DNA of 64,000 bases from Fuscovulum blasticum DSM 2131 (lineage in GTDB: Bacteria; Pseudomonadota; Alphaproteobacteria; Rhodobacterales; Rhodobacteraceae): the NCBI RefSeq assembly GCF_003034965.1, contig NZ_PZKE01000013.1:1-64000 (forward strand), written 5' to 3'. Positions 1 to 64,000 of the stretch are shown piece after piece. The position numbers and the translations under genes are program-made. A model generated the notes under the pieces. It was not told the origin of the DNA and made no database searches. It saw only the letters and a list, made by a program, of their open reading frames with translations. Every line of letters starts with the position of its first letter. Position 1 is the first letter of the stretch.

Positions 1-6
1 CCCGAG

Positions 7-999
7 ATGAAGGAGAAGGGCGTGCGCGAACTGCCCAAGGTCGAACTGCATCTGCATCTGGAAGGCGCCGCTCCGCCGGCCTTCATCCGCGGGCTGGCCG
101 CCGAGAAGAAGGAGGACATCTCCGGCATCTTCGACGAACAGGGCGGCTATGCCTGGCGCGATTTCTGGCATTTCCTCAAGGTCTATGAGGCGGCGACCTC
201 GGTCCTGCGCAGCCCCGAGGATTACCACCGCCTGACGCTGGCGGTGCTGGAGGAAAGCGCTGCCAGCGGCGTGGTTTATGGTGAAACCTTCCTGTCGCCC
301 GATTTCTGCGGTGGCCGCGATCCGGGGGCCTGGCGCGAATACCTTCACGCCATCCGCGAGGCCGCTGATCAGGCCGAGCGGCAGATGGGCATTACCCTGC
401 GCGGCATCGTCACCTGCATTCGCCATTTCGGGCCCGAGAAGGCGCGGGAAACCGCGATCTGCGCGGCGGAAACGGCGGGTGACTGGCTGGTCGGCTTCGG
501 CATCGCCGGGGATGAAACGGTGGGCGCGCCCAAGGATTTCGCCTGGTCCTTCGACTGCGCGCGCGAAGCCGGGCTGCGCCTGACCGCCCATGCCGGCGAA
601 TGGGGCGGGCCGGAAAGCGTGCGCGCGGCGCTAACGGACCTGAACCCCGAACGCATTGGTCATGGCGTGCGCGCCATCGAGGATCTGGCGCTGGTGGACG
701 AACTGGCCGAACGCGGCACCGTGCTGGAGGTCTGCCCCGGATCGAACGTGTCGCTGGGGCTGTACCGCGATTTCCGCGCCCATCCGATTGCCGAGCTGGA
801 CCGGCGCGGCGTCAAGGTCACCATCTCGACCGACGATCCGCCGTTCTTTCACACCACCATGGCGCGGGAATATCAGGAACTGCACCGCGCCTTCGACTGG
901 GACGAGGGACAGTTTGGCCGCATCGCCCGCCAGTCGCTTGACGCCGCCTTCTGCGACGCCGATACGAAGGCAAGGATCGCAAAGCTGCTGGAGGGTTGA
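7..999 (+). CDS. add: Adenosine deaminase
   Basis: Metal-dependent (amidohydrolase-fold) enzyme that deaminates adenosine to inosine in cytosolic purine salvage; 330 aa, the usual bacterial length. Visible family motifs are an N-terminal HLHLEG metal-binding strand (about residue 15), THAGEW-type LTAHAGE (about 196), RIGHG (about 217) and the C-terminal STDDPPF containing catalytic aspartates (about 275). The ATG at 7 is preceded by too little sequence to judge its RBS, but the protein starts where the family does. It lies 3 bp upstream of upp, so the two are probably co-transcribed as a nucleoside salvage unit. An adenine deaminase of the same fold is a less likely alternative. Confidence 0.93.
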   Translation: MKEKGVRELPKVELHLHLEGAAPPAFIRGLAAEKKEDISGIFDEQGGYAWRDFWHFLKVYEAATSVLRSPEDYHRLTLAVLEESAASGVVYGETFLSPDFCGGRDPGAWREYLHAIREAADQAERQMGITLRGIVTCIRHFGPEKARETAICAAETAGDWLVGFGIAGDETVGAPKDFAWSFDCAREAGLRLTAHAGEWGGPESVRAALTDLNPERIGHGVRAIEDLALVDELAERGTVLEVCPGSNVSLGLYRDFRAHPIAELDRRGVKVTISTDDPPFFHTTMAREYQELHRAFDWDEGQFGRIARQSLDAAFCDADTKARIAKLLEG

Positions 1000-1002
1000 C
1001 CC

Positions 1003-1635
1003 ATGCTGGACCATCTGACCGTCGTTTCCCATCCGCTGGTCCAGCACAAGCTGACGCTGATGCGCGAGAAGGACACCTCGACCGCCTCGTTCCGCAAACT
1101 TCTGCGCGAGATCAGCCTGCTTCTGGCCTATGAGGTGACGCGCGAACTGCCGATGACGACCAAGACCATCGAAACGCCGCTTTGCCCGATGGACGCGCCC
1201 ACGATTGACGGCAAGAAACTGGCGCTGGTGTCGATCCTGCGCGCGGGCAACGGGTTGCTGGATGGCATCCTTGAGCTGATTCCGGCGGCGCGCGTGGGGT
1301 TCGTGGGCCTTTACCGCGACCCGGAAACCCTGCAACCCGTGCAGTATTACTGCAAGCTGCCCGACCAGATGGAAGACCGCATCGCCATTGTCGTCGATCC
1401 GATGCTGGCCACCGGCAATTCCTCGGCTGCGGCCGTGTCGCTGCTGAAAGAGGCGGGGGCGAAGCAGATCCGCTTCCTGTGCCTTCTGGCCGCGCCAGAG
1501 GGCGTGGCCCGGATGAAGGAGGCGCATCCCGATGTGCCGATTGTCACCGCGGCGCTGGACAGCCACCTGAATGACCACGGCTATATCGTGCCGGGTCTGG
1601 GCGATGCGGGCGACCGCATGTTCGGCACCAAGTAA
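1003..1635 (+). CDS. upp: Uracil phosphoribosyltransferase
   Basis: Makes UMP from uracil and PRPP in pyrimidine salvage. At 210 aa it has the family length. The PRPP-binding loop is visible as [10 protein letters not shown] (around residue 129) and the uracil-binding C-terminus as the glycine-rich [13 protein letters not shown]. It follows add by 3 bp on the same strand, which fits joint nucleoside salvage. No pseudogene features. Confidence 0.96.
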
Positions 1636-1708
1636 GGCGGGGCGGGCGCGGGCCTTTACTCACCCCGGAGCCTGCTTCACAGTTCAGCCGATGTCCTGGG
1701 AATCGATC

Positions 1709-2734
1709 ATGTTGGCCAGACTTCTGCCGGCGGCCTGCCTGGCCGCCGTCATCGCGGCCGGGCCTGCGCTGGCCGATCTGAACCAGCCGGCCGAGCTTCC
1801 GCCAGAGGGCTTCGCCGGGCAGCAATATGTTGACAGCAAGGGCTGCGTCTTTCTGCGGGCGGCCTATGGCGGGCAGGTGGTCTGGGTGCCGCGGGTGACG
1901 CGCGACCGCAAGCAACTTTGCGGCTATGCGCCGTCGGGCGGAAGCCCGGTCCTTGCGGAAAAAACCCCGCCCGAGGTCAAGCCCACGGCGCCCGATATGG
2001 GGGCCAGCCCGGACGCCAGCGAAACGGCGCCCAAGCCGGCGGTCGCGGAACCGGCCCCCGAGCCTGCGATCCCTGACACCCCGACCCCGGTCGTTGAGCC
2101 GACGCCCGCCCCGCCCGCCGCGGCACCGGAGGCCAAGCCGGCAGAGGTGGTGGCTGCCGAAAAGCCTGCGGTGACGCCAAAGGCAAAGCCGAAGGCCAAG
2201 GCCAAATCCAGGGCCAAGCCCTCCGCCAAGGTGGAGGCGCTGCCCAAGGGCGAGGCGGCTTCGGTCAAGGTCTTGACCGGGCCCGCGCCGGAGGGGCCGG
2301 AGTATCGTCTGGCCTGCGCGGCGGCGACGCCGGTGGCCGAACGCCATGCGCTGCCGGGCGGCGGCAGCCAGATTCTATGCACCCGTGGGGACGGCACGCT
2401 GGAGGGCGCGACCTATCCGATCCTGGTGACCGTCACGCCGGACGGCCGCGCTATCGGCTATGTCGATCCGGCGGCGGCGGAAAAGGCGCAGACGGTGGCG
2501 GGCGGCACGGGGCGGCTGTTCGTGCAGGTGGGCACCTATGCGGTGCCGTCAAATGCGGAAGGCGTGGTGGGACGGCTGCGCGATCTGGGGTTCCCGGTGG
2601 CGCAGGGAACCTTCGGCAATGGCGCGTTGCGGGTGGTCTATGCCGGCCCCTTTGCCAGCGCGGCCGAGGCGCAGGCCGCGCTGAACATCGCCCGGCAGGC
2701 TGGTTTTGCCGATGCCTTGGTGGTGACGAACTGA
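1709..2734 (+). CDS. SPOR-domain envelope protein
   Basis: Secreted or envelope protein of 341 aa. It begins with a signal peptide (hydrophobic residues 3-20, ending near ALAD), has a long Ala/Pro/Lys-rich low-complexity linker (about residues 90-195) and ends in a SPOR domain (about residues 265-341, starting LFVQVGTYAV). SPOR domains bind denuded septal peptidoglycan, so a role near the division site is inferred. I chose ATG 1709 because GGGA lies 8 bases upstream and the signal peptide starts there; ATG 1691 is an in-frame alternative. The lysine/alanine stretch KPKAKAK near residue 165 is unusually repetitive. Confidence 0.82.
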   Translation: MLARLLPAACLAAVIAAGPALADLNQPAELPPEGFAGQQYVDSKGCVFLRAAYGGQVVWVPRVTRDRKQLCGYAPSGGSPVLAEKTPPEVKPTAPDMGASPDASETAPKPAVAEPAPEPAIPDTPTPVVEPTPAPPAAAPEAKPAEVVAAEKPAVTPKAKPKAKAKSRAKPSAKVEALPKGEAASVKVLTGPAPEGPEYRLACAAATPVAERHALPGGGSQILCTRGDGTLEGATYPILVTVTPDGRAIGYVDPAAAEKAQTVAGGTGRLFVQVGTYAVPSNAEGVVGRLRDLGFPVAQGTFGNGALRVVYAGPFASAAEAQAALNIARQAGFADALVVTN

Positions 2735-2738
2735 CGGT

Positions 2739-3761
2739 TCAGTCGCTGCACACCGATTGCAGCGCGATCCAGTCGTCATCGGGCAGGATCGGCGTCGGCA
2801 TCAGGCCGCGGTAGGGATCGCCTTCCAGAAGTCCGGCGGTCGCTGTGCCCGAGGGATCACGCCAGCGGGCATAGGCCGAAAGCGGCACCTGCGCGGTTTT
2901 CGCCGCCTCGATCAGCACCGCATCCGGCACGGCGGCGCTGGCGTTGTCGCGCAGCACATCCTCGCCATAGCCTTGCAGCGCATCGTCGGGCAACTGGCCC
3001 GAGGTCAGCAGCCCGAAGGTGGCCTTCAGCCCGACATGATCAAGGATCGGGGCCAGCGGATCGGTGGCCCTTGACGCCACCCCTTCGGCCAATGCGGCTC
3101 CGGCCAGCGCCTCGGGCGTGTCCTGGTCGATCAGGTCGCGCGGCAGCAGGATCACCCCGCCCGGCAGGTGCGCCGGATGCCGCAGCCCTTCGGGCAGGAT
3201 GTAGAGGATCGGCGTATCCTCGGGGCCGAAGACCCGCTCGGACAGGCGAGCCAGTGCGGGCAGGCCCAGCGATCCGTCGCAGGGCTTGCCGGTCAGCCGG
3301 ATCACATCATCCAGCGCAAGCTGGCCGATTTCGGCCCGTTTCGCCGCGGGCAGCGCCGAGGCTGTGTGCCGCTTCAGCACCCCCGGCAGGACCAGTGTCA
3401 CGATCAGCACGATGGCGAGTGTGGTGCCACCGATCAGCGCCGCGCGCAGCCGGCCCGGGCGCGGCGTGGCCTGCCGCACCGCCGCCTGCACCGTTTTCAG
3501 CGCGGCGATCATGTCGTCGTCGTCGATTTCCAGCGTCTCGTCGGCATCTTCGCCGGGAACGAACAGCGCGGGCCGCACCCCGGGGTTCTGCCGTGTCACT
3601 GCCGGCAGCGACCAGTGGCTCAGCACCTGTTCGGACCGCGGGTCGGTCAGCATCAGCGTGGCTTCGCCCAGCCGGACGATCACCTCCTGGCGCTGCCCGC
3701 CGGGGCCGGCGCGCCACAGCCCGGTGCTTTCAAGCCGCTGATACTTTTTCAGTGCCGTCAT
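2739..3761 (-). CDS. Hypothetical single-TM protein
   Basis: 340 aa, family not recognised. An N-terminal cytosolic part of about 115 residues contains an acidic patch (DETLEIDDDD near residue 75). One strong membrane segment follows (LIGGTTLAIVLIVTLVLPGV, about residues 107-126), then a roughly 210-residue domain presumably outside the membrane. That domain has PEGLRHPAHLPGGVILLPRDLI, reminiscent of peptidase-M48-like proteins, but I see no HExxH motif, so protease activity is not supported. The ATG at 3761 was chosen over upstream codons because it starts a compact basic N-terminus. It sits 63 bp downstream of the acyl-CoA synthetase on the same strand. Confidence 0.7.
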   Translation of the reverse strand: MTALKKYQRLESTGLWRAGPGGQRQEVIVRLGEATLMLTDPRSEQVLSHWSLPAVTRQNPGVRPALFVPGEDADETLEIDDDDMIAALKTVQAAVRQATPRPGRLRAALIGGTTLAIVLIVTLVLPGVLKRHTASALPAAKRAEIGQLALDDVIRLTGKPCDGSLGLPALARLSERVFGPEDTPILYILPEGLRHPAHLPGGVILLPRDLIDQDTPEALAGAALAEGVASRATDPLAPILDHVGLKATFGLLTSGQLPDDALQGYGEDVLRDNASAAVPDAVLIEAAKTAQVPLSAYARWRDPSGTATAGLLEGDPYRGLMPTPILPDDDWIALQSVCSD

Positions 3762-3824
3762 CGGCCTCTGCTTGTCCGTCTGCTGCCCCGGCACAACCTT
3801 AGCCGGGCCGGGGGCGGGGCACAA

Positions 3825-5453
3825 TCAGATCAGCTTGGCCACGGCGCGCAGCTCAAACTTCTGGATCTTGCCGGTGCTGGTCTTGGGCAAATCGTGGAAG
3901 ATCACATGCTTGGGCGTCTTGAACCCGGCCAGATGCGCGCGGCAATGCGCGATCAGCTCGGCTTCGGTCACCTTCTGGCCCGGCTTCAGCTCGACAAAGG
4001 CGCAAGGCACCTCGCCCCATTTGTCATCGGGCTTGGCCACCACGGCGCAGAGATTCACCGCAGGGTGCTTCATCAGCGCCCCCTCGACCTCGACAGAAGA
4101 CACGTTTTCGCCGCCCGAGATGATGATGTCTTTCGCCCGGTCGGTGATCTGCAAATATCCGTCCGGGTGCTGCAAGGCGATGTCGCCGCTGCGGAACCAG
4201 CCATCCTTGAACGCCTCGGCGGTGGCTTCGGGGTTCTTGTAATAGCCTTTCATCACCAGATTGCCGCGCATCGCGATCTCGCCCAGGTGATGGGCGTCGC
4301 GCGGAACCGGCTGGCCGTGGGTGTCATGCGCCTCGGCGCCTTCCAGCATGGCCATCCGTACGCCCTGGCGCGATTTCAGCTCGGCCCGCGCGGCGCCTTC
4401 GGTGCCGTCCCAGTCCGGCATCCACAGACATTCGGTGGACGGGCCATAGGTTTCGGTCAGGCCGTAAACCTGCGTCACGTTGAAGCCCAGCGGTTCAAAC
4501 GCGGCCAGCGTGGCGGCGGGCGGCGGGGCGCCGGCGGTAAACACCTCGACCACATGGGAAAACTCGCGCCGGTCCTCGGGCCTGGCATTGACGATGGTGT
4601 TCAGAACGATGGGCGCGCCGCCGAAATGGGTGACGCCTTCGTCGGCAATCGCGTCATAGATCGCCTTCGCGGTGATGTCGCGGCAGCAGACCACGGTGCC
4701 GCCCAGCATCGGCACCATCCAGGTGTGGCACCAGCCGTTGCAGTGGAACAGCGGCACGATGGTCAGATAGGCGGGGAACAGGGTCATCCGCCAGGCCACG
4801 GCATTGGCCATCGTTGCCAGATAGGCGCCCCGGTGGTGATACACCACGCCCTTGGGCCGGCCCGTGGTGCCGCTGGTGTAGTTGATCGCCAGCGATTCCC
4901 ATTCGTCCTGCGGCATCAGCCAGGCGAAGCCGGGATCGCCCTTTTCCAGCAGTTCCTCATAGGTCAGGTAATGGCCCGAGGCGGTCTGGCCATGATCCAC
5001 CACCTCGATGATCTGCGGCGCGGCCCCGTCCATCTTGCGGATCGCCTGTTCCGCCAGTGCGATATAGGCGCTGTCACAGAGCACGATCTTCGCCCCGGCA
5101 TGGCCGAAGATATAGGCCACCGTATCGGCATCCAGCCGGGTGTTGATGGTGTTCAGCACCGCCCCGCAGGCCGGCACGCCGAAATGCGCCTCGGCCTGGG
5201 CGGGAATGTTCGGCAGCAGCGTGGCCACCACATCGCCCGGGTGGATGCCGCGCCGCGCCAGGGCGCTGGCCAGCAATGTCACCCGATGGGCATATTCGGC
5301 ATAGGTCAGGCGCGTGGTCTTCCAGACCAGCGCCGTGCGGTCGGCAAAGACATCGGCCGCGCGCTTCAGATGCGACAGGGGCGTCAGCGCCACATGGTTC
5401 GCGGCACATTTTTCCAAGCCAGATTCATCGGCCAGCCAGCCCATCGTCGTCAT
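3825..5453 (-). CDS. AMP-dependent acyl-CoA synthetase/ligase
   Basis: ANL-superfamily ligase of 542 aa that activates a carboxylic acid to an acyl-adenylate and then to acyl-CoA. The P-loop-like signature INYTSGTTGRPKGV (about residue 190), the adenylate motif YGLTETYGP (about 325), the hinge region SGDIALQHPDGYLQITDRAKDIIISGGENVSS (read in parts, about 415-450) and the catalytic lysine segment KTSTGKIQKFELR at the C-terminus are all present. It resembles the medium/long-chain and methylthiopropionyl-CoA ligase group, but the substrate cannot be read from sequence. The promoter should lie in the 81-bp divergent gap shared with the DMT exporter. Confidence 0.9.
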   Translation of the reverse strand: MTTMGWLADESGLEKCAANHVALTPLSHLKRAADVFADRTALVWKTTRLTYAEYAHRVTLLASALARRGIHPGDVVATLLPNIPAQAEAHFGVPACGAVLNTINTRLDADTVAYIFGHAGAKIVLCDSAYIALAEQAIRKMDGAAPQIIEVVDHGQTASGHYLTYEELLEKGDPGFAWLMPQDEWESLAINYTSGTTGRPKGVVYHHRGAYLATMANAVAWRMTLFPAYLTIVPLFHCNGWCHTWMVPMLGGTVVCCRDITAKAIYDAIADEGVTHFGGAPIVLNTIVNARPEDRREFSHVVEVFTAGAPPPAATLAAFEPLGFNVTQVYGLTETYGPSTECLWMPDWDGTEGAARAELKSRQGVRMAMLEGAEAHDTHGQPVPRDAHHLGEIAMRGNLVMKGYYKNPEATAEAFKDGWFRSGDIALQHPDGYLQITDRAKDIIISGGENVSSVEVEGALMKHPAVNLCAVVAKPDDKWGEVPCAFVELKPGQKVTEAELIAHCRAHLAGFKTPKHVIFHDLPKTSTGKIQKFELRAVAKLI

Positions 5454-5534
5454 CCTCCCTCATGTCGCTTTCAAGCGCGCAGACCCTAGGTTAGCAGGCT
5501 TGACTGCGGGTGAAAGAGGAGGAATGCCCCGAAA

Positions 5535-6458
5535 ATGCAAGCCCCTGACAAGACCCTGGCCGCTGCGGGGTGCATCCTGATCTATGCCACGATCATCGGC
5601 TTTACCGACAATTATGTCCGGCTGATCGCGGTCGAAGCGGGGCTGTGGCAGTTCCATGCCACCCGGACGGCCATGGCGCTGGCGCTGTTGGGGCTGGCGG
5701 TGCCGTTCCTTGGGTTGCGCTTGCGGCCGGTGAACGGGCGCGCGGTGCTGGCGCGGTCGGCGATCCATGGCACGGCGATGGTGATCTATTTCGGCGCGCT
5801 GGCCTTTCTGCCGGTGGCCATTGTCGCGGCGGGCCTGTTCACGGCGCCGATCTTCGTGCTGCTGATCTCGCGCTTTGCCTATGGGCACGCCATTGGCCCG
5901 GTTCGCATCCTTGCGGTCGGCCTTGGCTTCCTTGGGGTGATCCTTGTCCTTGGGCCGCAAGCGCTGTCGGGGGCGTCGCTGGCGGCGGTGCTGCCGGTGG
6001 CGGCGGGGGCGATGTATGCCTTGGGCAATATCGCGACACGCGAATGGTGCCCGCAGGAAAGCGCCGAAACCTTGCTGGCCGGCTTTTTCGCGGCCCTTGG
6101 GGTGTTCGGCCTGATCGGCATGGCGGCGCTGGCGCTGTGGCCGGTGGCGGTGCCCGCCGGTGCCGACGGGTTCCTGCTGCGCGGGCCGGTCTGGCCTTCG
6201 GCCGGCTTCCTGTTCTGGGTCTTCGTGCAGGCGGCGGGGTCGCTTCTGGGGGTGGGGCTGATGATCCGCGCCTACCAGATTGCCGATGCCGGCCGGGTCA
6301 GCGTGCTGGAATATGTCATCCTGCCGGCTTCGGCCTTCTGGTCCTGGATGATCTGGGGGGAAACCCTGTCGGTGCAGGCCTGGGCCGGAATGGGGCTGAT
6401 CGTGGCTGCCGGGGCGCTGATCGCCTTGCGCGCAAGGGCGCAGGCGGTGGCGGTCTGA
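5535..6458 (+). CDS. DMT-family (EamA) inner-membrane transporter
   Basis: Predicted drug/metabolite exporter of 307 aa with about ten hydrophobic segments in two repeated EamA halves (roughly residues 8-140 and 150-300). Charged loops such as RLRPVNGR separate the helices. The substrate is unknown. An RBS-like GAGGAGG lies upstream (5515-5523). It is divergent from the acyl-CoA synthetase, and the 81-bp gap must hold both promoters. Confidence 0.87.
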   Translation: MQAPDKTLAAAGCILIYATIIGFTDNYVRLIAVEAGLWQFHATRTAMALALLGLAVPFLGLRLRPVNGRAVLARSAIHGTAMVIYFGALAFLPVAIVAAGLFTAPIFVLLISRFAYGHAIGPVRILAVGLGFLGVILVLGPQALSGASLAAVLPVAAGAMYALGNIATREWCPQESAETLLAGFFAALGVFGLIGMAALALWPVAVPAGADGFLLRGPVWPSAGFLFWVFVQAAGSLLGVGLMIRAYQIADAGRVSVLEYVILPASAFWSWMIWGETLSVQAWAGMGLIVAAGALIALRARAQAVAV

Positions 6459-6509
6459 TCGCCAAAGAGGCGCCTTTTCAACGGATTGGCGCCGCGCCCC
6501 TTGGGGGCG

Positions 6510-7088
6510 CTAGTCCCCCACCGCCGCGCGCCAATGTTTGCGGCACAGGCTCTGATAGGTTTCGTTGCCGCCGATCACCACCTGATCGCCGTCCCGCAGC
6601 GCCTGCCCGTCCGGCCCCTTGCGCACCACCATCGTTGCCTTGCGGCCACAATGGCACATGGTGCGAACTTCGCGCATCTCATCCGCCCAGGCCAGCAGGG
6701 CGGCCGATCCGGGGAAGAGGTTGCCCTGGAAATCCACCCGCAGCCCGTAGGCCATGACCGGAACCTTCAGGTCATCCACCGCCCGGGCCAGTTGCCAGAC
6801 CTGATCTTTGGACAAGAACTGTGCCTCGTCGATGAAGACACAGGCGCAGGGGCCAGAGGCCAGCCGCGCCGCGATGCGGGCGAACATGTCATCCTCTGGT
6901 CCGAAGGTCTCGGCCTCGGCACCGATGCCGATCCGGCTGCCGATCCGCCCCGTTCCGGCGCGATCGTCCAGCCGGGCGGTCAACAGAAAGGTGGCCATGC
7001 CGCCTTCGTGGTAGTTGTAGGCCGCCTGCAGCAAGAGCGTCGACTTGCCGGCGTTCATCGTCGAATAGTGAAAATGCAGCTTCGCCAT
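6510..7088 (-). CDS. tdk: Thymidine kinase
   Basis: Phosphorylates thymidine to dTMP in salvage. It is 192 aa, the size of type II bacterial and viral TKs. Motifs: P-loop YSTMNAGKS (about residue 8-16), Walker-B-like CVFIDEAQFL (about 84-93), the lasso region, and zinc-binding cysteines CHCG (about 145) and the later C in LCRKHW. I start at 7088 (MAKLHFHYST) because the P-loop sits at the normal distance from the N-terminus; the longer open frame upstream lacks homologous sequence. Confidence 0.95.
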   Translation of the reverse strand: MAKLHFHYSTMNAGKSTLLLQAAYNYHEGGMATFLLTARLDDRAGTGRIGSRIGIGAEAETFGPEDDMFARIAARLASGPCACVFIDEAQFLSKDQVWQLARAVDDLKVPVMAYGLRVDFQGNLFPGSAALLAWADEMREVRTMCHCGRKATMVVRKGPDGQALRDGDQVVIGGNETYQSLCRKHWRAAVGD

Positions 7089-7241
7089 GCCTTGCCCTAA
7101 CGTCCCGAAGGGGGGAGGCGCAAGCCCGACCCTGCGTGCCCCGGCAGCGGCGGTTTTGGCCATGACAAATGGCTTTTGCATGAGTAAGGGGGATAAATGA
7201 TCACGATTTCCCCGCAGCTTCTGCGGCCCGGAGAATGAAAA

Positions 7242-7694
7242 ATGTCGACGGCAAGCTACCTGAAGAAGCACACCGAGGCGCTGGTCAAGGACGTGGGGGT
7301 CGAGGCTGCCTGCGCCATCACCGGCAAATCGAAGGCGACGCTGGGCCGGTATTATTCGGAAAATGACGAGCACGACGACAGGTTCATGCCCATCGACGTG
7401 GTGGCTGCGCTGGAAGCCGCGTCGCGCTTTCCGCATGTCACCTCGGCGCTGGCCGATCTGCGCGGCATCACGCTGAGTTATGACAGCGACAAGCACGATG
7501 GCGCGTCAAAGGGCGTGAACCAGGACGTGGTGGCCCTGGCGCAGCGCTTTGCCATGCTGATGAGCGAATACAATCAGGCCATCAGTGACGGCAAGATTAC
7601 CGTCAATGAATCCAAGCGGATGCTGCGCGAGACGCTGGCCCTGCAGCAGGTGCTGCTTCAGATGAAGCTCAACCTCGAGGAAGAGGCCGGCTAG
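7242..7694 (+). CDS. HTH-like regulatory protein (phage CII-like)
   Basis: 150 aa cytosolic protein. Residues about 15-45 (AACAITGKSKATLGRYYS) look like a helix-turn-helix, followed by a segment reading MPIDVVAALEAASRFPHVTSALA. That arrangement occurs in proteins related to the phage CII-type regulatory family. The C-terminal third is helical and may dimerise. The ATG is preceded by a GGAGA RBS (7231-7235). Its last 26 bp overlap the convergent end of the RhlE-type helicase. Function unproven; the match to the CII family is by pattern only. Confidence 0.7.
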   Translation: MSTASYLKKHTEALVKDVGVEAACAITGKSKATLGRYYSENDEHDDRFMPIDVVAALEAASRFPHVTSALADLRGITLSYDSDKHDGASKGVNQDVVALAQRFAMLMSEYNQAISDGKITVNESKRMLRETLALQQVLLQMKLNLEEEAG

Positions 7695-8973
7695 GACGCT
7701 TGGCCCCGCTGCGCTTGGGGGCCTGGCCGCCGCCCATGGGCCGGGGTTTGGCCTGCGGCTTGGCGCCGGCCTTCGCGGCCGGGCGGGGGCCGGGGCGGCC
7801 CTGACGCTGCTGCGGGCGCGGGTTCGCGGCCACCACTTCGGCAGACCACGGCGCACCGCCAATCACCGGAAGCGGCTTTTTCAGAATTTTCTCAATGGCT
7901 TGCAGCTCGCCCATCTCAGCGGGTGCGCAGAAGCTGATGCTGGCCCCTTCGGCCCCGGCGCGGGCGGTGCGGCCGATGCGGTGGACATAGTTTTCCGGCA
8001 CATTCGGCATGTCATAGTTGTAGACGTGCCGGACGGTGGGAATGTCGATCCCGCGTGCGGCGACATCGGTGGCGACCAGAACGTCCAGCTCACCCGCCTT
8101 GAATTCCGACAGCGTCCGGTCGCGCTGGTTCTGGCTGCGGTTGCCGTGAACGGTGCCGACGCGGAAGCCCCAGCTTGCCAGCAATTTGTTAAGTTTGTCT
8201 GAACCGTGCTTGGTGCGGCAGAACACCAGCGCCTGCTCGCCTTCATGCGTCTTCAGATAGGTCTCCAGCAGGCGGGCCTTGTCGCCGTTGGGGATGTAAT
8301 GGACGCCCTGCGTGACCTTTTCCGCCGGCTTGCCGGGGGGGGCCACCTGCACCTTGACCGGGTCGCGCAGATAGGTGGCAGCGATTTCGTCAATGTCCTT
8401 GGGCATGGTGGCCGAGAACATAAGCGTCTGACGACGCAGCGGAATATGCTTGGCGATGCGGCGCAGGGCGTGGATGAAACCCATGTCGAGCATGTGGTCG
8501 GCTTCATCCAGAACCAGATAGCCGCATTTCTCCAGGCTGACATCGCCGCGTTCCAGCAGGTCGATCAGGCGGCCGGGGGTGGCGACCAGAACATCGGTGC
8601 CGCGCACCAGCGCCTGCGACTGCTTGTTCAGCGAGGCGCCGCCGACCACCATGACGATCTTGATGGCGGTGCCTTTGGTGAAAACTTCAAAGTTTTCACG
8701 GATTTGCGTGGCCAGTTCGCGGGTGGGCACCAAGATCAGCGCGCGCACGTTGCGGGGGCCGGGGGGGTGGCCGATGTCCAGCAGCCGGTGCAGCAGCGGC
8801 AGGCCGAAGGCCGCCGTCTTGCCGGTGCCGGTCTGGGCCAGACCCATCAGATCCTTGCCCTGCATGATGGCGGGAATGGCCTGCGCCTGAATCGGCGTCG
8901 GCGTTTGCAGCGCGGTTTTTTCCAGCGCTTTCAGGAGTTTGGGCGAAAGGCCCAGGGCTTCGAAAGTGGTCAT
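7669..8973 (-). CDS. rhlE: DEAD-box RNA helicase, RhlE type
   Basis: ATP-dependent RNA helicase of 434 aa acting in rRNA maturation or RNA decay. All motifs are readable: Q motif before IPAIMQG, motif I AQTGTGKT (about residue 49), Ia PTRELA, Ib TPGRLID, motif II DEAD, motif III SAT, motif V ATDVAARGID and motif VI HRIGRTARAG. The C-terminal tail (about 375-434) is basic and Pro/Gly/Lys-rich, typical of RhlE proteins. The start at 8973 gives the normal MTTFEALGLS opening. It converges with and overlaps the small HTH gene by 26 bp. Confidence 0.94.
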   Translation of the reverse strand: MTTFEALGLSPKLLKALEKTALQTPTPIQAQAIPAIMQGKDLMGLAQTGTGKTAAFGLPLLHRLLDIGHPPGPRNVRALILVPTRELATQIRENFEVFTKGTAIKIVMVVGGASLNKQSQALVRGTDVLVATPGRLIDLLERGDVSLEKCGYLVLDEADHMLDMGFIHALRRIAKHIPLRRQTLMFSATMPKDIDEIAATYLRDPVKVQVAPPGKPAEKVTQGVHYIPNGDKARLLETYLKTHEGEQALVFCRTKHGSDKLNKLLASWGFRVGTVHGNRSQNQRDRTLSEFKAGELDVLVATDVAARGIDIPTVRHVYNYDMPNVPENYVHRIGRTARAGAEGASISFCAPAEMGELQAIEKILKKPLPVIGGAPWSAEVVAANPRPQQRQGRPGPRPAAKAGAKPQAKPRPMGGGQAPKRSGAKRPSRPLPRG

Positions 8974-9261
8974 GGTCGTTCCATACGTCAAGGGACGGGC
9001 GGCCCTCGTCCGCGGGGAACCCCGTTGACCGTGCGCGCCGTCGGCGCCCCTGCGTGATGGTGGGAACCTGTCGTCCGGGCCGGATCAATGCTCACGCGGC
9101 ACGGGCTTTCGGACAGGGCGGACATGGGGCTTGCGGCGCGGTATGTCAAGCGTCTGCGTCAGGTATGCGTTGCGTATGCGCGGCGTATGACGGGCGGCGC
9201 ACGCCCGGTTCACCGATTTTCAGCCGCCCCGCGCGCAGACTGCCTGCCCGGAGGTGGACCC

Positions 9262-9747
9262 ATGACCAAGGCAGAGGACCGGGCGCGCGCCCATTATCAC
9301 CGCATGGCCGAGGGCCTGCGCCGGCTGGAAATGGCGCTGCACGGCCCGGCCCGCGGCACCGGCGCGGTGCCCGAGGCCTGGCACGGCATTGCCCAGAGCG
9401 CCGGCCCTGGCCGCAAGACGCGGGTGACGCTGTGGGTTGAGGTCGAGGTGCTGGAGTTCTTTCGCGCCATGGGCGCGGGCCACACCGCCCGCATGGCCGA
9501 GGTGCTGGCCACCTTTCGCCACGCCCGGCTGGCGGGCGTGGTCAAGGGCCCCGAGGACGTGGCCTATGACCGCCCGCTGCTGTCACCCGAGGCCGAGGCG
9601 GCGGCCGCCGCGCGCGAGGCGCAGGCGCGGGCCCTGATGGCGCGGCTGGACCGGACCCGCCCCGCGCCGACGGTCATGGACGACGACGAGGAGGCGGCGC
9701 GGCTGGAGCGGCTGGTGGCGGAGATGGAGCGGCGGCGGCGGAGGTGA
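9262..9747 (+). CDS. Orphan BrnA-like antitoxin-domain protein
   Basis: 161 aa. The middle (about residues 50-85) reads KTRVTLWVEVEVLEFFRAMG and continues into AGHTARMAEVLATF. This matches the C-terminal ribbon-helix-helix-like fold of BrnA-type antitoxins, which repress their own operon. The C-terminal third is Glu/Ala/Arg-rich and probably helical. An RBS GGAGGTGG lies at 9250-9257. I find no BrnT toxin gene upstream (8974-9261) or downstream, so it is an orphan, perhaps a DNA-binding regulator. The longer in-frame extension back to 9088 lacks an RBS and was not used. Confidence 0.72.
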   Translation: MTKAEDRARAHYHRMAEGLRRLEMALHGPARGTGAVPEAWHGIAQSAGPGRKTRVTLWVEVEVLEFFRAMGAGHTARMAEVLATFRHARLAGVVKGPEDVAYDRPLLSPEAEAAAAAREAQARALMARLDRTRPAPTVMDDDEEAARLERLVAEMERRRRR

Positions 9748-9803
9748 GGGGGGCCGGCCCCATGTTGGCGCTGCGGGTGGGGCCGGAGCGAGAGGGCCGG
9801 AAA

Positions 9804-9826
9804 GCGACCGTCCAGTGGACGGTCGC
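9804..9826. repeat. Perfect 10-bp inverted repeat
   Basis: GCGACCGTCC at 9804-9813 and its exact complement GGACGGTCGC at 9817-9826, with loop AGT. It starts 57 bp after the stop of the BrnA-like gene and can serve as a terminator stem on either strand, although no T-run follows. The sequence looks like a dispersed intergenic palindrome of Rhodobacterales genomes, but that is recollection and not shown here. Confidence 0.7.
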
Positions 9827-9895
9827 CCGGCCCGATTGCCCGCAGGCCGCAAAGGCCGGAGGGCAAGGGGGGTGCGTCTGGGTCTTGCAGGGTGG

Positions 9896-9966
9896 AAATC
9901 GGGACGCGCCTGCCTGGGCGGGCGCGGACTCGCGCCTGCCGGGGGCAGGCAGGCGCGGCCCGATTT
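9896..9966. repeat. 19-bp imperfect inverted repeat, large loop
   Basis: The arm at 9896-9914 (AAATCGGGACGCGCCTGCC) and the arm at 9948-9966 are complementary at 18 of 19 positions, around a 33-bp loop. The loop contains another copy of CGCGCCTGCC (9931-9940). The right arm also overlaps the left arm of the next hairpin (9958-9985), so the two structures are mutually exclusive in RNA. Confidence 0.75.
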
Positions 9967-9985
9967 GTCGCGGGACAAATCGGGC
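9958..9985. repeat. Perfect 12-bp inverted repeat
   Basis: GCCCGATTTGTC at 9958-9969 pairs exactly with GACAAATCGGGC at 9974-9985 around loop GCGG. It lies immediately upstream of the switch to AT-rich DNA and 88 bp before the dgt start. It could be a terminator for transcripts entering from the left, or half of an attenuator-like switch with the preceding repeat. Confidence 0.75.
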
Positions 9986-10018
9986 GGGCCGAACACCCCA
10001 TTATCCTTCATCTACTGG

Positions 10019-10046
10019 ATTGACAGCTTACTTGGGTGAGTATCAT
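10019..10046 (+). promoter_or_regulatory. Candidate dgt promoter
   Basis: TTGACA at 10019-10024 matches the sigma-70 -35 consensus, and TATCAT at 10041-10046 is a fair -10 at 16-bp spacing. The dgt ATG is 28 bp beyond the -10, with GGGAG (10061-10065) as RBS. Inferred from sequence only. Confidence 0.45.
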
Positions 10047-10073
10047 CTGATCGAAGCAATCGGGAGTTGCAAA

Positions 10074-11408
10074 ATGGACTGGGCATCATTGCTTAATCTG
10101 GGGCGGCTTGGGGATCCTTCCTATGCTGAAGAACCACATCGCCCCATATACGTACAAGATTCAGATAGAATTGTATTTTCGCAACCATTTCGGCGATTAG
10201 CGAATAAAACTCAAGTCCACCCCCTTTATGAGAATGACCACCTTCATCATAGACTTATACATAGCATTGAAACCGCAAGTGTTGGGCGGTCTTTGGGGAT
10301 GTCAGTTGGGCATTGGCTTGAAACGCAAAAACACATTGAGGCTGGGCAAAAGCACGCTATCTCTGGATTGGTTTATGCGGCGTGCCTGGCGCACGACATA
10401 GGTAATCCCCCCTTTGGTCACTCAGGGGAAGCAGCCATGGGCGAATGGTTTGAGGAGAGACTTGACGGCGCAAAGGGAATATTTGGTGCGGTTGAGGCAT
10501 CTCATCGAGCTGAATTCGAGCAGTTCGAAGGCAATGCGCAAGGCTTTAGAATACTCACGCGACTTGAAATGTATCGAAATCAAGGCGGCATGCGCTTGTC
10601 GAATGGGGTGTTGGCGACCTTCGCGAAATATCCGGTCACTGCATACGTAAAGAGTTCTGTTCGCGAGTCGTATTGCGGTCTAAAGAAGTTTGGCGTCTTC
10701 GAAGCGGAGCGAGAAATTTTTGAGGAAGTTGCCTTGGCAACCGGATTGCGGGCTGAGAGCAGCCCAGTTGGTGTAAGTTGGTGGCGACGCCATCCCCTTG
10801 TTTTCTTGGTCGAGGCCGCCGACGATATTTGCTACAGCATACTTGATTTGGAGGATGGGTTTACGGCTGGAGATCTTTCATTTGAAGCCGTTCGCAGCCA
10901 TTTAGAGCCAGTCAGTGGTGTCCCAAATCATCAACGAGAAGATAAGACGGAGATAGAGTGGATTTCCTATCTAAGAGCCCGCAGCATTGGGGCTTCGATT
11001 CATTCGTGTGTTGAGGCGTTTATTGAGAACTATGATTCAATAATGGATGGAACATTTAGCAACTCTCTAATAGATACTTGTTCGAAAAATAAAGAATTTT
11101 ATGGCATAAAGAAGGTCTCTCGCGAGAGAATATTCACAGCTCGCAGAAAAACAGAGTTGGAAGTTTCTGGAAGAAATACAATTAGGCAGGTCTTGGATGG
11201 AGTTTTGCCTGTATTGGACGAGCTGAAGACGAAAAACTGGGACGAATCAAAGCTGTCTGATTATAATGGGAAATTGTCACGCGCTATAAATCTCGATTTT
11301 CGAGATGCAAAAGACAGCTACCATGCTTTGCACGTATTGTGTGATTTTGTGTCCGGGATGACTGATCGTTATACCTTGAAAGTGGCACGTATGATTTCTG
11401 GAAATTAA
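10074..11408 (+). CDS. dgt: dGTP triphosphohydrolase (accessory Dgt, HD domain)
   Basis: HD-superfamily hydrolase of 444 aa that cleaves dGTP or other dNTPs to deoxynucleoside and triphosphate. The metal site is complete: RLIHSIE (His about residue 62), AHDIGNPPFGHSGE (HD pair about 107), and EAADDICYSILDLEDG (Asp about 245). FEGNAQGFRI and the C-terminal SGMTDRYTL match the E. coli-type Dgt family. Base composition is strikingly unlike the neighbours: 24 of 60 bases are G or C at 10141-10200, against 39 of 60 at 13201-13260 in carB, and codons such as AAA, AAT, ATA and TTA are common. Standing alone between core genes, it looks horizontally acquired. Dgt enzymes of this group are known anti-phage dNTP-depletion factors, so defence is a reasonable inference. 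It ends 5 bp before the convergent end of carB. Confidence 0.88.
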   Translation: MDWASLLNLGRLGDPSYAEEPHRPIYVQDSDRIVFSQPFRRLANKTQVHPLYENDHLHHRLIHSIETASVGRSLGMSVGHWLETQKHIEAGQKHAISGLVYAACLAHDIGNPPFGHSGEAAMGEWFEERLDGAKGIFGAVEASHRAEFEQFEGNAQGFRILTRLEMYRNQGGMRLSNGVLATFAKYPVTAYVKSSVRESYCGLKKFGVFEAEREIFEEVALATGLRAESSPVGVSWWRRHPLVFLVEAADDICYSILDLEDGFTAGDLSFEAVRSHLEPVSGVPNHQREDKTEIEWISYLRARSIGASIHSCVEAFIENYDSIMDGTFSNSLIDTCSKNKEFYGIKKVSRERIFTARRKTELEVSGRNTIRQVLDGVLPVLDELKTKNWDESKLSDYNGKLSRAINLDFRDAKDSYHALHVLCDFVSGMTDRYTLKVARMISGN

Positions 11409-11413
11409 TCACA

Positions 11414-14743
<3,330 letters not shown>

Positions 14744-14958
14744 GGGGCTCTCCATCGGGCAGGCGGCGCGCAAACTGGCGGGGTTATAGTCCGGCGGGGC
14801 TTGGGCGCAAGGGGCAAAGGGCGGCCATTTTCCGGCAGGTTCCGGGGAAGAAATCCGCCGGGCGCGGCGCGGCTGTCGCCGGCCCGGGATGCGGTGTCGG
14901 AAATCCGCTGGTCCTGCGGCGGCGTTCGTCCTAACTGGCAACAGGGGAACGGGGGCGC

Positions 14959-16101
14959 ATGGTGATCCTTGTCGAACATGGGCCCGAAGGGGCGCCGGCG
15001 GTGTTTGACCGGCCGCGTGGGGTGATCGTCGCCCGGCGCGGGGCCGAGGTGTTGCCGGCGCTGCGCGCGGCCGAGGCGGCGCGCAGGGCGGGGGCCTGGA
15101 TCGCGGGCTATGTCGCCTATGAGGCGGGCTATGCGCTGGAGCCGAAGCTGCGCCGCCTGATGCCGCGCCGGCGGCCCGGGCCGCTGCTGGCGCTGGGCCT
15201 GTTCGACGGGCCGCAGGACGCCGCCCCCGTGCTGGCGCGCATGGCCAAGGCCGGGCAGGGCACCGCGATGACCGCGCCCGAACCCGTGGTGGGGCGGCGG
15301 GCTTATGGCCATGCGGCGGCCAAGGTGCTGGACTATATCGCGGCGGGCGACTGCTATCAGGTGAACCTGACCTTTCCGCTGCGGGCGCGGCTGACGGCGG
15401 GCAGCGCGGAAGGGCTGTATGGCGCCTTGCGGCGGACGGGGGCGGTGGGACACGGCGCCTTTGTCGATCTGGGGGTGGGGCCGGTGCTGGTGTCGCGCAG
15501 CCCCGAGCTGTTCTTCCGCATCGGGGCCGGGGGCCGGATCGTGACCCGGCCGATGAAGGGCACCCGGCCGCGCGGCGCCGATGCGGCCGAGGATGCGGCG
15601 ATCATCGCCGAATTGCAGGGCGCCGAGAAGGACCGGGCCGAGAACCTGATGATCGTGGACCTGCTGCGCAACGACATTTCGCGGCTGTCGCGGGTGGGCA
15701 GTGTCCGGGTGCCGGCGCTGTTCGCGGTGGAAACCTATGCGACGGTGCATCAGATGACATCGACCGTGGAGGGCGTGCTGGAGACGGCGCCGGAGCTGCC
15801 CGCGCTGATGGCGGCGCTGTTTCCCTGCGGCAGCGTCACCGGCGCGCCGAAGATCCGCGCGATGCAGATCATCCGCGAGGTGGAACCCTTCGCGCGCGGC
15901 GCCTATTGCGGCGCGGTGGGCTGGATGGCCCCCGACGGGACGGCGGATTTCAGCGTGGCGATCCGCACGCTGTCGCTCAGCGGCGACGAGATCGTGATGA
16001 ATGTGGGCGGCGGCGTGGTGCATGGATCAACCGCGCAGGGCGAATGGGAGGAGGCGCTGTGGAAAGCGCGCTTCGTGAAGGCGGCCGTGAACCGGGACTG
16101 A
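14959..16101 (+). CDS. pabB: Aminodeoxychorismate synthase component I
   Basis: Chorismate-binding enzyme of 380 aa that makes 4-amino-4-deoxychorismate for folate synthesis. Signature segments are [12 protein letters not shown] (about residue 133), the [10 protein letters not shown] loop (about 195), [15 protein letters not shown] (about 230), and [14 protein letters not shown] (about 292). This is the PabB/TrpE active-site set. Its last 43 bp overlap the pabC-like gene, pointing to translational coupling of the two steps of p-aminobenzoate synthesis. Confidence 0.92.
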
Positions 16102-16667
16102 GGCTGATCGAGACGGTGCTGTGGGAGGGCCGCGCCGCGCCGCGCTGGCCGCTGCATCTGGCGCGGCTGCGGGCCGGGGCGGCGGCGCTGGGCTGGGCCT
16201 GCCCCGAGGTGGCGCCGGCCGGGCCCGACCATCCGGCGCGGCTGCGGCTGACGCTGGGCGCGGGGGGCGAGGTGGTCTGGGAGGCGACGGCGCTGCCGCC
16301 GGCCAAACCCGAATGGCGGCTGGGGCTGGCGGCCGAACGGCTGCGGTCCGCCGATCCCTGGCTGCGGGTGAAATCCACCCGGCGCGATGCCTATGACCGG
16401 GCGCGGGCCGGGCTGGCGCCGGGGCTGGACGAGGTGCTGTTCCTGAACGAACGCGACGAGGTCTGCGATGGCAGCATCACCACGGTCTTCTTCGACCGGG
16501 GGCAGGGGATGCGGACGCCGCCCCTGTCCTGCGGGCTGCTGCCGGGGGTGCTGCGGGCCGAACTGGCCTGCCCGGAAGAGGTGTTGCGGGCCGACGACCT
16601 GCCCCGCGTGCGGCTGTGGGTGGGCAATGCGCTGCGGGGGCTGATCCCCGCCGTCTGGGCGGGGTGA
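16059..16667 (+). CDS. pabC: Aminodeoxychorismate lyase-like aminotransferase class IV
   Basis: PLP enzyme of 202 aa, compact for the class IV family, that would convert aminodeoxychorismate to p-aminobenzoate and pyruvate. Visible motifs are KSTRRDAYDRA with the PLP lysine (about residue 107), FLNERDEVCDGSITTVFF (about 129) and TPPLSCGLLPGVLR (about 154). I chose the GTG at 16059 because GGGAGGAG lies 5-8 bases upstream; no ATG fits. It starts inside pabB (43-bp overlap, different frame). It could instead act on another amino acid, but the context favours folate synthesis. Confidence 0.86.
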   Translation: MESALREGGREPGLRLIETVLWEGRAAPRWPLHLARLRAGAAALGWACPEVAPAGPDHPARLRLTLGAGGEVVWEATALPPAKPEWRLGLAAERLRSADPWLRVKSTRRDAYDRARAGLAPGLDEVLFLNERDEVCDGSITTVFFDRGQGMRTPPLSCGLLPGVLRAELACPEEVLRADDLPRVRLWVGNALRGLIPAVWAG

Positions 16668-16703
16668 GGGCGCCGGGGGCGCTTCGCCCCCCGGACCCCC
16701 AGA

Positions 16704-16756
16704 GGGTATTTGGACCAAGATGAAAGCCCTGCGGCTTCACCTTGGTTCAAATACCC
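16704..16756. terminator. Long hairpin repeat, copy 1
   Basis: Arms 16704-16724 and 16736-16756 pair almost perfectly (GGGTATTTGGACC... against its complement). They lie 37 bp after pabC and before aspS. The hairpin belongs to a dispersed family also at 25446, 28013 and 63949, all sharing GGTATTT near the stem base. Probably a transcription terminator, perhaps a mobile or amplified palindrome. Confidence 0.75.
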
Positions 16757-16848
16757 CGCGCGGTCTGCGTTCGGCGCGGGGTTGACTAATCCGGGCGGGC
16801 GCTGTGTATCGGCGCGATGGAATTTCTGCCTCTGGAAGGGGAACGATC

Positions 16849-18786
16849 ATGCACGCCTATCGCAGCCATACCTGTGCCGGCCTGAACAAGGCCGATGTCG
16901 GCCAGACGGTGCGTCTGTCGGGCTGGGTGCATCGGGTGCGCGACCACGGGGGCGTGCTGTTCATCGACCTGCGCGACCATTACGGCATCACGCAGGTGCT
17001 GGCCGACAGCGACAGCCCGGCCTTTGCCGCGCTGGAGAAGGTGCGGTCGGAATGGGTGATCCGCATCGACGGCCGGGTGAAGGCGCGCGATGCGGCGCTG
17101 GTGAACCCGAAGATTCCGACCGGCGAGATCGAGGTCTATGTGACCGAGGTCGAGGTGCTGGGGCCGGCGGAAGACCTGCCGCTGCCGGTGTTCGGCGAGG
17201 CCGACTATCCGGAAGAAACCCGGCTGACCTATCGCTTCCTCGACCTGCGCCGCGACACGATGCACCAGAACATGATGCTGCGGTCGAACGTGGTGCGCTG
17301 GCTGCGGATGAAGATGTGGGACCAGGGTTTCACCGAATTCCAGACGCCGATCATCACCGCCTCCAGCCCCGAAGGCGCGCGCGACTTCCTGGTGCCCAGC
17401 CGCCTGCACCCCGGCAAGTTCTATGCCCTGCCGCAGGCGCCGCAGCAGTTCAAGCAGTTGATCCAGGTGGCGGGGTTTGACCGCTATTTCCAGATCGCGC
17501 CCTGCTTCCGCGACGAAGACCCGCGGGCCGACCGCAGCCCGACCGATTTCTACCAGCTTGACATCGAGATGAGCTTTGTCACCCAGGATGACGTGTTCGC
17601 CGCGGTGCAGCCGGTGTTGCAGGGGCTGTTCGAGGAATTCGGCAAGGGCCGCAAGGTGTATGCCGACTGGCCGCGCATCGCCTATCGCGACGCGCTGAAA
17701 TGGTATGGCAGCGACAAGCCCGACCTGCGCAACCCGATCAGGATGCAGGACGTGAGCGAGCATTTCCGCGGCTCGGGCTTCGCGATCTTCGCCAACCTGT
17801 TGCAGAACGAGGGCACCGAGGTGCGGGCCATTCCCGCGCCCACCGGCGGCAGCCGCAAGTTCGCCGACCGGATGAACGCCTTTGCCCAGAAAGAGGGCCT
17901 GCCGGGGATGGGCTATATCTTCTGGCGCAAAAAAGGTTCTGCCTACCGCTCATTTGAGGACATGCTCAATACCCCTATCGGAGAGATTGAGAACCCTGAT
18001 GATGGCAGCAAGCGTGAGGCGGAAGCGCTTGAAGAGCTTAAGCGTGCCCATTCGCAAAACGACCATGCCCGGGCCAAGTTCTTGTTCAATGCTTATTTCG
18101 GAGAACACGAAGCCGCAGGCCCCATCGCGAAGGCAATTGGACCGGAGCGCACTGAGGCGCTTCGGATAGAGCTGGGCCTGGGCGAAGGCGATGCCGTGTT
18201 CTTCCTGGGCGGCAAGCCCGAGGTGTTCGAGGCGGTGGCGGGCCGGGCGCGCAACGAGATTGGCCGCGAGCTGGGGCTGACCGAGACGGACAGCTTCCGC
18301 TTTGCCTGGATCGTTGATTTCCCGATGTACGAGAAGACGGACGACGGGAAGATCGACTTCAGCCACAACCCGTTCTCGATGCCGCAGGGCGGGCTTGAGG
18401 CGCTGTCGGGCGATCCGCTGGGCGTTTACGCCTATCAGTATGACCTGGCCTGCAACGGCTATGAGGTGATTTCGGGCGGTATCCGCAACCACAAGCCGGA
18501 AATCATGTACAAGGCGTTCGAGCTGGCGGGCTATCCGAACAGCGAGGTGGACAAGCGCTTCGGCGGCATGGTCAAGGCGTTCAAATACGGCGCCCCGCCC
18601 CACGGCGGCTGTGCGGCGGGCATCGACCGGCTGGTGATGCTGCTGGCGGATACGACCAACATCCGCGAGGTCATCATGTTCCCGATGAACCAGCGGGCCG
18701 AAGACCTGCTGATGAACGCCCCGAGCGAGCCGACGAACGAGCAGTTGCGCGACCTGCGGCTGCGCGTCATTCCCAAGGAGGCCTGA
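16849..18786 (+). CDS. aspS: Aspartyl-tRNA synthetase with in-frame insertion
   Basis: Charges tRNA-Asp. Order: N-terminal OB anticodon-binding domain (about residues 1-105), class II core with motif 2 ([10 protein letters not shown], about 220), GAD insertion domain, and motif 3 ([18 protein letters not shown] near the end). At 645 aa it is about 50-55 residues longer than usual relatives. The excess is residues 361-421 (17929-18111), inserted between YIFWR and AAGPIAK in the GAD domain. This block and roughly 60 bp after it use AT-richer codons (AAA AAA GGT TCT, ATA) than the rest. The frame stays open and the catalytic motifs are intact, so the enzyme is probably functional. The ATG at 16849 follows GGAAGGGGAA. 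Confidence 0.95.
17929..18111 (+). other. Foreign in-frame segment inside aspS
   Basis: 183 bp (61 codons) with 30 of 60 G+C at 17941-18000, against 45 of 60 at 17821-17880 just upstream. The encoded peptide is charged ([29 protein letters not shown]) and likely helical. The atypical codons continue to about 18170 through sequence that is normal AspRS at the protein level ([18 protein letters not shown]). This suggests recombination with a divergent aspS allele and not only an insertion. No terminal repeats or target duplication are evident. Confidence 0.7.
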
Positions 18787-18806
18787 GGGCCGGAGGCAGG
18801 ACCACC

Positions 18807-19313
18807 ATGACCCCGCCGCTGTACGACGCTTCGGTTCCGGTGTTCCTGCATTACCTTGACCGGCTGGAAGGGCTGGTGCGCCAGACCGCCGGGCGCGAGC
18901 AGGTGTTGCAGGCGCGGCTGGTGCCCGACATGCTGAGCGCGGCGCAGCAGGTGGCCACGGCCGCAGGCTTTTCGCTGCGGGTGGCCTTTCCGCTGGCCGG
19001 GCGCGCGGTGCCGACGCTGGCCGATCAGGGGATGGACCGTATCGGCCTGGGCCGCCTTGTGGTGGCGGCGCGGCAGGAACTGGTGGCGCTGCCCGCCGCT
19101 GATTTCGCCGGGGCCGAGGGGCGGGTGATCCGGCATCGGGCGGGTTTTGCCGAGCTTGACCAGTCGGGCGCCGATTTCCTGCATCTGTTCGGGATGCCGA
19201 ATTTCCTGTTCCACACCACCATGGCCTTTGCCGTGCTGCGCCAGCAGGGCCTGCCCATCGGCAAGGCCGATTTCGACGGCCAGCACGATTATCCGCAGGG
19301 CTTCCGGTTCTGA
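18807..19313 (+). CDS. DUF1993 family protein
   Basis: 168 aa cytosolic protein of the DUF1993 family, recognised by its overall pattern: an N-terminal SVPVFLHYLDRLEGLV helix, LVPDMLSAAQQV, and the C-terminal LPNFLFHTTMAFAVLRQQGLPIGKADFDG-like ending (here MPNFLFHTTMAFAVLR). These are DinB-like four-helix bundles of unknown role. It starts 20 bp after aspS with a GGAGG RBS and could share its transcript. Confidence 0.85.
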   Translation: MTPPLYDASVPVFLHYLDRLEGLVRQTAGREQVLQARLVPDMLSAAQQVATAAGFSLRVAFPLAGRAVPTLADQGMDRIGLGRLVVAARQELVALPAADFAGAEGRVIRHRAGFAELDQSGADFLHLFGMPNFLFHTTMAFAVLRQQGLPIGKADFDGQHDYPQGFRF

Positions 19314-19392
19314 GCGGCCCGCTTGCCCCGTTGTGTGCCCCGTTGCGTGTGCGTCGGCGGCCCGCCATAACTTGCAAAACTGCGAGTGTGCC

Positions 19393-20112
19393 ATGACCGA
19401 CGATCAGAAATACGGCGCCCCTGTTCCGGGCTGGACCCCGCCGCCGCGCCCGCCGACCGAGGCGATGCAGGGCGCCCATGTCCGGCTTGAGCCGCTGGAG
19501 GCCGATGCCCATGCGGCCGACCTGTTCCGCGCCTATTCGGGCCATGATGCGCTGTGGGATTACATGCCCTACGGGCCGTTCCATTCGGCCGCCGCCTATC
19601 ACCGCTGGGCCAAGGAACAGGAATCGCTGGCCGATCCGCGGTTTTTCGTGCTGCGCAGCCGGGCGACGGGGCATTGCGGCGGGATTGCCAGCTTTCTGCG
19701 GATCACGCCCGAGGCCGGGTCGATCGAGGTGGGGCATATCTGCATTGCCCCCGAGATGCAGCGCGGCGCGGCTGCGACCGAGGCGATGTGGCTGATGATG
19801 GACTGGGCGTTTCGCGCCGGCTATCGCCGCTATGAATGGAAGTGCAACGCGCTGAACATGGGGTCGCGCCGGGCGGCGCAGCGGCTGGGCTTCAGCTTCG
19901 AAGGCGTGTTCCGGCACCATGCGGTGATCAAGGGCCGCAACCGGGATACGGCGTGGTTTTCCATCATCGACAGCGAATGGCCGGCGCTGGCCGAGGCTTA
20001 CCGCGCCTGGCTGGCGCCGGCGAATTTCGATGCAGGCGGACGGCAGATCGAACGGCTGTATGACCTGACGCGGCTGGTGCGCCCGGGCAGCGACCCGGCG
20101 CTGGCGGAATAG
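19393..20112 (+). CDS. GNAT N-acetyltransferase (RimJ/RimL-like)
   Basis: 239 aa acetyl-CoA-dependent acetyltransferase. The acetyl-CoA-binding strand/loop appears as EVGHICIAPEMQRGAAATEAMWLMM (about residues 116-140, read in parts), followed by WKCNALNMGSRRAAQRLGFSFEG, typical of RimJ/RimL proteins. The substrate is unknown. The ATG at 19393 is chosen over a longer in-frame extension because the family begins near here. It lies 79 bp after the DUF1993 gene. Confidence 0.87.
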   Translation: MTDDQKYGAPVPGWTPPPRPPTEAMQGAHVRLEPLEADAHAADLFRAYSGHDALWDYMPYGPFHSAAAYHRWAKEQESLADPRFFVLRSRATGHCGGIASFLRITPEAGSIEVGHICIAPEMQRGAAATEAMWLMMDWAFRAGYRRYEWKCNALNMGSRRAAQRLGFSFEGVFRHHAVIKGRNRDTAWFSIIDSEWPALAEAYRAWLAPANFDAGGRQIERLYDLTRLVRPGSDPALAE

Positions 20113-20130
20113 GCGCCCGGGCGGTCCGGT

Positions 20131-20847
20131 TCAGAGCCGGGCGCGGAGCGAATCGAAGGCGGGGCGGCGGGCGATGCGGGCGCGCAGGGCGCCGGTCAGG
20201 CGCGGCAGGTCTGCCCCCGGATCGCGCAGCGCGGCGGAAACGGCGGCAAGGCCCGCATCCTGCGACTGGCGGGCAAGACCGGACAGGAACCCCGCCAGAT
20301 AGGCGCGGTCATCCGGGCCGGGGCCGGCATCCAGCGCGGAGGCGGCCTGGATCAGATCATCGGTCAGCGCCAGCGGATCGGCGGTGACGCCGTCCTGCGG
20401 GGCCGTGGCGCGGGGCTGCGACCGGGGCAGATGGGCCAGCAGGGTTTCCTGAAACAGTGCCAGCGAGGCGACGGGTTTTTCCAGAAACCCCGCCGCCCCT
20501 GCGGACAGCGCCGCCGCGCGACCGGCGGGATCGCCGCTGGTGCCCAGCACCACCATGCCGCGCGTCTGGGCCAGCCGCTGGATCAGCCCTTCGCCCCGGC
20601 CATCGGGCAGGCCGAGATCGACGATCACCACATCGGGCCGGTAGCAGCGCAGATGCGCCCCGGCCCGGGCAAGACTGTCGGCCCGGCGCAGGCGGGCGCC
20701 AAGGCGCTGGCACATCAGGCGCAGGGCATCGCAGGCATAGCGGCTGTCTTCGACGGCCAGCACCGTCAGCCCTTGCAGGGGCAACAGGGGGCGCGGCGCG
20801 GCAAGGGCGAAACCGGAGGCGTCGGAGGGCGGGGTGGGGTGGGGCAT
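20131..20847 (-). CDS. Response regulator, REC plus helical C-terminus
   Basis: 238 aa. The receiver domain spans about residues 27-145, with acidic pocket VEDSR, phospho-acceptor in VIVDLGLPDG (about 78), a T/S in GTSGD and the conserved lysine in LEKPV (about 124). The last 90 residues are helical and not a recognised DNA-binding domain, resembling a short Hpt-like bundle without an obvious phosphorylatable histidine. No kinase is adjacent. It converges on the acetyltransferase gene with an 18-bp gap. Confidence 0.85.
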   Translation of the reverse strand: MPHPTPPSDASGFALAAPRPLLPLQGLTVLAVEDSRYACDALRLMCQRLGARLRRADSLARAGAHLRCYRPDVVIVDLGLPDGRGEGLIQRLAQTRGMVVLGTSGDPAGRAAALSAGAAGFLEKPVASLALFQETLLAHLPRSQPRATAPQDGVTADPLALTDDLIQAASALDAGPGPDDRAYLAGFLSGLARQSQDAGLAAVSAALRDPGADLPRLTGALRARIARRPAFDSLRARL

Positions 20848-21043
20848 GGCCGTGCTCCTCTGCTTGCGGGGCGGGGATGGGGCAGCCTAGGGCCGGCAGG
20901 GTGAACAGGGGGTTAACGCAAAGGCGGGGTAGGGGGCGTCGGGGCGCGGGGGGCAGGCGCAACCCCCTTGCCGCAAGCCTCTTGCCGCAGCCGCGCGCGC
21001 GCCGCATAACCCGACCGCAAAGACCCCGCGCAAGGAGTGCCCG

Positions 21044-21448
21044 ATGATCGGCCGTCTGAACCATGTCGCCATTGCCGTTCCCGACCTGACCGCCGCCGCC
21101 GCGCAATACCGCGACACGCTGGGCGCCAAGGTGAACCCGCCGCAGGACGAGCCGGATCATGGCGTGACGGTGGTCTTCATCGAACTGCCGAACACCAAGA
21201 TCGAACTGCTGTATCCGCTGGGCGAGAATTCCCCCATCGCGGGGTTTCTGGAAAAGAATCCGGCGGGTGGCATCCACCACATCTGCTATGAGGTGGACGA
21301 CATCCTGGCCGCGCGCGACCGGCTGAAGGCGGCGGGCGCGCGGGTGCTGGGATCGGGTGAGCCGAAGATCGGGGCGCATGGCAAGCCGGTGCTGTTCCTG
21401 CATCCCAAGGATTTCAACGGCTGTCTGGTGGAGCTTGAACAGGTATGA
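21044..21448 (+). CDS. mce: Methylmalonyl-CoA epimerase
   Basis: 134 aa glyoxalase-fold metalloenzyme that interconverts (2R)- and (2S)-methylmalonyl-CoA in propionyl-CoA assimilation. Metal ligands are visible in GRLNHVAIAVPDL (His7), GIHHICYEVDD (about His77) and VELEQV at the C-terminus (Glu). Length and motifs match the family. AAGGAGTG precedes the start. It overlaps the next gene by 4 bp (ATGA), so the two are translationally coupled. Confidence 0.94.
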   Translation: MIGRLNHVAIAVPDLTAAAAQYRDTLGAKVNPPQDEPDHGVTVVFIELPNTKIELLYPLGENSPIAGFLEKNPAGGIHHICYEVDDILAARDRLKAAGARVLGSGEPKIGAHGKPVLFLHPKDFNGCLVELEQV

Positions 21449-21699
21449 ACCTTACCGGCGGCATTGTCCTTTACGCGGTCATCTGGTTCCTGACCTTCTA
21501 CATCGTGCTGCAACTGCGCACGCGCACGCAGGACGATGAAGGGTCGATCGTGCCGGGCACGCCGGCGGGCGCCCCCGCGCGCGAGGATGTGGGGCGCAGC
21601 GCGAAGATCGCCACGCTTTGGGCGACGGCGATCTGGGCGGTGCTGGCCGGGATCATCCTGTCGGGCTGGATCTCGCTGCGCGACATCGCGCCTTACTGA
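21445..21699 (+). CDS. DUF1467 family small membrane protein
   Basis: 84 aa inner-membrane protein with two helices (about residues 5-22 and 57-77) and a hydrophilic loop between them containing RTRTQDDEGS. This is the DUF1467 pattern, found next to methylmalonyl-CoA epimerase in alphaproteobacteria. It starts inside the mce stop (ATGA). Its end overlaps the convergent EI24-family gene by 7 bp. Function unknown. Confidence 0.88.
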   Translation: MNLTGGIVLYAVIWFLTFYIVLQLRTRTQDDEGSIVPGTPAGAPAREDVGRSAKIATLWATAIWAVLAGIILSGWISLRDIAPY

Positions 21700-22391
21700 G
21701 GCGCCCGCGCCGCGATGCGGTGGAAGAGGTGCGTGAAGGTGGCGGTGCCCAGCACGGGCACGATCAGGTTCAGCAGCGGCACCGACAGCGGAATCGCCAT
21801 CAGCGTGCCGGCGATCCAGATGCGCGGGCCGTTGGCGCGGCGCAGGCTGCGGGCGGCGTCGGGCGGCAGGCGGCGCAGGGCGACCATCATGAAATATTCC
21901 CTGCCCAGCAGGAGCCCGTTCACCCCCCAGAACACCAGCGGCGAGAAGGGGCCGGCCACCGGATAAAGGAACAGGGCGACGACGTTCACCGCCAGGATCA
22001 GCCCGATCAGGTTGGCCGAGGCCTTGATCGATTCGGCCAAGGACAGCGGCTGTGCCGGGGGCAGGTGGGGGTAATGCCGGTCTTCGACCGCATCGACCAC
22101 GTCTTCCAGGAAGAGCCCGGCAAAGGCCGCCGCCGCCGGGATCATCAGAAAGATCGACAGCACCAGCATGAAGGCCAGCGAGGCCCAGCCCAGCAGGCTG
22201 TGCAGCCCTTCCACCGTGCCGATCACCGGCAGGGTGATGGATTCCGGTGTCAGCCAGGCGATGCCCAGCAGGAACACCGCATAGACCGCGACCAGCAGCG
22301 CGAAGGCCAGCGCGATGCCGACCAGCACCACCCGGCGGAAGCGGCGGTCGCCCAACTGGCCCAGCGCGGCAAGGAAGGATGAGAAGATCAC
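21693..22391 (-). CDS. EI24/CysZ-like membrane protein
   Basis: 232 aa integral membrane protein with about five or six hydrophobic segments (for example RVVLVGIALAFALLVAVYAV near residue 20, and ALLAFMLVLSIFL-type helices). It contains FLEDVVDAVEDRHYP (about 95), characteristic of the EI24 family, whose E. coli member CysZ takes up sulfate. The actual substrate is not known here. It overlaps the upstream nitroreductase by 4 bp, indicating an operon. Confidence 0.83.
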   Translation of the reverse strand: MIFSSFLAALGQLGDRRFRRVVLVGIALAFALLVAVYAVFLLGIAWLTPESITLPVIGTVEGLHSLLGWASLAFMLVLSIFLMIPAAAAFAGLFLEDVVDAVEDRHYPHLPPAQPLSLAESIKASANLIGLILAVNVVALFLYPVAGPFSPLVFWGVNGLLLGREYFMMVALRRLPPDAARSLRRANGPRIWIAGTLMAIPLSVPLLNLIVPVLGTATFTHLFHRIAARAPQ

Positions 22392-22969
22392 TCCAGCCCC
22401 CAGTGCAGGACGCGGGTCAGGTCGGGGCGGGGGCGGTCGGGCATCTCGGTCGCGGGCGCGGTGCCGATATGGACGATGCCGGCCACGGTTTCACCGGGGG
22501 CACAGCCAAAGGCGCGGGCGGCGAACACCGGGTCATGCGCGGGCCAGCCCGACAGCCAGCAGGCATCCCAGCCGGCGGCGGTGGCGGCGTGCAGCAGGTT
22601 CATGCACAGCGCTCCGGCGGACAGAAGCTGCTCGACCGCGGGCACCTTTTCGGCGGGTTTCGGCGAGGAGATCACCGCAACGGCCAGGTGGCCCGCATCA
22701 TACTGGCCGCGCCCCTTGGCGATCTTTTCGGCGTCGCCCCCCAGGTCGCACGCCCGCGCTTCGGCCAGATCGGCCAGCCGGGCCATGTCGGCCTTGGTCA
22801 GCACCACCAGCCGCCAGGGTTCCAGCTTGCCGTGATCGGGCACCCGCAGGGCCAGCGTCACGATCCGTTCGACCGTGGCGCGGTCGGGCGTGCCGCCGGT
22901 GAACAGCTTGGCCGGATAGGACCGCCGGGCGGCCAGATGGTCAAGGACGGCGGGGTTCGGGCGGGTCAT
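22388..22969 (-). CDS. Nitroreductase family protein
   Basis: 193 aa FMN-dependent oxidoreductase of the YdjA-like nitroreductase group. The FMN-binding opening RRSYPAKLF (about residue 15), PDHGKLEPWRLVVL (about 44) and WDACWLSGW (about 133) are typical. The ATG at 22969 gives the family start; longer upstream reading is an artefact of GC-rich DNA. It is coupled to the downstream EI24 gene by a 4-bp overlap. Confidence 0.9.
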   Translation of the reverse strand: MTRPNPAVLDHLAARRSYPAKLFTGGTPDRATVERIVTLALRVPDHGKLEPWRLVVLTKADMARLADLAEARACDLGGDAEKIAKGRGQYDAGHLAVAVISSPKPAEKVPAVEQLLSAGALCMNLLHAATAAGWDACWLSGWPAHDPVFAARAFGCAPGETVAGIVHIGTAPATEMPDRPRPDLTRVLHWGLE

Positions 22970-23098
22970 GCGGGCGTCTCCTTCGGTTCCCCGTGAACCT
23001 AAGCACCTGTGACGCGGCTTTCCAGCGGCCATCGCAGCTTGCCCCTGCCGGGACTGCGCGCTATCGGAAGGCCGCGTCATGCCGCCGGAGGCCCGATC

Positions 23099-24400
23099 AT
23101 GCCGATGCTGTTGTCCACCACCGATGCCGGGTTCGAGGCGGCCTTTGCCGCGATGCTGGGCCAGAAGCGGGAAGAGGCCGAAGATGTGGATGCCGCGGTG
23201 GCGGCGATCATCGCCGATGTGCGGGCGCGCGGCGATGCGGCGCTGATCGAACTGACCGGGCGCTTTGACCGGCTGGCGCTGACGCCCGAAACGCTGGCCT
23301 TCAGCAAGGCCGAGATCGCGGCGGAAATCGCCAGGGTTTCGCCCGAGGACCGCGCCGCGCTGGAACTGGCGGCAGAGCGCATCCGCGCCTATCACGAACG
23401 GCAGAAGCCCGAGGATGCCGGCTGGACCGATGCCGCCGGCGCCTGGCTGGGCTGGCGCTGGACGGCGGTTTCGGCGGCGGGGCTGTATGTGCCGGGGGGG
23501 CTGGCCTCCTATCCGTCCTCGGTGCTGATGAATGCCATTCCGGCCAAGGTGGCCGGGGTTGAGCGGCTGGTCGTGGCCTGCCCGACGCCGGGCGGCGTGG
23601 TGAACCCGCTGGTGCTGCTGGCGGCGCAGATCGCCGGGGTGGATACGGTTTACCGGGTGGGCGGCGCGCAGGCGGTGGCGGCGCTGGCCTATGGCACGGC
23701 AACGATCGCGGCGGTGGACAAGATCACCGGGCCGGGCAACGCCTATGTGGCGGCGGCCAAGCGGCGGGTGTTCGGGCGGGTGGGCATCGACATGATCGCG
23801 GGGCCGTCGGAAATTCTGGTCATCGCGGAAGGCGCGGCCAACCCTGACTGGATTGCGCTGGACATGCTGAGCCAGGCCGAACACGACGCCAGCGCCCAGG
23901 CGATCCTGATCACGCCGGATGCCGGGCTGGCGCGGCGCGTGCAGGCGGCGCTGGAGGCGCGGCTTCCGGGGCTGGAGCGGGCGGCCATCGCGGGCGCAAG
24001 CTGGCGGGACAATGGCGCGGTGATCGTGACCCGCGATCTGGACGAGGCGGCGGCGCTGTCGAACCGCATCGCGCCGGAACACCTGGAGCTGTGCGTGGAC
24101 GACCCCGAGGCGCTGGCCGCGAAATGCCGCCATGCCGGGGCCATCTTCCTGGGCGCATGGACGCCCGAGGCGATTGGCGATTATGTCGGCGGGCCGAACC
24201 ATGTGCTGCCGACGGCGCGGTCGGCGCGGTTTTCCAGCGGGCTGAACGTGCTGGACTTCATGAAGAAAACCACGCTGGCGCGGATGACGCCCGAGGCGCT
24301 GCGCGCCATTGGCCCGGCCGCCGAACGGCTGGCCATCAGCGAAAGCCTGCAGGCGCACGGGCTGAGCGTGCGCGCCCGGCTGGACCGGCTGAACGGCTGA
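23099..24400 (+). CDS. hisD: Histidinol dehydrogenase
   Basis: Zn- and NAD-dependent enzyme for the last two steps of histidine synthesis; 433 aa, the full length. Visible: [29 protein letters not shown] (read in parts, about residue 130), [39 protein letters not shown], and [10 protein letters not shown]-type [15 protein letters not shown] precedes ATG 23099. It heads the conserved run hisD - UPF0262 - phosphatase that normally continues to infA. Confidence 0.97.
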
Positions 24401-24482
24401 CCGCCGGCCCCGCCCGCGCTTCGGTCTTGCTGGGCGGGCAGGCGTCGGGATAGATCGCGTAACGAGTTCTGGAAAGTGTCCG

Positions 24483-24962
24483 ATGACCAATCGCCTGTGC
24501 CATATCGAGATTGATGAAAAGGGGCTGGCGCGACCCACGCCCGAGATCGAGCAGGAGCGCAAGGTCGCCATCTTCGATCTGCTGGAGGACAACCGCTTTG
24601 GCCTGCCGGCGCGCGAGGATCGGGCGGTGCCCGAAGGCCCCTACCGGCTGCATCTGGCGATCCGCGAGGGGCGGCTGGTCTTCGACATCGCGCAGGAAGC
24701 CGGCGACAAGGTGGGAGAGTTCCACCTGAGCCTTGGCCCGTTCCGGCAGGTGGTGAAAGATTACTTCCAGATCTGCGAAAGCTATTTCGAGGCGGTGAAA
24801 CGCCTGCCGCCCAGCCAGATCGAGGCGATCGACATGGCGCGGCGCGGCATCCACAACGAAGGCGCGCGGGTGTTGCAGGAACGGCTGGAGGGCAAGGCCG
24901 AGGTCGATACCGACACGGCCCGCCGGCTGTTCACGCTGATCTGCGTGTTGCACTGGGGGTAA
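24483..24962 (+). CDS. UPF0262 family protein
   Basis: 159 aa conserved alphaproteobacterial protein of unknown function, recognised by LCHIEIDE (start), [15 protein letters not shown] (about residue 22), [12 protein letters not shown] and [13 protein letters not shown]. No membrane segment. It follows hisD by 82 bp and precedes the phosphatase by 5 bp. This arrangement is usual in the order. Confidence 0.92.
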
Positions 24963-24967
24963 CCGGC

Positions 24968-25435
24968 TTGGGTCCGCTTCCGCAGTCGGTGCTGTTCTGT
25001 TGCGACCACAATGCCGTTCGCTCGCCCATGGCCGAGGCGATGATGAAACAGTTCTACGGCCGCCGCGCCTATGTGCAATCGGCCGGGGTGAAGAACGACA
25101 TGGAGGTGGACGGCTTTTCGGTGGCCGTCTGCCGCGAGGTGGGGCTGGAGATCGAACGCCACCGCAGCCGCAGCTTCGAGGAAATGCAGGAATGGGGCGA
25201 TGATCTGGGCCAGTTCGACCTGATCGTCGCGCTGTCGCCGGCCAGCCAGCGGATGGCGCTGGAGCTGACGCGGTTCCACCATCTGGATGTGGAATACTGG
25301 CCGATCCTGGACCCGACCGGCCTTGGCGAAACGCGCGAGGCGAAGCTGGCGGCCTATCGCCAGGCGCGCGAACAGATCCGGGCGCGGATGGTGGCCCGGT
25401 TCGGCCCGCCCGACCCCGCACCTTCCGAGGGCTGA
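24968..25435 (+). CDS. Low-molecular-weight phosphatase family protein
   Basis: 155 aa enzyme of the low-Mr protein tyrosine phosphatase/arsenate reductase fold. The P-loop reads FCCDHNAVRSPMAE, a C-X5-R-S signature (about residue 11-17), and the Asp of the general acid lies in WPILDPTG (about 111). The substrate is unknown. The start is TTG 24968, 5 bp after UPF0262, with GGGGGT as a weak RBS; GTG 24988 would leave too little sequence before the P-loop. In related genomes infA follows directly; here a hairpin repeat and a cassette intervene. Confidence 0.85.
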   Translation: MGPLPQSVLFCCDHNAVRSPMAEAMMKQFYGRRAYVQSAGVKNDMEVDGFSVAVCREVGLEIERHRSRSFEEMQEWGDDLGQFDLIVALSPASQRMALELTRFHHLDVEYWPILDPTGLGETREAKLAAYRQAREQIRARMVARFGPPDPAPSEG

Positions 25436-25445
25436 CCGCGGATCT

Positions 25446-25518
25446 GCCTCCGGCGGGGGTATTTGGGCCAAGAGGAAGCCTGTGCGGTTCCACTTGGACA
25501 AAATACCCCGGGGGAGGC
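25446..25518. terminator. Long hairpin repeat, copy 2
   Basis: Inner arms 25456-25477 and 25488-25509 are nearly complementary, and the outer GCCTCCGGCGGGGG pairs with CCCCGGGGGAGGC up to 25518. It lies 10 bp after the phosphatase stop, at the left edge of the 25.5-28.0 kb cassette. Same family as copies at 16704, 28013 and 63949. The central bases differ but the base GCCTCCGGCGGGG and ATATTT/GTATTT are shared. Confidence 0.78.
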
Positions 25519-25565
25519 TTCGCGTCAGCGAAGGCGGGGGCAGCGCCCCCTTGCGCCGCGCGCGG

Positions 25566-25949
25566 TCAGGCGGCCTGCGGCGCCAGGATGGCGCCGATGT
25601 TGTCCTCGATCCAGGCGACCAGCGGAATCAGCCGGGCGGCGGCTTCGTGGCCCAGCGGCGTGAGCGCGTAATCGACATGCGGCGGCACCACGTCCTGCGC
25701 GGTGCGCCGGACGAAGCCATCGGATTCCAGATCCTTCAGCGTCTGGCTGAGCATGCGGTCGCTGACCCCGCCCACGGCGCGGCGCAGTTCGGCAAAGCGG
25801 TGCGGGCGGGTGGCCAGCGCGACCATGGCCAGCACGCCCCAGCGGCTGGTCAGGTGTTGCAGCACCGGCCGCGACGGGCAGTCGGCGGCCAGGACATTGC
25901 CGCGCTGCCAGCGGGTGTGAAGCGACTGTGCAAGGGGATCGGGGGTCAT
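25566..25949 (-). CDS. HxlR-family transcriptional regulator
   Basis: 127 aa winged-helix regulator. CPSRPVLQHLTSRWG (about residues 24-38) carries the conserved N-terminal cysteine. RFAELRRAVGGVSDRMLSQTLKDLESDGFVRR is the recognition region, followed by VDYALTPLGHE. It is divergent from the reductase gene across a 98-bp gap with a 43-bp inverted repeat. This mirrors the E. coli pair of an HxlR regulator (YtfH) and QorB, so thiol or quinone-stress sensing is a plausible inference. Confidence 0.93.
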   Translation of the reverse strand: MTPDPLAQSLHTRWQRGNVLAADCPSRPVLQHLTSRWGVLAMVALATRPHRFAELRRAVGGVSDRMLSQTLKDLESDGFVRRTAQDVVPPHVDYALTPLGHEAAARLIPLVAWIEDNIGAILAPQAA

Positions 25950-25962
25950 GTGCGGGCCTGCG

Positions 25963-26005
25963 GTATACTAACGAAAATGTGCGTACTTCCTTTTCGTAAG
26001 TATTC
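25963..26005. promoter_or_regulatory. Inverted-repeat operator between hxlR-type and reductase genes
   Basis: Arms 25963-25977 (GTATACTAACGAAAA) and 25991-26005 (TTTTCGTAAGTATTC) are complementary at 13 of 15 positions around a 13-bp spacer. The repeat is AT-rich within GC-rich DNA and lies 14 bp upstream of the regulator's start codon. This is the expected position for an autoregulatory HxlR site controlling both divergent genes. Confidence 0.7.
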
Positions 26006-26047
26006 GGGTATCTGTGGGGCGTCAAGATTGAACCACAGGAGACCACC

Positions 26048-26887
26048 ATGACCACCATCGCCGTGACCGGAGCCACCGGCCAACTGGGCCGCCTTGCCAT
26101 TGCCGCGCTGAAGGCGCGCGGCGCCACCGATGTGATCGCGCTGGCGCGCGACCCGAAGAAGGCCGCCGATCTGGGCGTGCCCGCCCGCGCCTTCGATTAC
26201 ACCAAGGTCAACCCGCTGGCGCTGCAGGGCGTTGACGTGCTGGTGCTGATCTCGTCCAACGACTTTGACGACCGCGCCGGCCAGCACAAGGCGGTGATCG
26301 CGGCGGCCAGGGCGGCGGGCGTGGGGCGCATCGTCTATACCTCGCTGCTGAAGGGCGCGCAGTCGCCGATGATCCTGGCGCAGGACCATATCGCGACCGA
26401 GATCGAACTGCGCGCGGCGGGCGTTCCGGCAACGATTCTGCGCAACGGCTGGTACACCGAGAACTTCACCGGCGCGCTGGGCGCCGCGGTTGCGCATGGC
26501 GCCATCATCGGCGCGGCGGGCGAGGGCAAGGTGTCCTCGGCGGCACGCAAGGATTATGCCGAGGCGATTGCCGTGGTGGCGCTGGATGCGTCCCATGCGG
26601 GCAAGACCTATGAACTGGCGGGCGACACCGCCCACAGCGGCGCCGATCTGGCGGCCGTGGTGTCGGCGGCGGCGGGCAAGCCGGTGGCCTATGTCTCGAT
26701 GCCGCAGGCCGACTATGCCAAGGCGCTGGAAGGGTTCGGCCTGCCGGCGGGCTTTGCCGCCGTTCTGGCCGACAGCGATGCGCAGGCCGCCAAGGGCGCG
26801 CTTTATGACGACAGCCGCACCCTGAGCCGGCTGATCGGCCGCCCGACCACGCCGGTGACCGAAACGGTGAAGGCCGCGCTGGGCTGA
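26048..26887 (+). CDS. NAD(P)-binding NmrA/QorB-like reductase
   Basis: 279 aa atypical short-chain reductase. The dinucleotide-binding GATGQLG motif is at residues 8-14. LISSNDFDDRAGQHKAVIAAARAAGVGRIVYTSLL (parts, about 75-105) and RNGWYTENFTG (about 135) match QorB (quinone oxidoreductase 2) and SDR NmrA-like proteins. It probably reduces quinones or senses NADPH. It is divergent from an HxlR regulator, which supports the QorB assignment. GGAGACC precedes the start. Confidence 0.88.
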   Translation: MTTIAVTGATGQLGRLAIAALKARGATDVIALARDPKKAADLGVPARAFDYTKVNPLALQGVDVLVLISSNDFDDRAGQHKAVIAAARAAGVGRIVYTSLLKGAQSPMILAQDHIATEIELRAAGVPATILRNGWYTENFTGALGAAVAHGAIIGAAGEGKVSSAARKDYAEAIAVVALDASHAGKTYELAGDTAHSGADLAAVVSAAAGKPVAYVSMPQADYAKALEGFGLPAGFAAVLADSDAQAAKGALYDDSRTLSRLIGRPTTPVTETVKAALG

Positions 26888-26983
26888 CCTTGCGTCGCTT
26901 TCGGGCTGCAACCTGTCCCCCGTCGGCTTGGCGGGGGGCAGGGCCGCGCGCTATGCAGGGGGAACAACCGAAGGAGAGCCCCG

Positions 26984-27394
26984 ATGAGCCGCGACGCAAC
27001 CCTCGCCCTGATCGCCCGCTACTACGCCGCCTTCAACGCCGGCGATGCCGCCGGGATGCTGGACTGCGTGGCCGAGGATGTGGAGCATCGGGTGAACGAA
27101 GGCGCGCATCGCATCGGCCGGGCGAAGTTCGCCGAATTCTGCGGGCATATGGGCGTCAGCTATCGCGAGACGCTGAAGGACATGGTGATCTTCGCCAATG
27201 ACACCGGCGACCGCGCGGCGGCGGAATTCGTGGTGCATGGCGAATATCTGAAGACCGATCCGGGCCTGCCCGAAGCAAAGGGCCAGCGCTATGTGCTGCC
27301 CGCCGGCGGGTTCTTCGAGGTGAAGAACGGCAAGATTGCCCGCGTCACCACCTTCTACAACCTGAACGACTGGATCGCGCAGGTTTCCCGGTGA
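26984..27394 (+). CDS. SnoaL/NTF2-like (ketosteroid-isomerase fold) protein
   Basis: 136 aa single-domain protein. The pattern ARYYAAFNAGDAAGMLDCVAEDVEHRVNEG (parts, residues 8-40) and the final FFEVKNGKIARVTTFYNLNDWI are typical of the NTF2-like SnoaL superfamily. Catalytic role unknown. AAGGAGAGCC precedes ATG 26984. Its end overlaps the next acetyltransferase by 4 bp. Confidence 0.87.
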   Translation: MSRDATLALIARYYAAFNAGDAAGMLDCVAEDVEHRVNEGAHRIGRAKFAEFCGHMGVSYRETLKDMVIFANDTGDRAAAEFVVHGEYLKTDPGLPEAKGQRYVLPAGGFFEVKNGKIARVTTFYNLNDWIAQVSR

Positions 27395-27984
27395 GCGAAC
27401 CCGTCACCGTCCGCGCCCTGACCGGGCCCGAACTGGAGGCCGCGCTGGACGATGTGGCGCGGCTGCGGATCACCGTCTTCCGCGACTGGCCCTATCTCTA
27501 CGACGGCTCGCTTGAGTATGAGCGGCAGTATCTGCAGACCTACCGCGACAGCCCCGGCGCGCTGCTGGTGGCGGCCTTCGCCGGGGGGCGGCTGGTCGGC
27601 GCCTCGACCTCGACGCCGATGGAGGACCATGCCGAGGCCTTTGCCGAACCGCTGCGGCAGATCGGCCTGCCGGTCGAGAGCATCCTTTACGGCGCGGAAT
27701 CGGTGCTGCTGCCGGCCTATCGCGGGCAGGGGCTGGGGCACCGCTTCCTGGACCTGCGCGAAGATCACGCCCGTGCGCTGGGCCGTCGCCATGTGGCCTT
27801 CTGTTCGGTGCTGCGGCCCGACGATCACCCGATGCGCCCGGCGCAATACCGCACCAACGATGCCTTCTGGACCGGGCGCGGCTACCGGCCCCTGCCGGGC
27901 GTGATGGCCGAATTCGGCTGGAAGGATGTGGGCGACGCGGCGGAAACGAAGAAACCGCTTCAGTTCTGGATCCGCGCGATCTGA
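27391..27984 (+). CDS. GNAT N-acetyltransferase
   Basis: 197 aa acetyltransferase of the GNAT fold with the acetyl-CoA signature AYRGQGLGHRFLDLREDHA (about residues 108-126). The N-terminus VRALTGPELEAALDDVARLRITVF and the C-terminal YRTNDAFWTGRGYRPLPGV belong to a family with unknown substrate. GTG start overlapping the SnoaL-like gene. Right end of the cassette between the two hairpin repeats. Confidence 0.86.
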   Translation: MSEPVTVRALTGPELEAALDDVARLRITVFRDWPYLYDGSLEYERQYLQTYRDSPGALLVAAFAGGRLVGASTSTPMEDHAEAFAEPLRQIGLPVESILYGAESVLLPAYRGQGLGHRFLDLREDHARALGRRHVAFCSVLRPDDHPMRPAQYRTNDAFWTGRGYRPLPGVMAEFGWKDVGDAAETKKPLQFWIRAI

Positions 27985-28012
27985 GGCGCTTGCGCCCCTG
28001 GCTGCGGCCGGA

Positions 28013-28090
28013 GCCTCCGGCGGGGATATTTGTCTTCTGAAAGAAGCGATCTGCCCCTCTTTCAGAATGGAAATATCCCGGGGGTGAGGC
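28013..28090. terminator. Long hairpin repeat, copy 3
   Basis: Inner arms 28023-28044 and 28058-28079 pair with about one mismatch (GGGATATTTGTCTTC... with its complement), and the outer GCCTCCGGCGGGG pairs with CCCGGGGGTGAGGC. It lies 29 bp after the acetyltransferase stop and 135 bp before infA, at the right edge of the cassette. The loop and mid-stem differ from the other copies, which implies compensatory changes that keep the hairpin. Confidence 0.78.
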
Positions 28091-28224
28091 CGCAGGCCGA
28101 GGGGGCAGCGCCCCCTGCGCCGCCCGACATCGCAGAATCCGCTTGAACGCCGGGATTTTCAGGCGCATATGCCGCGCCACGAAGGCCTGCGGTTTCCGCG
28201 GGCGAACACCCTTTTGGAGTGACC

Positions 28225-28443
28225 ATGGCCAAGGAAGACATTCTCGAATTCCCCGGCGTCGTTAAGGAACTCCTGCCCAACGCGACGTTCAAGGTCGAAC
28301 TCGACAATGGCCATGAACTGATCGCGACGATGGCAGGCAAGATGCGCAAGAACCGCATCCGCGTTCTGGCGGGCGACAAGGTGCAGGTGGAAATGACCCC
28401 CTACGACCTGTCGAAAGGCCGCATCAACTATCGCTTCAAGTAA
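28225..28443 (+). CDS. infA: Translation initiation factor IF-1
   Basis: 72 aa OB-fold ribosomal factor that occupies the A site during initiation. It opens [11 protein letters not shown] and contains the S1/OB strands [34 protein letters not shown] (read in parts) and ends YRFK. Full family length. GGAGTGACC precedes the ATG. It would normally follow the phosphatase directly. Confidence 0.98.
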
Positions 28444-28448
28444 GCGCC

Positions 28449-29024
28449 TTGCGGCTGATCCTGGGGTCCGCATCGCCGCGCCGGAAGGAAATTCTGGCGC
28501 AGATGGGGCTTGTGCCCGACCTGATCCTTCCCCCCGACATCGACGAAGATCCCCGCAAGGGCGAGCTGCCGCATCCCTATGCGGCGCGGCTGGCGCGGGA
28601 AAAGGCGCTGGCGGTGCCCGCGGGACCCGAGGATGTGGTGCTGTGCGCCGATACCACCGTGGCGCTGGGGCGGCGCATCCTGGGCAAGCCGGCCGATGCG
28701 GGCGAGGCGGCGGCCTTCCTGACGCTGCTGGCCGGGCGCCGGCATGAGGTGATCACCGCCGTGGCCGTGCGCCGGGGCGACCGGATCTGGGCGCGCGAAA
28801 GCGTGTCCGCCGTCAAGGTGAAGCGGCTGTCGGATGCGGAGCTGAACGGCTATCTGGCCAGCGGCGAATGGCAGGGCAAGGCCGGGGGCTATGGCATCCA
28901 GGGGCTGGCGGGGGCCTTCATCCCGTGGATTTCCGGCAGTTTCACCGGCATCATGGGCCTGCCCGTGGCCGAAACGGCGGCGCTGCTGACGGCGGCGGGC
29001 TGGCCGGTCTGGAGGCAGGCATGA
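28449..29024 (+). CDS. maf: Maf-like nucleoside triphosphate pyrophosphatase
   Basis: 191 aa house-cleaning pyrophosphatase acting on dTTP/UTP or modified nucleotides. The N-terminal [14 protein letters not shown] (residues 3-16) and [12 protein letters not shown], the [12 protein letters not shown] region and KAGGYGIQG are family motifs. Start is TTG 28449, 5 bp after infA. Its stop overlaps the RNase start (ATGA). Confidence 0.95.
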
Positions 29025-30058
29025 AGGGACGTGTGGTTCTGCTGGACCGCATCGGCGACCGCGCGGCGGCGGCGATGATGGTGGACGGCGTGCTGGAAGA
29101 GCTTGTGATCGACCCCGACACCGATGCCCCGCTGCCCGGCGCGATCTATCGCGCGGTGGCGGACCGGCCGATGAAGGGGCAGGGCGGCATCTTCGTCAAG
29201 CTGCCCGGCGGCAGCGGCTTTCTGCGGCAGGTCAGCGGCATTGCGCCCGGCCAGCGGCTGCTGGTGCAGGTCACCGGCCCGACCGAGGAAGGCAAGGCTA
29301 CGCCGGTGACCGCGCGGCTGCTGTTCAAGTCGCGCTTCGCCATCATCACGCCCGAGGCGCCGGGGCTGAACATCAGCCGCCGCATCCGGGATGAGGAGGC
29401 GCGCGCCGATCTGGCGGCGCTGGCGACCGAGGGCATGGCGGGCGCCGACCCGCGGCTGGGGCTGATCCTGCGGTCGGCCTGCGCGGAAGCCGAGCCCGAG
29501 ACGGTGGCCGAGGACATTGCCGCGATGCGCGGTCTGGCCGAGGCGATGCTGGCCGATCTGGACGGCGGGCCGGAGCTTTTGCTGGATGCGCCCGGCGCGC
29601 ATGACCTGGCCTGGCGCGACTGGCTGGACCCGGCCCCCGACGAGGTGGTGAGCGAAGACGGCTGCTTTGCCGACCATGGGGTGCATGAGGCGATCGACGC
29701 GCTGCTGGCCGCTGAAGTGGCGCTGCCGGGCGGCGGGCATATGGTGATCGAGCCGACGCGCGCGCTGGTGGCGGTGGATGTGAACACCGGCCCCGACACC
29801 TCGCCCGCGGCGGCGCTGAAGGCCAATGTGGCGGCGGCGCGCGACCTGCCGCGCCAGTTGCGCCTGCGCGGCCTGGGCGGGCAGGTGGTGATCGACTTCG
29901 CCCCGGTGCCCAAGCGTGACCGCACGATTCTGGACCAGGTGATCAAGGCCGCCTTCAAGGCCGAGGGCGAGGCCAATCTGGCCGGCTGGACCAGCCTTGG
30001 CCTGTATGAGATGACACGCCGCCGCGACCGACTGGCCCTGCGGGGGCTGCTGGCATGA
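29021..30058 (+). CDS. rng: Ribonuclease E/G family protein
   Basis: 345 aa endoribonuclease of the RNase E/G family, shorter than the E. coli RNase G. An N-terminal S1-like part ([16 protein letters not shown], about residue 50) precedes the catalytic core. Metal aspartates are visible in LVAVDVNTG (about 252) and VVIDFAPV (about 291). No Zn-link CPxC is present, in keeping with the small alphaproteobacterial form. Coupled by 4-bp overlaps to maf and yacG. Confidence 0.88.
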
Positions 30059-30228
30059 CCTGCCCCACCTGCGGCAAGCCCGCCGATGCGCATTATCGCC
30101 CGTTCTGTTCGCGCCGCTGCGCCGATGTGGATCTGGCGCGCTGGCTGAACGAAAGCTACCGCATCCCCGATGCGGCGGCGGGCGAGGACGAGCCGCCGGA
30201 AGACCCGGTTCCGCCGACCCGTCAATAA
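30055..30228 (+). CDS. yacG: DNA gyrase inhibitor YacG-like zinc protein
   Basis: 57 aa protein of the YacG family, which binds zinc and inhibits gyrase. The four cysteines are in CPTCGKP and FCSRRCADVDLARWL, followed by NESYRIP. The C-terminus is acidic and Pro-rich. It overlaps the RNase stop by 4 bp (ATGA) and ends 59 bp before tRNA-Phe. Confidence 0.93.
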   Translation: MTCPTCGKPADAHYRPFCSRRCADVDLARWLNESYRIPDAAAGEDEPPEDPVPPTRQ

Positions 30229-30287
30229 GGGCGTTTTCCCTCTGGACAGCCCCCCGCAGCTTGAGTATCACCCGCCCACCAAACGGT

Positions 30288-30363
30288 GCCCAGATAGCTC
30301 AGTTGGTAGAGCAGCGGATTGAAAATCCGCGTGTCGCTGGTTCGATTCCGGCTCTGGGCACCA
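30288..30363 (+). tRNA. tRNA-Phe (GAA)
   Basis: 76-nt cloverleaf. Acceptor stem GCCCAGA (30288-30294) pairs with TCTGGGC (30353-30359), discriminator A, and CCA is encoded (30361-30363). The D-loop carries AGCTCAGTTGGTAGAGC. The anticodon GAA is at 30321-30323 in the loop TTGAAAA, and the T-arm has GGTTCGATTCC. It closes the infA-yacG run. Confidence 0.98.
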
Positions 30364-30556
30364 CTTGAATCCCTGACATTGTCGATGACCTTGCTGAACG
30401 CCGCGCGTCGGGCGATGCGTTGCCGGTTTGGGGCCGCCGGGCGCGGGGCGCGGGGTGTTTTCATTCTGCTCAGCCTGTGGTCTTCGCTGCGGGCCGCTGC
30501 CGCGTTCCGGGGCGGTGGCGACAAAAAACAATCAGAAGTTGTATTTTGCGTGCAGC

Positions 30557-30583
30557 TTGAGAGGGAATCGCGTATACCATAAT
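30557..30583 (+). promoter_or_regulatory. Possible promoter of the Hint-domain gene
   Basis: TTGAGA (30557-30562) and CATAAT (30578-30583) lie 15 bp apart in a locally AT-rich stretch, 46 bp upstream of the Hint gene ATG. Spacing is short of ideal. A strong AGGAGGTGAC RBS (30616-30625) supports efficient translation. The 266-bp gap after tRNA-Phe holds nothing else that I can name. Confidence 0.3.
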
Positions 30584-30629
30584 GAGATATGCGTGATTGC
30601 AGTCTGTACATGTACCAGGAGGTGACAAG

Positions 30630-31766
30630 ATGGCCGATCTGTTCGATGTTACACGGCTTTTCGAGCCGCCAGCCGTGGGAACGACCTATACCCCGGCAGG
30701 GTCGGGGGGGAGCGCGTCCTTTGGCTACATGCAGGACGGCATCTCGGCCAATCTGCAGGACCCGACGCAGATGCAGGCCGGCGATACCGTGACCTGGGGC
30801 GGCGTGACCTATGATGTCACATCGCTGCAATCTGCCACGGTGACGGTGACACAGGCGAACGGCGGGGTCACCATCTCGAACCTGCAAAGCTATGTTGTCG
30901 GGCTGACCGATCCGACTGACCCGGCCAATACCATGTGGCTGTGGCTGCCGGTCGACAATACGCTGCTGCTGAATGTCGACATCGGTATTCCGCAACTGCT
31001 GACGCAAGGTGTGGTGCGGGATCTGAACATTCAGGCGCTGACGCCGATCACCAGCATTCCCTACAGCGACATCGACCAGAACGAGGATGTGCTGACGCTG
31101 TGCTTCACGGCGGGCACCCGGATCATGACCGGGCAGGGCGAGGTGATGATCGACCATCTGAAGGTGGGCGATCTGGTGACCACCTGCGACGCGGGGCTGC
31201 AGCCGGTGCGCTGGATCGGGCGGCGGCATCTGGATGCCGCGACGCTGGCCAGGCATCCGCAGTTGCGGCCTGTCCGTATCCGGGCCGGGGCGCTGGGGGC
31301 GGGTATCCCGACGACGGATTTGGTGGTTTCCCCGCAGCATCGCGTGCTGGTGCGGTCGAAGATCGCGCAGCGCATGTTCGGTGTGCAGGAGGTGCTGGTC
31401 GCGGCCAAGCAACTGCTGGCGCTGGACGGCATCGAGATGGCCGAGGATATGGCCGAGGTGACCTATGTCCACATGCTGTTCGATGCGCATCAGGTGGTGA
31501 TCGCCAATGGCACCGAGGCCGAGAGCCTGTACACCGGGCGCGAGGCGCTGCGGTCGGTTGGTGCGGTGGCGCTGGAAGAAATCTTCGCGATCTTTCCGCA
31601 ACTGCGCCATCGCCACATGGATGAGGCCCCTGACGGGGCACGCCGGCTGCTGACCGGCCGGCAGGGCCGCAGTCTGGCACATCGGCATCTGCTGAACCGG
31701 AAGCCGGTGGTGATGGCGGCCGGTGTCGTGGCGGCGGCCCGGGCGGCAGAGCACGTCGGCGGCTGA
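30630..31766 (+). CDS. Hint-domain (Hint_2) protein
   Basis: 378 aa. Residues 1-155 form a poorly conserved beta-rich region with no signal peptide. A Hedgehog/intein-type Hint domain follows, beginning with the nucleophilic Cys158 in LCFTAGTRIMTGQGEV and including VGDLVTTCDAGLQPVRWIGRRHL, then VSPQHRVLV and LFDAHQVVIANGTEAESL. Such proteins are common in Rhodobacterales. They may self-cleave at the cysteine and may be secreted by type I systems, but the role is unproven. The start was chosen for its AGGAGGTGAC RBS. Confidence 0.88.
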   Translation: MADLFDVTRLFEPPAVGTTYTPAGSGGSASFGYMQDGISANLQDPTQMQAGDTVTWGGVTYDVTSLQSATVTVTQANGGVTISNLQSYVVGLTDPTDPANTMWLWLPVDNTLLLNVDIGIPQLLTQGVVRDLNIQALTPITSIPYSDIDQNEDVLTLCFTAGTRIMTGQGEVMIDHLKVGDLVTTCDAGLQPVRWIGRRHLDAATLARHPQLRPVRIRAGALGAGIPTTDLVVSPQHRVLVRSKIAQRMFGVQEVLVAAKQLLALDGIEMAEDMAEVTYVHMLFDAHQVVIANGTEAESLYTGREALRSVGAVALEEIFAIFPQLRHRHMDEAPDGARRLLTGRQGRSLAHRHLLNRKPVVMAAGVVAAARAAEHVGG

Positions 31767-32142
31767 CGGCGGGCCGGGGTTTCCCCCGGGGGATCAGGGG
31801 CGGACGGTGCGGCGTATCCATTCCGTCTGCGCAGCAGGCGGGGGCGATGGTCCGCGTGCTGCGGTTCAGAAGCCGCGCGCGCCTGCGGGGTTCACGTTTG
31901 GCCATGGCGGTGGAAACGCTGGCGCGCGGCATCTGCAAGGTGTCCGCGGCCCTGGTGAAGCGGCGGGTTTCTAGGACGCGGTTTGCTGTTCGCCATGTAA
32001 TATCAGGATTTTCAGGTCTATAGCGCGGTTTCAGAACACAAGCTGCGGCGCCGGACACCGCAGCGCGTGTGCGATGCCGCGCAGAATTGTGGTGCGCGTG
32101 CGTGGGGCATGGAACGGCAGGCGCGCCAGAGGAGACATTTTC
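31767..32142. other. Intergenic region without recognisable feature
   Basis: 376 bp between the Hint gene and the acetyltransferase. It contains short open frames with arginine-rich composition but no RBS and no homologous pattern. The segment 31981-32040 turns AT-rich (ATGTAATATCAGG, TTTTCAGG) and may hold a promoter for the acetyltransferase. Confidence 0.5.
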
Positions 32143-32682
32143 ATGCAGCCGATCGAGACCGAACGCCTGATCCTGCGGAATTTTCGCGAAGACGATGCCG
32201 AGGGGCTGTTCGCCTATCTGCGCGCGCCGGTTTCCGGCTGCTTTCTGGATCTGAAACTTGCGGATCTGGCGGCGGCCCGTACGGATGCGCGGGCGCGCAG
32301 CGGCGACGACCAGCAGATTGCTGTCGCGCTGAAGGGCACGGATCAGCTTGTCGGCGATCTTTTCGCGCATCGCGAGGCGGAGGAGCTGGACACCGTTTCG
32401 GTTGGCTGGAACTTCAACCCGGCCTTTGCGGGCCGGGGCTATGCCTTCGAAGCGGCGCGGGCGCTGTTCGACCAGCTTTTCGGCCTTGCCGGCGCACGGC
32501 GTCTTTATGCCTATGTCGAGGATCACAACACCCGTTCGCGGCGCCTGTGCGAAAGGCTGGGGATGCGGCAGGAGGGGACGTTCGTCGAATACATCACCTT
32601 CCGCAATGACGCGGCGGGCAACCCGATTTACGAAAACACAATGCAATATGCCATTCTGCGCCGCGAATGGGCGGCCAGATGA
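32143..32682 (+). CDS. GNAT acetyltransferase (RimJ/RimL type)
   Basis: 179 aa. It opens IETERLILRNFREDD, the standard RimJ/RimL start, with NPAFAGRGYAFEAARALFDQLF (about residues 88-108) as acetyl-CoA site and EDHNTRSRRLCERLGMRQEGTFVEY near the end. The substrate is not readable. The ATG at 32143 follows AGAGGAGA. It stands alone between the Hint gene and small minus-strand genes. Confidence 0.88.
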   Translation: MQPIETERLILRNFREDDAEGLFAYLRAPVSGCFLDLKLADLAAARTDARARSGDDQQIAVALKGTDQLVGDLFAHREAEELDTVSVGWNFNPAFAGRGYAFEAARALFDQLFGLAGARRLYAYVEDHNTRSRRLCERLGMRQEGTFVEYITFRNDAAGNPIYENTMQYAILRREWAAR

Positions 32683-32825
32683 CCGCCCCCGGCCCGGGCC
32701 GGATCATTCGTAGACACGTTCCGCCCCGATCCACTTCTCGAAAGAGACGGTGTTGGTGTTGCCGGCAATGTATTCCCGACTGCTCCAAGCATCGGACAAG
32801 GCGGCCAGCGGGGGAATTGGGTCAT

Positions 32826-32861
32826 CACCCGACCGGGTGAGGGAAGGGCCCGGTCGGGGTG
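32826..32861. terminator. Terminator-like hairpin
   Basis: CACCCGACCGGG (32826-32837) and CCCGGTCGGGGTG (32849-32861) pair with one bulge around an 11-bp loop. It lies 12 bp downstream of the end of the small minus-strand membrane protein gene, so it most likely ends that transcript. Confidence 0.6.
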
Positions 32862-32873
32862 AAGCGTGCGGGA

Positions 32874-33032
32874 TCAGTCCCGGCTGGCGGCGACGTTGGC
32901 CGGGCTTGTCACAAACGCGCCGCGCGGGGCCAGAAGAAGGGCCATGGTGGCGGCGTAGACGATCAGGAACAGGACAAGGGCAAGGCCGGTGCCACGGGTG
33001 GACGCAGGTTTGTGCGTGAGAGTGTCGGTCAT
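32874..33032 (-). CDS. Small single-TM protein
   Basis: 52 aa. A basic N-terminus (THKPASTRGTG) is followed by one membrane helix (LALVLFLIVYAATMALLLA, about residues 16-34) and a short polar tail. AGGGAGAAACC precedes the ATG at the right distance. Family not recognised. Likely an inner-membrane small protein with the N-terminus inside (positive-inside rule). Confidence 0.6.
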   Translation of the reverse strand: MTDTLTHKPASTRGTGLALVLFLIVYAATMALLLAPRGAFVTSPANVAASRD

Positions 33033-33344
33033 GTCGGTTTCTCCCTTGGGGCAGCGCTTCGGGTGAGTGGGCCGATGCAGGGAGAATAGCACCGGATCGG
33101 GGCGAGAACCTCCTGACTTTTGCGGGCTGGGCGGAAAACTGTTCCGATACCCTGCCGCTGTCGGCGGGATTCTGCCCTACGATCCGGCGTTTCTGCGGCC
33201 GCGAAGGGACGTTTTTCGCAGATTCGCCTTTTGCGTGATTCCCGTGACGCAGGGCGCGCGGCGGCGGGCGGTGCCGCCGCAAAGCGAAGGGGCCGGGCCG
33301 ATGTGACGGCCCAGCCCCCCGAAGATCAGCCGGACAAGGCCGGA
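33033..33344. other. Gap between two small minus-strand genes
   Basis: 312 bp. It contains the terminator hairpin at 33289-33318 (listed separately) and a moderately AT-rich stretch around 33110-33240 that may carry the promoter of the small membrane protein. No coding sequence is supported. Confidence 0.5.
33289..33318 (-). terminator. Terminator of the aromatic-tail protein gene
   Basis: GGGGCCGGGCCG (33289-33300) and CGGCCCAGCCCC (33307-33318) pair with one mismatch around loop ATGTGA, 26 bp beyond the stop of the minus-strand gene at 33345. The RNA after the stem runs CUUCGCUUU, only weakly U-rich. Confidence 0.6.
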
Positions 33345-33767
33345 TCAGTAGCAGACGTACCAGTATTCGCAGTAGCCATACCAATCGCACCAGTATTCCC
33401 AGTAGCAGGCGCCACGGGTCTTGGTTTCGGCCTCATCCCGAAGGGATTCGGCCTTGGCGATGACAAGCTGATCATCGCCGGCCAGGGCGACGGCCTCGTC
33501 CAGCACCTTGCCAAGATCCATCGGCTGGCCGCCGGCTTCGATGGTGGTGCCCTGGGCCACGGCCACCATCATCTGCACGCCGGCGATCATGGCCAGCGCG
33601 TCCTTCTTGGACCGGCCGTAGTTGATCATCGCATTGGCGGTTTGCAGCGTGGATTGCGCTTCGGCCTGGGCGGCGGGGTTCGCAGCGGGCTTGGCGGCCT
33701 CTTGTGCCAGCACGGGCGAGGCCAGAACGGCGGCCGACAGGGTAAGGGCAGTCAGAAAACGCTTCAT
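33345..33767 (-). CDS. Secreted protein with CX5CX5CX5C aromatic tail
   Basis: 140 aa. A signal peptide (MKRFLTALTLSAAVLASPVLA, read in two parts: residues 1-10 and 11-21) is followed by a helical, Ala-rich mature domain (about 22-115). The last 20 residues are almost only Cys, Tyr, Trp and acidic residues. Four cysteines are spaced exactly CX5CX5CX5C, each followed by aromatic residues (YWEYW, DWYGY, EYWYV), and the protein ends CY. I recognise no family. The tail could bind metal or heme, form disulfide-linked stacks, or be a precursor-like segment. Its RBS GGGAGAATGAC is good and its own terminator lies at 33289-33318. Confidence 0.75.
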   Translation of the reverse strand: MKRFLTALTLSAAVLASPVLAQEAAKPAANPAAQAEAQSTLQTANAMINYGRSKKDALAMIAGVQMMVAVAQGTTIEAGGQPMDLGKVLDEAVALAGDDQLVIAKAESLRDEAETKTRGACYWEYWCDWYGYCEYWYVCY

Positions 33768-33833
33768 GTCATTCTCCCTAAGATAACTCTGCAGGAACCC
33801 GTGGTGGATTGGCGGAAACTGCCAAGGGTTGGG

Positions 33834-33870
33834 TGCCGGAAAAATCTGCCTGACTTGGCGGATTCCGGCA
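33834..33870 (-). promoter_or_regulatory. Hairpin in the leader of the aromatic-tail gene
   Basis: On the minus strand TGCCGGAATCCGCC pairs with GGCAGATTTTTCCGGCA, with two bulged bases, about 67 nt upstream of the ATG at 33767. A second small stem, TTGGC/GCCAA (33809-33825), lies closer. It may be an extra metG terminator (the loop side has TTTTT) or a 5'-leader control element. Confidence 0.4.
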
Positions 33871-33925
33871 AATGAATTTGATTGTCATCAATTCCGGGGT
33901 CAGGTTTTCCCCATGCCGGAAGGAC

Positions 33926-33954
33926 AAAGGGGAAACGCGGTGCGTTTCCCCTTT
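33926..33954 (-). terminator. metG terminator
   Basis: AAAGGGGAAACGC (33926-33938) and GCGTTTCCCCTTT (33942-33954) form a perfect 13-bp stem with loop GGT. It lies 26 bp beyond the metG stop on the minus strand. The U-rich arm end supports intrinsic termination. Confidence 0.85.
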
Positions 33955-33980
33955 GCATTTTCACTGGCAGGCGGCGGCCC

Positions 33981-35699
33981 TTAGCTGCGCACGCCCGAAA
34001 AGCGGGTCTGCCAGTCGGCGCGTTCGTCGTCGGTGATCTTGCGGAACAGGTTTTCCGGCACGCTGAACGGCTGGCCGGGGGTCAGGCTCCGCATGGCAGC
34101 GGGCAGGTCATCGGGCCAGGTCCAGTCAGAACTGCCCATGGCCTGCATCATCGTTTCGGCCGCATCGGGGATGAAGGGGCGCGACAGGATCGCGTAGACG
34201 CGGATCAGGTTCAGCGCCAGCCGGATGATGGCCTGGGCGCGGTCGGGGTCGGTCTTGACGGCGGTCCAGGGGGCGGCGGATTGCAGGTATTCGTTGCCTG
34301 CGACCCAGATCGCCCGCAGCTCGGCGGCGGCCTTGCGGACCTCGATCGCGTTCATGCAGGCTTCATAGTCGCGGATGCGGGCGCCCAGATCGGCGATCAG
34401 CGCATGTTCCTGCGGGCCATAGTCGCCGCCTGCGGGCACGGTATCGCCAAACTTGCTTTGGGCGAACTTGGTGACGCGGCTGACGAAATTGCCCAGCACA
34501 TCGGCCAGATCCTTGTTCACGCTGGCCTGGAAGTTTTCCCAGGTGAATTCACTGTCGCTGGATTCGGGGGCGTGGCTCAGCAGCCACCAGCGCCAGTAAT
34601 CGGCGGGCAGGATCGACAGCGCCTGATCCATGAACACGCCGCGGCCCTGGCTGGTGGAGAACTGGCCGCCGTCATAGTTCAGGTAGTTGAAGGATTTCAG
34701 GTAATCGACCATCTTCCACGGCTCTTCCGAGCCAAGGATGGTGGCCGGGAAGGACAGGGTGTGGAAGGGCACGTTGTCCTTGCCCATGAACTGATAATAG
34801 GTCACGTCCGCCGCGCCCTTGTCGGTGCGCCACCAGCGTTCCCAATCGGCATCGTGCCTGCCGTTGGCATCGGCCCATTCGGCGGTGCAGGCGATGTATT
34901 CGATGGGGGCATCGAACCAGACGTAGAACACCTTGCCCTCCATGCCGGGCCAGGGCTGGTCACCCCGGCGCACCGGGATGCCCCAGTGCAGGTCGCGGGT
35001 GATGCCGCGGTCTTGCAGGCCGTCGCCATCGTTCAGCCATTTCTTGGCGATCGAGGTGGTCAGGACCGGCCAGTCGGTCTTCGAGTCGATCCAGGCTTCC
35101 AGCTTGTCTTTCAGCGCGCGCTGCTTGAGATACAGGTGCTTGGTCTCGCGCACCTCAAGGTTGGTGCTGCCGGAAATCGAGGAGCGCGGGTTGATCAGGT
35201 CGGTCGGGTCAAGCTGCTTGGTGCAGTTTTCGCACTGGTCGCCGCGCGCCGCCTCATAGCCGCAGTTCGGGCAGGTGCCGGTGATGTAGCGGTCCGGCAG
35301 GAAGCGGTTGTCGTCGATGGAGAAGACCTGCTTTTCGCTGACTTCGGCAATATGACCGTTGTCGGCCAGCCGGCCTGCGAAATGCTGGGTCAGCCGGTGG
35401 TTGCGCTGGCTGGACGAGCGGCCGAAATGATCGAACGACAGGCGGAAGCCGCGGGCCAGATCGGCCTGAACCTTGTGCATCTCGGCGCAGTATTCCTGCA
35501 CCGGCTTGCCGGCCTTGGCGGCGGCCAGTTCGGCGGGGGTGCCGTGTTCGTCGGTGGCGCAGAGGAACATCACCTCATGGCCGCGGCCACGCATGTAGCG
35601 GGCGAACAGGTCGGCGGGCAACTGACTGCCGACAAGATTGCCGAGGTGCTTGATCCCGTTGATATAGGGGATGGCGGAGGTGATGAGGATGCGTGCCAT
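33981..35699 (-). CDS. metG: Methionyl-tRNA synthetase
   Basis: 572 aa class I synthetase for tRNA-Met. The HIGH-like motif reads HLGNLVG (about residue 18), the zinc knuckle has [17 protein letters not shown] (about 147-163), and the KMSKS-equivalent is QFSTS (about 340) with Gln in place of the first lysine. [10 protein letters not shown] and the anticodon-binding helices follow. It lacks the C-terminal dimerisation domain. The start at 35699 is where the family begins. It is divergent from the aldo/keto reductase. Confidence 0.95.
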
Positions 35700-35890
35700 C
35701 TGGGGTGCCTTGTGTCGCGGATGCCGGGTTGTTTAGCGCGCGCGCAGGCCAAGGGCCAGAGGCAGGGCAGGGCGGGTGCCCCCGCGACGGGCATTTCCCG
35801 GCAAGTTTACCGCACAATCCGGGGCCCGTTGACGGCGGCGGATGGACAGCGCCGCTTTGGGCACTAGCCTTGCGGGAAAGGGAGTGCGCG

Positions 35891-36931
35891 ATGAAGATGA
35901 TTCCGCTGGGCCAGTCGGGCCTGACCGTTTCGGAGCTGTGCCTGGGCACCATGACCTGGGGCAGCCAGAACACCGAGGCCGAGGGCCATGCCCAGGCCGA
36001 TCTGGCGCTGGAGCGGGGGGTGACCTTCTGGGACACCGCCGAGATGTATCCGGTGAACCCGGTCCGGGCCGAGACGGTGGGCCGCACCGAAGAGATCATC
36101 GGCACCTGGCTGGCCGCGCGGGGCGGCCGGTCGCGGCTGGTGATCGCGACCAAGGTCACCGGCAAGGGGCAGGTGGTGCGGCCGGGCGAGCCGATCACCG
36201 GGCGCAGCCTGCGCCGCGCGCTGGAAGGGTCGCTGACGCGGCTGAAGACGGATTACGTTGACCTTTACCAACTGCACTGGCCGAACCGGGGCAGCTATCA
36301 CTTCCGCCAGGCGTGGAATTACGCCCCGCAGGGCGTGGACCGTGCGGCCGAGACGGCGCAGATGGTAGACGTGCTGACCACGGCGCAGACCTTGGTGGCC
36401 GAGGGCAAGATCCGGGCCATCGGCCTGTCGAACGAAAGCGTCTGGGGCGCGGCGCGCTGGCTGCATCTGGCCGAGACGCTGGGCCTGCCGCGCATGGTCA
36501 GCGTGCAGAACGAATACAGCCTGCTGTGCCGGCAGTTCGATACCGACTGGGCCGAGCTGAGCCTGATCGAGGACATGCCGCTGCTGGCCTTTTCGCCGCT
36601 GGCGACGGGCTTGCTGAGCGGGAAATACGCCGGCGACGTGACGCCCGAGGGCACGCGGCGGGCGCTGAACCCCGATCTGAGCGGGCGGATCACGCCGCGG
36701 GTCTTCCCGGCGGTGGCGGCCTATCTGGGGATTGCGGCGCGGCACGGGCTGGACCCTTGCCAGATGGCGATTGCCTTCTGCCGGTCGCGGCCCTTTACCA
36801 CCATCCCGATCATCGGGGCCACGACGCTGGGGCAGCTTGAAACCAACATCGGCGCGGCGGGGCTGGTGCTGTCGCCCGAGGTGCTGGCCGAGATCGCGGC
36901 GGCGCATCGCGAAAACCCGCGGCCCTACTGA
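35891..36931 (+). CDS. Aldo/keto reductase (Tas-like)
   Basis: 346 aa NADPH-dependent TIM-barrel oxidoreductase. Catalytic residues are Asp and Tyr in FWDTAEMYPVN (about residue 50-57), Lys in IATKV (about 86) and His in LYQLHWPN. The long inserted loop and RPGEPITGRSLRRALEGSL resemble E. coli Tas. The substrate is unknown. GGGAG lies 7 bp upstream of ATG 35891, and the 191-bp gap shared with metG must hold divergent promoters. Confidence 0.9.
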   Translation: MKMIPLGQSGLTVSELCLGTMTWGSQNTEAEGHAQADLALERGVTFWDTAEMYPVNPVRAETVGRTEEIIGTWLAARGGRSRLVIATKVTGKGQVVRPGEPITGRSLRRALEGSLTRLKTDYVDLYQLHWPNRGSYHFRQAWNYAPQGVDRAAETAQMVDVLTTAQTLVAEGKIRAIGLSNESVWGAARWLHLAETLGLPRMVSVQNEYSLLCRQFDTDWAELSLIEDMPLLAFSPLATGLLSGKYAGDVTPEGTRRALNPDLSGRITPRVFPAVAAYLGIAARHGLDPCQMAIAFCRSRPFTTIPIIGATTLGQLETNIGAAGLVLSPEVLAEIAAAHRENPRPY

Positions 36932-37010
36932 GGCGCCCTACCAAGGCGCTTGCGGCGCGGGCCGCTTTCGGGGCACATCTGGGAAAAAGAGCAGGAACGG
37001 CAGGAAGCCG

Positions 37011-37610
37011 ATGACAGGACGTTTTCCCAAGGCAGCCCTTGCCTTGCTGCTGGCGCTGATGCTGGGGGCCTGCGTGCCCTGGCTGGGGTCAGGCAAGCGG
37101 GCAACCCCCGAACCCGCGGTCGCCGCGAACCCGGTGACCGGCGGGGAAATCGAGGTTTCGGCGCTGGACGCGCCCGCCGCTGCGCCCGCTGCTGCGGCTG
37201 CGGCAGGGGCGGTGGCCCCGGTGCCGGCGGCCCCGCCTGCGGCAGCGAAACCGGCGGCGGCGCCTGCAAGCCCGCCTGCCGCCCCCGCGCCGGCCCCTGC
37301 GGACACCGCCAAGCCGGCGGAGGCAGCACCGCCTGCGCCCGAAGCGGCCCCGGTGGTGCCCGAGGCGGAAAAGACCGCTGCGCAGATTGCCTGCGAAAAG
37401 AAGAAGGGGATCTGGGCCAAGGCCGGCGCCGGGAATGTGCGCGCCTGCGTGACCTATACCGGCGAAGGGGCTAAGTCCTGCACTTCGGGCACGCAATGCA
37501 AGGGCGATTGCCTGGCCCGGTCGGGCACCTGCGCGCCGTTCCAGCCGCTGTTCGGCTGCAATGACATTCTGGATGACTCTGGCCGGAGGATGACGCTCTG
37601 TCTCGATTGA
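37011..37610 (+). CDS. Lipoprotein with Pro/Ala linker and Cys-rich C-terminus
   Basis: 199 aa. The signal peptide ends in the lipobox LGAC (Cys22). Residues about 45-115 are an Ala/Pro low-complexity linker, probably spanning the periplasm. The C-terminal 75 residues hold eight cysteines (for example IACEKKKGIWAKAG, SCTSGTQCKGDCLARSGTCAPF), likely disulfide-bonded. No family recognised. It overlaps the next gene by 4 bp. Confidence 0.72.
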   Translation: MTGRFPKAALALLLALMLGACVPWLGSGKRATPEPAVAANPVTGGEIEVSALDAPAAAPAAAAAAGAVAPVPAAPPAAAKPAAAPASPPAAPAPAPADTAKPAEAAPPAPEAAPVVPEAEKTAAQIACEKKKGIWAKAGAGNVRACVTYTGEGAKSCTSGTQCKGDCLARSGTCAPFQPLFGCNDILDDSGRRMTLCLD

Positions 37611-38098
37611 CCCTGGTGACGGTGCTGGCGCTGGCCGCCTGCGTTTCTTCGGCGCCGCAGCGCGGGACGGCGTTTCGTCCGGCCTCGGCCGGGATCTGGT
37701 CGGCAGCGGCCTTCGTGCCGGCCCGGATCGAGGGAAGCTGGCGGCAGGTGGCGGCCTATGCGGCGGGCGACCGGCCCGGCTGCGCCCCCGGCGGGGCCGA
37801 GATCACCCGTGGCGCGGGCGGGTTGCAGATTTCTGCCCGGCTGTGCCTGAACGGGCGCGAGGTGCGCGCCAGCGGGCCGCTGGGACAGGCGGGGCCGGGG
37901 CGGCTGGCGGTGCCGGGCATGGCCGACTGGTGGGTGATCTGGGTCGACAGCGGCTATCGCACGCTGGCGGTGGCCACGCCCGACGGCAGCTTCGGCTTCG
38001 TGCTGGACCGGGGCGCCATTCCGCCCGACCGGCTGACCGCCGCCGCCGAGATCTTCGAATTCAACGGCTATGCCAAGGCCGGGCTGCGGCCGTTCTGA
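37607..38098 (+). CDS. Lipocalin-like lipoprotein
   Basis: 163 aa. The N-terminus TLVTVLALAACVSS is a short lipoprotein signal with lipobox LAAC (Cys12). The mature part has beta-barrel-like strands, and WWVIWVDSGYRTLAVATPDGSFGFVLDR is a bacterial lipocalin (Blc-type) signature, so lipid binding is inferred. Start is TTG 37607 overlapping the preceding stop (TTGA), implying co-translation with the lipoprotein before it. Confidence 0.75.
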   Translation: MTLVTVLALAACVSSAPQRGTAFRPASAGIWSAAAFVPARIEGSWRQVAAYAAGDRPGCAPGGAEITRGAGGLQISARLCLNGREVRASGPLGQAGPGRLAVPGMADWWVIWVDSGYRTLAVATPDGSFGFVLDRGAIPPDRLTAAAEIFEFNGYAKAGLRPF

Positions 38099-38298
38099 CG
38101 CCGGTCCCGCCGCGGGCCGGGCTTGCTTCACAAGGTCGCAGCCGGGGATTCGGGGCCATCTCGTGCTTGTGGAACGGGATCGGCTTGTGTTGTCCTGAAA
38201 CCGACAAGTTCGCGGTTCTGGAAGCATATCTTTCGGGGCGGTGATGCGCGTAAGAGGTGTTGTCGCGAAACGCGAGACGGACACGGAGGCGTCACGAA

Positions 38299-39432
38299 AT
38301 GCGCAACGAAACTGTTGAGGTCGAATGGCCGACCCTGCTGCTGCTGGCGGGCACCTATGTGGCCTGGGGCCTTGCGACATCGGTTCTGTGGGCAGCCCTG
38401 CCGCCTTTGGGGCTGTTGCTGGCCGCGGTGGCCATCGCGCAGCATTCCTCGCTTCAGCATGAGGCGCTGCACGGCCACCCGACGAAGAACGCCACGCTGA
38501 ACCATCTGCTGGTGTTCCCGGCCATCGGGTTGTTCTACCCCTACCTGCGGTTCCGGGACACGCATCTTCAGCACCATTACGACCCGGCGCTGACCGACCC
38601 CTATGACGACCCGGAGTCGAACTTCCTTGACCCCGAGGTGTGGAACAAGCTGACCCCGCGCTATCAGGCGCTTCTGCGGTTCAACAACACGCTGGCGGGG
38701 CGGATGCTGGTGGGGCCGGCGATCGGGCTGGTGTCGTTCATTCGCGGCGACATCGCGCAGATCAAGGCGGGGAATGAACGGATCGCGCTGTCCTGGGCGC
38801 TGCACGGCATTGGCGTGATGCTGGCGCTGTGGTGGATTCTGGGTGTCGGCTCGATGCCGGTCTGGGCCTGGGTGCTGTCGGCCTATCTGGGGGCGTCGCT
38901 CTTGAAGATCCGCACCTATCTGGAACACCGCGCGCATGAGAAGTTCCGCGCCCGGACTGTTGTGATCGAGGACAAGGGGCCGCTGGCCTATCTGTTCCTG
39001 AACAACAACTATCACGTTGTTCACCACATGCACCCCAATGTGCCGTGGTACAAGCTGCCCGAGATGTATGCCGCCAAGCGCGAGCATTACCAGCGCCGCA
39101 ACGACGGCTATGTGTTCAAGAGCTATTCCGAGGTGTTCTCGAAATACTTCCTCAAGGCCAAGGATCCGGTGCCGCATCCGGTCTGGCCGGTGAACAAGTC
39201 GGGCGCCGAGCCGGATGACCTGCCCGAGGAAACCGTGGTGGTGTCGGTTGGCCCGGCTGCGCCGGAAGCGGCGGCCCCCGTTGCAGACATTGCCGCAGAA
39301 GCCACGCCGAAGGCAGATGCGCCCGAGGCTGTGGTGCTGGAGGGCGAGGTTCTGGATGCGGTGGTGGTCGAGGCGCTGGAAGAGGCAGAGCCTCCCGCCA
39401 AGGGCCGCAAGGGGCGCAAGAGCCCGAGCTGA
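38299..39432 (+). CDS. Membrane fatty acid desaturase/hydroxylase
   Basis: 377 aa di-iron membrane enzyme. The three histidine boxes are HEALHGH (about residue 54), HLQHHYD (about 92) and HVVHHMHP (about 240), arranged among about four membrane helices. It may desaturate a lipid acyl chain; a beta-carotene or sphingolipid-type substrate cannot be excluded. The last 70 residues (about 305-377) are acidic/Ala-rich low complexity ending in KGRKGRKSPS, an extension not needed for catalysis. GGAGG lies about 11 bp upstream. Confidence 0.88.
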   Translation: MRNETVEVEWPTLLLLAGTYVAWGLATSVLWAALPPLGLLLAAVAIAQHSSLQHEALHGHPTKNATLNHLLVFPAIGLFYPYLRFRDTHLQHHYDPALTDPYDDPESNFLDPEVWNKLTPRYQALLRFNNTLAGRMLVGPAIGLVSFIRGDIAQIKAGNERIALSWALHGIGVMLALWWILGVGSMPVWAWVLSAYLGASLLKIRTYLEHRAHEKFRARTVVIEDKGPLAYLFLNNNYHVVHHMHPNVPWYKLPEMYAAKREHYQRRNDGYVFKSYSEVFSKYFLKAKDPVPHPVWPVNKSGAEPDDLPEETVVVSVGPAAPEAAAPVADIAAEATPKADAPEAVVLEGEVLDAVVVEALEEAEPPAKGRKGRKSPS

Positions 39433-39459
39433 GGCCCGGCCCCCCGCGCGAACGATCCG

Positions 39460-39486
39460 GCACCCGCCCCGCAGAAGGGCGGGTGC
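39460..39486. terminator. Bidirectional terminator hairpin
   Basis: GCACCCGCCC (39460-39469) and GGGCGGGTGC (39477-39486) form a perfect 10-bp stem with loop CGCAGAA between the convergent desaturase and NUDIX genes. TGTCGTTTCC follows on the plus strand. Confidence 0.8.
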
Positions 39487-39501
39487 TGTCGTTTCCGGCG
39501 G

Positions 39502-40095
39502 TCAGATCAGGCGGCGGAAGGTGGGGATGGTGCCGGAATTGTCGAAGAACGGCACGCCGGGCTGATCGCCGCCGTTCATCAGGTTCGTCACCTCGGCCAG
39601 CACGACTTCGGTGATGAAGGGCAGGTCAAGCGACCGCGCTTCGGCCAGCCCGATCCAGTGCAGATGCGACAGCTCATCCGAGGCGGCAGAGAAATCGTCC
39701 GGGTCGCCGGCCAGCCCGGCGGCATCGGCCAGGAAGAAGCAGGCGTCGAAGCGGCGGCTGCGGCCGGGGGGCGTGATCGCGCGGAACACGAAGCGCAGGG
39801 CGGCGGCGCCGGGGCGGAAGGTCAGGCCGGTTTCCTCGGCCAGTTCGCGGCAGGCGGCCCCGACCAGCGCCGGGGCGGGCACCGGGGCGCTGGCAAGCCG
39901 TGCCGCGCAGGCGGCGGCCAGCGGCAGCGGGCCGGTCCAGCCATCGCCGGAATCGACCGCGCCGCCGGGGAAGACGTATTTCGACGGCATGAAGGCGGCC
40001 CCGGCGCCCCGCTGGCCCATCAGCACCTGCGGGCCGGTGGCCGTGGGGCGCGTCAGGATCACGGTGGCGGCGGGGCGAATCGCCTCAGCCGTCAT
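39502..40095 (-). CDS. NUDIX hydrolase
   Basis: 197 aa. The Nudix box is recognisable from GGAVDSGDGW (about residue 45) through ACRELAEETGL (about 85), with REL-x-EE metal ligands but a longer spacing than the strict GX5EX7REUXEEXGU, as in CoA or ADP-ribose pyrophosphatase-like members. The substrate is unknown. Its first 11 bp overlap the end of the DUF983 gene, so both are on one minus-strand transcript. Confidence 0.87.
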   Translation of the reverse strand: MTAEAIRPAATVILTRPTATGPQVLMGQRGAGAAFMPSKYVFPGGAVDSGDGWTGPLPLAAACAARLASAPVPAPALVGAACRELAEETGLTFRPGAAALRFVFRAITPPGRSRRFDACFFLADAAGLAGDPDDFSAASDELSHLHWIGLAEARSLDLPFITEVVLAEVTNLMNGGDQPGVPFFDNSGTIPTFRRLI

Positions 40096-40507
40096 TCTGG
40101 CCGAATCCGTGCATCCGCTTGGCCCATTGCAGCCCCACCATCGCGCCCTTGATGCGCGGCAGCAGGAACAGCGACAGCGCCACGCAGCCGATGGAGAAAA
40201 CGGTGGCCGAAATCAGCGGATCGGGCCGGTAGCGGGTGAAGACGAACAGCATCAGCGGGGCCATCAGATGGCCGACGATCAGGATCGTCAGATAGGCCGG
40301 GCCATCATCCGCGCGCTGGTGGTGCAGGTCTTCGCCGCAGACGGCGCAGGTGTCGCGCACCTTGAGATAGCCGTTCATCATGGGGCCTGCACCGCAGTTC
40401 GGGCAGCGGCAGCGCCAGCCCCGCTGCATCGCGGGCCAGAGCGGACGTTCCCCGTCTTCAAGCGTGGCGGCCGCGCGCGTTTCGTTCAGTTGGGCAATGT
40501 TGAGCAT
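40085..40507 (-). CDS. DUF983 zinc-ribbon membrane protein
   Basis: 140 aa. An N-terminal zinc ribbon with CRCPNCGAGPMMNGYLKVRDTCAVCG (residues about 32-58, CxxC pairs) precedes two membrane helices (TILIVGHLMAPLMLFVF and ATVFSIGCVALSLFLLP). This is the DUF983 pattern, common in alphaproteobacteria near respiratory or NUDIX genes. The start at 40507 gives MLNIAQLNETR. Confidence 0.88.
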   Translation of the reverse strand: MLNIAQLNETRAAATLEDGERPLWPAMQRGWRCRCPNCGAGPMMNGYLKVRDTCAVCGEDLHHQRADDGPAYLTILIVGHLMAPLMLFVFTRYRPDPLISATVFSIGCVALSLFLLPRIKGAMVGLQWAKRMHGFGQNDG

Positions 40508-40716
40508 GGTCTGCTCCGCAAGGGAAAGGGCACTGCAGGACGGTATACCGTTGGATGCAGAATAGATACGGGGCAAATGCGCGCACAGGGCGCGTTGTGA
40601 CGCTGTGGCGGCATGACGCAGGTTTCTGCGACGGAATCCGCTTTGGCAAGCGTTTGTTGGTCATGAAGGGACGCAGCCGCCTGCTGTGCCTGCCCATGAA
40701 ACGAAGGATGACCACG

Positions 40717-41271
40717 ATGATCACCCGCACCCTGACCCTTGCCCTGGCCACCACGGCGCTGCTGGCCATGACCGCCGCCGCCCAGGAAACCCCCGCGCCG
40801 GACGCCAAGCCCGCGGCGGCCCCCGACGCGAAGGCGCCGGTCATGTTCGAGAATTTCGATGCGATGGACACCGACAAGGACGGCAAGGTGACCCAGGCCG
40901 AGATCGACGCCTGGCGCGCGGCCCGCTTTGCCGAGGCCGATGCCGACAAGGACGGCTTCCTGAGCAAGGAAGAACTGGTGGCCATGCGGCTGAAGGAAAT
41001 CGAGGCGCGCATGATGAAGGGCGCCGAGCGGATGGTTGGCAAGCTGGATGCCGACAAGGACGGCAAGCTGTCGCCCGCCGAGCTGCCGGCGAGCCGGATG
41101 GATGGCCGGGTGTTCGATCTGGCCGATGCCGACAATGACGGGTCGGTGACCAAGGAAGAACTGGCCGACGCCATGAAATGGCTGGACGACAAGAAGGGCC
41201 ACAAGGGCAAGAAGGGCGGCAAGGGCCATGGCGGCCATGGCGAGGATGTCTGGGGCTGGGGCTGGAACTGA
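40717..41271 (+). CDS. Secreted EF-hand calcium-binding protein
   Basis: 184 aa. The signal peptide (LTLALATTALLAMTAAAQ) is followed by four canonical EF-hand loops: DTDKDGKVTQAE, DADKDGFLSKEE, DADKDGKLSPAE and DADNDGSVTKEE. The C-terminus is Lys/Gly/His-rich (KGHKGKKGGKGHGGHG) and ends WGWGWN. It probably binds Ca2+ in the periplasm; the His-rich tail could bind transition metals. ATG 40717 has AAGGA about 8 bp upstream; ATG 40708 or 40696 is possible. It lies just before an ECF sigma operon but a hairpin separates them. Confidence 0.85.
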   Translation: MITRTLTLALATTALLAMTAAAQETPAPDAKPAAAPDAKAPVMFENFDAMDTDKDGKVTQAEIDAWRAARFAEADADKDGFLSKEELVAMRLKEIEARMMKGAERMVGKLDADKDGKLSPAELPASRMDGRVFDLADADNDGSVTKEELADAMKWLDDKKGHKGKKGGKGHGGHGEDVWGWGWN

Positions 41272-41282
41272 GCGCAACCTTT

Positions 41283-41304
41283 GCGCAGGCCCCCCGGCCT
41301 GCGC
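41283..41304. terminator. Hairpin between EF-hand and sigma genes
   Basis: GCGCAGGCC (41283-41291) pairs perfectly with GGCCTGCGC (41296-41304) around CCCC, 11 bp after the EF-hand stop. It may end or attenuate transcription before the sigma factor. Confidence 0.7.
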
Positions 41305-41316
41305 TAAGACCCCGGC

Positions 41317-41919
41317 ATGAGCATGGCCCGCGACATTCCCGCAGAGACGACGATGACGGACGAGGCGCTGCTGGCGCTTTATGCCGCCGGCGACCCTGTG
41401 GCGGCGCGGACCCTGACGCTGCGGCTGGCGCCCCGTGTGCTGGGCTTTGCGGCCCGGCTGCTGGGCGGCGACCGGGCCGAGGCCGAGGATGTGACGCAAG
41501 AGGCGCTGCTGCGCCTGTGGCGGGCCGCCCCCGGCTGGCGCGCGGGCGAGGCCAAGGTCTCGACCTGGCTTTACCGGGTGGTGTCGAACCTGGCGACCGA
41601 CCGGCTGCGGGCGCGCAGCCGCCACCGGCAGGGCGCGCTGGACGATGCGCCCGAGGTGGCCGACGACGCGCCCGGCGCCGTGGCGCAGATGATCGAGGCC
41701 GACCGGCAGGGGGCATTGGCGCGGGCGCTGGCGGCCTTGCCCGACCGGCAGCGCGAAGCGGTGGTGCTGCGCCATCTGGAAGGGTTGTCCAACCCCGAGA
41801 TCGGCGCGGTGCTGGGGGTGGGAGTCGAGGCGGTTGAAAGCCTTGTCGCCCGGGGAAAACGCGCGTTGGCGCAGGCCCTTGCCGGCCAGCGCGAGGCGCT
41901 GGGATATGAAGGAGACTGA
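41317..41919 (+). CDS. ECF-type RNA polymerase sigma factor
   Basis: 200 aa sigma-70 family factor. Region 2 runs from about residue 30 to 95 (EAEDVTQEALLRLWRAAPGW, VSTWLYRVVSNLATDRLR), and region 4 from about 135 to 185 (LPDRQREAVVLRHLEGLSNPEIGAVLGVGVEAVESLVARGKR, read in parts). The start could be 41317, 41323 or 41353; the last (MTDEALLALYAAGD) gives the commonest family opening. It is followed by a one-TM protein after 3 bp and by a CnrX/CpxP-like protein, so activity is probably controlled at the membrane. Confidence 0.9.
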   Translation: MSMARDIPAETTMTDEALLALYAAGDPVAARTLTLRLAPRVLGFAARLLGGDRAEAEDVTQEALLRLWRAAPGWRAGEAKVSTWLYRVVSNLATDRLRARSRHRQGALDDAPEVADDAPGAVAQMIEADRQGALARALAALPDRQREAVVLRHLEGLSNPEIGAVLGVGVEAVESLVARGKRALAQALAGQREALGYEGD

Positions 41920-41922
41920 ACG

Positions 41923-42285
41923 ATGAACGATCGTGATCTTGACCGTCTCCTGGCCGAGGCCCGGACGACGCCGGCCCTGACCCCGTCTGACGATTTCCTG
42001 TCGCGGGTGCTGGCCGATGCGCTGGCAGAACAGCCGCGCATGGCTGCGGCCGTGCCTGTGGCCCCGCAAGCCGCGCCGCAGCGGCGACCTGGCCTTTGGG
42101 CTGCACTGTCCGCCAGCTTTGGCGGGGCAGGGCTGGTGGCGGGCCTTGGCTGCGCGGCGATGATCGGGCTGGCGGTGGGCTACAACAACCCCTCGGCCCT
42201 GACCTGGCTGACCGATGACTATCTTTCCACGGCTTCGGGCATCGAACTGGTTCCCGCCGCCGACATCTTCATGACCGAGGGTTGA
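41923..42285 (+). CDS. Putative one-TM anti-sigma-like protein
   Basis: 120 aa. A cytosolic N-terminal part (about residues 1-60, MNDRDLDRLLAEARTTPALTPSDDFLSRVLADAL in parts) precedes one membrane segment (FGGAGLVAGLGCAAMIGLAVGY, about 65-86) and a short outside tail. It lacks a zinc-anti-sigma HxxxCxxC motif. Position between sigma and a periplasmic sensor parallels CnrY in CnrYXH systems. Role inferred from context only. Confidence 0.7.
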   Translation: MNDRDLDRLLAEARTTPALTPSDDFLSRVLADALAEQPRMAAAVPVAPQAAPQRRPGLWAALSASFGGAGLVAGLGCAAMIGLAVGYNNPSALTWLTDDYLSTASGIELVPAADIFMTEG

Positions 42286-42288
42286 TCC

Positions 42289-42900
42289 ATGACCGAACCC
42301 GTTGCCCCGCCAGCCGAAACGCCGCCGCCTGCGCCTGCGCCCGTCCGCACGGCGGGTTGGGTCAAGCTGCTGCTGGGCGTTTCGCTGGCGCTGAACCTTG
42401 CGGTGGCGGGCCTGGCCGCCGGGGCCTTCCTGCGCGACGGCGGGCCACCGCAACGCCGCGACCGCGATCTGGGCTTCGGCCCGCTGGGCGAGGCGCTGAG
42501 CCATCAGGACCGCAAGGCGCTGCGGGCTGAATTCCTGCGCAGCGCACCGGAGCTGGTGCGGGGGCGGGCGGAAATGCAGGCCGATTTCACAGCACTGGTC
42601 ACGGTGCTGCGGGCGCCGGTGCTGGACCCGGCGGCGCTGGACAGCGCGCTGGCCACCATCGCGAACCGCAATGCCGAAATGCTGGCCAAGGGGCGCGAGG
42701 TGATTGCCGGCCATCTGAAGGCGATGTCGCCCGAAGCGCGGGCCGAATTTGCCGACCGGCTGGAAAAGGCGCTGAAACGCGCGTCGCGGCAGGATCGAGA
42801 CAGCGACAAGGGCAAGGACAAGCCCGGCAAGGAGAAGGCCAGGGACAAGGAGCGCAAGGCCGAACCCCCGGCGCCCGCGCCCGACAACACGGGCAACTGA
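42289..42900 (+). CDS. Periplasmic heavy-metal sensor / CnrX-CpxP-like protein
   Basis: 203 aa. A Pro-rich cytosolic start, one N-terminal membrane anchor (LLLGVSLALNLAVAGLAAGAF, about residues 25-45), then a helical periplasmic domain (LSHQDRKALRAEFLR, RAEMQADFTALVTVLRAP, MSPEARAEFADRLEKAL) typical of the periplasmic heavy-metal resistance/sensor family. The last 35 residues are a Lys/Asp-rich charged tail. Separated from the preceding gene by 3 bp, so it completes the sigma operon. No metal site can be assigned with certainty. Confidence 0.82.
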   Translation: MTEPVAPPAETPPPAPAPVRTAGWVKLLLGVSLALNLAVAGLAAGAFLRDGGPPQRRDRDLGFGPLGEALSHQDRKALRAEFLRSAPELVRGRAEMQADFTALVTVLRAPVLDPAALDSALATIANRNAEMLAKGREVIAGHLKAMSPEARAEFADRLEKALKRASRQDRDSDKGKDKPGKEKARDKERKAEPPAPAPDNTGN

Positions 42901-42906
42901 GCGCCG

Positions 42907-44316
42907 TCAGGCCGCGTTGCGGCTGAAGGTCACCACATTGCGGCCGGCGGATTTCGACGACAGCAGCGCCTGATCGGCCCGGTCGACCAGGGTCGAGACA
43001 TCTTCGGTCTGTTCGGACCGCCGGGCGCCCAGGGCCACGCCGATCGAGACGGTGACATGCAGCCCGTCGCCCGAGGGCAGCGTGACCGGCGCCTCGCACA
43101 CCATCTGACGCAGGCGTTCGGCGACGCGCTCGGCCTCGGGCAGGGTGGTTTGCGGCAGGGCGACCAGAAATTCCTCGCCGCCGATGCGGGCCAGCATGTC
43201 GCTGAGGCGCAGGTTTTCGGACAGGCGGCGGGCCACTTCGACAAGGACGGCATCGCCGGCGGCATGACCGAAGCGGTCATTCACCGATTTGAAGCGGTCG
43301 AGATCCACCACCATGACCGCGAAATCAGAGCCTTCCGAGGCGGCCTGCGCGGCGATGCCGGCCAGCCGGGGCAGGGCGTAGCGGCGGTTGTAGATGCCGG
43401 TCAGCGGGTCGATGATCGACAGGCGCAGCCCGTCTTCCACCGTGGCGCGGATGCGGTCGGCCTGCCGCTTGCGGGCGATCAGCGTGCGCAGGCGGGGGGC
43501 AAGCTCATGGTCGCACAGGCGGGCGGACAGCACGTCATCGGCGCCCATGTCGAAGGCCATGACGGTGGTTTCGTCATCTTCGCCGGGGGTGATGATGCAG
43601 GTGGCGCTGTGGCGGGTGCCGGCGTGGCTGCCCAGTTCCGACATCAGCCGCAGGCCGCCGCCGGGGGCGTCGAGATCGGCCTCGACCACAAAGACATCGG
43701 GGATGGTGGAATCGCGGGCGGGCGGCAGGGCCAGTGCCTGTTCGCGCGACATCACCACCAGCCCGTCGCGCATCTGGCGGCGCAACTGGTGTTTCCAGGC
43801 CAGCGCCAGTTCGACCCGGCTGGTGACAAGGGCCACGGTGCCGGCGGGCGTGAACGGGGCGGGGTCAAACGGGGCGGCACCTTCGGCCATGCCCAGGATC
43901 GAGGGCGCTTCATGCCCCCAGGCGCGGGTGACGAAGCGCGCCTCTTCGCGCAGGCGCAGCAGGTTGCGCATCCGGGCCAGAAGCGCGGCATCGTTCAAGG
44001 GGCGGCTCATCACGTCATCGGCGCCGGCGGCCAGGGCAAGGCCGCGGTCGGCGGCGCCGGGGCTGGCCGACAGCGCGATGACGGGGATCGCGCGGGTCAG
44101 CGGGTTGGCCTTCAGCCGGCGCAGCACCTCGGGCCCCGGCAGATCGCGCAGCGACAGGTCCAGCAGCACAAGATCGGGCGCGGCGTCCTGGGCAAGGCGC
44201 AGCCCGGTGGCACCGTCGGCGGCCAGCAACGGTTCGTAGAACGCGTCGCTGAGCTTGACCTTGTAGACGATGCGGTTTGTCGCCGTATCATCCACGATGA
44301 GGATTCGCCCGTGCAT
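42907..44316 (-). CDS. pleD: PleD-like diguanylate cyclase (REC-REC-GGDEF)
   Basis: 469 aa, making c-di-GMP from GTP. REC1 (residues about 3-120) has VDDT, the phospho-acceptor LVLLDLSL (about 53) and ALSASPG. A second receiver (about 150-270) is degenerate (VVEADLD in place of a clean Asp site). The GGDEF domain holds GGEEF (about 376) and an RxxD inhibitory site exactly five residues before it (RLSD-MLARI-GGEEF), so it is probably active and feedback-inhibited. The start at 44316 gives MHGRILIVDD, the PleD start. Confidence 0.93.
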   Translation of the reverse strand: MHGRILIVDDTATNRIVYKVKLSDAFYEPLLAADGATGLRLAQDAAPDLVLLDLSLRDLPGPEVLRRLKANPLTRAIPVIALSASPGAADRGLALAAGADDVMSRPLNDAALLARMRNLLRLREEARFVTRAWGHEAPSILGMAEGAAPFDPAPFTPAGTVALVTSRVELALAWKHQLRRQMRDGLVVMSREQALALPPARDSTIPDVFVVEADLDAPGGGLRLMSELGSHAGTRHSATCIITPGEDDETTVMAFDMGADDVLSARLCDHELAPRLRTLIARKRQADRIRATVEDGLRLSIIDPLTGIYNRRYALPRLAGIAAQAASEGSDFAVMVVDLDRFKSVNDRFGHAAGDAVLVEVARRLSENLRLSDMLARIGGEEFLVALPQTTLPEAERVAERLRQMVCEAPVTLPSGDGLHVTVSIGVALGARRSEQTEDVSTLVDRADQALLSSKSAGRNVVTFSRNAA

Positions 44317-44478
44317 GGTTTCTCTCAGCCCAATCTGGCATTCACCGCTTGATGGTGAGCAATGTGTTACCGAGAAGGTTAACAAATCCTTTCAAAGTGT
44401 CGGGATGCGCCGCCGGAGGGCGCACGACTTCGCGAGGGGATTGTGAAGACAGACTTAATTTCTGGGGATAACTTTGCC

Positions 44479-44757
44479 ATGAACCCTGACACCGCGCAGA
44501 CCCTTGCCTTGCAGGCGCTGGCCCATCTGGCCGCGCAGGAGGACGCCTTTGCCGAGTTCCTGGCCGCCGCTGGCACCAGTCTGGACGAGGTGCGGGCACG
44601 GGCGGGCGATCCTGACCTGCTGGCCTCGGTGCTGGATTTCGTGCTGGCCGAGGACGAGCGCGTGCTGGGCTTTGCCGCGGCGGCCGGTGTGGCGCCCGAA
44701 ACCGTGCTGCGGGCGCGGGGGGCGCTGTCGGGGGGCGAGATTCCGCACTGGACGTGA
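44479..44757 (+). CDS. DUF3572 family protein
   Basis: 92 aa cytosolic helical protein with the family pattern TAQTLALQALAHLAAQEDAFAEFLAAAG and LLASVLDFVLAEDERVLGFAAAAGVAPE (each read in parts). Function unknown. ATG 44479 has GGGGAT upstream; an in-frame GTG at 44443 would add 12 residues. It begins divergently from pleD with a 162-bp gap. Confidence 0.87.
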   Translation: MNPDTAQTLALQALAHLAAQEDAFAEFLAAAGTSLDEVRARAGDPDLLASVLDFVLAEDERVLGFAAAAGVAPETVLRARGALSGGEIPHWT

Positions 44758-44822
44758 TTGCCTTTCACCGCGCCGACACGCAACACTGCGACACTGACCG
44801 GAACGGGGAGGCTGCGGACGGC

Positions 44823-45515
44823 ATGATTGACGGGATCGTCTTCGACAAGGATGGCACGCTGTTCGATTTCCGCATCAGTTGGGGGCGCTGGGCCGAGGAC
44901 TTTCTGGCCGGTCTTGCACGGGACAGGGCGCATCATGCCGCAATGGCCGAGGCCATCGGCTATCTGCCGGCCGAGCGCAGCTTTCGCCCCGACAGCGTGG
45001 TGATTGCGGCGACGGCCGCCGATATTGCGGCGGCGCTGCTGCCGCATCTGCCGGACCACGACCTGACCAGCCTGCGCGCCACCATCGACGAAGCCGCCGC
45101 CGGCGTGACCATGTCGGAGGCCGTGCCGCTGGTGCCGCTGTTCACCGCGCTGCGGGCGCGCGGCCTGCGGCTGGGTATCGCCACCAATGACAGCGAAGCC
45201 CCGGCGCGGGCGCATCTTGAGGCGCATGGATTGACCGGGTTGCTGGATTTCATCGCCGGTTACGATTCCGGCTATGGGCCGAAACCCGGCCCCGGCATGT
45301 GCCAGGCCTTTGCCGCCTCGCAGGGGCTGGACCCGGCCCGGGTGTTCATGGTGGGCGACAGCCTGCATGACCTTGAGGCGGGCCGTGCGGCGGGAATGCG
45401 GACGCTGGCGGTGCTGACCGGCATTGCCACCGCCGGCGATCTGGCCCCCATGGCCGAGGCGGTCTTGCCCAACATCGGGGCCATTCCGGCGCTGCTGGAC
45501 GGCATTTCCGGCTGA
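44823..45515 (+). CDS. HAD-family phosphatase (phosphoglycolate phosphatase-like)
   Basis: 230 aa. Motif I FDKDGTLFDF (residues 6-15), motif II IATNDSE (about 121), a conserved lysine in YGPKPGPGM and motif III VFMVGDSLHDLEAG (about 180) form a complete HAD active site with a C1 cap. Substrate uncertain (Gph-like or pyrophosphatase). It follows DUF3572 by 65 bp; ATG 44823 is the family-typical start. Confidence 0.9.
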   Translation: MIDGIVFDKDGTLFDFRISWGRWAEDFLAGLARDRAHHAAMAEAIGYLPAERSFRPDSVVIAATAADIAAALLPHLPDHDLTSLRATIDEAAAGVTMSEAVPLVPLFTALRARGLRLGIATNDSEAPARAHLEAHGLTGLLDFIAGYDSGYGPKPGPGMCQAFAASQGLDPARVFMVGDSLHDLEAGRAAGMRTLAVLTGIATAGDLAPMAEAVLPNIGAIPALLDGISG

Positions 45516-45624
45516 GTTTGGCAGGGTCATGCGCTGAAAGCGACATATTTGCGTCGCCAAAAACGCGACGGCGGCGGGCGCTGGGGTCATCTTCTGGGGA
45601 AGACGATTTCCAGGGGGACGATCC

Positions 45625-47181
45625 ATGACCGATGACCAGGGCCGCAAGCGCCGCGCCGGAGGCCGTGCCGGCATGAAGGCACGCGCCGGATCGGCGGCCA
45701 TCGAGCAGATGCCCTGGCGGATTCCGCTGAACCCCGACCGCCCGACCGAGCCGCTGGATGCCGAAGGCGTGCAGCGGGTTCACAAGGCGGCGATGCGCAT
45801 CCTGTCCGAGATCGGGATCGAGTTCCTGAACCCCGATGCGGTGGCGCATCTGAAAAAGGCCGGCTGCATCGTCAACGGAACCAATGTCCGCATGGACGAG
45901 GATTTCGTGATGGAAATGGTCGGCCGCGCGCCCGAGACCTTTACCATCACCCCGCGCAACCCGGACCATGAGATCATCATGGGCGGCAAGCACATGGTCT
46001 TCGTCAACGTCTCGTCCCCGCCGAACGCCTGGGACATGGAGCGCGGCAAGCGGTCGGGCGATTTCGAGACGTTCAAGGAATTCATGAAGCTGACGCAGTA
46101 TTTCAACTGCATCCATGTGGCCGGCGGCTATCCGGTCGAGCCGGTGGACATTCACGCCAGCGTTCGCCACCTGGACTGCCTGCATGAAAAGCTGACGCTG
46201 ACCGACAAGGTGGTTCACGCCTATTCGCTGGGGGCCGAGCGGGTGGAAGATGTGATGGAGATGGTCCGCATCGCGGGCGGTCTGTCCCATTCCGAATTCG
46301 ACGCGCGGCCGCGGATGTATACCAACATCAACTCGGTCAGCCCGCTGAAGCATGATTTCCCGATGCTGGACGGGGCGATGCGGCTGGCCAAGCGCGGCCA
46401 GCCGGTGGTGGTGACGCCCTTCACGCTGGCGGGCGCGATGGCGCCGGTCACCATGGCGGGCGCGGTGGCGCTGTCGATTGCCGAGGCGCTGGCGGCGATT
46501 GTCCTGCTGCAATACATCGCGCCGGGCTGCCCGGTGGCGATCGGCACCTTCACCAGCAATGTGGACATGAAGTCGGGTGCGCCGGCCTTTGGCACGCCGG
46601 AATACATGCGTGCCACCCAGATGACGGGGCAGTTGGTGCGCTTCTACGGGCTGCCGATGCGCGCCAGCGGCGTTTGCGCCGCCAATGTGCCGGACGGGCA
46701 GGCGATGTGGGAAACCTCGAACAGCCTGTGGTCGGCGGTGCAAAGCCGGACCAACATGGTCTATCACGCGGCGGGCTGGCTGGAGGGCGGGCTGATCGCC
46801 AGCCCCGAGAAGTTCATCATGGACTGCGAAGTGCTGCAGATGATCCAGCGGTACTTCGAAGAGGCCACCTTCGCCAGCACCGACGACGACCTGGCCTTCG
46901 ATGCCATCCGCGACGTGGGGCCGAACGGGCATTACTTCGGCGTCCAGCACACGCAGGACAGGTATCAGACCGCCTTCTATGCGCCCTTCGTTTCGGACTG
47001 GCGGAATTATGAGGCCTGGCAGGCCGACGGGTCGGTCTGGACGGTCGAGCGGGCGCACCGGATCTACAAGCAGATCCTGGCCGAGTTCGAGGCGCCGGCG
47101 ATGGACGATGTGGCGCGCGAGGAGCTGACCCGCTTCGTGGCCCGCCGCAAGCAGGAAGGCGGCGCGCCGACCGACTTCTGA
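45625..47181 (+). CDS. MttB-family (non-pyrrolysine) methyltransferase
   Basis: 518 aa protein of the trimethylamine methyltransferase MttB superfamily, a TIM barrel that passes a methyl group to a corrinoid protein. Family stretches are visible: VHKAAMRILSEIGIEF (about residue 50), IIMGGKHMVFVNVSSPPNAWD, HVAGGYPVEPVD, RPRMYTNINSVSPLKHD and LVVTPFTLAGAMAPVTMAGA (parts). No in-frame TAG is present, so it is of the pyrrolysine-free type, which includes glycine-betaine and other quaternary amine demethylases. No corrinoid protein is adjacent. Confidence 0.9.
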   Translation: MTDDQGRKRRAGGRAGMKARAGSAAIEQMPWRIPLNPDRPTEPLDAEGVQRVHKAAMRILSEIGIEFLNPDAVAHLKKAGCIVNGTNVRMDEDFVMEMVGRAPETFTITPRNPDHEIIMGGKHMVFVNVSSPPNAWDMERGKRSGDFETFKEFMKLTQYFNCIHVAGGYPVEPVDIHASVRHLDCLHEKLTLTDKVVHAYSLGAERVEDVMEMVRIAGGLSHSEFDARPRMYTNINSVSPLKHDFPMLDGAMRLAKRGQPVVVTPFTLAGAMAPVTMAGAVALSIAEALAAIVLLQYIAPGCPVAIGTFTSNVDMKSGAPAFGTPEYMRATQMTGQLVRFYGLPMRASGVCAANVPDGQAMWETSNSLWSAVQSRTNMVYHAAGWLEGGLIASPEKFIMDCEVLQMIQRYFEEATFASTDDDLAFDAIRDVGPNGHYFGVQHTQDRYQTAFYAPFVSDWRNYEAWQADGSVWTVERAHRIYKQILAEFEAPAMDDVAREELTRFVARRKQEGGAPTDF

Positions 47182-47263
47182 CGGCCCGCCTTGCCGCCCC
47201 GTCTTACCGCATTGTTAACCGCCGCCCCCTAGCCTTGGCCGGGGAATCAGCTTGGGCTGCGGG

Positions 47264-47860
47264 ATGTTCGGACTGCTGTTGCGCGCCTTTCAAAGCTATG
47301 TCTGCACCACCTTCGGGCCACGGCCCTGGGGGCAGGTGCTGACGCAGGTCGGCTTCATGGGCGAAGGGTTCGAACCGCTGCTGCCCTATGACCGGCCCCT
47401 GTTCGACCGGGTGCTGGCCACCGCGGCCGAGATTCTGGAGCGGCCGGTCGAGACCGTGCTGGAGGATCTGGGAACCCATATCGTCACCAATCCGGCCTAT
47501 CCCGCGCCGCGGCGGCTGTTGCGCTTTGGCGGCGCGACCTATGGGGATTTCCTGCTGTCACTGGAAGAACTGCCCGACCGCGCCCGGCTGGCCCTGCCCG
47601 AGGCGGCGCTGCCGCCGGTGATGCTGGAGGAGACGGGGCCCAGCCAATATGTGCTGTCCTGCCCGCTGGCGCTGCCGGCGCTGGGCCATGTGCTGACCGG
47701 CATCCTGCGGGCCATGGCCGATGATTACGGGGCGCTGGTGGTGATCGAACCCGAACCGCTGCCCGATCCGGGGGTGGCGCTGTCGATCCGGCTGCATGAA
47801 CCCGAATTCGCCGCCGGCCGCAGTTTCCGGCTGGCCCCCAGGGATGCGGCGCATGGCTGA
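47264..47860 (+). CDS. H-NOX-like protein lacking evident heme ligand
   Basis: 198 aa. Opening MFGLLLRAFQSYV, then WGQVLTQVG and the distal helices are those of heme NO-binding (H-NOX) domains. The region that should carry the proximal histidine reads DFLLSLEELPDRARLALPE (about residues 92-110) and has no histidine. The YxSxR heme-propionate motif is not recognisable (YVLSCPLAL instead). The only histidines are near residues 71, 147, 181 and 197. It may not bind heme in the classical way. ATG 47264 is chosen over TTG 47252. It overlaps the HNOBA-GGDEF gene by 8 bp. Confidence 0.78.
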   Translation: MFGLLLRAFQSYVCTTFGPRPWGQVLTQVGFMGEGFEPLLPYDRPLFDRVLATAAEILERPVETVLEDLGTHIVTNPAYPAPRRLLRFGGATYGDFLLSLEELPDRARLALPEAALPPVMLEETGPSQYVLSCPLALPALGHVLTGILRAMADDYGALVVIEPEPLPDPGVALSIRLHEPEFAAGRSFRLAPRDAAHG

Positions 47861-48887
47861 GGGCGCGGGGACGCGGCGCGAAGGGATCTGTCTGCCGCAG
47901 GCCGCGCTGAACCGGCTGATGCCGCTGCATGTGGTGATTTCCGCGCAGGGGCGGGTGCGGGCGGCCGGGCCGACGCTGCAGCGGCTGTTCGCCGGGCAAA
48001 GGCTGGTGGGCCGGTCGATCCTGACGCTGTTCGAGATGCGCGCCCCGGCGCGGATTGTCGACATGGCGGGATTTGCCGCGCGGGTGGGCCACAAGCTGAA
48101 CCTTCTGCCGCGCGGCACGGCCCCGGCCTTGCGGCTGCGCGGGTTGGCGGTGCCGCTTGGGGGGGCTGGCGGCGGCTATCTGGTCGATCTGTCCTTCGGC
48201 ATCGACTGCCCGCGTGCGGTGGGGCTGCTGCAACTGAGCGAGGCCGATTTCGCCCCCACCGACATGACGATGGAGGTGCTGTATCTGGCCGAAGCCAATG
48301 CCGCCGTGCTGGCGGAAATGCGCGGGCTGAGCGGGCGGCTGGACGGCGCGCGGTTGCAGGCCGAGGAAGAGGCGCTGACCGACCCGCTGACCGGGCTTCG
48401 CAACCGCCGGGCCAGCGACAGCCTGCTGGCGCGGCTGTGCCGCGAAGGCATCGGCTTTGCGCTGCTGCATCTGGACCTGGACTATTTCAAGCAGGTGAAT
48501 GACCGGCTGGGCCATGCCGCGGGCGACCATGTGCTGGGCGTGGTGGCCGGCATCCTGCGTCGGCAATGCCGGTCGATGGATTCGCTGGCGCGGGTGGGGG
48601 GCGATGAATTCGTGCTGATCCTGCCCGGTCTGGTGGACGAGCTGCGGGTGGCCCGCATCGCCACCCGCATCATCGAGGAGCTGCGCCGGCCGATCGCCGT
48701 TCAGGATGAAAGCTGCAGGATTGCGGGCAGCATCGGCTATGTGGTGGTTCCCGAAGGGGCGGGGTCCGACCCGGCGACGGTGCTGAAGGCGTCGGATGCC
48801 GCGCTTTATGCGGCCAAGAAGGCGGGGCGCAGCCAGGTGCAGCAGGGGCAGGCGCGGCCCGGGCGGCAGGCGGAGGTGGTGCCCTGA
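47853..48887 (+). CDS. HNOBA-GGDEF diguanylate cyclase
   Basis: 344 aa. The N-terminal part (about residues 18-150: LMPLHVVISAQGRVRAAGPTLQRL..., SILTLFEMRAPARI) is the HNOB-associated PAS-like domain found beside H-NOX. A short coiled coil (about 155-175) leads to a GGDEF domain: DPLTGLRNRR, DYFKQVNDRLGHAAGD, and VGGDEFVLILPG (about 248). RSMD precedes GGDEF by exactly five residues, an I-site. So it should make c-di-GMP under control of its H-NOX-like partner. ATG 47853 lies inside the H-NOX gene end; ATG 47844 is possible. Confidence 0.88.
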   Translation: MAEGAGTRREGICLPQAALNRLMPLHVVISAQGRVRAAGPTLQRLFAGQRLVGRSILTLFEMRAPARIVDMAGFAARVGHKLNLLPRGTAPALRLRGLAVPLGGAGGGYLVDLSFGIDCPRAVGLLQLSEADFAPTDMTMEVLYLAEANAAVLAEMRGLSGRLDGARLQAEEEALTDPLTGLRNRRASDSLLARLCREGIGFALLHLDLDYFKQVNDRLGHAAGDHVLGVVAGILRRQCRSMDSLARVGGDEFVLILPGLVDELRVARIATRIIEELRRPIAVQDESCRIAGSIGYVVVPEGAGSDPATVLKASDAALYAAKKAGRSQVQQGQARPGRQAEVVP

Positions 48888-48895
48888 CCGCCGCG

Positions 48896-49591
48896 TCAGC
48901 CGGCCAGCGCCCGCAGATGGGCGGGCAGGCCGGTCAGGCTGTCCAGCCGGGCATAGCGCGGGTTACCGACCGGCTCTTCCGCGGCCTCAAGCGCCCAGGT
49001 CAGGCCATGGGGCACATAAACCCCGTAGGCCCCGGCGGCGAGGGGCGGCAGCACATCGGATTTCAACGAATTGCCCACCATCAGCGCCTGACCGGCGCCG
49101 GTGCCGTGACGGGCAAAGATCCGGGCATAGATGTCGGGCGTCTTGTCCGACACGATTTCGACCGCATCGAACAGGTCGCCCAAGCCCGATTGCGCCAGCT
49201 TGCGTTCCTGATGCAGCAGATCGCCCTTGGTGATCAAGAGGATGCGGAAATCGCCGGCCAGCGCGGCCACGGTTTCCCCCGCGCCCGGCAGCAGTTCGAC
49301 GGGATGGTCCAGCATGGCCCGCCCGGTGCCCAGCAGTTCCGAGATCACGCTGGCGGGCACGCGGCCTTCGGTCACCTCGATGGCGGTTTCGATCATCGAC
49401 AGGGTGAAACCCTTAACCCCGAAGCCATAGGCGCCGATGTTGCGCCGTTCGGCGGCCAGCAGCCGGTCATGCAGATGGTCGGGCGCGGCATAGGGGGCCA
49501 GCAGGTCGGCGAAGCGATCCTGCGTCAGGCGGAAGTAGGCCTCGTTCTGCCAAAGCGTGTCGTCGGCATCGAATCCGATGGTGGTGATCAT
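48896..49591 (-). CDS. HAD-superfamily hydrolase
   Basis: 231 aa. Motif I FDADDTLWQ (residues 6-14), motif II LLITKGD (about 122) and motif III ALMVGNSLKSDVLPPLAAG (about 170) form an active HAD centre with a helical cap; the nucleophile is Asp and the acid/base is the second D. Substrate unknown. The start at 49591 (MITTIGFD) is preferred over the longer frame. It runs convergently with the cyclase gene, 8 bp apart. Confidence 0.9.
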   Translation of the reverse strand: MITTIGFDADDTLWQNEAYFRLTQDRFADLLAPYAAPDHLHDRLLAAERRNIGAYGFGVKGFTLSMIETAIEVTEGRVPASVISELLGTGRAMLDHPVELLPGAGETVAALAGDFRILLITKGDLLHQERKLAQSGLGDLFDAVEIVSDKTPDIYARIFARHGTGAGQALMVGNSLKSDVLPPLAAGAYGVYVPHGLTWALEAAEEPVGNPRYARLDSLTGLPAHLRALAG

Positions 49592-49728
49592 CTGCGCCCC
49601 CCTTGCCGGCGGGTTTTGCAACGCCGCGGCGAGGCGCGCAATGCCGCCCCCCTTTTCGTTGCGGCAAAATCGGTTATATTTCCGTCATCACCCACCCTGC
49701 CGAATCCTGAAAATCGGAGCAGCCCCCC

Positions 49729-50070
49729 GTGTCGCATCGCCCCCTGACCCTGTCCGACAAGACGGATGGACCGCGCGATGACACGTCGATCCTGACCAAG
49801 CCCAAGACGCGGACCCAGCGCCCGCCGATGTACAAGGTGCTGATCCTGAACGACGATTACACGCCGATGGAATTCGTGGTTCATGTGCTGGAGCGGTTTT
49901 TCGGCATGAGCCACGCGCAGGCGTTCGACATCATGCTGGCCGTTCACAAGAAGGGGCTGGCCGTGGTGGGGGTGTTCAGCTTTGAAGTGGCGGAAACCAA
50001 GGTGGCGCAGGTGATGGACTTTTCACGCCGTCACCAGCACCCGCTGCAATGCACCATGGAAAAGGAATAG
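49729..50070 (+). CDS. clpS: ATP-dependent Clp protease adaptor ClpS
   Basis: 113 aa adaptor that delivers N-degron substrates to Clp[27 protein letters not shown] (parts, about residues 34-58) is the N-end-rule binding core, followed by [21 protein letters not shown] and [17 protein letters not shown]. The first 30 residues are disordered. Start is GTG 49729. It is unlinked to a clpA gene in this window. Confidence 0.96.
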
Positions 50071-50088
50071 GGCGCCGCGCGCCTGCCC

Positions 50089-51075
50089 ATGCAATCTTCC
50101 CGGCTTGAAATGGCGCTGGCCGAAGGCGCCCTTGTTCTGCCGCCCGAGGGGCGGATCGCGGTCTATCGTCCGCAGGCGGGCGACGACCTGTCGGCGCTGC
50201 CGCGCGAGCGGGTGGTGGTGCTGACGGGCTTTCGCCCCGATCATGATGCCTTCCGCGCCGCCGGCTATGCGGTGGACCCCGCGCCGCCCTATGCGGCGGC
50301 GCTGGTCTGCCTGCCGCGTGCGCGCGACCATGCCCGCGCCCTGCTGGCCGAGGCGGCGGCCGCGGTGGTGCCCGGCGGCCCGGTGGTGGTGGACGGGCAG
50401 AAGACCGATGGCATCGACCCGACGCTGAAGGATCTGCGCGCCCGGGTTGCGCTGGGTGAAACGCTGTCCAAGGCGCATGGCAAGCTGGCGGTGTTTCCCG
50501 CCGGCCCGGGGCTTGAGGATTGGGCCGCGCGGCCGCGTCCGGTGGAGGGGGGCTTCGTCACCCGGCCCGGCGTGTTTTCCGCCGACGGGGCCGATCGCGG
50601 TTCGGCCCTGCTGGCGGCGGCGCTGCCGGCGAAGCTGGGGCCCAAGGTGGTGGATCTGGGGGCGGGTTGGGGCTATCTGTCCGCCGCCGTTCTGGCGCGC
50701 GAGTGCGTGAAGCGGCTGGATCTGGTCGAGGCCGAGGCGGATGCGCTGGCCTGTGCGCGCGACAACATCACCGATCCCCGCGCGCAGTTCCACTGGGCCG
50801 ATGCCACCGGGTTCCGGCCTGCGTCGCTGGTCGAGACGGTGGTGATGAACCCGCCGTTCCACACCACCCGCGCCGCCGATCCCGGCCTTGGCGCGGCCTT
50901 CATCGCCGCGGCCCGGCGGATGCTGGCGCCCGATGGCGTGCTCTGGCTGGTTGCAAACCGGCATCTGCCCTATGATGCCGCGCTGACAGAGCACTTCCTG
51001 ACGGTTGAGGACATTGGCGGCGATGCCGCCTTCCGCCTGATCCGTGCGGCGAAACCCCGCCGCGCGACGCGCTGA
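50089..51075 (+). CDS. Class I SAM methyltransferase (RsmC-like)
   Basis: 328 aa. The SAM-binding motif VVDLGAGWGYLSAAVL (about residues 187-202) and the catalytic NPPFH motif (about 254) match the 16S rRNA guanine-N2 methyltransferase group (RsmC/RsmD fold). The N-terminal half (about 1-160) is a pseudo-methyltransferase-like domain, as in RsmC. Substrate base is inferred. It follows clpS by 18 bp and is 16 bp upstream of the SDR gene. Confidence 0.85.
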   Translation: MQSSRLEMALAEGALVLPPEGRIAVYRPQAGDDLSALPRERVVVLTGFRPDHDAFRAAGYAVDPAPPYAAALVCLPRARDHARALLAEAAAAVVPGGPVVVDGQKTDGIDPTLKDLRARVALGETLSKAHGKLAVFPAGPGLEDWAARPRPVEGGFVTRPGVFSADGADRGSALLAAALPAKLGPKVVDLGAGWGYLSAAVLARECVKRLDLVEAEADALACARDNITDPRAQFHWADATGFRPASLVETVVMNPPFHTTRAADPGLGAAFIAAARRMLAPDGVLWLVANRHLPYDAALTEHFLTVEDIGGDAAFRLIRAAKPRRATR

Positions 51076-51091
51076 CAACCCCGAGGTTTCC

Positions 51092-51919
51092 ATGAGCTTT
51101 TCCGTCTCTGGCAAGACTGCCATCGTGACCGGGGCCGCCAATGGCCTTGGTCTGGCCATCGCCCGGCATCTGGTGGACAAGGGCGCCAATGTGATGTTCG
51201 CCGATATCGACGAGGCGCGACTGGAGGCCGAGGTGGGCGACGAGGCCCGCGCCGAGGGGACGGTGCGGATGTTCGCGGGCGACCTGACGCAGAAGCTGAC
51301 CATCGTCAACCTGCTGTCGGCTACGCATGAAGCCTTTGACAAGGTGGACATTCTGGTCAACGCCAGCCGCCGCGCGCTGCGGGCCGATGCGATGAACCCC
51401 GAGGAAGACGGGGTCGAGGCGATGTGGCAGCAGAATGTGATGACCGCGCTGCGCATGACGCAGATGACGGCCAAGCGCATGATCCAGACCGCCGAGCGCA
51501 ACGGCACCGCCGGCGGCGGCACCGAGCGGGGCGCGGTCATCGGGTCGATCATCAACCTGTCGTCGATTGCGTCCAGCCGGGTGCAGCCGCGGCTGCTGGC
51601 CTATTCCATGGCCGCCGCCGCCATTGAACAGATGACGCGCACCATGGCCGTGGTGCTGGCGCCGCAGGGGATTCGCGTCAACGCGGTGTCCTTCGGCAGC
51701 ATGATGAGCGCCAGCCTGCAGGCCGTGCTGAAGGAAGAACCGGAACTGCGCGGCCGCATCACCGCCGGCACCCCGCTGGGCCGGATCGCCGGGCCGGACG
51801 AGCTGGCGGAGACGGTGCAATATCTGGCATCCGATGCGTCGTCATTTGTCACCGGGCAGGTGATCCCGGTGGATGGCGGGCGCGGCCTGCTGGATGTGGT
51901 CGCCGCACCCGTCTTCTGA
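51092..51919 (+). CDS. Short-chain dehydrogenase/reductase
   Basis: 275 aa classical SDR. The NAD(P) motif TGAANGLG (residues 12-19), NIL-type ILVNAS (about 85) in place of NNAG, catalytic Ser in INLSSIASS (about 155), and YSMAAAAIEQM (about 170) with the usual lysine of YxxxK replaced (Ala) are seen. The missing lysine may mean reduced or altered catalysis. C-terminal DGGRGLLDV is typical. ATG 51092 follows GAGG. Confidence 0.87.
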   Translation: MSFSVSGKTAIVTGAANGLGLAIARHLVDKGANVMFADIDEARLEAEVGDEARAEGTVRMFAGDLTQKLTIVNLLSATHEAFDKVDILVNASRRALRADAMNPEEDGVEAMWQQNVMTALRMTQMTAKRMIQTAERNGTAGGGTERGAVIGSIINLSSIASSRVQPRLLAYSMAAAAIEQMTRTMAVVLAPQGIRVNAVSFGSMMSASLQAVLKEEPELRGRITAGTPLGRIAGPDELAETVQYLASDASSFVTGQVIPVDGGRGLLDVVAAPVF

Positions 51920-51922
51920 GCG

Positions 51923-52324
51923 TTACTCGGGATAGACCGCGCGGCATTGCGCGATGCCGGGTTCGGCCGCGCGCATCAGTTGCTTGCGCTTGGCCTTGAG
52001 CTGTTCCAGCAGCCGCGCCTCGTTCGCAAGGTCAATCGCCTTGGGCCGGGTGTGGGTTTCGACATCCCAGTCGCGGCAGGTGCCGGTGACCGGCGCGGGC
52101 GACGGGTTTTCGGCCGTGGGGCGGCCGGGCCGCAGGCAGGGCCGGAAGGTCGGGTAGCGGACCGTGTATTCCTCGATCGCATAGCCGCGCTTCAGGTTGC
52201 CTTCGGATTGGGCAATCAGCCTGTCGACGGTGCGCAGGTCACGGGTCACACGATTGATACATTGTTCCTGCGGGGTGCCGCAGGCGGCCAGAAGGGCCAG
52301 CAGGGGAAGGGCAAGACGTTTCAT
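51923..52324 (-). CDS. Hypothetical lipoprotein
   Basis: 133 aa. The signal peptide MKRLALPLLALLAAC ends in lipobox LAAC (Cys15). The mature protein is charged, with CINRVTRDLRTVDRLIAQSEGNL-type helix (parts) and a Lys-rich coiled segment EARLLEQLKAKRKQLMRA near the C-terminus, plus five cysteines. No family recognised. It converges on the SDR gene (3-bp gap) and is divergent from hemF. Confidence 0.72.
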   Translation of the reverse strand: MKRLALPLLALLAACGTPQEQCINRVTRDLRTVDRLIAQSEGNLKRGYAIEEYTVRYPTFRPCLRPGRPTAENPSPAPVTGTCRDWDVETHTRPKAIDLANEARLLEQLKAKRKQLMRAAEPGIAQCRAVYPE

Positions 52325-52460
52325 GGCGCACTCGGGTTGATGCGACTCGGGACGTGTCCGGGTCTGGGCCGAGACTAAACCTCTGCTCGCGATATGCCAA
52401 ACTGGTTGGAAGCGGCTGCCCGGTTTGCTAGGCAGGGGCGCACGCAGGAGGGGAGCGCCG

Positions 52461-53324
52461 ATGACCGAGGATTTCACAGACCGCAAGGACCGCGCGTCGG
52501 CCTGGTTCCGCAGCCTGCGCGACCGCATCACCGCCGCCTTCGAGGATCTGGAAACCCGCTTCGATGGCCCCGGCGCCCCCGGCCGGTTCGAGGTGACGCC
52601 GACCAGCCGCGCCGATGGTGGCGGTGGCATCATGTCGGTCATGCGCGGGGGGCGGGTGTTTGAGAAGGTGGGCGTGAACTGGTCTGCCGTGCATGGCACG
52701 CTGGGCGAGCGGGCGCAGAAGGCGATGGCGGCGCGCGGCGTGCCGGGCATGGCCGACGATCCGCGCTTCTGGGCCAGCGGCATTTCGCTGGTGGCGCATA
52801 TGGTGAACCCGCACACCCCGGCGGTGCATATGAACACGCGGATGTTCTGGACGCCGGGCGCCTGGTGGTTCGGCGGCGGGGCCGACCTGAACCCCTGTCT
52901 GGAATACCCCGAGGATACGGCGCATTTCCACGCGCAGTTGCAGGCGGCCTGCGACGCCCATTCCCCCGACTACTACAGCCGGTTCAAGGCCTGGGCCGAT
53001 GAATACTTCTTCGTGCCGCACCGGGGCCGGGCGCGCGGCGTGGGCGGCATCTTCTATGACGATCTGAACACCGGCGACTGGGAGGCGGATTTCGCCTTTA
53101 CCCAGGCTGTCGGCAGCGCCTTCCTGCCCGCCTTCCTGCCGGTGACCGAGCGGCGGCTGGGCACGGTCTGGTCAGACTCCGACCGCGAGGCGCAGCTTGT
53201 GCATCGCGGGCTTTATGCCGAATACAACCTTGTCTATGACCGTGGCACCAAGTTCGGGCTGGAAACCGGCCATGATGCAAGTGCCGTGCTGATGAGCCTG
53301 CCGCCGGTGGCGAAATGGCCGTAA
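52461..53324 (+). CDS. hemF: Oxygen-dependent coproporphyrinogen III oxidase
   Basis: 287 aa heme-biosynthesis enzyme that decarboxylates coproporphyrinogen III with O2. Family motifs: RGGRVFEKVGVNWSAVHG (about residue 65), NTRMFW, WWFGGGADLNPCLEYPEDTAHFH (about 135), PHRGRARGVGGIFYDDLN and the C-terminal EYNLVYDRGTKFGLETG. All conserved. The ATG at 52461 is preceded by AGGAGGGGAG. Downstream is a small conserved protein 14 bp away. Confidence 0.96.
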   Translation: MTEDFTDRKDRASAWFRSLRDRITAAFEDLETRFDGPGAPGRFEVTPTSRADGGGGIMSVMRGGRVFEKVGVNWSAVHGTLGERAQKAMAARGVPGMADDPRFWASGISLVAHMVNPHTPAVHMNTRMFWTPGAWWFGGGADLNPCLEYPEDTAHFHAQLQAACDAHSPDYYSRFKAWADEYFFVPHRGRARGVGGIFYDDLNTGDWEADFAFTQAVGSAFLPAFLPVTERRLGTVWSDSDREAQLVHRGLYAEYNLVYDRGTKFGLETGHDASAVLMSLPPVAKWP

Positions 53325-53338
53325 CCGGAGGGCCCGAC

Positions 53339-53695
53339 ATGGCCGATATCACCATCCGCGCCGCCTATGCCTCGGTTGTGGAAGACGAGGGGCTGCTGTT
53401 CATCGGCTTTGCCGAGGGCGAGGATGACGACGAGCCCTATCTGCTGTTCCGTCAGCCGCTGGCCGGTGGCCCGGTCTGGATGGAAGTGACGGATGAGGAT
53501 TTCGGCGCCGAAGACGCGGTGGAGCGGATCGAGGCGGGGCCGCAGGGCCTGCGGCTGACCATCCGCAAGGCCTGCGTGCCGGCGCTGGGCTATGCCGGGC
53601 AAATCGCGGTGCGGATCGGCCCCGACTGCGAGGATGCCGCCCCCGCCCTGGCCGCGCTGCGCGACATGCTGGCCGGCGTCTGGGCCGAGGACTGA
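53339..53695 (+). CDS. Conserved hypothetical, Immunity-like beta protein
   Basis: 118 aa acidic cytosolic protein. It has MADITIRAAYASVVEDEGLLFIGFAEGE, LLFRQPLAGGPVWMEVTDEDFGAEDAV and the ending DMLAGVWAED (parts). No catalytic motif, membrane segment or known family is evident to me, and the immunity-protein resemblance is only a loose impression. It follows hemF by 14 bp and is probably co-transcribed. ATG 53339 follows GGAGGG. Confidence 0.65.
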   Translation: MADITIRAAYASVVEDEGLLFIGFAEGEDDDEPYLLFRQPLAGGPVWMEVTDEDFGAEDAVERIEAGPQGLRLTIRKACVPALGYAGQIAVRIGPDCEDAAPALAALRDMLAGVWAED

Positions 53696-53701
53696 GCTGC
53701 A

Positions 53702-53732
53702 TTCCGGGCGCCTGGCTTGCAGGCGCCCGGAA
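53702..53732. terminator. Bidirectional terminator
   Basis: TTCCGGGCGCCTG (53702-53714) and CAGGCGCCCGGAA (53720-53732) form a perfect 13-bp stem with loop GCTTG between the convergent 53339-53695 gene and glpX. Confidence 0.88.
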
Positions 53733-53746
53733 CGCGGTGCCGGGGC

Positions 53747-54712
53747 TTACTTCATCGGGCTGCGGTAGGTCATCCGGCGGACCGAGCCGGTTTTCGAGCG
53801 CATCAGCAGGGTTTCGGTGGTGATCCAGCCGGGTTCGCGCTTGATGCCGGCCAGAAGCGAGCCGTTGGTGACGCCGGTGGCGGCGAAGATCACGTCGGCG
53901 CGGACCAGATCGTCGCGGGTATAGACGCGGTCGAAGTTGGTGATGCCGGCCTTCTTGGCGCGGGCGCGTTCGTCATCGTTGCGGAACAGCAGCTTGCCGA
54001 AGAACTGCCCGCCCATGCATTTCAGCGCGGCGGCGGCCAGCACGCCTTCGGGCGCCCCGCCCGAGCCCATGTACATGTCGATGCCGGTGACTTCGGGTTC
54101 GGCGCAGTGCATGACGCCGGCCACGTCCCCGTCGGTGATCAGGCGGATCGAGGCGCCGGTCGAGCGGATTTCCCGGATCAGGTCTTCATGGCGCGGGCGT
54201 TCCAGCACGCAGACGGTGATGTTCTCGGTGGAAACGCCCTTGGCGGCGGCCAGCGCCGAGACGCGCTCGGACGGGGTCATGGTCATGGTGACGACGCCGG
54301 TCTTGTAGCCCGGGCCGATGGCCAGCTTTTCCATGTACACATCGGGGGCGTGCAGCAGCGTGCCGCGCGGCGCCATGGCGATGACGGTCAGCGCATTGGG
54401 CATGTCCTTGGCGGTCAGCGTGGTGCCTTCCAGCGGGTCCAGCGCGATGTCCACGGCGGGGCCGTGGCCGGTGCCCACCTCTTCGCCGATGAACAGCATC
54501 GGCGCCTCGTCCCGCTCGCCTTCGCCGATGACGACTACACCGGCGATGTCCAGTTCGTTCAACTGGTCGCGCATGGCGTTGACGGCGGCCTGATCGGCGG
54601 CCTTTTCATCGCCCCGGCCAATCAGCCGGGCGCTGGCCAGCGCGGCCGCTTCGGACACACGGGCAAGGCCCAGCGAAAGCAGGCGATCCTGGAAGATACT
54701 GGCGTCGGACAT
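53747..54712 (-). CDS. glpX: Class II fructose-1,6-bisphosphatase
   Basis: 321 aa gluconeogenic/Calvin-type phosphatase of the GlpX family. VVIGEGERDEAPMLFIGEEVG (about residue 59-79), VDIALDPLEGTTLTAKD (about 86) and GSGGAPEGVLAAAALKCMGGQ (about 190, each in parts) are family motifs including metal-binding Glu and Asp. It lies 123 bp downstream of hom on the same strand, the usual Rhodobacterales order. Confidence 0.95.
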   Translation of the reverse strand: MSDASIFQDRLLSLGLARVSEAAALASARLIGRGDEKAADQAAVNAMRDQLNELDIAGVVVIGEGERDEAPMLFIGEEVGTGHGPAVDIALDPLEGTTLTAKDMPNALTVIAMAPRGTLLHAPDVYMEKLAIGPGYKTGVVTMTMTPSERVSALAAAKGVSTENITVCVLERPRHEDLIREIRSTGASIRLITDGDVAGVMHCAEPEVTGIDMYMGSGGAPEGVLAAAALKCMGGQFFGKLLFRNDDERARAKKAGITNFDRVYTRDDLVRADVIFAATGVTNGSLLAGIKREPGWITTETLLMRSKTGSVRRMTYRSPMK

Positions 54713-54835
54713 GGGGGTCTCCGTCCCTGAGGCTTGGTTGCGACCGCTCTAGCCGGGGCCAAGGGGCGCGGCAAGGATGGTGACGCTAACGGGGCCCAGG
54801 GTTTTTCCGGCGGTCCGGGGCCGGGGCCCCGGCGG

Positions 54836-56134
54836 TCAGACCTCTTCGATGCGGATGGCGATGGGCCGGTCCACCAGAACGCCGGTGCGGTCGAACTGGG
54901 TCAGGGCATGGCCGATGTCGGCGGGGCTGGCCTTGTGGGTGACGATCAGGACGATGGCGTCATTGTCGGCGTCGCCGGGCTGGTTGATCTGGCGCATCTG
55001 GTCGATGGAGATGCCGGAATCGCCCAGGCAGGTGGCGATCTTGGCCAGCGCGCCGGGTTTGTCGAGCAGCGTCATGCGCAGGTAATAGGGCGCGGGCGTG
55101 GCGGCGCGGGCGGGCACGGGGGCGGCCAGATCGGCGGCGGGAAGGCCGAAGGTGGGCACGCGGAAGCCGCGGGCAAGGTCGATCACATCGGCCATGACGG
55201 CGCTGGCGGTGGGGCCTTCGCCGGCCCCGGGGCCGCGCAGCACGATCTGGCCGACGCTGTCGCCTTCCAGCACCACCATGTTGGTGCCGCCCTGCAACTG
55301 GCCCAGCGGGCTGGCCGCGGGCACAAGGCAGGGGGTCATGCGCTGTTCCAGGCCACGGCCCGTCAGTTGCGCGACACCCAGCAGCTTGATGCGGTAGCCC
55401 ATTTCATCGGCGAGGCGGATGTCGTCGATCGAGACATTGCCGATGCCTTCCAGTTCCACCGCATCAAAGCTGACGCGGGTGCCGAAGGCGATGGCCGCCA
55501 GAAGCGACAGTTTGTGACCGGCGTCGATCCCCCCCACGTCAAGGTTGGGGTCGGCTTCCAGATAGCCAAGCTGGCGGGCCTCTTCGAAGACGGTCTCATA
55601 GGGCAGGCCGGCGGCCTGCATCCGGGTGAGGATATAGTTGCAGGTGCCGTTCATCACGCCCATGACGCGGCGGATGCGGTTGCCGGCCAGACCTTCGGTC
55701 AGCGCCTTGATGACGGGGATGCCGCCGGCGACGGCGGCTTCGAAACGGATGGTGCGGCCGGCGGCTTCGGCGGCAAGGGCAAGGGCCTGGCCGTGGTGGG
55801 CCAGCAGGGCCTTGTTGGCGGTGACCACATCCTTGCCGGCGGCAATGGCGGCCTCGGTCGCGGCGCGGGCGGGGCCTTCGTGGCCGCCCATCACCTCGAC
55901 GAAGACATCGACATCGGGGCGGGTGGCCAGGGCGACGGGATCGGTTTCCCAGGCATATCCCGACAGATCGGCATCGCGGTTCTTCGTGCGGTCGCGGGCC
56001 GAGACGGCGGTGATGGTGACAGGCCGGCCGCTGCGGGCGGCGATCAGCGCGGCTTCGCGCTGGACGATCTTGACGACGCCGATTCCGACCGTGCCGAGAC
56101 CGGCGAGACCAAGACGAAGCGGAGCGGCGGACAT
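54836..56134 (-). CDS. hom: Homoserine dehydrogenase
   Basis: 432 aa NAD(P)-dependent enzyme of threonine/methionine synthesis. GLAGLGTVGIGVV (residues 8-20) is the Rossmann motif. VEVMGGHEGPA, NKALLAHHG and EAAVAGGIPVIK are the catalytic core (about 80-150), LDVGGIDAGHKLSLL-type NLDVGGIDAGHKL follows, and the C-terminal 80 residues form an ACT regulatory domain (YYLRMTLLDKPGALAKIA). The start at 56134 (MSAAPLRLGLAG) is preferred over a longer frame. Confidence 0.95.
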   Translation of the reverse strand: MSAAPLRLGLAGLGTVGIGVVKIVQREAALIAARSGRPVTITAVSARDRTKNRDADLSGYAWETDPVALATRPDVDVFVEVMGGHEGPARAATEAAIAAGKDVVTANKALLAHHGQALALAAEAAGRTIRFEAAVAGGIPVIKALTEGLAGNRIRRVMGVMNGTCNYILTRMQAAGLPYETVFEEARQLGYLEADPNLDVGGIDAGHKLSLLAAIAFGTRVSFDAVELEGIGNVSIDDIRLADEMGYRIKLLGVAQLTGRGLEQRMTPCLVPAASPLGQLQGGTNMVVLEGDSVGQIVLRGPGAGEGPTASAVMADVIDLARGFRVPTFGLPAADLAAPVPARAATPAPYYLRMTLLDKPGALAKIATCLGDSGISIDQMRQINQPGDADNDAIVLIVTHKASPADIGHALTQFDRTGVLVDRPIAIRIEEV

Positions 56135-56207
56135 GGACGGGCCTTTCGGTTCCTGGGTTCCCTGACCCAGCCTGTTAGCTGTTCGCCGCAACGGGCGCAA
56201 CGCAGGG

Positions 56208-56486
56208 TTAGGGTTGCGCGGCTTCGGCACGCAGGCGGGCGGCGCGGGCGCGCAGAAGGGCGGCCTGCGAGACAAGGCCCTCGGACGCAGGTTCGGCAGC
56301 GGCGGGGGCGCGGTCCTGTGCGATCAGATCGTCCAGCGGCAGCAGCACCGGCTTTTCGGGGGTGGGATCGGCCGGCATGGCGGCAACTTCGGGAAACTGC
56401 GTGCAGCCCGTGACCAGGCCAAGCGCCACAACCGCGGCAAGGCGGGCGGACCCGGGCAGTTTGCGAAGGGGGGCGTGATCGGTCAT
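56208..56486 (-). CDS. Small lipoprotein
   Basis: 92 aa. The signal sequence LAAVVALGLVTGC ends in lipobox VTGC (Cys28). The mature 64 residues are Ala/Pro/Glu-rich and end in an Ala/Arg helix (ALLRARAARLRAEAAQ). No family recognised. It lies 50 bp downstream of the TadE-like gene and 73 bp upstream of hom on the same strand. Confidence 0.7.
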   Translation of the reverse strand: MTDHAPLRKLPGSARLAAVVALGLVTGCTQFPEVAAMPADPTPEKPVLLPLDDLIAQDRAPAAAEPASEGLVSQAALLRARAARLRAEAAQP

Positions 56487-56536
56487 GCCGGCATCCTAGC
56501 CGCGCCGCGCCGCGGGCGGAAGGGCTGTCTCCTGGG

Positions 56537-57145
56537 TCAGAGCGTGGCCGGGCAGGGCTGTTCGATCAGGCAGACCCGGCGCGCATAGCGCGGGCGGGTG
56601 ATGACAAAATTGTCGAACGTATAGCTTGAGCCGGTTCCCAGCCCGAACAGGCCCAGTTCCCTGGCCGGGTTCGACAGGACGAAGAAAGTGGGGGTGAAGC
56701 CCACCTCGGTTTCGACCAGCACCGCGGAATCGCGATCGGCCATCACGGGAATCCGTTCGGTGGCCATGGCCGCCAGCTCCGTCTTGGTCAGCGGTGGCAC
56801 GGCGTTGTTGGGCGATTTCGAGAAGAGGACGTAATATTCCTTCTTGGTGGCATCCCATTGGAACGAGGTGATGCGCATCCGCACCGGGGCGCCGCCGGTC
56901 AGGTATTCCATCGACTTCTGCATACCGTTCACGAAGTTCATGTCGATGTCGCTTTGCCGCGAGATCAGGTCCGAGACGGCGTAATTCGCCTTCTGCGCCA
57001 TGTTGATCGCGCGGAAACTTTCCCAATAGACGAACAGCGCCAGGAAGGCCCAGATCAGCAGGGGCAGAAGGATAAGGAACTCTGTCATGACCAGACCGTC
57101 CTCGCGGCGCGAGAACTGCCGGATGCGTGAGACGAGGGAACGCAT
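56537..57145 (-). CDS. TadE/TadG-type pseudopilin-like protein
   Basis: 202 aa. Basic start RQFSRREDG followed by the TadE-like membrane segment LVMTEFLILLPLLIWAFLALFVYW (about residues 17-40, Glu at +5 of the processed part), then a periplasmic beta-rich domain. It belongs to the Flp pilus (Tad) accessory set, whose proteins are cleaved by TadV/CpaA-type peptidases. The neighbouring two genes are of the same class. Confidence 0.85.
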   Translation of the reverse strand: MRSLVSRIRQFSRREDGLVMTEFLILLPLLIWAFLALFVYWESFRAINMAQKANYAVSDLISRQSDIDMNFVNGMQKSMEYLTGGAPVRMRITSFQWDATKKEYYVLFSKSPNNAVPPLTKTELAAMATERIPVMADRDSAVLVETEVGFTPTFFVLSNPARELGLFGLGTGSSYTFDNFVITRPRYARRVCLIEQPCPATL

Positions 57146-57157
57146 ACCGCTTGCTCC

Positions 57158-57715
57158 TCAGTACGGTTCGGTCACGACCAGGGTCGAGGTCATGATCTGA
57201 TAATCGCCGGTGAGCGAGTCGGCCCGAAGCCCCAGGCCAAGGCCGGTGGTCGGGAAGATCGGCTTCGCCGTGGTGCAGATCCGCACGACCATGATCTGGT
57301 TGGCGCTGCCGGCCGAGACCTTGCCGGATTCCAGGCTGACCAGCTTGCCATTGCCATCGCCGCAATAGGCATTGTCGCCCGGGATGACCCAGGTCGAGGT
57401 GTTGACCGGCGCGATCCAGACCTTCAGCTTGCTTTTGCAGTCGCCCAGGATCGGGGTCGCGTCGCAGATCAGGTCGCGCAGCTTGTCATGGTTGATTTCG
57501 GCAATGTTTCCAAGGCGGAAGTCGCGCATCACCAGATCAAGGCCGCGGTCCATCGAGACATAGCGCAGCGTGTAATAGCCCGCCTCGACCGAGGCCATGA
57601 AGATGCCCACCACGACCGGCACGAACATCACGAATTCGATCGTGGCGGTTCCGTCTTCGCGCCGCCACAGACGGCGCAGGCGCCGGGCCATGCGCGACAG
57701 CAGGGGGCGTGTCAT
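57158..57715 (-). CDS. TadE-like pilus assembly protein
   Basis: 185 aa. LWRREDGTATIEFVMFVPVVVGIFMASVEAGYY (parts, about residues 17-48) is a TadE signature with the conserved Glu at position +5 from the Gly. The C-terminal domain has four cysteines (LICDATPILGDC, YCGDGNG, RICTTAKP) that could form disulfides. It overlaps the TadG-like gene by 4 bp. Confidence 0.88.
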   Translation of the reverse strand: MTRPLLSRMARRLRRLWRREDGTATIEFVMFVPVVVGIFMASVEAGYYTLRYVSMDRGLDLVMRDFRLGNIAEINHDKLRDLICDATPILGDCKSKLKVWIAPVNTSTWVIPGDNAYCGDGNGKLVSLESGKVSAGSANQIMVVRICTTAKPIFPTTGLGLGLRADSLTGDYQIMTSTLVVTEPY

Positions 57716-59481
57716 TGCGTCAGCCTCAACTGGCTGAGGTTCGAGGCGATGAGCGCGAAGGCCGTCTTGATTTCAAGGCCGTTCACATCGAAGAAATAGG
57801 TCGAGGACGGGCTTGAGGCGCAGTTGCGGATCGCATTCGCGCCGCGGTTGTCGGTCTCGAACGCGATGCCGTAAACCAGCATACCCTTGCTTTTGGCCTG
57901 GGCGCAGATGTCGTTCAGGTTGGCGTCCATGGTGGGCGTGTTGTCGTGGGTGTTGGTCCAGTCAAGATAGCTGCGGAACTTGTTCTTCCATTCGGCATAG
58001 GTGGTGTTCATGCAGCTTGTGGTCGTGCACAGGGCGCGGGCGTAAAGCTGCCAGGCCACCCAGTCGGTATGGGCGTAGGACCAGACCTCGTTCCAGGAAA
58101 GCCGGGTGGTGTTCGTATAGGTCGCCGTGGTGGAATAGCAGGCCGAGCCCGAGGGGGCGGTGCCGTTCCAGGGCCGGGAATGCCAGGCGCCAAGGTGCGG
58201 AACATAGAAGGGGCGGCTGTTGCACAGCTTGGTGGTGGTCGAGGAATCGACCTTGCTGGCCACGAAGATCGACATGTATTTGTCGTTCGCGCGCCAGATG
58301 TCCGATTTCGTGGTGCCGAGATAGGTGTCCGAGAACCGCTCCTGGTCGAAGTTGGCGCCGTCTGTCATCAGCACGATGACCTTGAGCGTTTCCTTGTCGC
58401 CATAGTCGGCCGGGCGGGTGCTGAAATAGGCCGGAATGTCGCCCGAGGTGACCATCGATTCCGTGATGCCGCGCGAGGTGGGGTCAAGCAGATAGGTGCC
58501 CCATTTCATGCCAAGGTCGATGGAGGTTGCGCCAACCGGAACAAGCCCGTCGATCTGTGCCTTCAGGGTTGTCTTGTTGTTGTTGTGCATCCGCACATAG
58601 TTTCCGGCGACCGGGCTGCACCAGAGGTTCGTATACAGCTTCCGCGTGGTGTCCCACTGGGGCTCCACGATCGCGACATAGCTGGTCGGGGTTGACATGT
58701 TCGTGGCCCAGGCCTGACCGAAGGGCGATTGCTTGATCGGCGTCGTGCGCGAAATCGTGGTGGTGCCGTAGGTATTGGTGGGCAGGTTCAGGCAATATGA
58801 TTTCCCGGTCGCCCCGTTCGGCTGGCTGGTCGGGAATGTGTGCCCGCCGTTCACGTTGAATTTCGAGATCAGCGTCGGCCCAAGGTTCACCTGGCCGTTA
58901 TAGGGCACGATGGTGATCGAGATCTTGTTCTCGGTATCGTTCTCAAGGACCGTATCGACGAAATCCTTTGCCGCCGACTTGAGGTTGTTGATGCGGCTGA
59001 TCGTGTTGTACATTGACCCGGAAACGTCGAGAACCAGCGCGATTTCCACATTGGTGACCCGCTGTTCGGCCTGGCTGACGTTCAGCGCCTCCAGATAGGG
59101 CACGTCCATCATCGACATGAAGTGGTTGGGCGAATTCACCGTTGCCTTGGCGGTGACGGTGCGCGAGTTCATCGCCTGCTGGACATCGACGGTGTCAAGC
59201 TCCTCGTCGAGGCCGGATTTCTTGAACCAGTCCTCAACGACCGCGGTCGGGTTCAGCGTCTGTTTCAGGCTGGCCGCGGCAAGGGTGGCGCGGTCCATGG
59301 TGTTCTGCACCGAGACGCGCTTGGTTTCGAAGCGCATCATGTCAACCGCGATGCCGCCGATCAGGATCATCAGGAAGAAGAAGATCAGGATATGGACGGC
59401 CATCACCCCTGATGTGTCGCGGGCAAATCGGGCAGAGCGGCGGCCCAGTCCGTGCAATGCAATCCGCAGAAGGTTCTTCAT
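57712..59481 (-). CDS. TadG-like protein with von Willebrand A domain
   Basis: 589 aa. TadG-type N-terminal helix GVMAVHILIFFFLMILIGGIAVDMMRFE (about residues 26-53), then a vWA domain starting VEIALVLDVSGSM with MIDAS DxSxS (about 146-158) and a second MIDAS element VIVLMTDGANFDQERFSD. The long mid-domain is rich in Thr, Asn and Tyr, a bias for an extracellular adhesive part. I take ATG 59481, with AGGA about 8 bp upstream; ATG 59490 is too close to the RBS. It is the first gene of a three-gene operon. Confidence 0.9.
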   Translation of the reverse strand: MKNLLRIALHGLGRRSARFARDTSGVMAVHILIFFFLMILIGGIAVDMMRFETKRVSVQNTMDRATLAAASLKQTLNPTAVVEDWFKKSGLDEELDTVDVQQAMNSRTVTAKATVNSPNHFMSMMDVPYLEALNVSQAEQRVTNVEIALVLDVSGSMYNTISRINNLKSAAKDFVDTVLENDTENKISITIVPYNGQVNLGPTLISKFNVNGGHTFPTSQPNGATGKSYCLNLPTNTYGTTTISRTTPIKQSPFGQAWATNMSTPTSYVAIVEPQWDTTRKLYTNLWCSPVAGNYVRMHNNNKTTLKAQIDGLVPVGATSIDLGMKWGTYLLDPTSRGITESMVTSGDIPAYFSTRPADYGDKETLKVIVLMTDGANFDQERFSDTYLGTTKSDIWRANDKYMSIFVASKVDSSTTTKLCNSRPFYVPHLGAWHSRPWNGTAPSGSACYSTTATYTNTTRLSWNEVWSYAHTDWVAWQLYARALCTTTSCMNTTYAEWKNKFRSYLDWTNTHDNTPTMDANLNDICAQAKSKGMLVYGIAFETDNRGANAIRNCASSPSSTYFFDVNGLEIKTAFALIASNLSQLRLTQ

Positions 59482-59869
59482 GCCGGGCATCCTGTCAGGT
59501 CAAATTCATGTCCGAATGGAACAGGGACGTGAGTATTCTACCGGATTAGAGGGAGTCATCGGCCAAATTGTGGCGAGTCCGGGTCTGAGAGCCGACAATT
59601 GTGGGTTGAGGAAACGATTTGTACGGGTTTTCGGGATTGATGCCGGGCTGGCAACCGGCGCCCTCAACCCCCGATTGTGTCTGTGCGTCCGGCGCGCAGC
59701 ATGGCGCTCGCCGGTGGCGAATCGGAGTGCCGGAACAGACTTCACAATGACGACGCAGAGGGTTGCCGTCAGGCATTTCGACAGATGCGCGACAGGTTTC
59801 GCTTGGCTATGATGCAGCGGTCGGCGGGCGAGGGGCCCGGAATGTGCCGGCACAGGGAGGATAGTAGTT
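59482..59869. other. Divergent gap between tadG-like and gdhA
   Basis: 388 bp without a credible gene, moderately AT-rich. It holds two copies of AATTGTGG (59566-59573 and 59597-59604), 31 bp apart and in the same orientation, which could be an operator. The RBS AGGGAGGAT before gdhA is at 59854-59862. Confidence 0.5.
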
Positions 59870-61303
<1,434 letters not shown>

Positions 61304-61312
61304 GCCCGCGCC

Positions 61313-61984
61313 CTAATGGGAATGTCCATGGTCGTGCCCGCAGGAACGGGCGTGGCCATGGGCATCGCCCGCCGATCCGGCGCGCATCTCGGCCAGCGCG
61401 TGGCGCAGGATCTGCACGGCGGAAGACAGGAACAGCCCCGACATCGCCGCCGCGACCACAAGGTCGGGCCAGGGCGTTGCCGTCAGCCCCACCAGCAGCG
61501 CCGCGCCCATCACCGCGACATTGCCCACGGCATCGTTGCGCGAACACAGCCAGACCGACCGGACATTGGCATCGCCGTTGCGGTAGCGCATCAGGATCAG
61601 CACGCTGGACAGGTTGGCGGCCAGCGCCAGCGCCCCGACCACGCCCATGACTTCGGCCCGCGGCAGGCCGGGGCCGAAGAACAGCCACAGGGTAGAGCCG
61701 AACACCCACAGCCCCATGGCCAGCAGCGACAGCCCCTTGGCCATCGCCACCCGCGCCCGGGTGGCCAGCGGCCGCCCGATCACCCAGAGCGACAGGCCAT
61801 AGGTCGCGGCATCGGCCAGAAAGTCCAGCGCATCGGCCCGCAGCGCCTGCGACCCGGCCAGCGCCCCCGCCCAGAGTTCCACCCCGAACATGGCCCCATT
61901 CAGCCCGATCACCGCCCAGAGCGCGCGGCGGTAGGCCGCTGACTGCCCGTCAAAATTCACCTCATGGCCACACGCGGCAGACAT
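61313..61984 (-). CDS. Cation diffusion facilitator-like transporter
   Basis: 223 aa with six predicted membrane helices (CDF fold, no large C-terminal domain). Helix 2 carries RADALDFLADAAT and helix 5 carries RNDAVGNVAV. These replace the HxxxD/DxxxD zinc site of classical CDF members with Asp/Asn residues. The tail is His-rich (DAHGHARSCGHDHGHSH). It likely exports a divalent metal, regulated by the divergent MerR protein. Confidence 0.88.
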   Translation of the reverse strand: MSAACGHEVNFDGQSAAYRRALWAVIGLNGAMFGVELWAGALAGSQALRADALDFLADAATYGLSLWVIGRPLATRARVAMAKGLSLLAMGLWVFGSTLWLFFGPGLPRAEVMGVVGALALAANLSSVLILMRYRNGDANVRSVWLCSRNDAVGNVAVMGAALLVGLTATPWPDLVVAAAMSGLFLSSAVQILRHALAEMRAGSAGDAHGHARSCGHDHGHSH

Positions 61985-62023
61985 GCCCGATCTCCTGTTT
62001 TCTTTCCGGTGAGTCGGGCGTAA

Positions 62024-62044
62024 CCTCTACAGCGACTGTAGAGG
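62024..62044. promoter_or_regulatory. MerR-type palindromic operator
   Basis: CCTCTACAG (62024-62032), spacer CGA, CTGTAGAGG (62036-62044): a perfect 9-3-9 palindrome 14 bp before the MerR ATG and 39 bp before the transporter ATG. On the minus strand it lies between a TTGCCT -35 and a weak TACGCC -10, 19 bp apart, the long spacing used by MerR-family promoters. Confidence 0.85.
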
Positions 62045-62057
62045 CAAGGGGAAAGTG

Positions 62058-62489
62058 ATGCGCGAGGTGACAATCGGCGAGGCGGCCCGCGAAAGCGGCG
62101 TCAAGGTCACGACCATCCGCTTCTACGAAGGGCGCGGGCTGTTGCCGGCCCCGCCCCGCAGCGATGGCGGGCAACGCCTTTACGGCGCGGATGACATCGC
62201 GCGGCTGCGCTTCATCCGCCATGCACGCGACCTTGGCTTCGACATGGCCGCGCTGGCCGATCTGCTGGATCTGGCCGGCCACCCCGACGCGCCCTGTGAC
62301 AATGCCGACCGGCTGGCGCGCGACCGGCTGGTCGATGTGCGCCGCCGCATCGACGCGCTGCGCGCGCTGGAGTCCGAGCTGGAACGGATGATCACCGCCT
62401 GCCAGCATGACCGGGTGGCCCGCTGCGCCGTGATCGAAAGCCTGGCCGACCATGCCCATTGCGGCGGCCCCCATGCACGACTGGACTGA
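62058..62489 (+). CDS. MerR-family metal-responsive regulator
   Basis: 143 aa. The winged HTH (VTIGEAARESGVKVTTIRFYEGRGLLP, residues 4-30 in parts) is followed by SDGGQRLYGADDIARLRFI and a long dimer helix. Cysteines in PCDN (about 77) and ACQHDRVARCAVIES (about 114-122), with HC at the end, match the metal-binding loop of ZntR/PbrR-type sensors. Divergent from the transporter, which it probably activates. ATG 62058 chosen; GTG 62055 is adjacent. Confidence 0.92.
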   Translation: MREVTIGEAARESGVKVTTIRFYEGRGLLPAPPRSDGGQRLYGADDIARLRFIRHARDLGFDMAALADLLDLAGHPDAPCDNADRLARDRLVDVRRRIDALRALESELERMITACQHDRVARCAVIESLADHAHCGGPHARLD

Positions 62490-62650
62490 CGCGCCGCCGG
62501 GGGCTGCGTCACCCGGACACAGCCTTGTGATGCCGGGGGCGGGACTGAAAGCGACAGCCTTTGTCGCGGTTGGGCAGGCTTGGCGCCGCCGCGCCTTGCA
62601 AACCGGGGACAAAGCCGGTTCACTGGGACCGGAACGACGGGAGCGGCAGG

Positions 62651-63901
62651 ATGCGCTATTCGGGCCTGAAGGTCATTACCGAGGGGCTATTCGGCAACAA
62701 GGGGTGGAAACCCGCCTGGCGCAACCCGGCCCCGAAGCCGGCCTATGATGCCATCGTGATCGGCGGCGGCGGGCACGGGCTTTCCACCGCCTATTACCTG
62801 GCCAAGAACCACGGGCTGACCAATATCGCCGTGCTGGAGAAGGGCTATCTGGGCGGCGGCAACGTGGGGCGCAACACCACCATCGTGCGCGCCAACTATT
62901 TCCTGCCGGGCAACCAGGAATTCTACAGCCATTCGCTGAAGCTGTGGGAGGGTCTGGAATCCGAGCTGAATTACAACGTGATGCACAGCCAGCGCGGGCT
63001 GATCAACCTGTTCCATTCCGATGGCCAGCGCGATGCCTTTGCCCGGCGCGGCAATGCGATGATCACGCAGGGCGACGATGCCATCCTGCTGGACCGCGAC
63101 GGCGTGCGTGAACTGCTGCCCTGGCTGGATTTCGAACAGACGCGCTTTCCCATCTATGGCGGGCTTCTGCACCCGCGCGGCGGCACGGCGCGGCATGACG
63201 CGGTGGCCTGGGGCTATGCGCGCGGCGCCGACCGGCGCGGCGTGGACCTGATCCAGAACTGCGAAGTGACCGGCATCGACATCGAGGGCGGCAAGGTCGT
63301 GGGCGTGCAGACCACGCGCGGCCCGATCCGGGCGCCCAAGGTCGGCATCGTGGTGGCCGGACGGTCCAGCCAGGTGGCGGCCATGGCCGGGATGCGGCTT
63401 CCGATCGAAAGCCATGTGCTGCAGGCCTTCGTCACCGAGGGGCTGAAGCCGGTGATCAACCATGTGATCAGCTTCGGCATGGGGCATTTCTACATCAGCC
63501 AGTCCGACAAGGGCGGTCTGGTGTTCGGCGGCGATCTGGACTTCTACGCCAGCTACGCTGCGCGGGGGAACCTGCCGATGGTGGAACATGTGATGGAAGC
63601 GGGCATGACGCTGATGCCGATGATCGGCCGCGCCCGTGTGCTGCGCAGTTGGGGCGGCATCATGGACATGTCGCCGGATGGCAGCCCCATCATCGACAAG
63701 ACCCATGTCGAGGGGCTGTATCTTGACTGCGGCTGGAACTACGGCGGCTTCAAGGCGGTGCCGGCCAGCGGCTGGTGTATGGCGCATCTGATGGCGACCG
63801 ACACCCCGCATGAGGTGGCCCGTCGCTTCCGCCTTGACCGTTTCGCGACCGGGCATCTTCTGGATGAAGAAGGCACCGGCAGCCAGCACAACCTGCATTG
63901 A
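62651..63901 (+). CDS. soxB: Sarcosine oxidase subunit beta
   Basis: 416 aa FAD-binding subunit of the heterotetrameric sarcosine oxidase (soxBDAG), which demethylates sarcosine to glycine. FAD motif AIVIGGGGHGLSTAYYLAK (about residues 34-52), VLEKGYLGGGNVGRNTTIVRANYFLP (parts), WGGIMDMSPDGSPIID and GLYLDCGWNYGGFKAVPASG are typical. GGCAGG precedes ATG 62651. No soxD begins in the following 99 bp, where a hairpin repeat is present instead. Confidence 0.94.
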   Translation: MRYSGLKVITEGLFGNKGWKPAWRNPAPKPAYDAIVIGGGGHGLSTAYYLAKNHGLTNIAVLEKGYLGGGNVGRNTTIVRANYFLPGNQEFYSHSLKLWEGLESELNYNVMHSQRGLINLFHSDGQRDAFARRGNAMITQGDDAILLDRDGVRELLPWLDFEQTRFPIYGGLLHPRGGTARHDAVAWGYARGADRRGVDLIQNCEVTGIDIEGGKVVGVQTTRGPIRAPKVGIVVAGRSSQVAAMAGMRLPIESHVLQAFVTEGLKPVINHVISFGMGHFYISQSDKGGLVFGGDLDFYASYAARGNLPMVEHVMEAGMTLMPMIGRARVLRSWGGIMDMSPDGSPIIDKTHVEGLYLDCGWNYGGFKAVPASGWCMAHLMATDTPHEVARRFRLDRFATGHLLDEEGTGSQHNLH

Positions 63902-63948
63902 CCGCCATGCCTCATGTTCACCCGAAACGCCTCGCCAGACTGCCGGTT

Positions 63949-64000
63949 GCCTCCGGCGGGGGTATTTTTGCCAAGATGAAGTGGCAGGGTTTCATCTTGG
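63949..64000. terminator. Long hairpin repeat, copy 4 (cut by the window end)
   Basis: Starts GCCTCCGGCGGGGG TATTT, with the stem to GATGAA and the return TTCATCTTGG reaching the last base. The rest of the right arm is outside the window. It lies 47 bp after soxB. Same family as copies at 16704, 25446 and 28013. Confidence 0.7.

Follow-up and report, generated by a model that had tools for sequence, protein, structure and literature searches.

A likely anti-phage dGTP triphosphohydrolase gene as cargo of a miniature hotspot at the 3′ end of carB

An AT-rich gene beside carB

The window, which is the whole 64,000-nucleotide stretch of Fuscovulum blasticum DSM 2131 DNA analyzed here, contains an AT-rich gene for a dGTP triphosphohydrolase (dgt) next to carB, and the question it raises is how such a gene came to be there and what it does. 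A preliminary description of the sequence had pointed to an AT-rich dgt patch beside carB, an observation that is confirmed here. The features relevant to the locus are as follows.

7669 to 8991, minus strand: DEAD-box helicase gene, left flank
9265 to 9747, plus strand: BrnA-antitoxin-like gene, hallmark of the slot, pointing at carB (PF14384, 28.0 bits against a cut-off of 26.1; start chosen by homology)
9748 to 11413: cassette interval of 1666 bp, from the BrnA-like stop codon to the carB stop codon
9804 to 9985: three perfect-arm palindromes (9804–9826, 9931–9957 and 9958–9985) in GC-rich DNA between the BrnA-like gene and dgt
10074 to 11408, plus strand: accessory dGTP triphosphohydrolase gene dgt (PRK01096-like), 444 aa, assigned by family models, PDB matches and residues
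11414 to 14941, minus strand: carB, carbamoyl-phosphate synthase large subunit, whose 3′ end bounds the slot on the right

The surroundings in the window have a G+C content of ~66–67% and a GC3 of about 85%, and the eight other window genes measured range in GC3 from 80.5 to 92.5%, versus 46.5% GC and a GC3 of 43.8% for dgt. The odd composition first noted for positions 10141–10200 (24 G+C in 60) is reproduced, and GC and GC3 computed gene by gene single out dgt as the outlier. When 60-mers were taken across the whole window at steps of 20, 15 of the 16 with 24 or fewer G+C fell in 9960–11410. By composition, dgt is foreign to its host. Elsewhere in the window, the region 30288–31000 has a tRNA-Phe gene followed by lower-GC DNA (58.2% at 30501–31000), and ~3 kb at 57001–60000 have 58–62% GC, below most of the window.

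The reading frame of dgt is open from 9744, and the gene had been taken to start at 9748. The likely start is instead the ATG at 10074, where the family models and PDB matches begin and which has a GGGAG-7-ATG arrangement. The stretch 9748–10073 is 68.1% GC and probably noncoding, so that on its left the AT-rich patch begins near 10000 and not at the h219 stop. On the right, the last base of the dgt stop is 11408 and the first of the carB stop is 11414, which leaves the 5 bp originally counted. The identity of the neighbor as carB was likewise borne out, and its true start is probably near 14743, because homology begins at residue 67 of the ORF.

The cluster of inverted repeats described to the left of dgt corresponds to three of the 12 palindromes in the window (perfect arms of at least 9, loop up to 7), all within 9804–9985. 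Their candidacy as a genome-wide repeat was dropped, as 9748–10073 matched only itself in its own genome. Palindromes with a TCCAGTGGA core (or close variant) and differing self-complementary arms occur at slot edges in several genera, including 9804–9826 in the window and sites next to carB in loci L195, L204, L208 and L040; they are possibly a terminator-like family. A scan for promoters and terminators gave nothing above chance. A tRNA at the slot was also considered and rejected, the only tRNA of the window being at 30288.

The encoded enzyme

The dgt protein passes the TIGR01353 dGTP triphosphohydrolase model with 328.3 bits (curated cut-off 152.35). It matches the PRK01096 equivalog NF002205 over its full length at 408.5 bits, just under the cut-off of 439, and falls far short of the NCBI anti-phage dGTPase model NF041026 (174.1 versus 400 bits). 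The PADLOC dGTPase model PDLC02374, which is displayed without a curated cut-off, matches it at E=6.8e-65 and 218 bits. Its closest solved sequences are 2pgs, 3bg2 and 7tu0, and CloA chains 9p8s–9p8v are among its PDB matches.

The intact HD active site read from the sequence earlier is present together with its partner residues: H63, H107-D108, H116, E119, D250 and D251, comprising the metal-binding H/HD/D set and the catalytic H-E pair, are invariant in 12 dgt homologues. Because these residues are conserved, and because the HD-to-H-E spacing is the one given for CloA in PMC12265719, the protein likely hydrolyzes dGTP. The slot at carB turns a PRK01096-type dGTPase, from a subfamily that the named anti-phage model does not cover, into a direct candidate for phage testing.

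Copies, distribution and phylogeny of dgt

As the preliminary description had anticipated, a core dgt exists elsewhere in the genome. It lies on contig C6, is of the PRK01286 type (above cut-off) and has 66.4% GC. A second accessory copy of anti-phage type is found on contig C7 at 99593–100867 (5594–6868 of locus L054), with 52.5% GC and 466.8 bits for NF041026 against the same cut-off of 400. Given these two, the window dgt is a third, accessory copy. Near the C7 gene lie a gene for a UvrD/PD-(D/E)XK protein, a sub-threshold match to a JAB domain and what look by eye like transposase genes.

Presence of the same dgt at this locus, with the same composition, in most close relatives had been named beforehand as contrary to the proposal, and it is not what is seen: none of 12 other genus members carries dgt at the carB site. 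The only one of the 12 with a member of the family at all is G006 (C62:149888–151254, locus L051), where the frame is broken, the GC is host-like and the locus is a different one. Across Rhodobacteraceae sampled at one genome per genus, 22 of 393 genomes have a match at E≤1e-40; in 19 it reaches E≤1e-129, and in the other 3 it is weak. Within Paracoccus, 12 of 121 genomes match, eight strongly; seven of those eight carry the gene away from carB. The eighth, P. hibiscisoli (G444), has a 58%-identical dgt of 50% GC, against flanks of 68.6%, between a BrnA-like gene and carB.

The Dgt tree (40 rows) departs from the species tree, as the preliminary description had proposed to check. The Acetobacter sequence and that of an Azospirillum plasmid form a pair (100/100), and the copies on Rhizobium plasmids are nested with Paracoccus aminophilus (99/94), a pattern that indicates transfer. 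The window dgt and that of P. hibiscisoli form a pair at 91/86, which is under the support threshold of the tool. Omitted from the tree were L088 (same place as L058), L094 (internal stop) and the broken G006 copy. A phage donor was sought; matches occurred in 25 phage records, none of them reaching 60% identity, so no phage donor is seen among them.

The family is not confined to foreign-looking DNA. Of 40 homologue loci, 37 have a GC within 6 points of their flanks, and one clade lies 74–113 bp downstream of clpB, with host-like GC, in 8 roseobacter-type loci (L016–L018, L089, L090 and L094–L096; L007, L021 and L088 were left out of the neighbor clustering). With most relatives at host-like GC and one clade beside clpB, a cellular role of the family is possible too. 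Since relatives in other genera mostly resemble their hosts in GC, and some of them occupy conserved housekeeping positions, this is not purely a defence family.

These data bear on whether the window dgt could be a dNTP-pool or mutation-avoidance enzyme that landed in a permissive intergenic gap and has no defence role. The relatives at stable loci, such as those behind clpB, and the failed match to NF041026 are what such an explanation would lead one to expect, but it is considered unlikely: a core and another accessory dgt are already in the genome, Rhizobium plasmid relatives adjoin multiubiquitin/ThiF, TIR or SIR2 genes, and the other cargo of the carB slot, described below, is rich in defence genes, including a dCTP deaminase, another nucleotide-depletion enzyme.

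On the Thioclava plasmids of loci L060, L062 and L064, a dgt of this family lies directly behind queD-queE-type genes (7-deazaguanine synthesis), and on the Rhizobium plasmid of L056 dgt is near genes for 7-cyano-7-deazaguanine synthase and dTMP kinase.

The carB 3′ flank as an insertion slot

The earlier proposal that other genes, many of them of defence type, would occupy the same spot in relatives holds. Within the genus of the window, the carB flank varies. For instance, one of the 12 other members (G007) has a BrnA-like gene plus a different AT-rich ORF, and G003 has yet another AT-rich ORF without a BrnA-like gene; a SLATT label assigned to the latter by eye was dropped, there being no Pfam match. 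Several members have an ORF at this flank that is PRC-barrel-like by eye, and several have the DEAD-box helicase gene near carB without the BrnA-like gene.

In Paracoccus, the first kilobase past carB is below 56% GC in 16 of 36 flanks, as opposed to 0 of 36 at both 2.2–3.2 kb and 3.2–4.2 kb. To obtain these flanks, 40 of the 120 carB-bearing genomes were used, counting from the head of the list and passing over a few close to contig ends; the sequence was long enough in 36 of the 40. The corresponding counts in other genera are 2, 0 and 1 of 18 (first kilobase and two control kilobases), so that in these flanks a strong AT-rich signal is confined to Paracoccus.

Screening of 121 Paracoccus genomes detected a BrnA-like gene in 47. 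It lies within 5 kb of carB in 35 of the 47, convergent with carB in all 35, at a median gap of 1729 bp. Of the other 12, one is far off on the same contig and 11 are on a different contig from the listed carB; several of these 11 are at contig ends, and two such contigs end in carB sequence. The remaining 74 genomes have no BrnA-like match, and some are still AT-rich at carB. Several matches read through a stop, so that some copies look shortened or broken.

The size of the interval differs greatly between relatives. Unfilled slots have 30 and 48 bp between the BrnA-like and carB stops or, in those lacking the BrnA-like gene, 51 and 67 bp separating carB from a cobI-type methylase gene. At this latter place, the interval measures 1971–2432 bp in six relatives with a BrnA-like gene and cargo, 1.3–1.5 kb in five with no BrnA-like gene detected, and 285 bp in one more. 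The range seen in the first six suggests that the BrnA-like gene and its cargo arrived as one unit of about 2–2.4 kb. Filled and unfilled sites were compared for sequence common to the slots beyond either stop codon, and none was found.

Three unrelated cargos were seen at the site, in P. hibiscisoli, G429 and G543, the latter being the two genomes with a 99% identical C-terminal part of carB. This variety bears on ancient vertical inheritance of dgt with many losses, in which AT-richness would be a property of the gene itself. The presence of dgt in the same slot of P. hibiscisoli accords with such descent, but the two genomes with the 99% identical carB part hold unrelated cargo, the site lacks dgt in all 12 genus members, other family members have host-like GC, and a GC3 of 43.8% would be expected to ameliorate with time. 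Ancient descent is accordingly rated very improbable, and horizontal acquisition of the window dgt is preferred.

The window dgt is cargo of a recurrent miniature hotspot consisting of a BrnA-like gene, an AT-rich cassette of mostly 1–3 kb and the carB 3′ end. Conserved flanks and varied, defence-rich content, by which core defence hotspots are recognized, are both found here, with a 5′-side control that is only rough.

The BrnA-like gene beyond carB

The BrnA-like family occurs in 54 of 393 Rhodobacteraceae genomes. It is rare outside, as a class-wide sample of 367 genomes gave four matches at E≤1e-8, three of them in Rhodobacteraceae. Of 114 listed loci, 83 remained once five at contig edges and the ones lacking a BrnA-like match had been removed. 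Carriage at carB accounts for 59, and 24 have no carB in the fetched stretch. The carB intervals are below 57% GC in 43 of 59 cases; interval ends at the non-carB loci were set by GC, which biases their GC values.

A comparison of the two sides of the gene was made at 45 loci not chosen by GC (45 of 52, with L014 and six short-flank loci dropped). The 3′ side was >8 points lower in 17 and the 5′ side in one (Wilcoxon p=3.4e-5). At the 24 loci without carB, the figures were eight and one (p=0.0065). Genes on the far side include lepA in three loci, the AdoHcyase gene (ahcY) in two, and those for a transaldolase, a sigma-54 regulator and pheS. In G028, where lepA on the far side was read across a contig break, the cargo is again dgt. 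In the genome of the window, the region C3:244643–247600 (4653–7568 of locus L235) repeats the carB arrangement: a second BrnA-like gene, then a 374-aa AT-rich cargo ORF of 51% GC, then a convergent transaldolase gene.

A BrnA-like neighbor is present for three of five AT-rich dgt genes (the window, P. hibiscisoli and G028, but not Acetobacter and Azospirillum), and for none with host-like GC among 50 homologue stretches, duplicates included.

There are two readings of this distribution. On one, Rhodobacteraceae have a new, minimal kind of mobile cassette with the BrnA-like gene as its hallmark, in which this small BrnA-domain gene travels with one swappable AT-rich, often anti-phage cargo whose end rests against a housekeeping stop codon (carB, lepA, ahcY, tal and others); this is offered as a tentative possibility. 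On the other, which is quite possible, the gene is a mere synteny marker and the convergent gap at carB a generic, harmless place for insertion. The AT-rich Paracoccus slots without a BrnA-like match, and the shortened or broken copies, fit the synteny marker. The skew of AT-rich DNA to the 3′ side, seen at loci without carB as well as in the full set, and the range of far-side genes speak against the marker. No integrase was seen in the cassettes that were read. The exchange of one- and two-gene cassettes between converging genes, without an evident integrase, is a concrete question that the slot raises.

A search of the BrnA-like protein against solved structures returned no match, and its AlphaFold2 model is poor (pLDDT 54.8). 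The BrnA domain is a ribbon-helix-helix. The protein might be an antitoxin or repressor that silences each cargo gene as in a toxin-antitoxin unit, with which the PF14384 match and the constant orientation in 35 of 35 carB-near cases are consistent. Such a role is regarded as improbable, since a single antitoxin could not match cargo of such variety, and since the strand of the cargo is variable. Moreover, several BrnA-like matches appear to be broken copies, and an essential antitoxin would not be expected to decay in this way.

Cargo content

When all sites were pooled, that of the window included, 89 cargo proteins formed 78 clusters, eight with more than one member; the cluster count is an upper bound, as the ORFs (90 aa or longer) were predicted by a script and may include spurious ones. 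Cargo proteins were taken only from intervals below 57% GC, so that their AT-richness is by selection, which does not apply to the flank comparisons above, and twenty further carB intervals were chosen for having a BrnA-like gene near carB. Cargo genes occur on either strand.

One cargo protein is an anti-phage dCTP deaminase, with 406.5 bits for NF041025 (cut-off 400) and a PADLOC match at 2.7e-132. Other PADLOC matches are to Drt2 (3.2e-124), NsnA (NsnA/PD-T4-2; 1.5e-68), HEC-04 (1.8e-47), Old (Old/AriA-like; 2.4e-35) and a ThsA-type SIR2 (4e-19), along with PDC-M15A, PDC-M43B and PD-T4-5. Pfam domains among the 25 listed of 73 families include GmrSD_N, SLFN_AlbA_2, SocA_Panacea, RES, AbiEii, Fic and SIR2_2. 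Certain PADLOC matches fall on promiscuous ATPase models, and among the cargos there are also transposases or insertion sequences, genes that look metabolic by eye and genes that match nothing. The PRC-barrel-like ORFs, transposases, a ParA-like ATPase and the contents of some multi-gene cargos were named by eye only.

In total, 297 PADLOC families were matched by 88 cargo proteins, versus 53 by 79 proteins located 5′ of BrnA-like genes, a rough control in which families and not proteins are counted. The best matches on the 5′ side were mad3 (2.4e-29), then BrxHI and DpdF. When 20 hand-picked cargo proteins were scanned one at a time, a PADLOC match at E≤1e-4 was obtained for 12 and none for the other eight. 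These eight genes occupy the position held in related species by dCTP deaminase, Drt2 and SIR2 genes. A slot with a recognizable flanking gene is, in this sense, a ready-made trap for new defence genes.

Proposed explanation

Taken together, the window dgt probably encodes a stand-alone dGTP triphosphohydrolase, was gained by horizontal transfer and forms the cargo of a miniature carB defence hotspot; it is likely anti-phage. The core dgt and the varied, defence-type cargo at the slot support the original suggestion of an accessory gene in a recombination hotspot, and anti-phage dNTP depletion is the likeliest role for it.

Under this model, the slot would accept one- or two-gene AT-rich cassettes between the converging BrnA-like and carB genes, where insertion should break nothing. 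Cassettes would be replaced as the flanks stay, most simply by homologous recombination in the conserved flanks, and phage selection could keep defence genes in the slot for a while. Upon infection, the enzyme would most likely cut dGTP to deoxyguanosine and triphosphate, and the depletion of dGTP would starve phage replication, as is reported for the Shewanella dGTPase. As for the BrnA-like gene, it may just travel along, keep new cargo silent or help the cassettes to move.

Comparison with known systems

Anti-phage dGTPases were reportedly described by Tal et al. in 2022. For the Shewanella enzyme (SpdGTPase), it is reported that dGTP is cut and phage replication starved (PMC12265719). Like the product of the window dgt, the anti-phage dGTPases are HD-domain dGTP triphosphohydrolases encoded by a single gene, with the same H/HD/D and H-E residues. 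The window dgt differs in belonging to another subfamily, as its NF041026 score indicates. The Clover system (CloA-CloB) resembles it in that CloA chains are among its PDB matches, the link from chain to Clover being taken from the same paper. Unlike Clover, the window dgt has the BrnA-like gene and carB as neighbors, and the CloB nucleotidyltransferase partner is not beside it.

BrnTA is a type II toxin-antitoxin system. It has in common with the hallmark gene of the slot the PF14384 domain, which scores above cut-off. The slot differs from BrnTA in that unrelated cargo lies on the 3′ side. In the ORF list, no separate ORF stands between the helicase and BrnA-like genes, and none resembling BrnT was seen beside the latter.

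Defence hotspots bounded by core genes are already known, for example cDHS1 and cDHS2 of Pseudomonas aeruginosa, in which 29% and 47% of sites are without a detectable mobile gene and median sizes are 26 and 6 kb (PMC10250203). As at carB, core genes there bound a site with many different defence genes. Among the best matches to titles and abstracts in open-access PMC, where carb and carbon add noise, neither a carB slot nor a BrnA-marked hotspot came up. Compared with cDHS1 and cDHS2, the carB slot is mostly 1–3 kb long with one or two genes, is not near a tRNA in the window, and has a lineage-specific flanking gene that recurs at several sites. Within the scope of those titles and abstracts, what is apparently new is a miniature slot at carB whose marker, a BrnA-like gene, is found again beside several other housekeeping genes.
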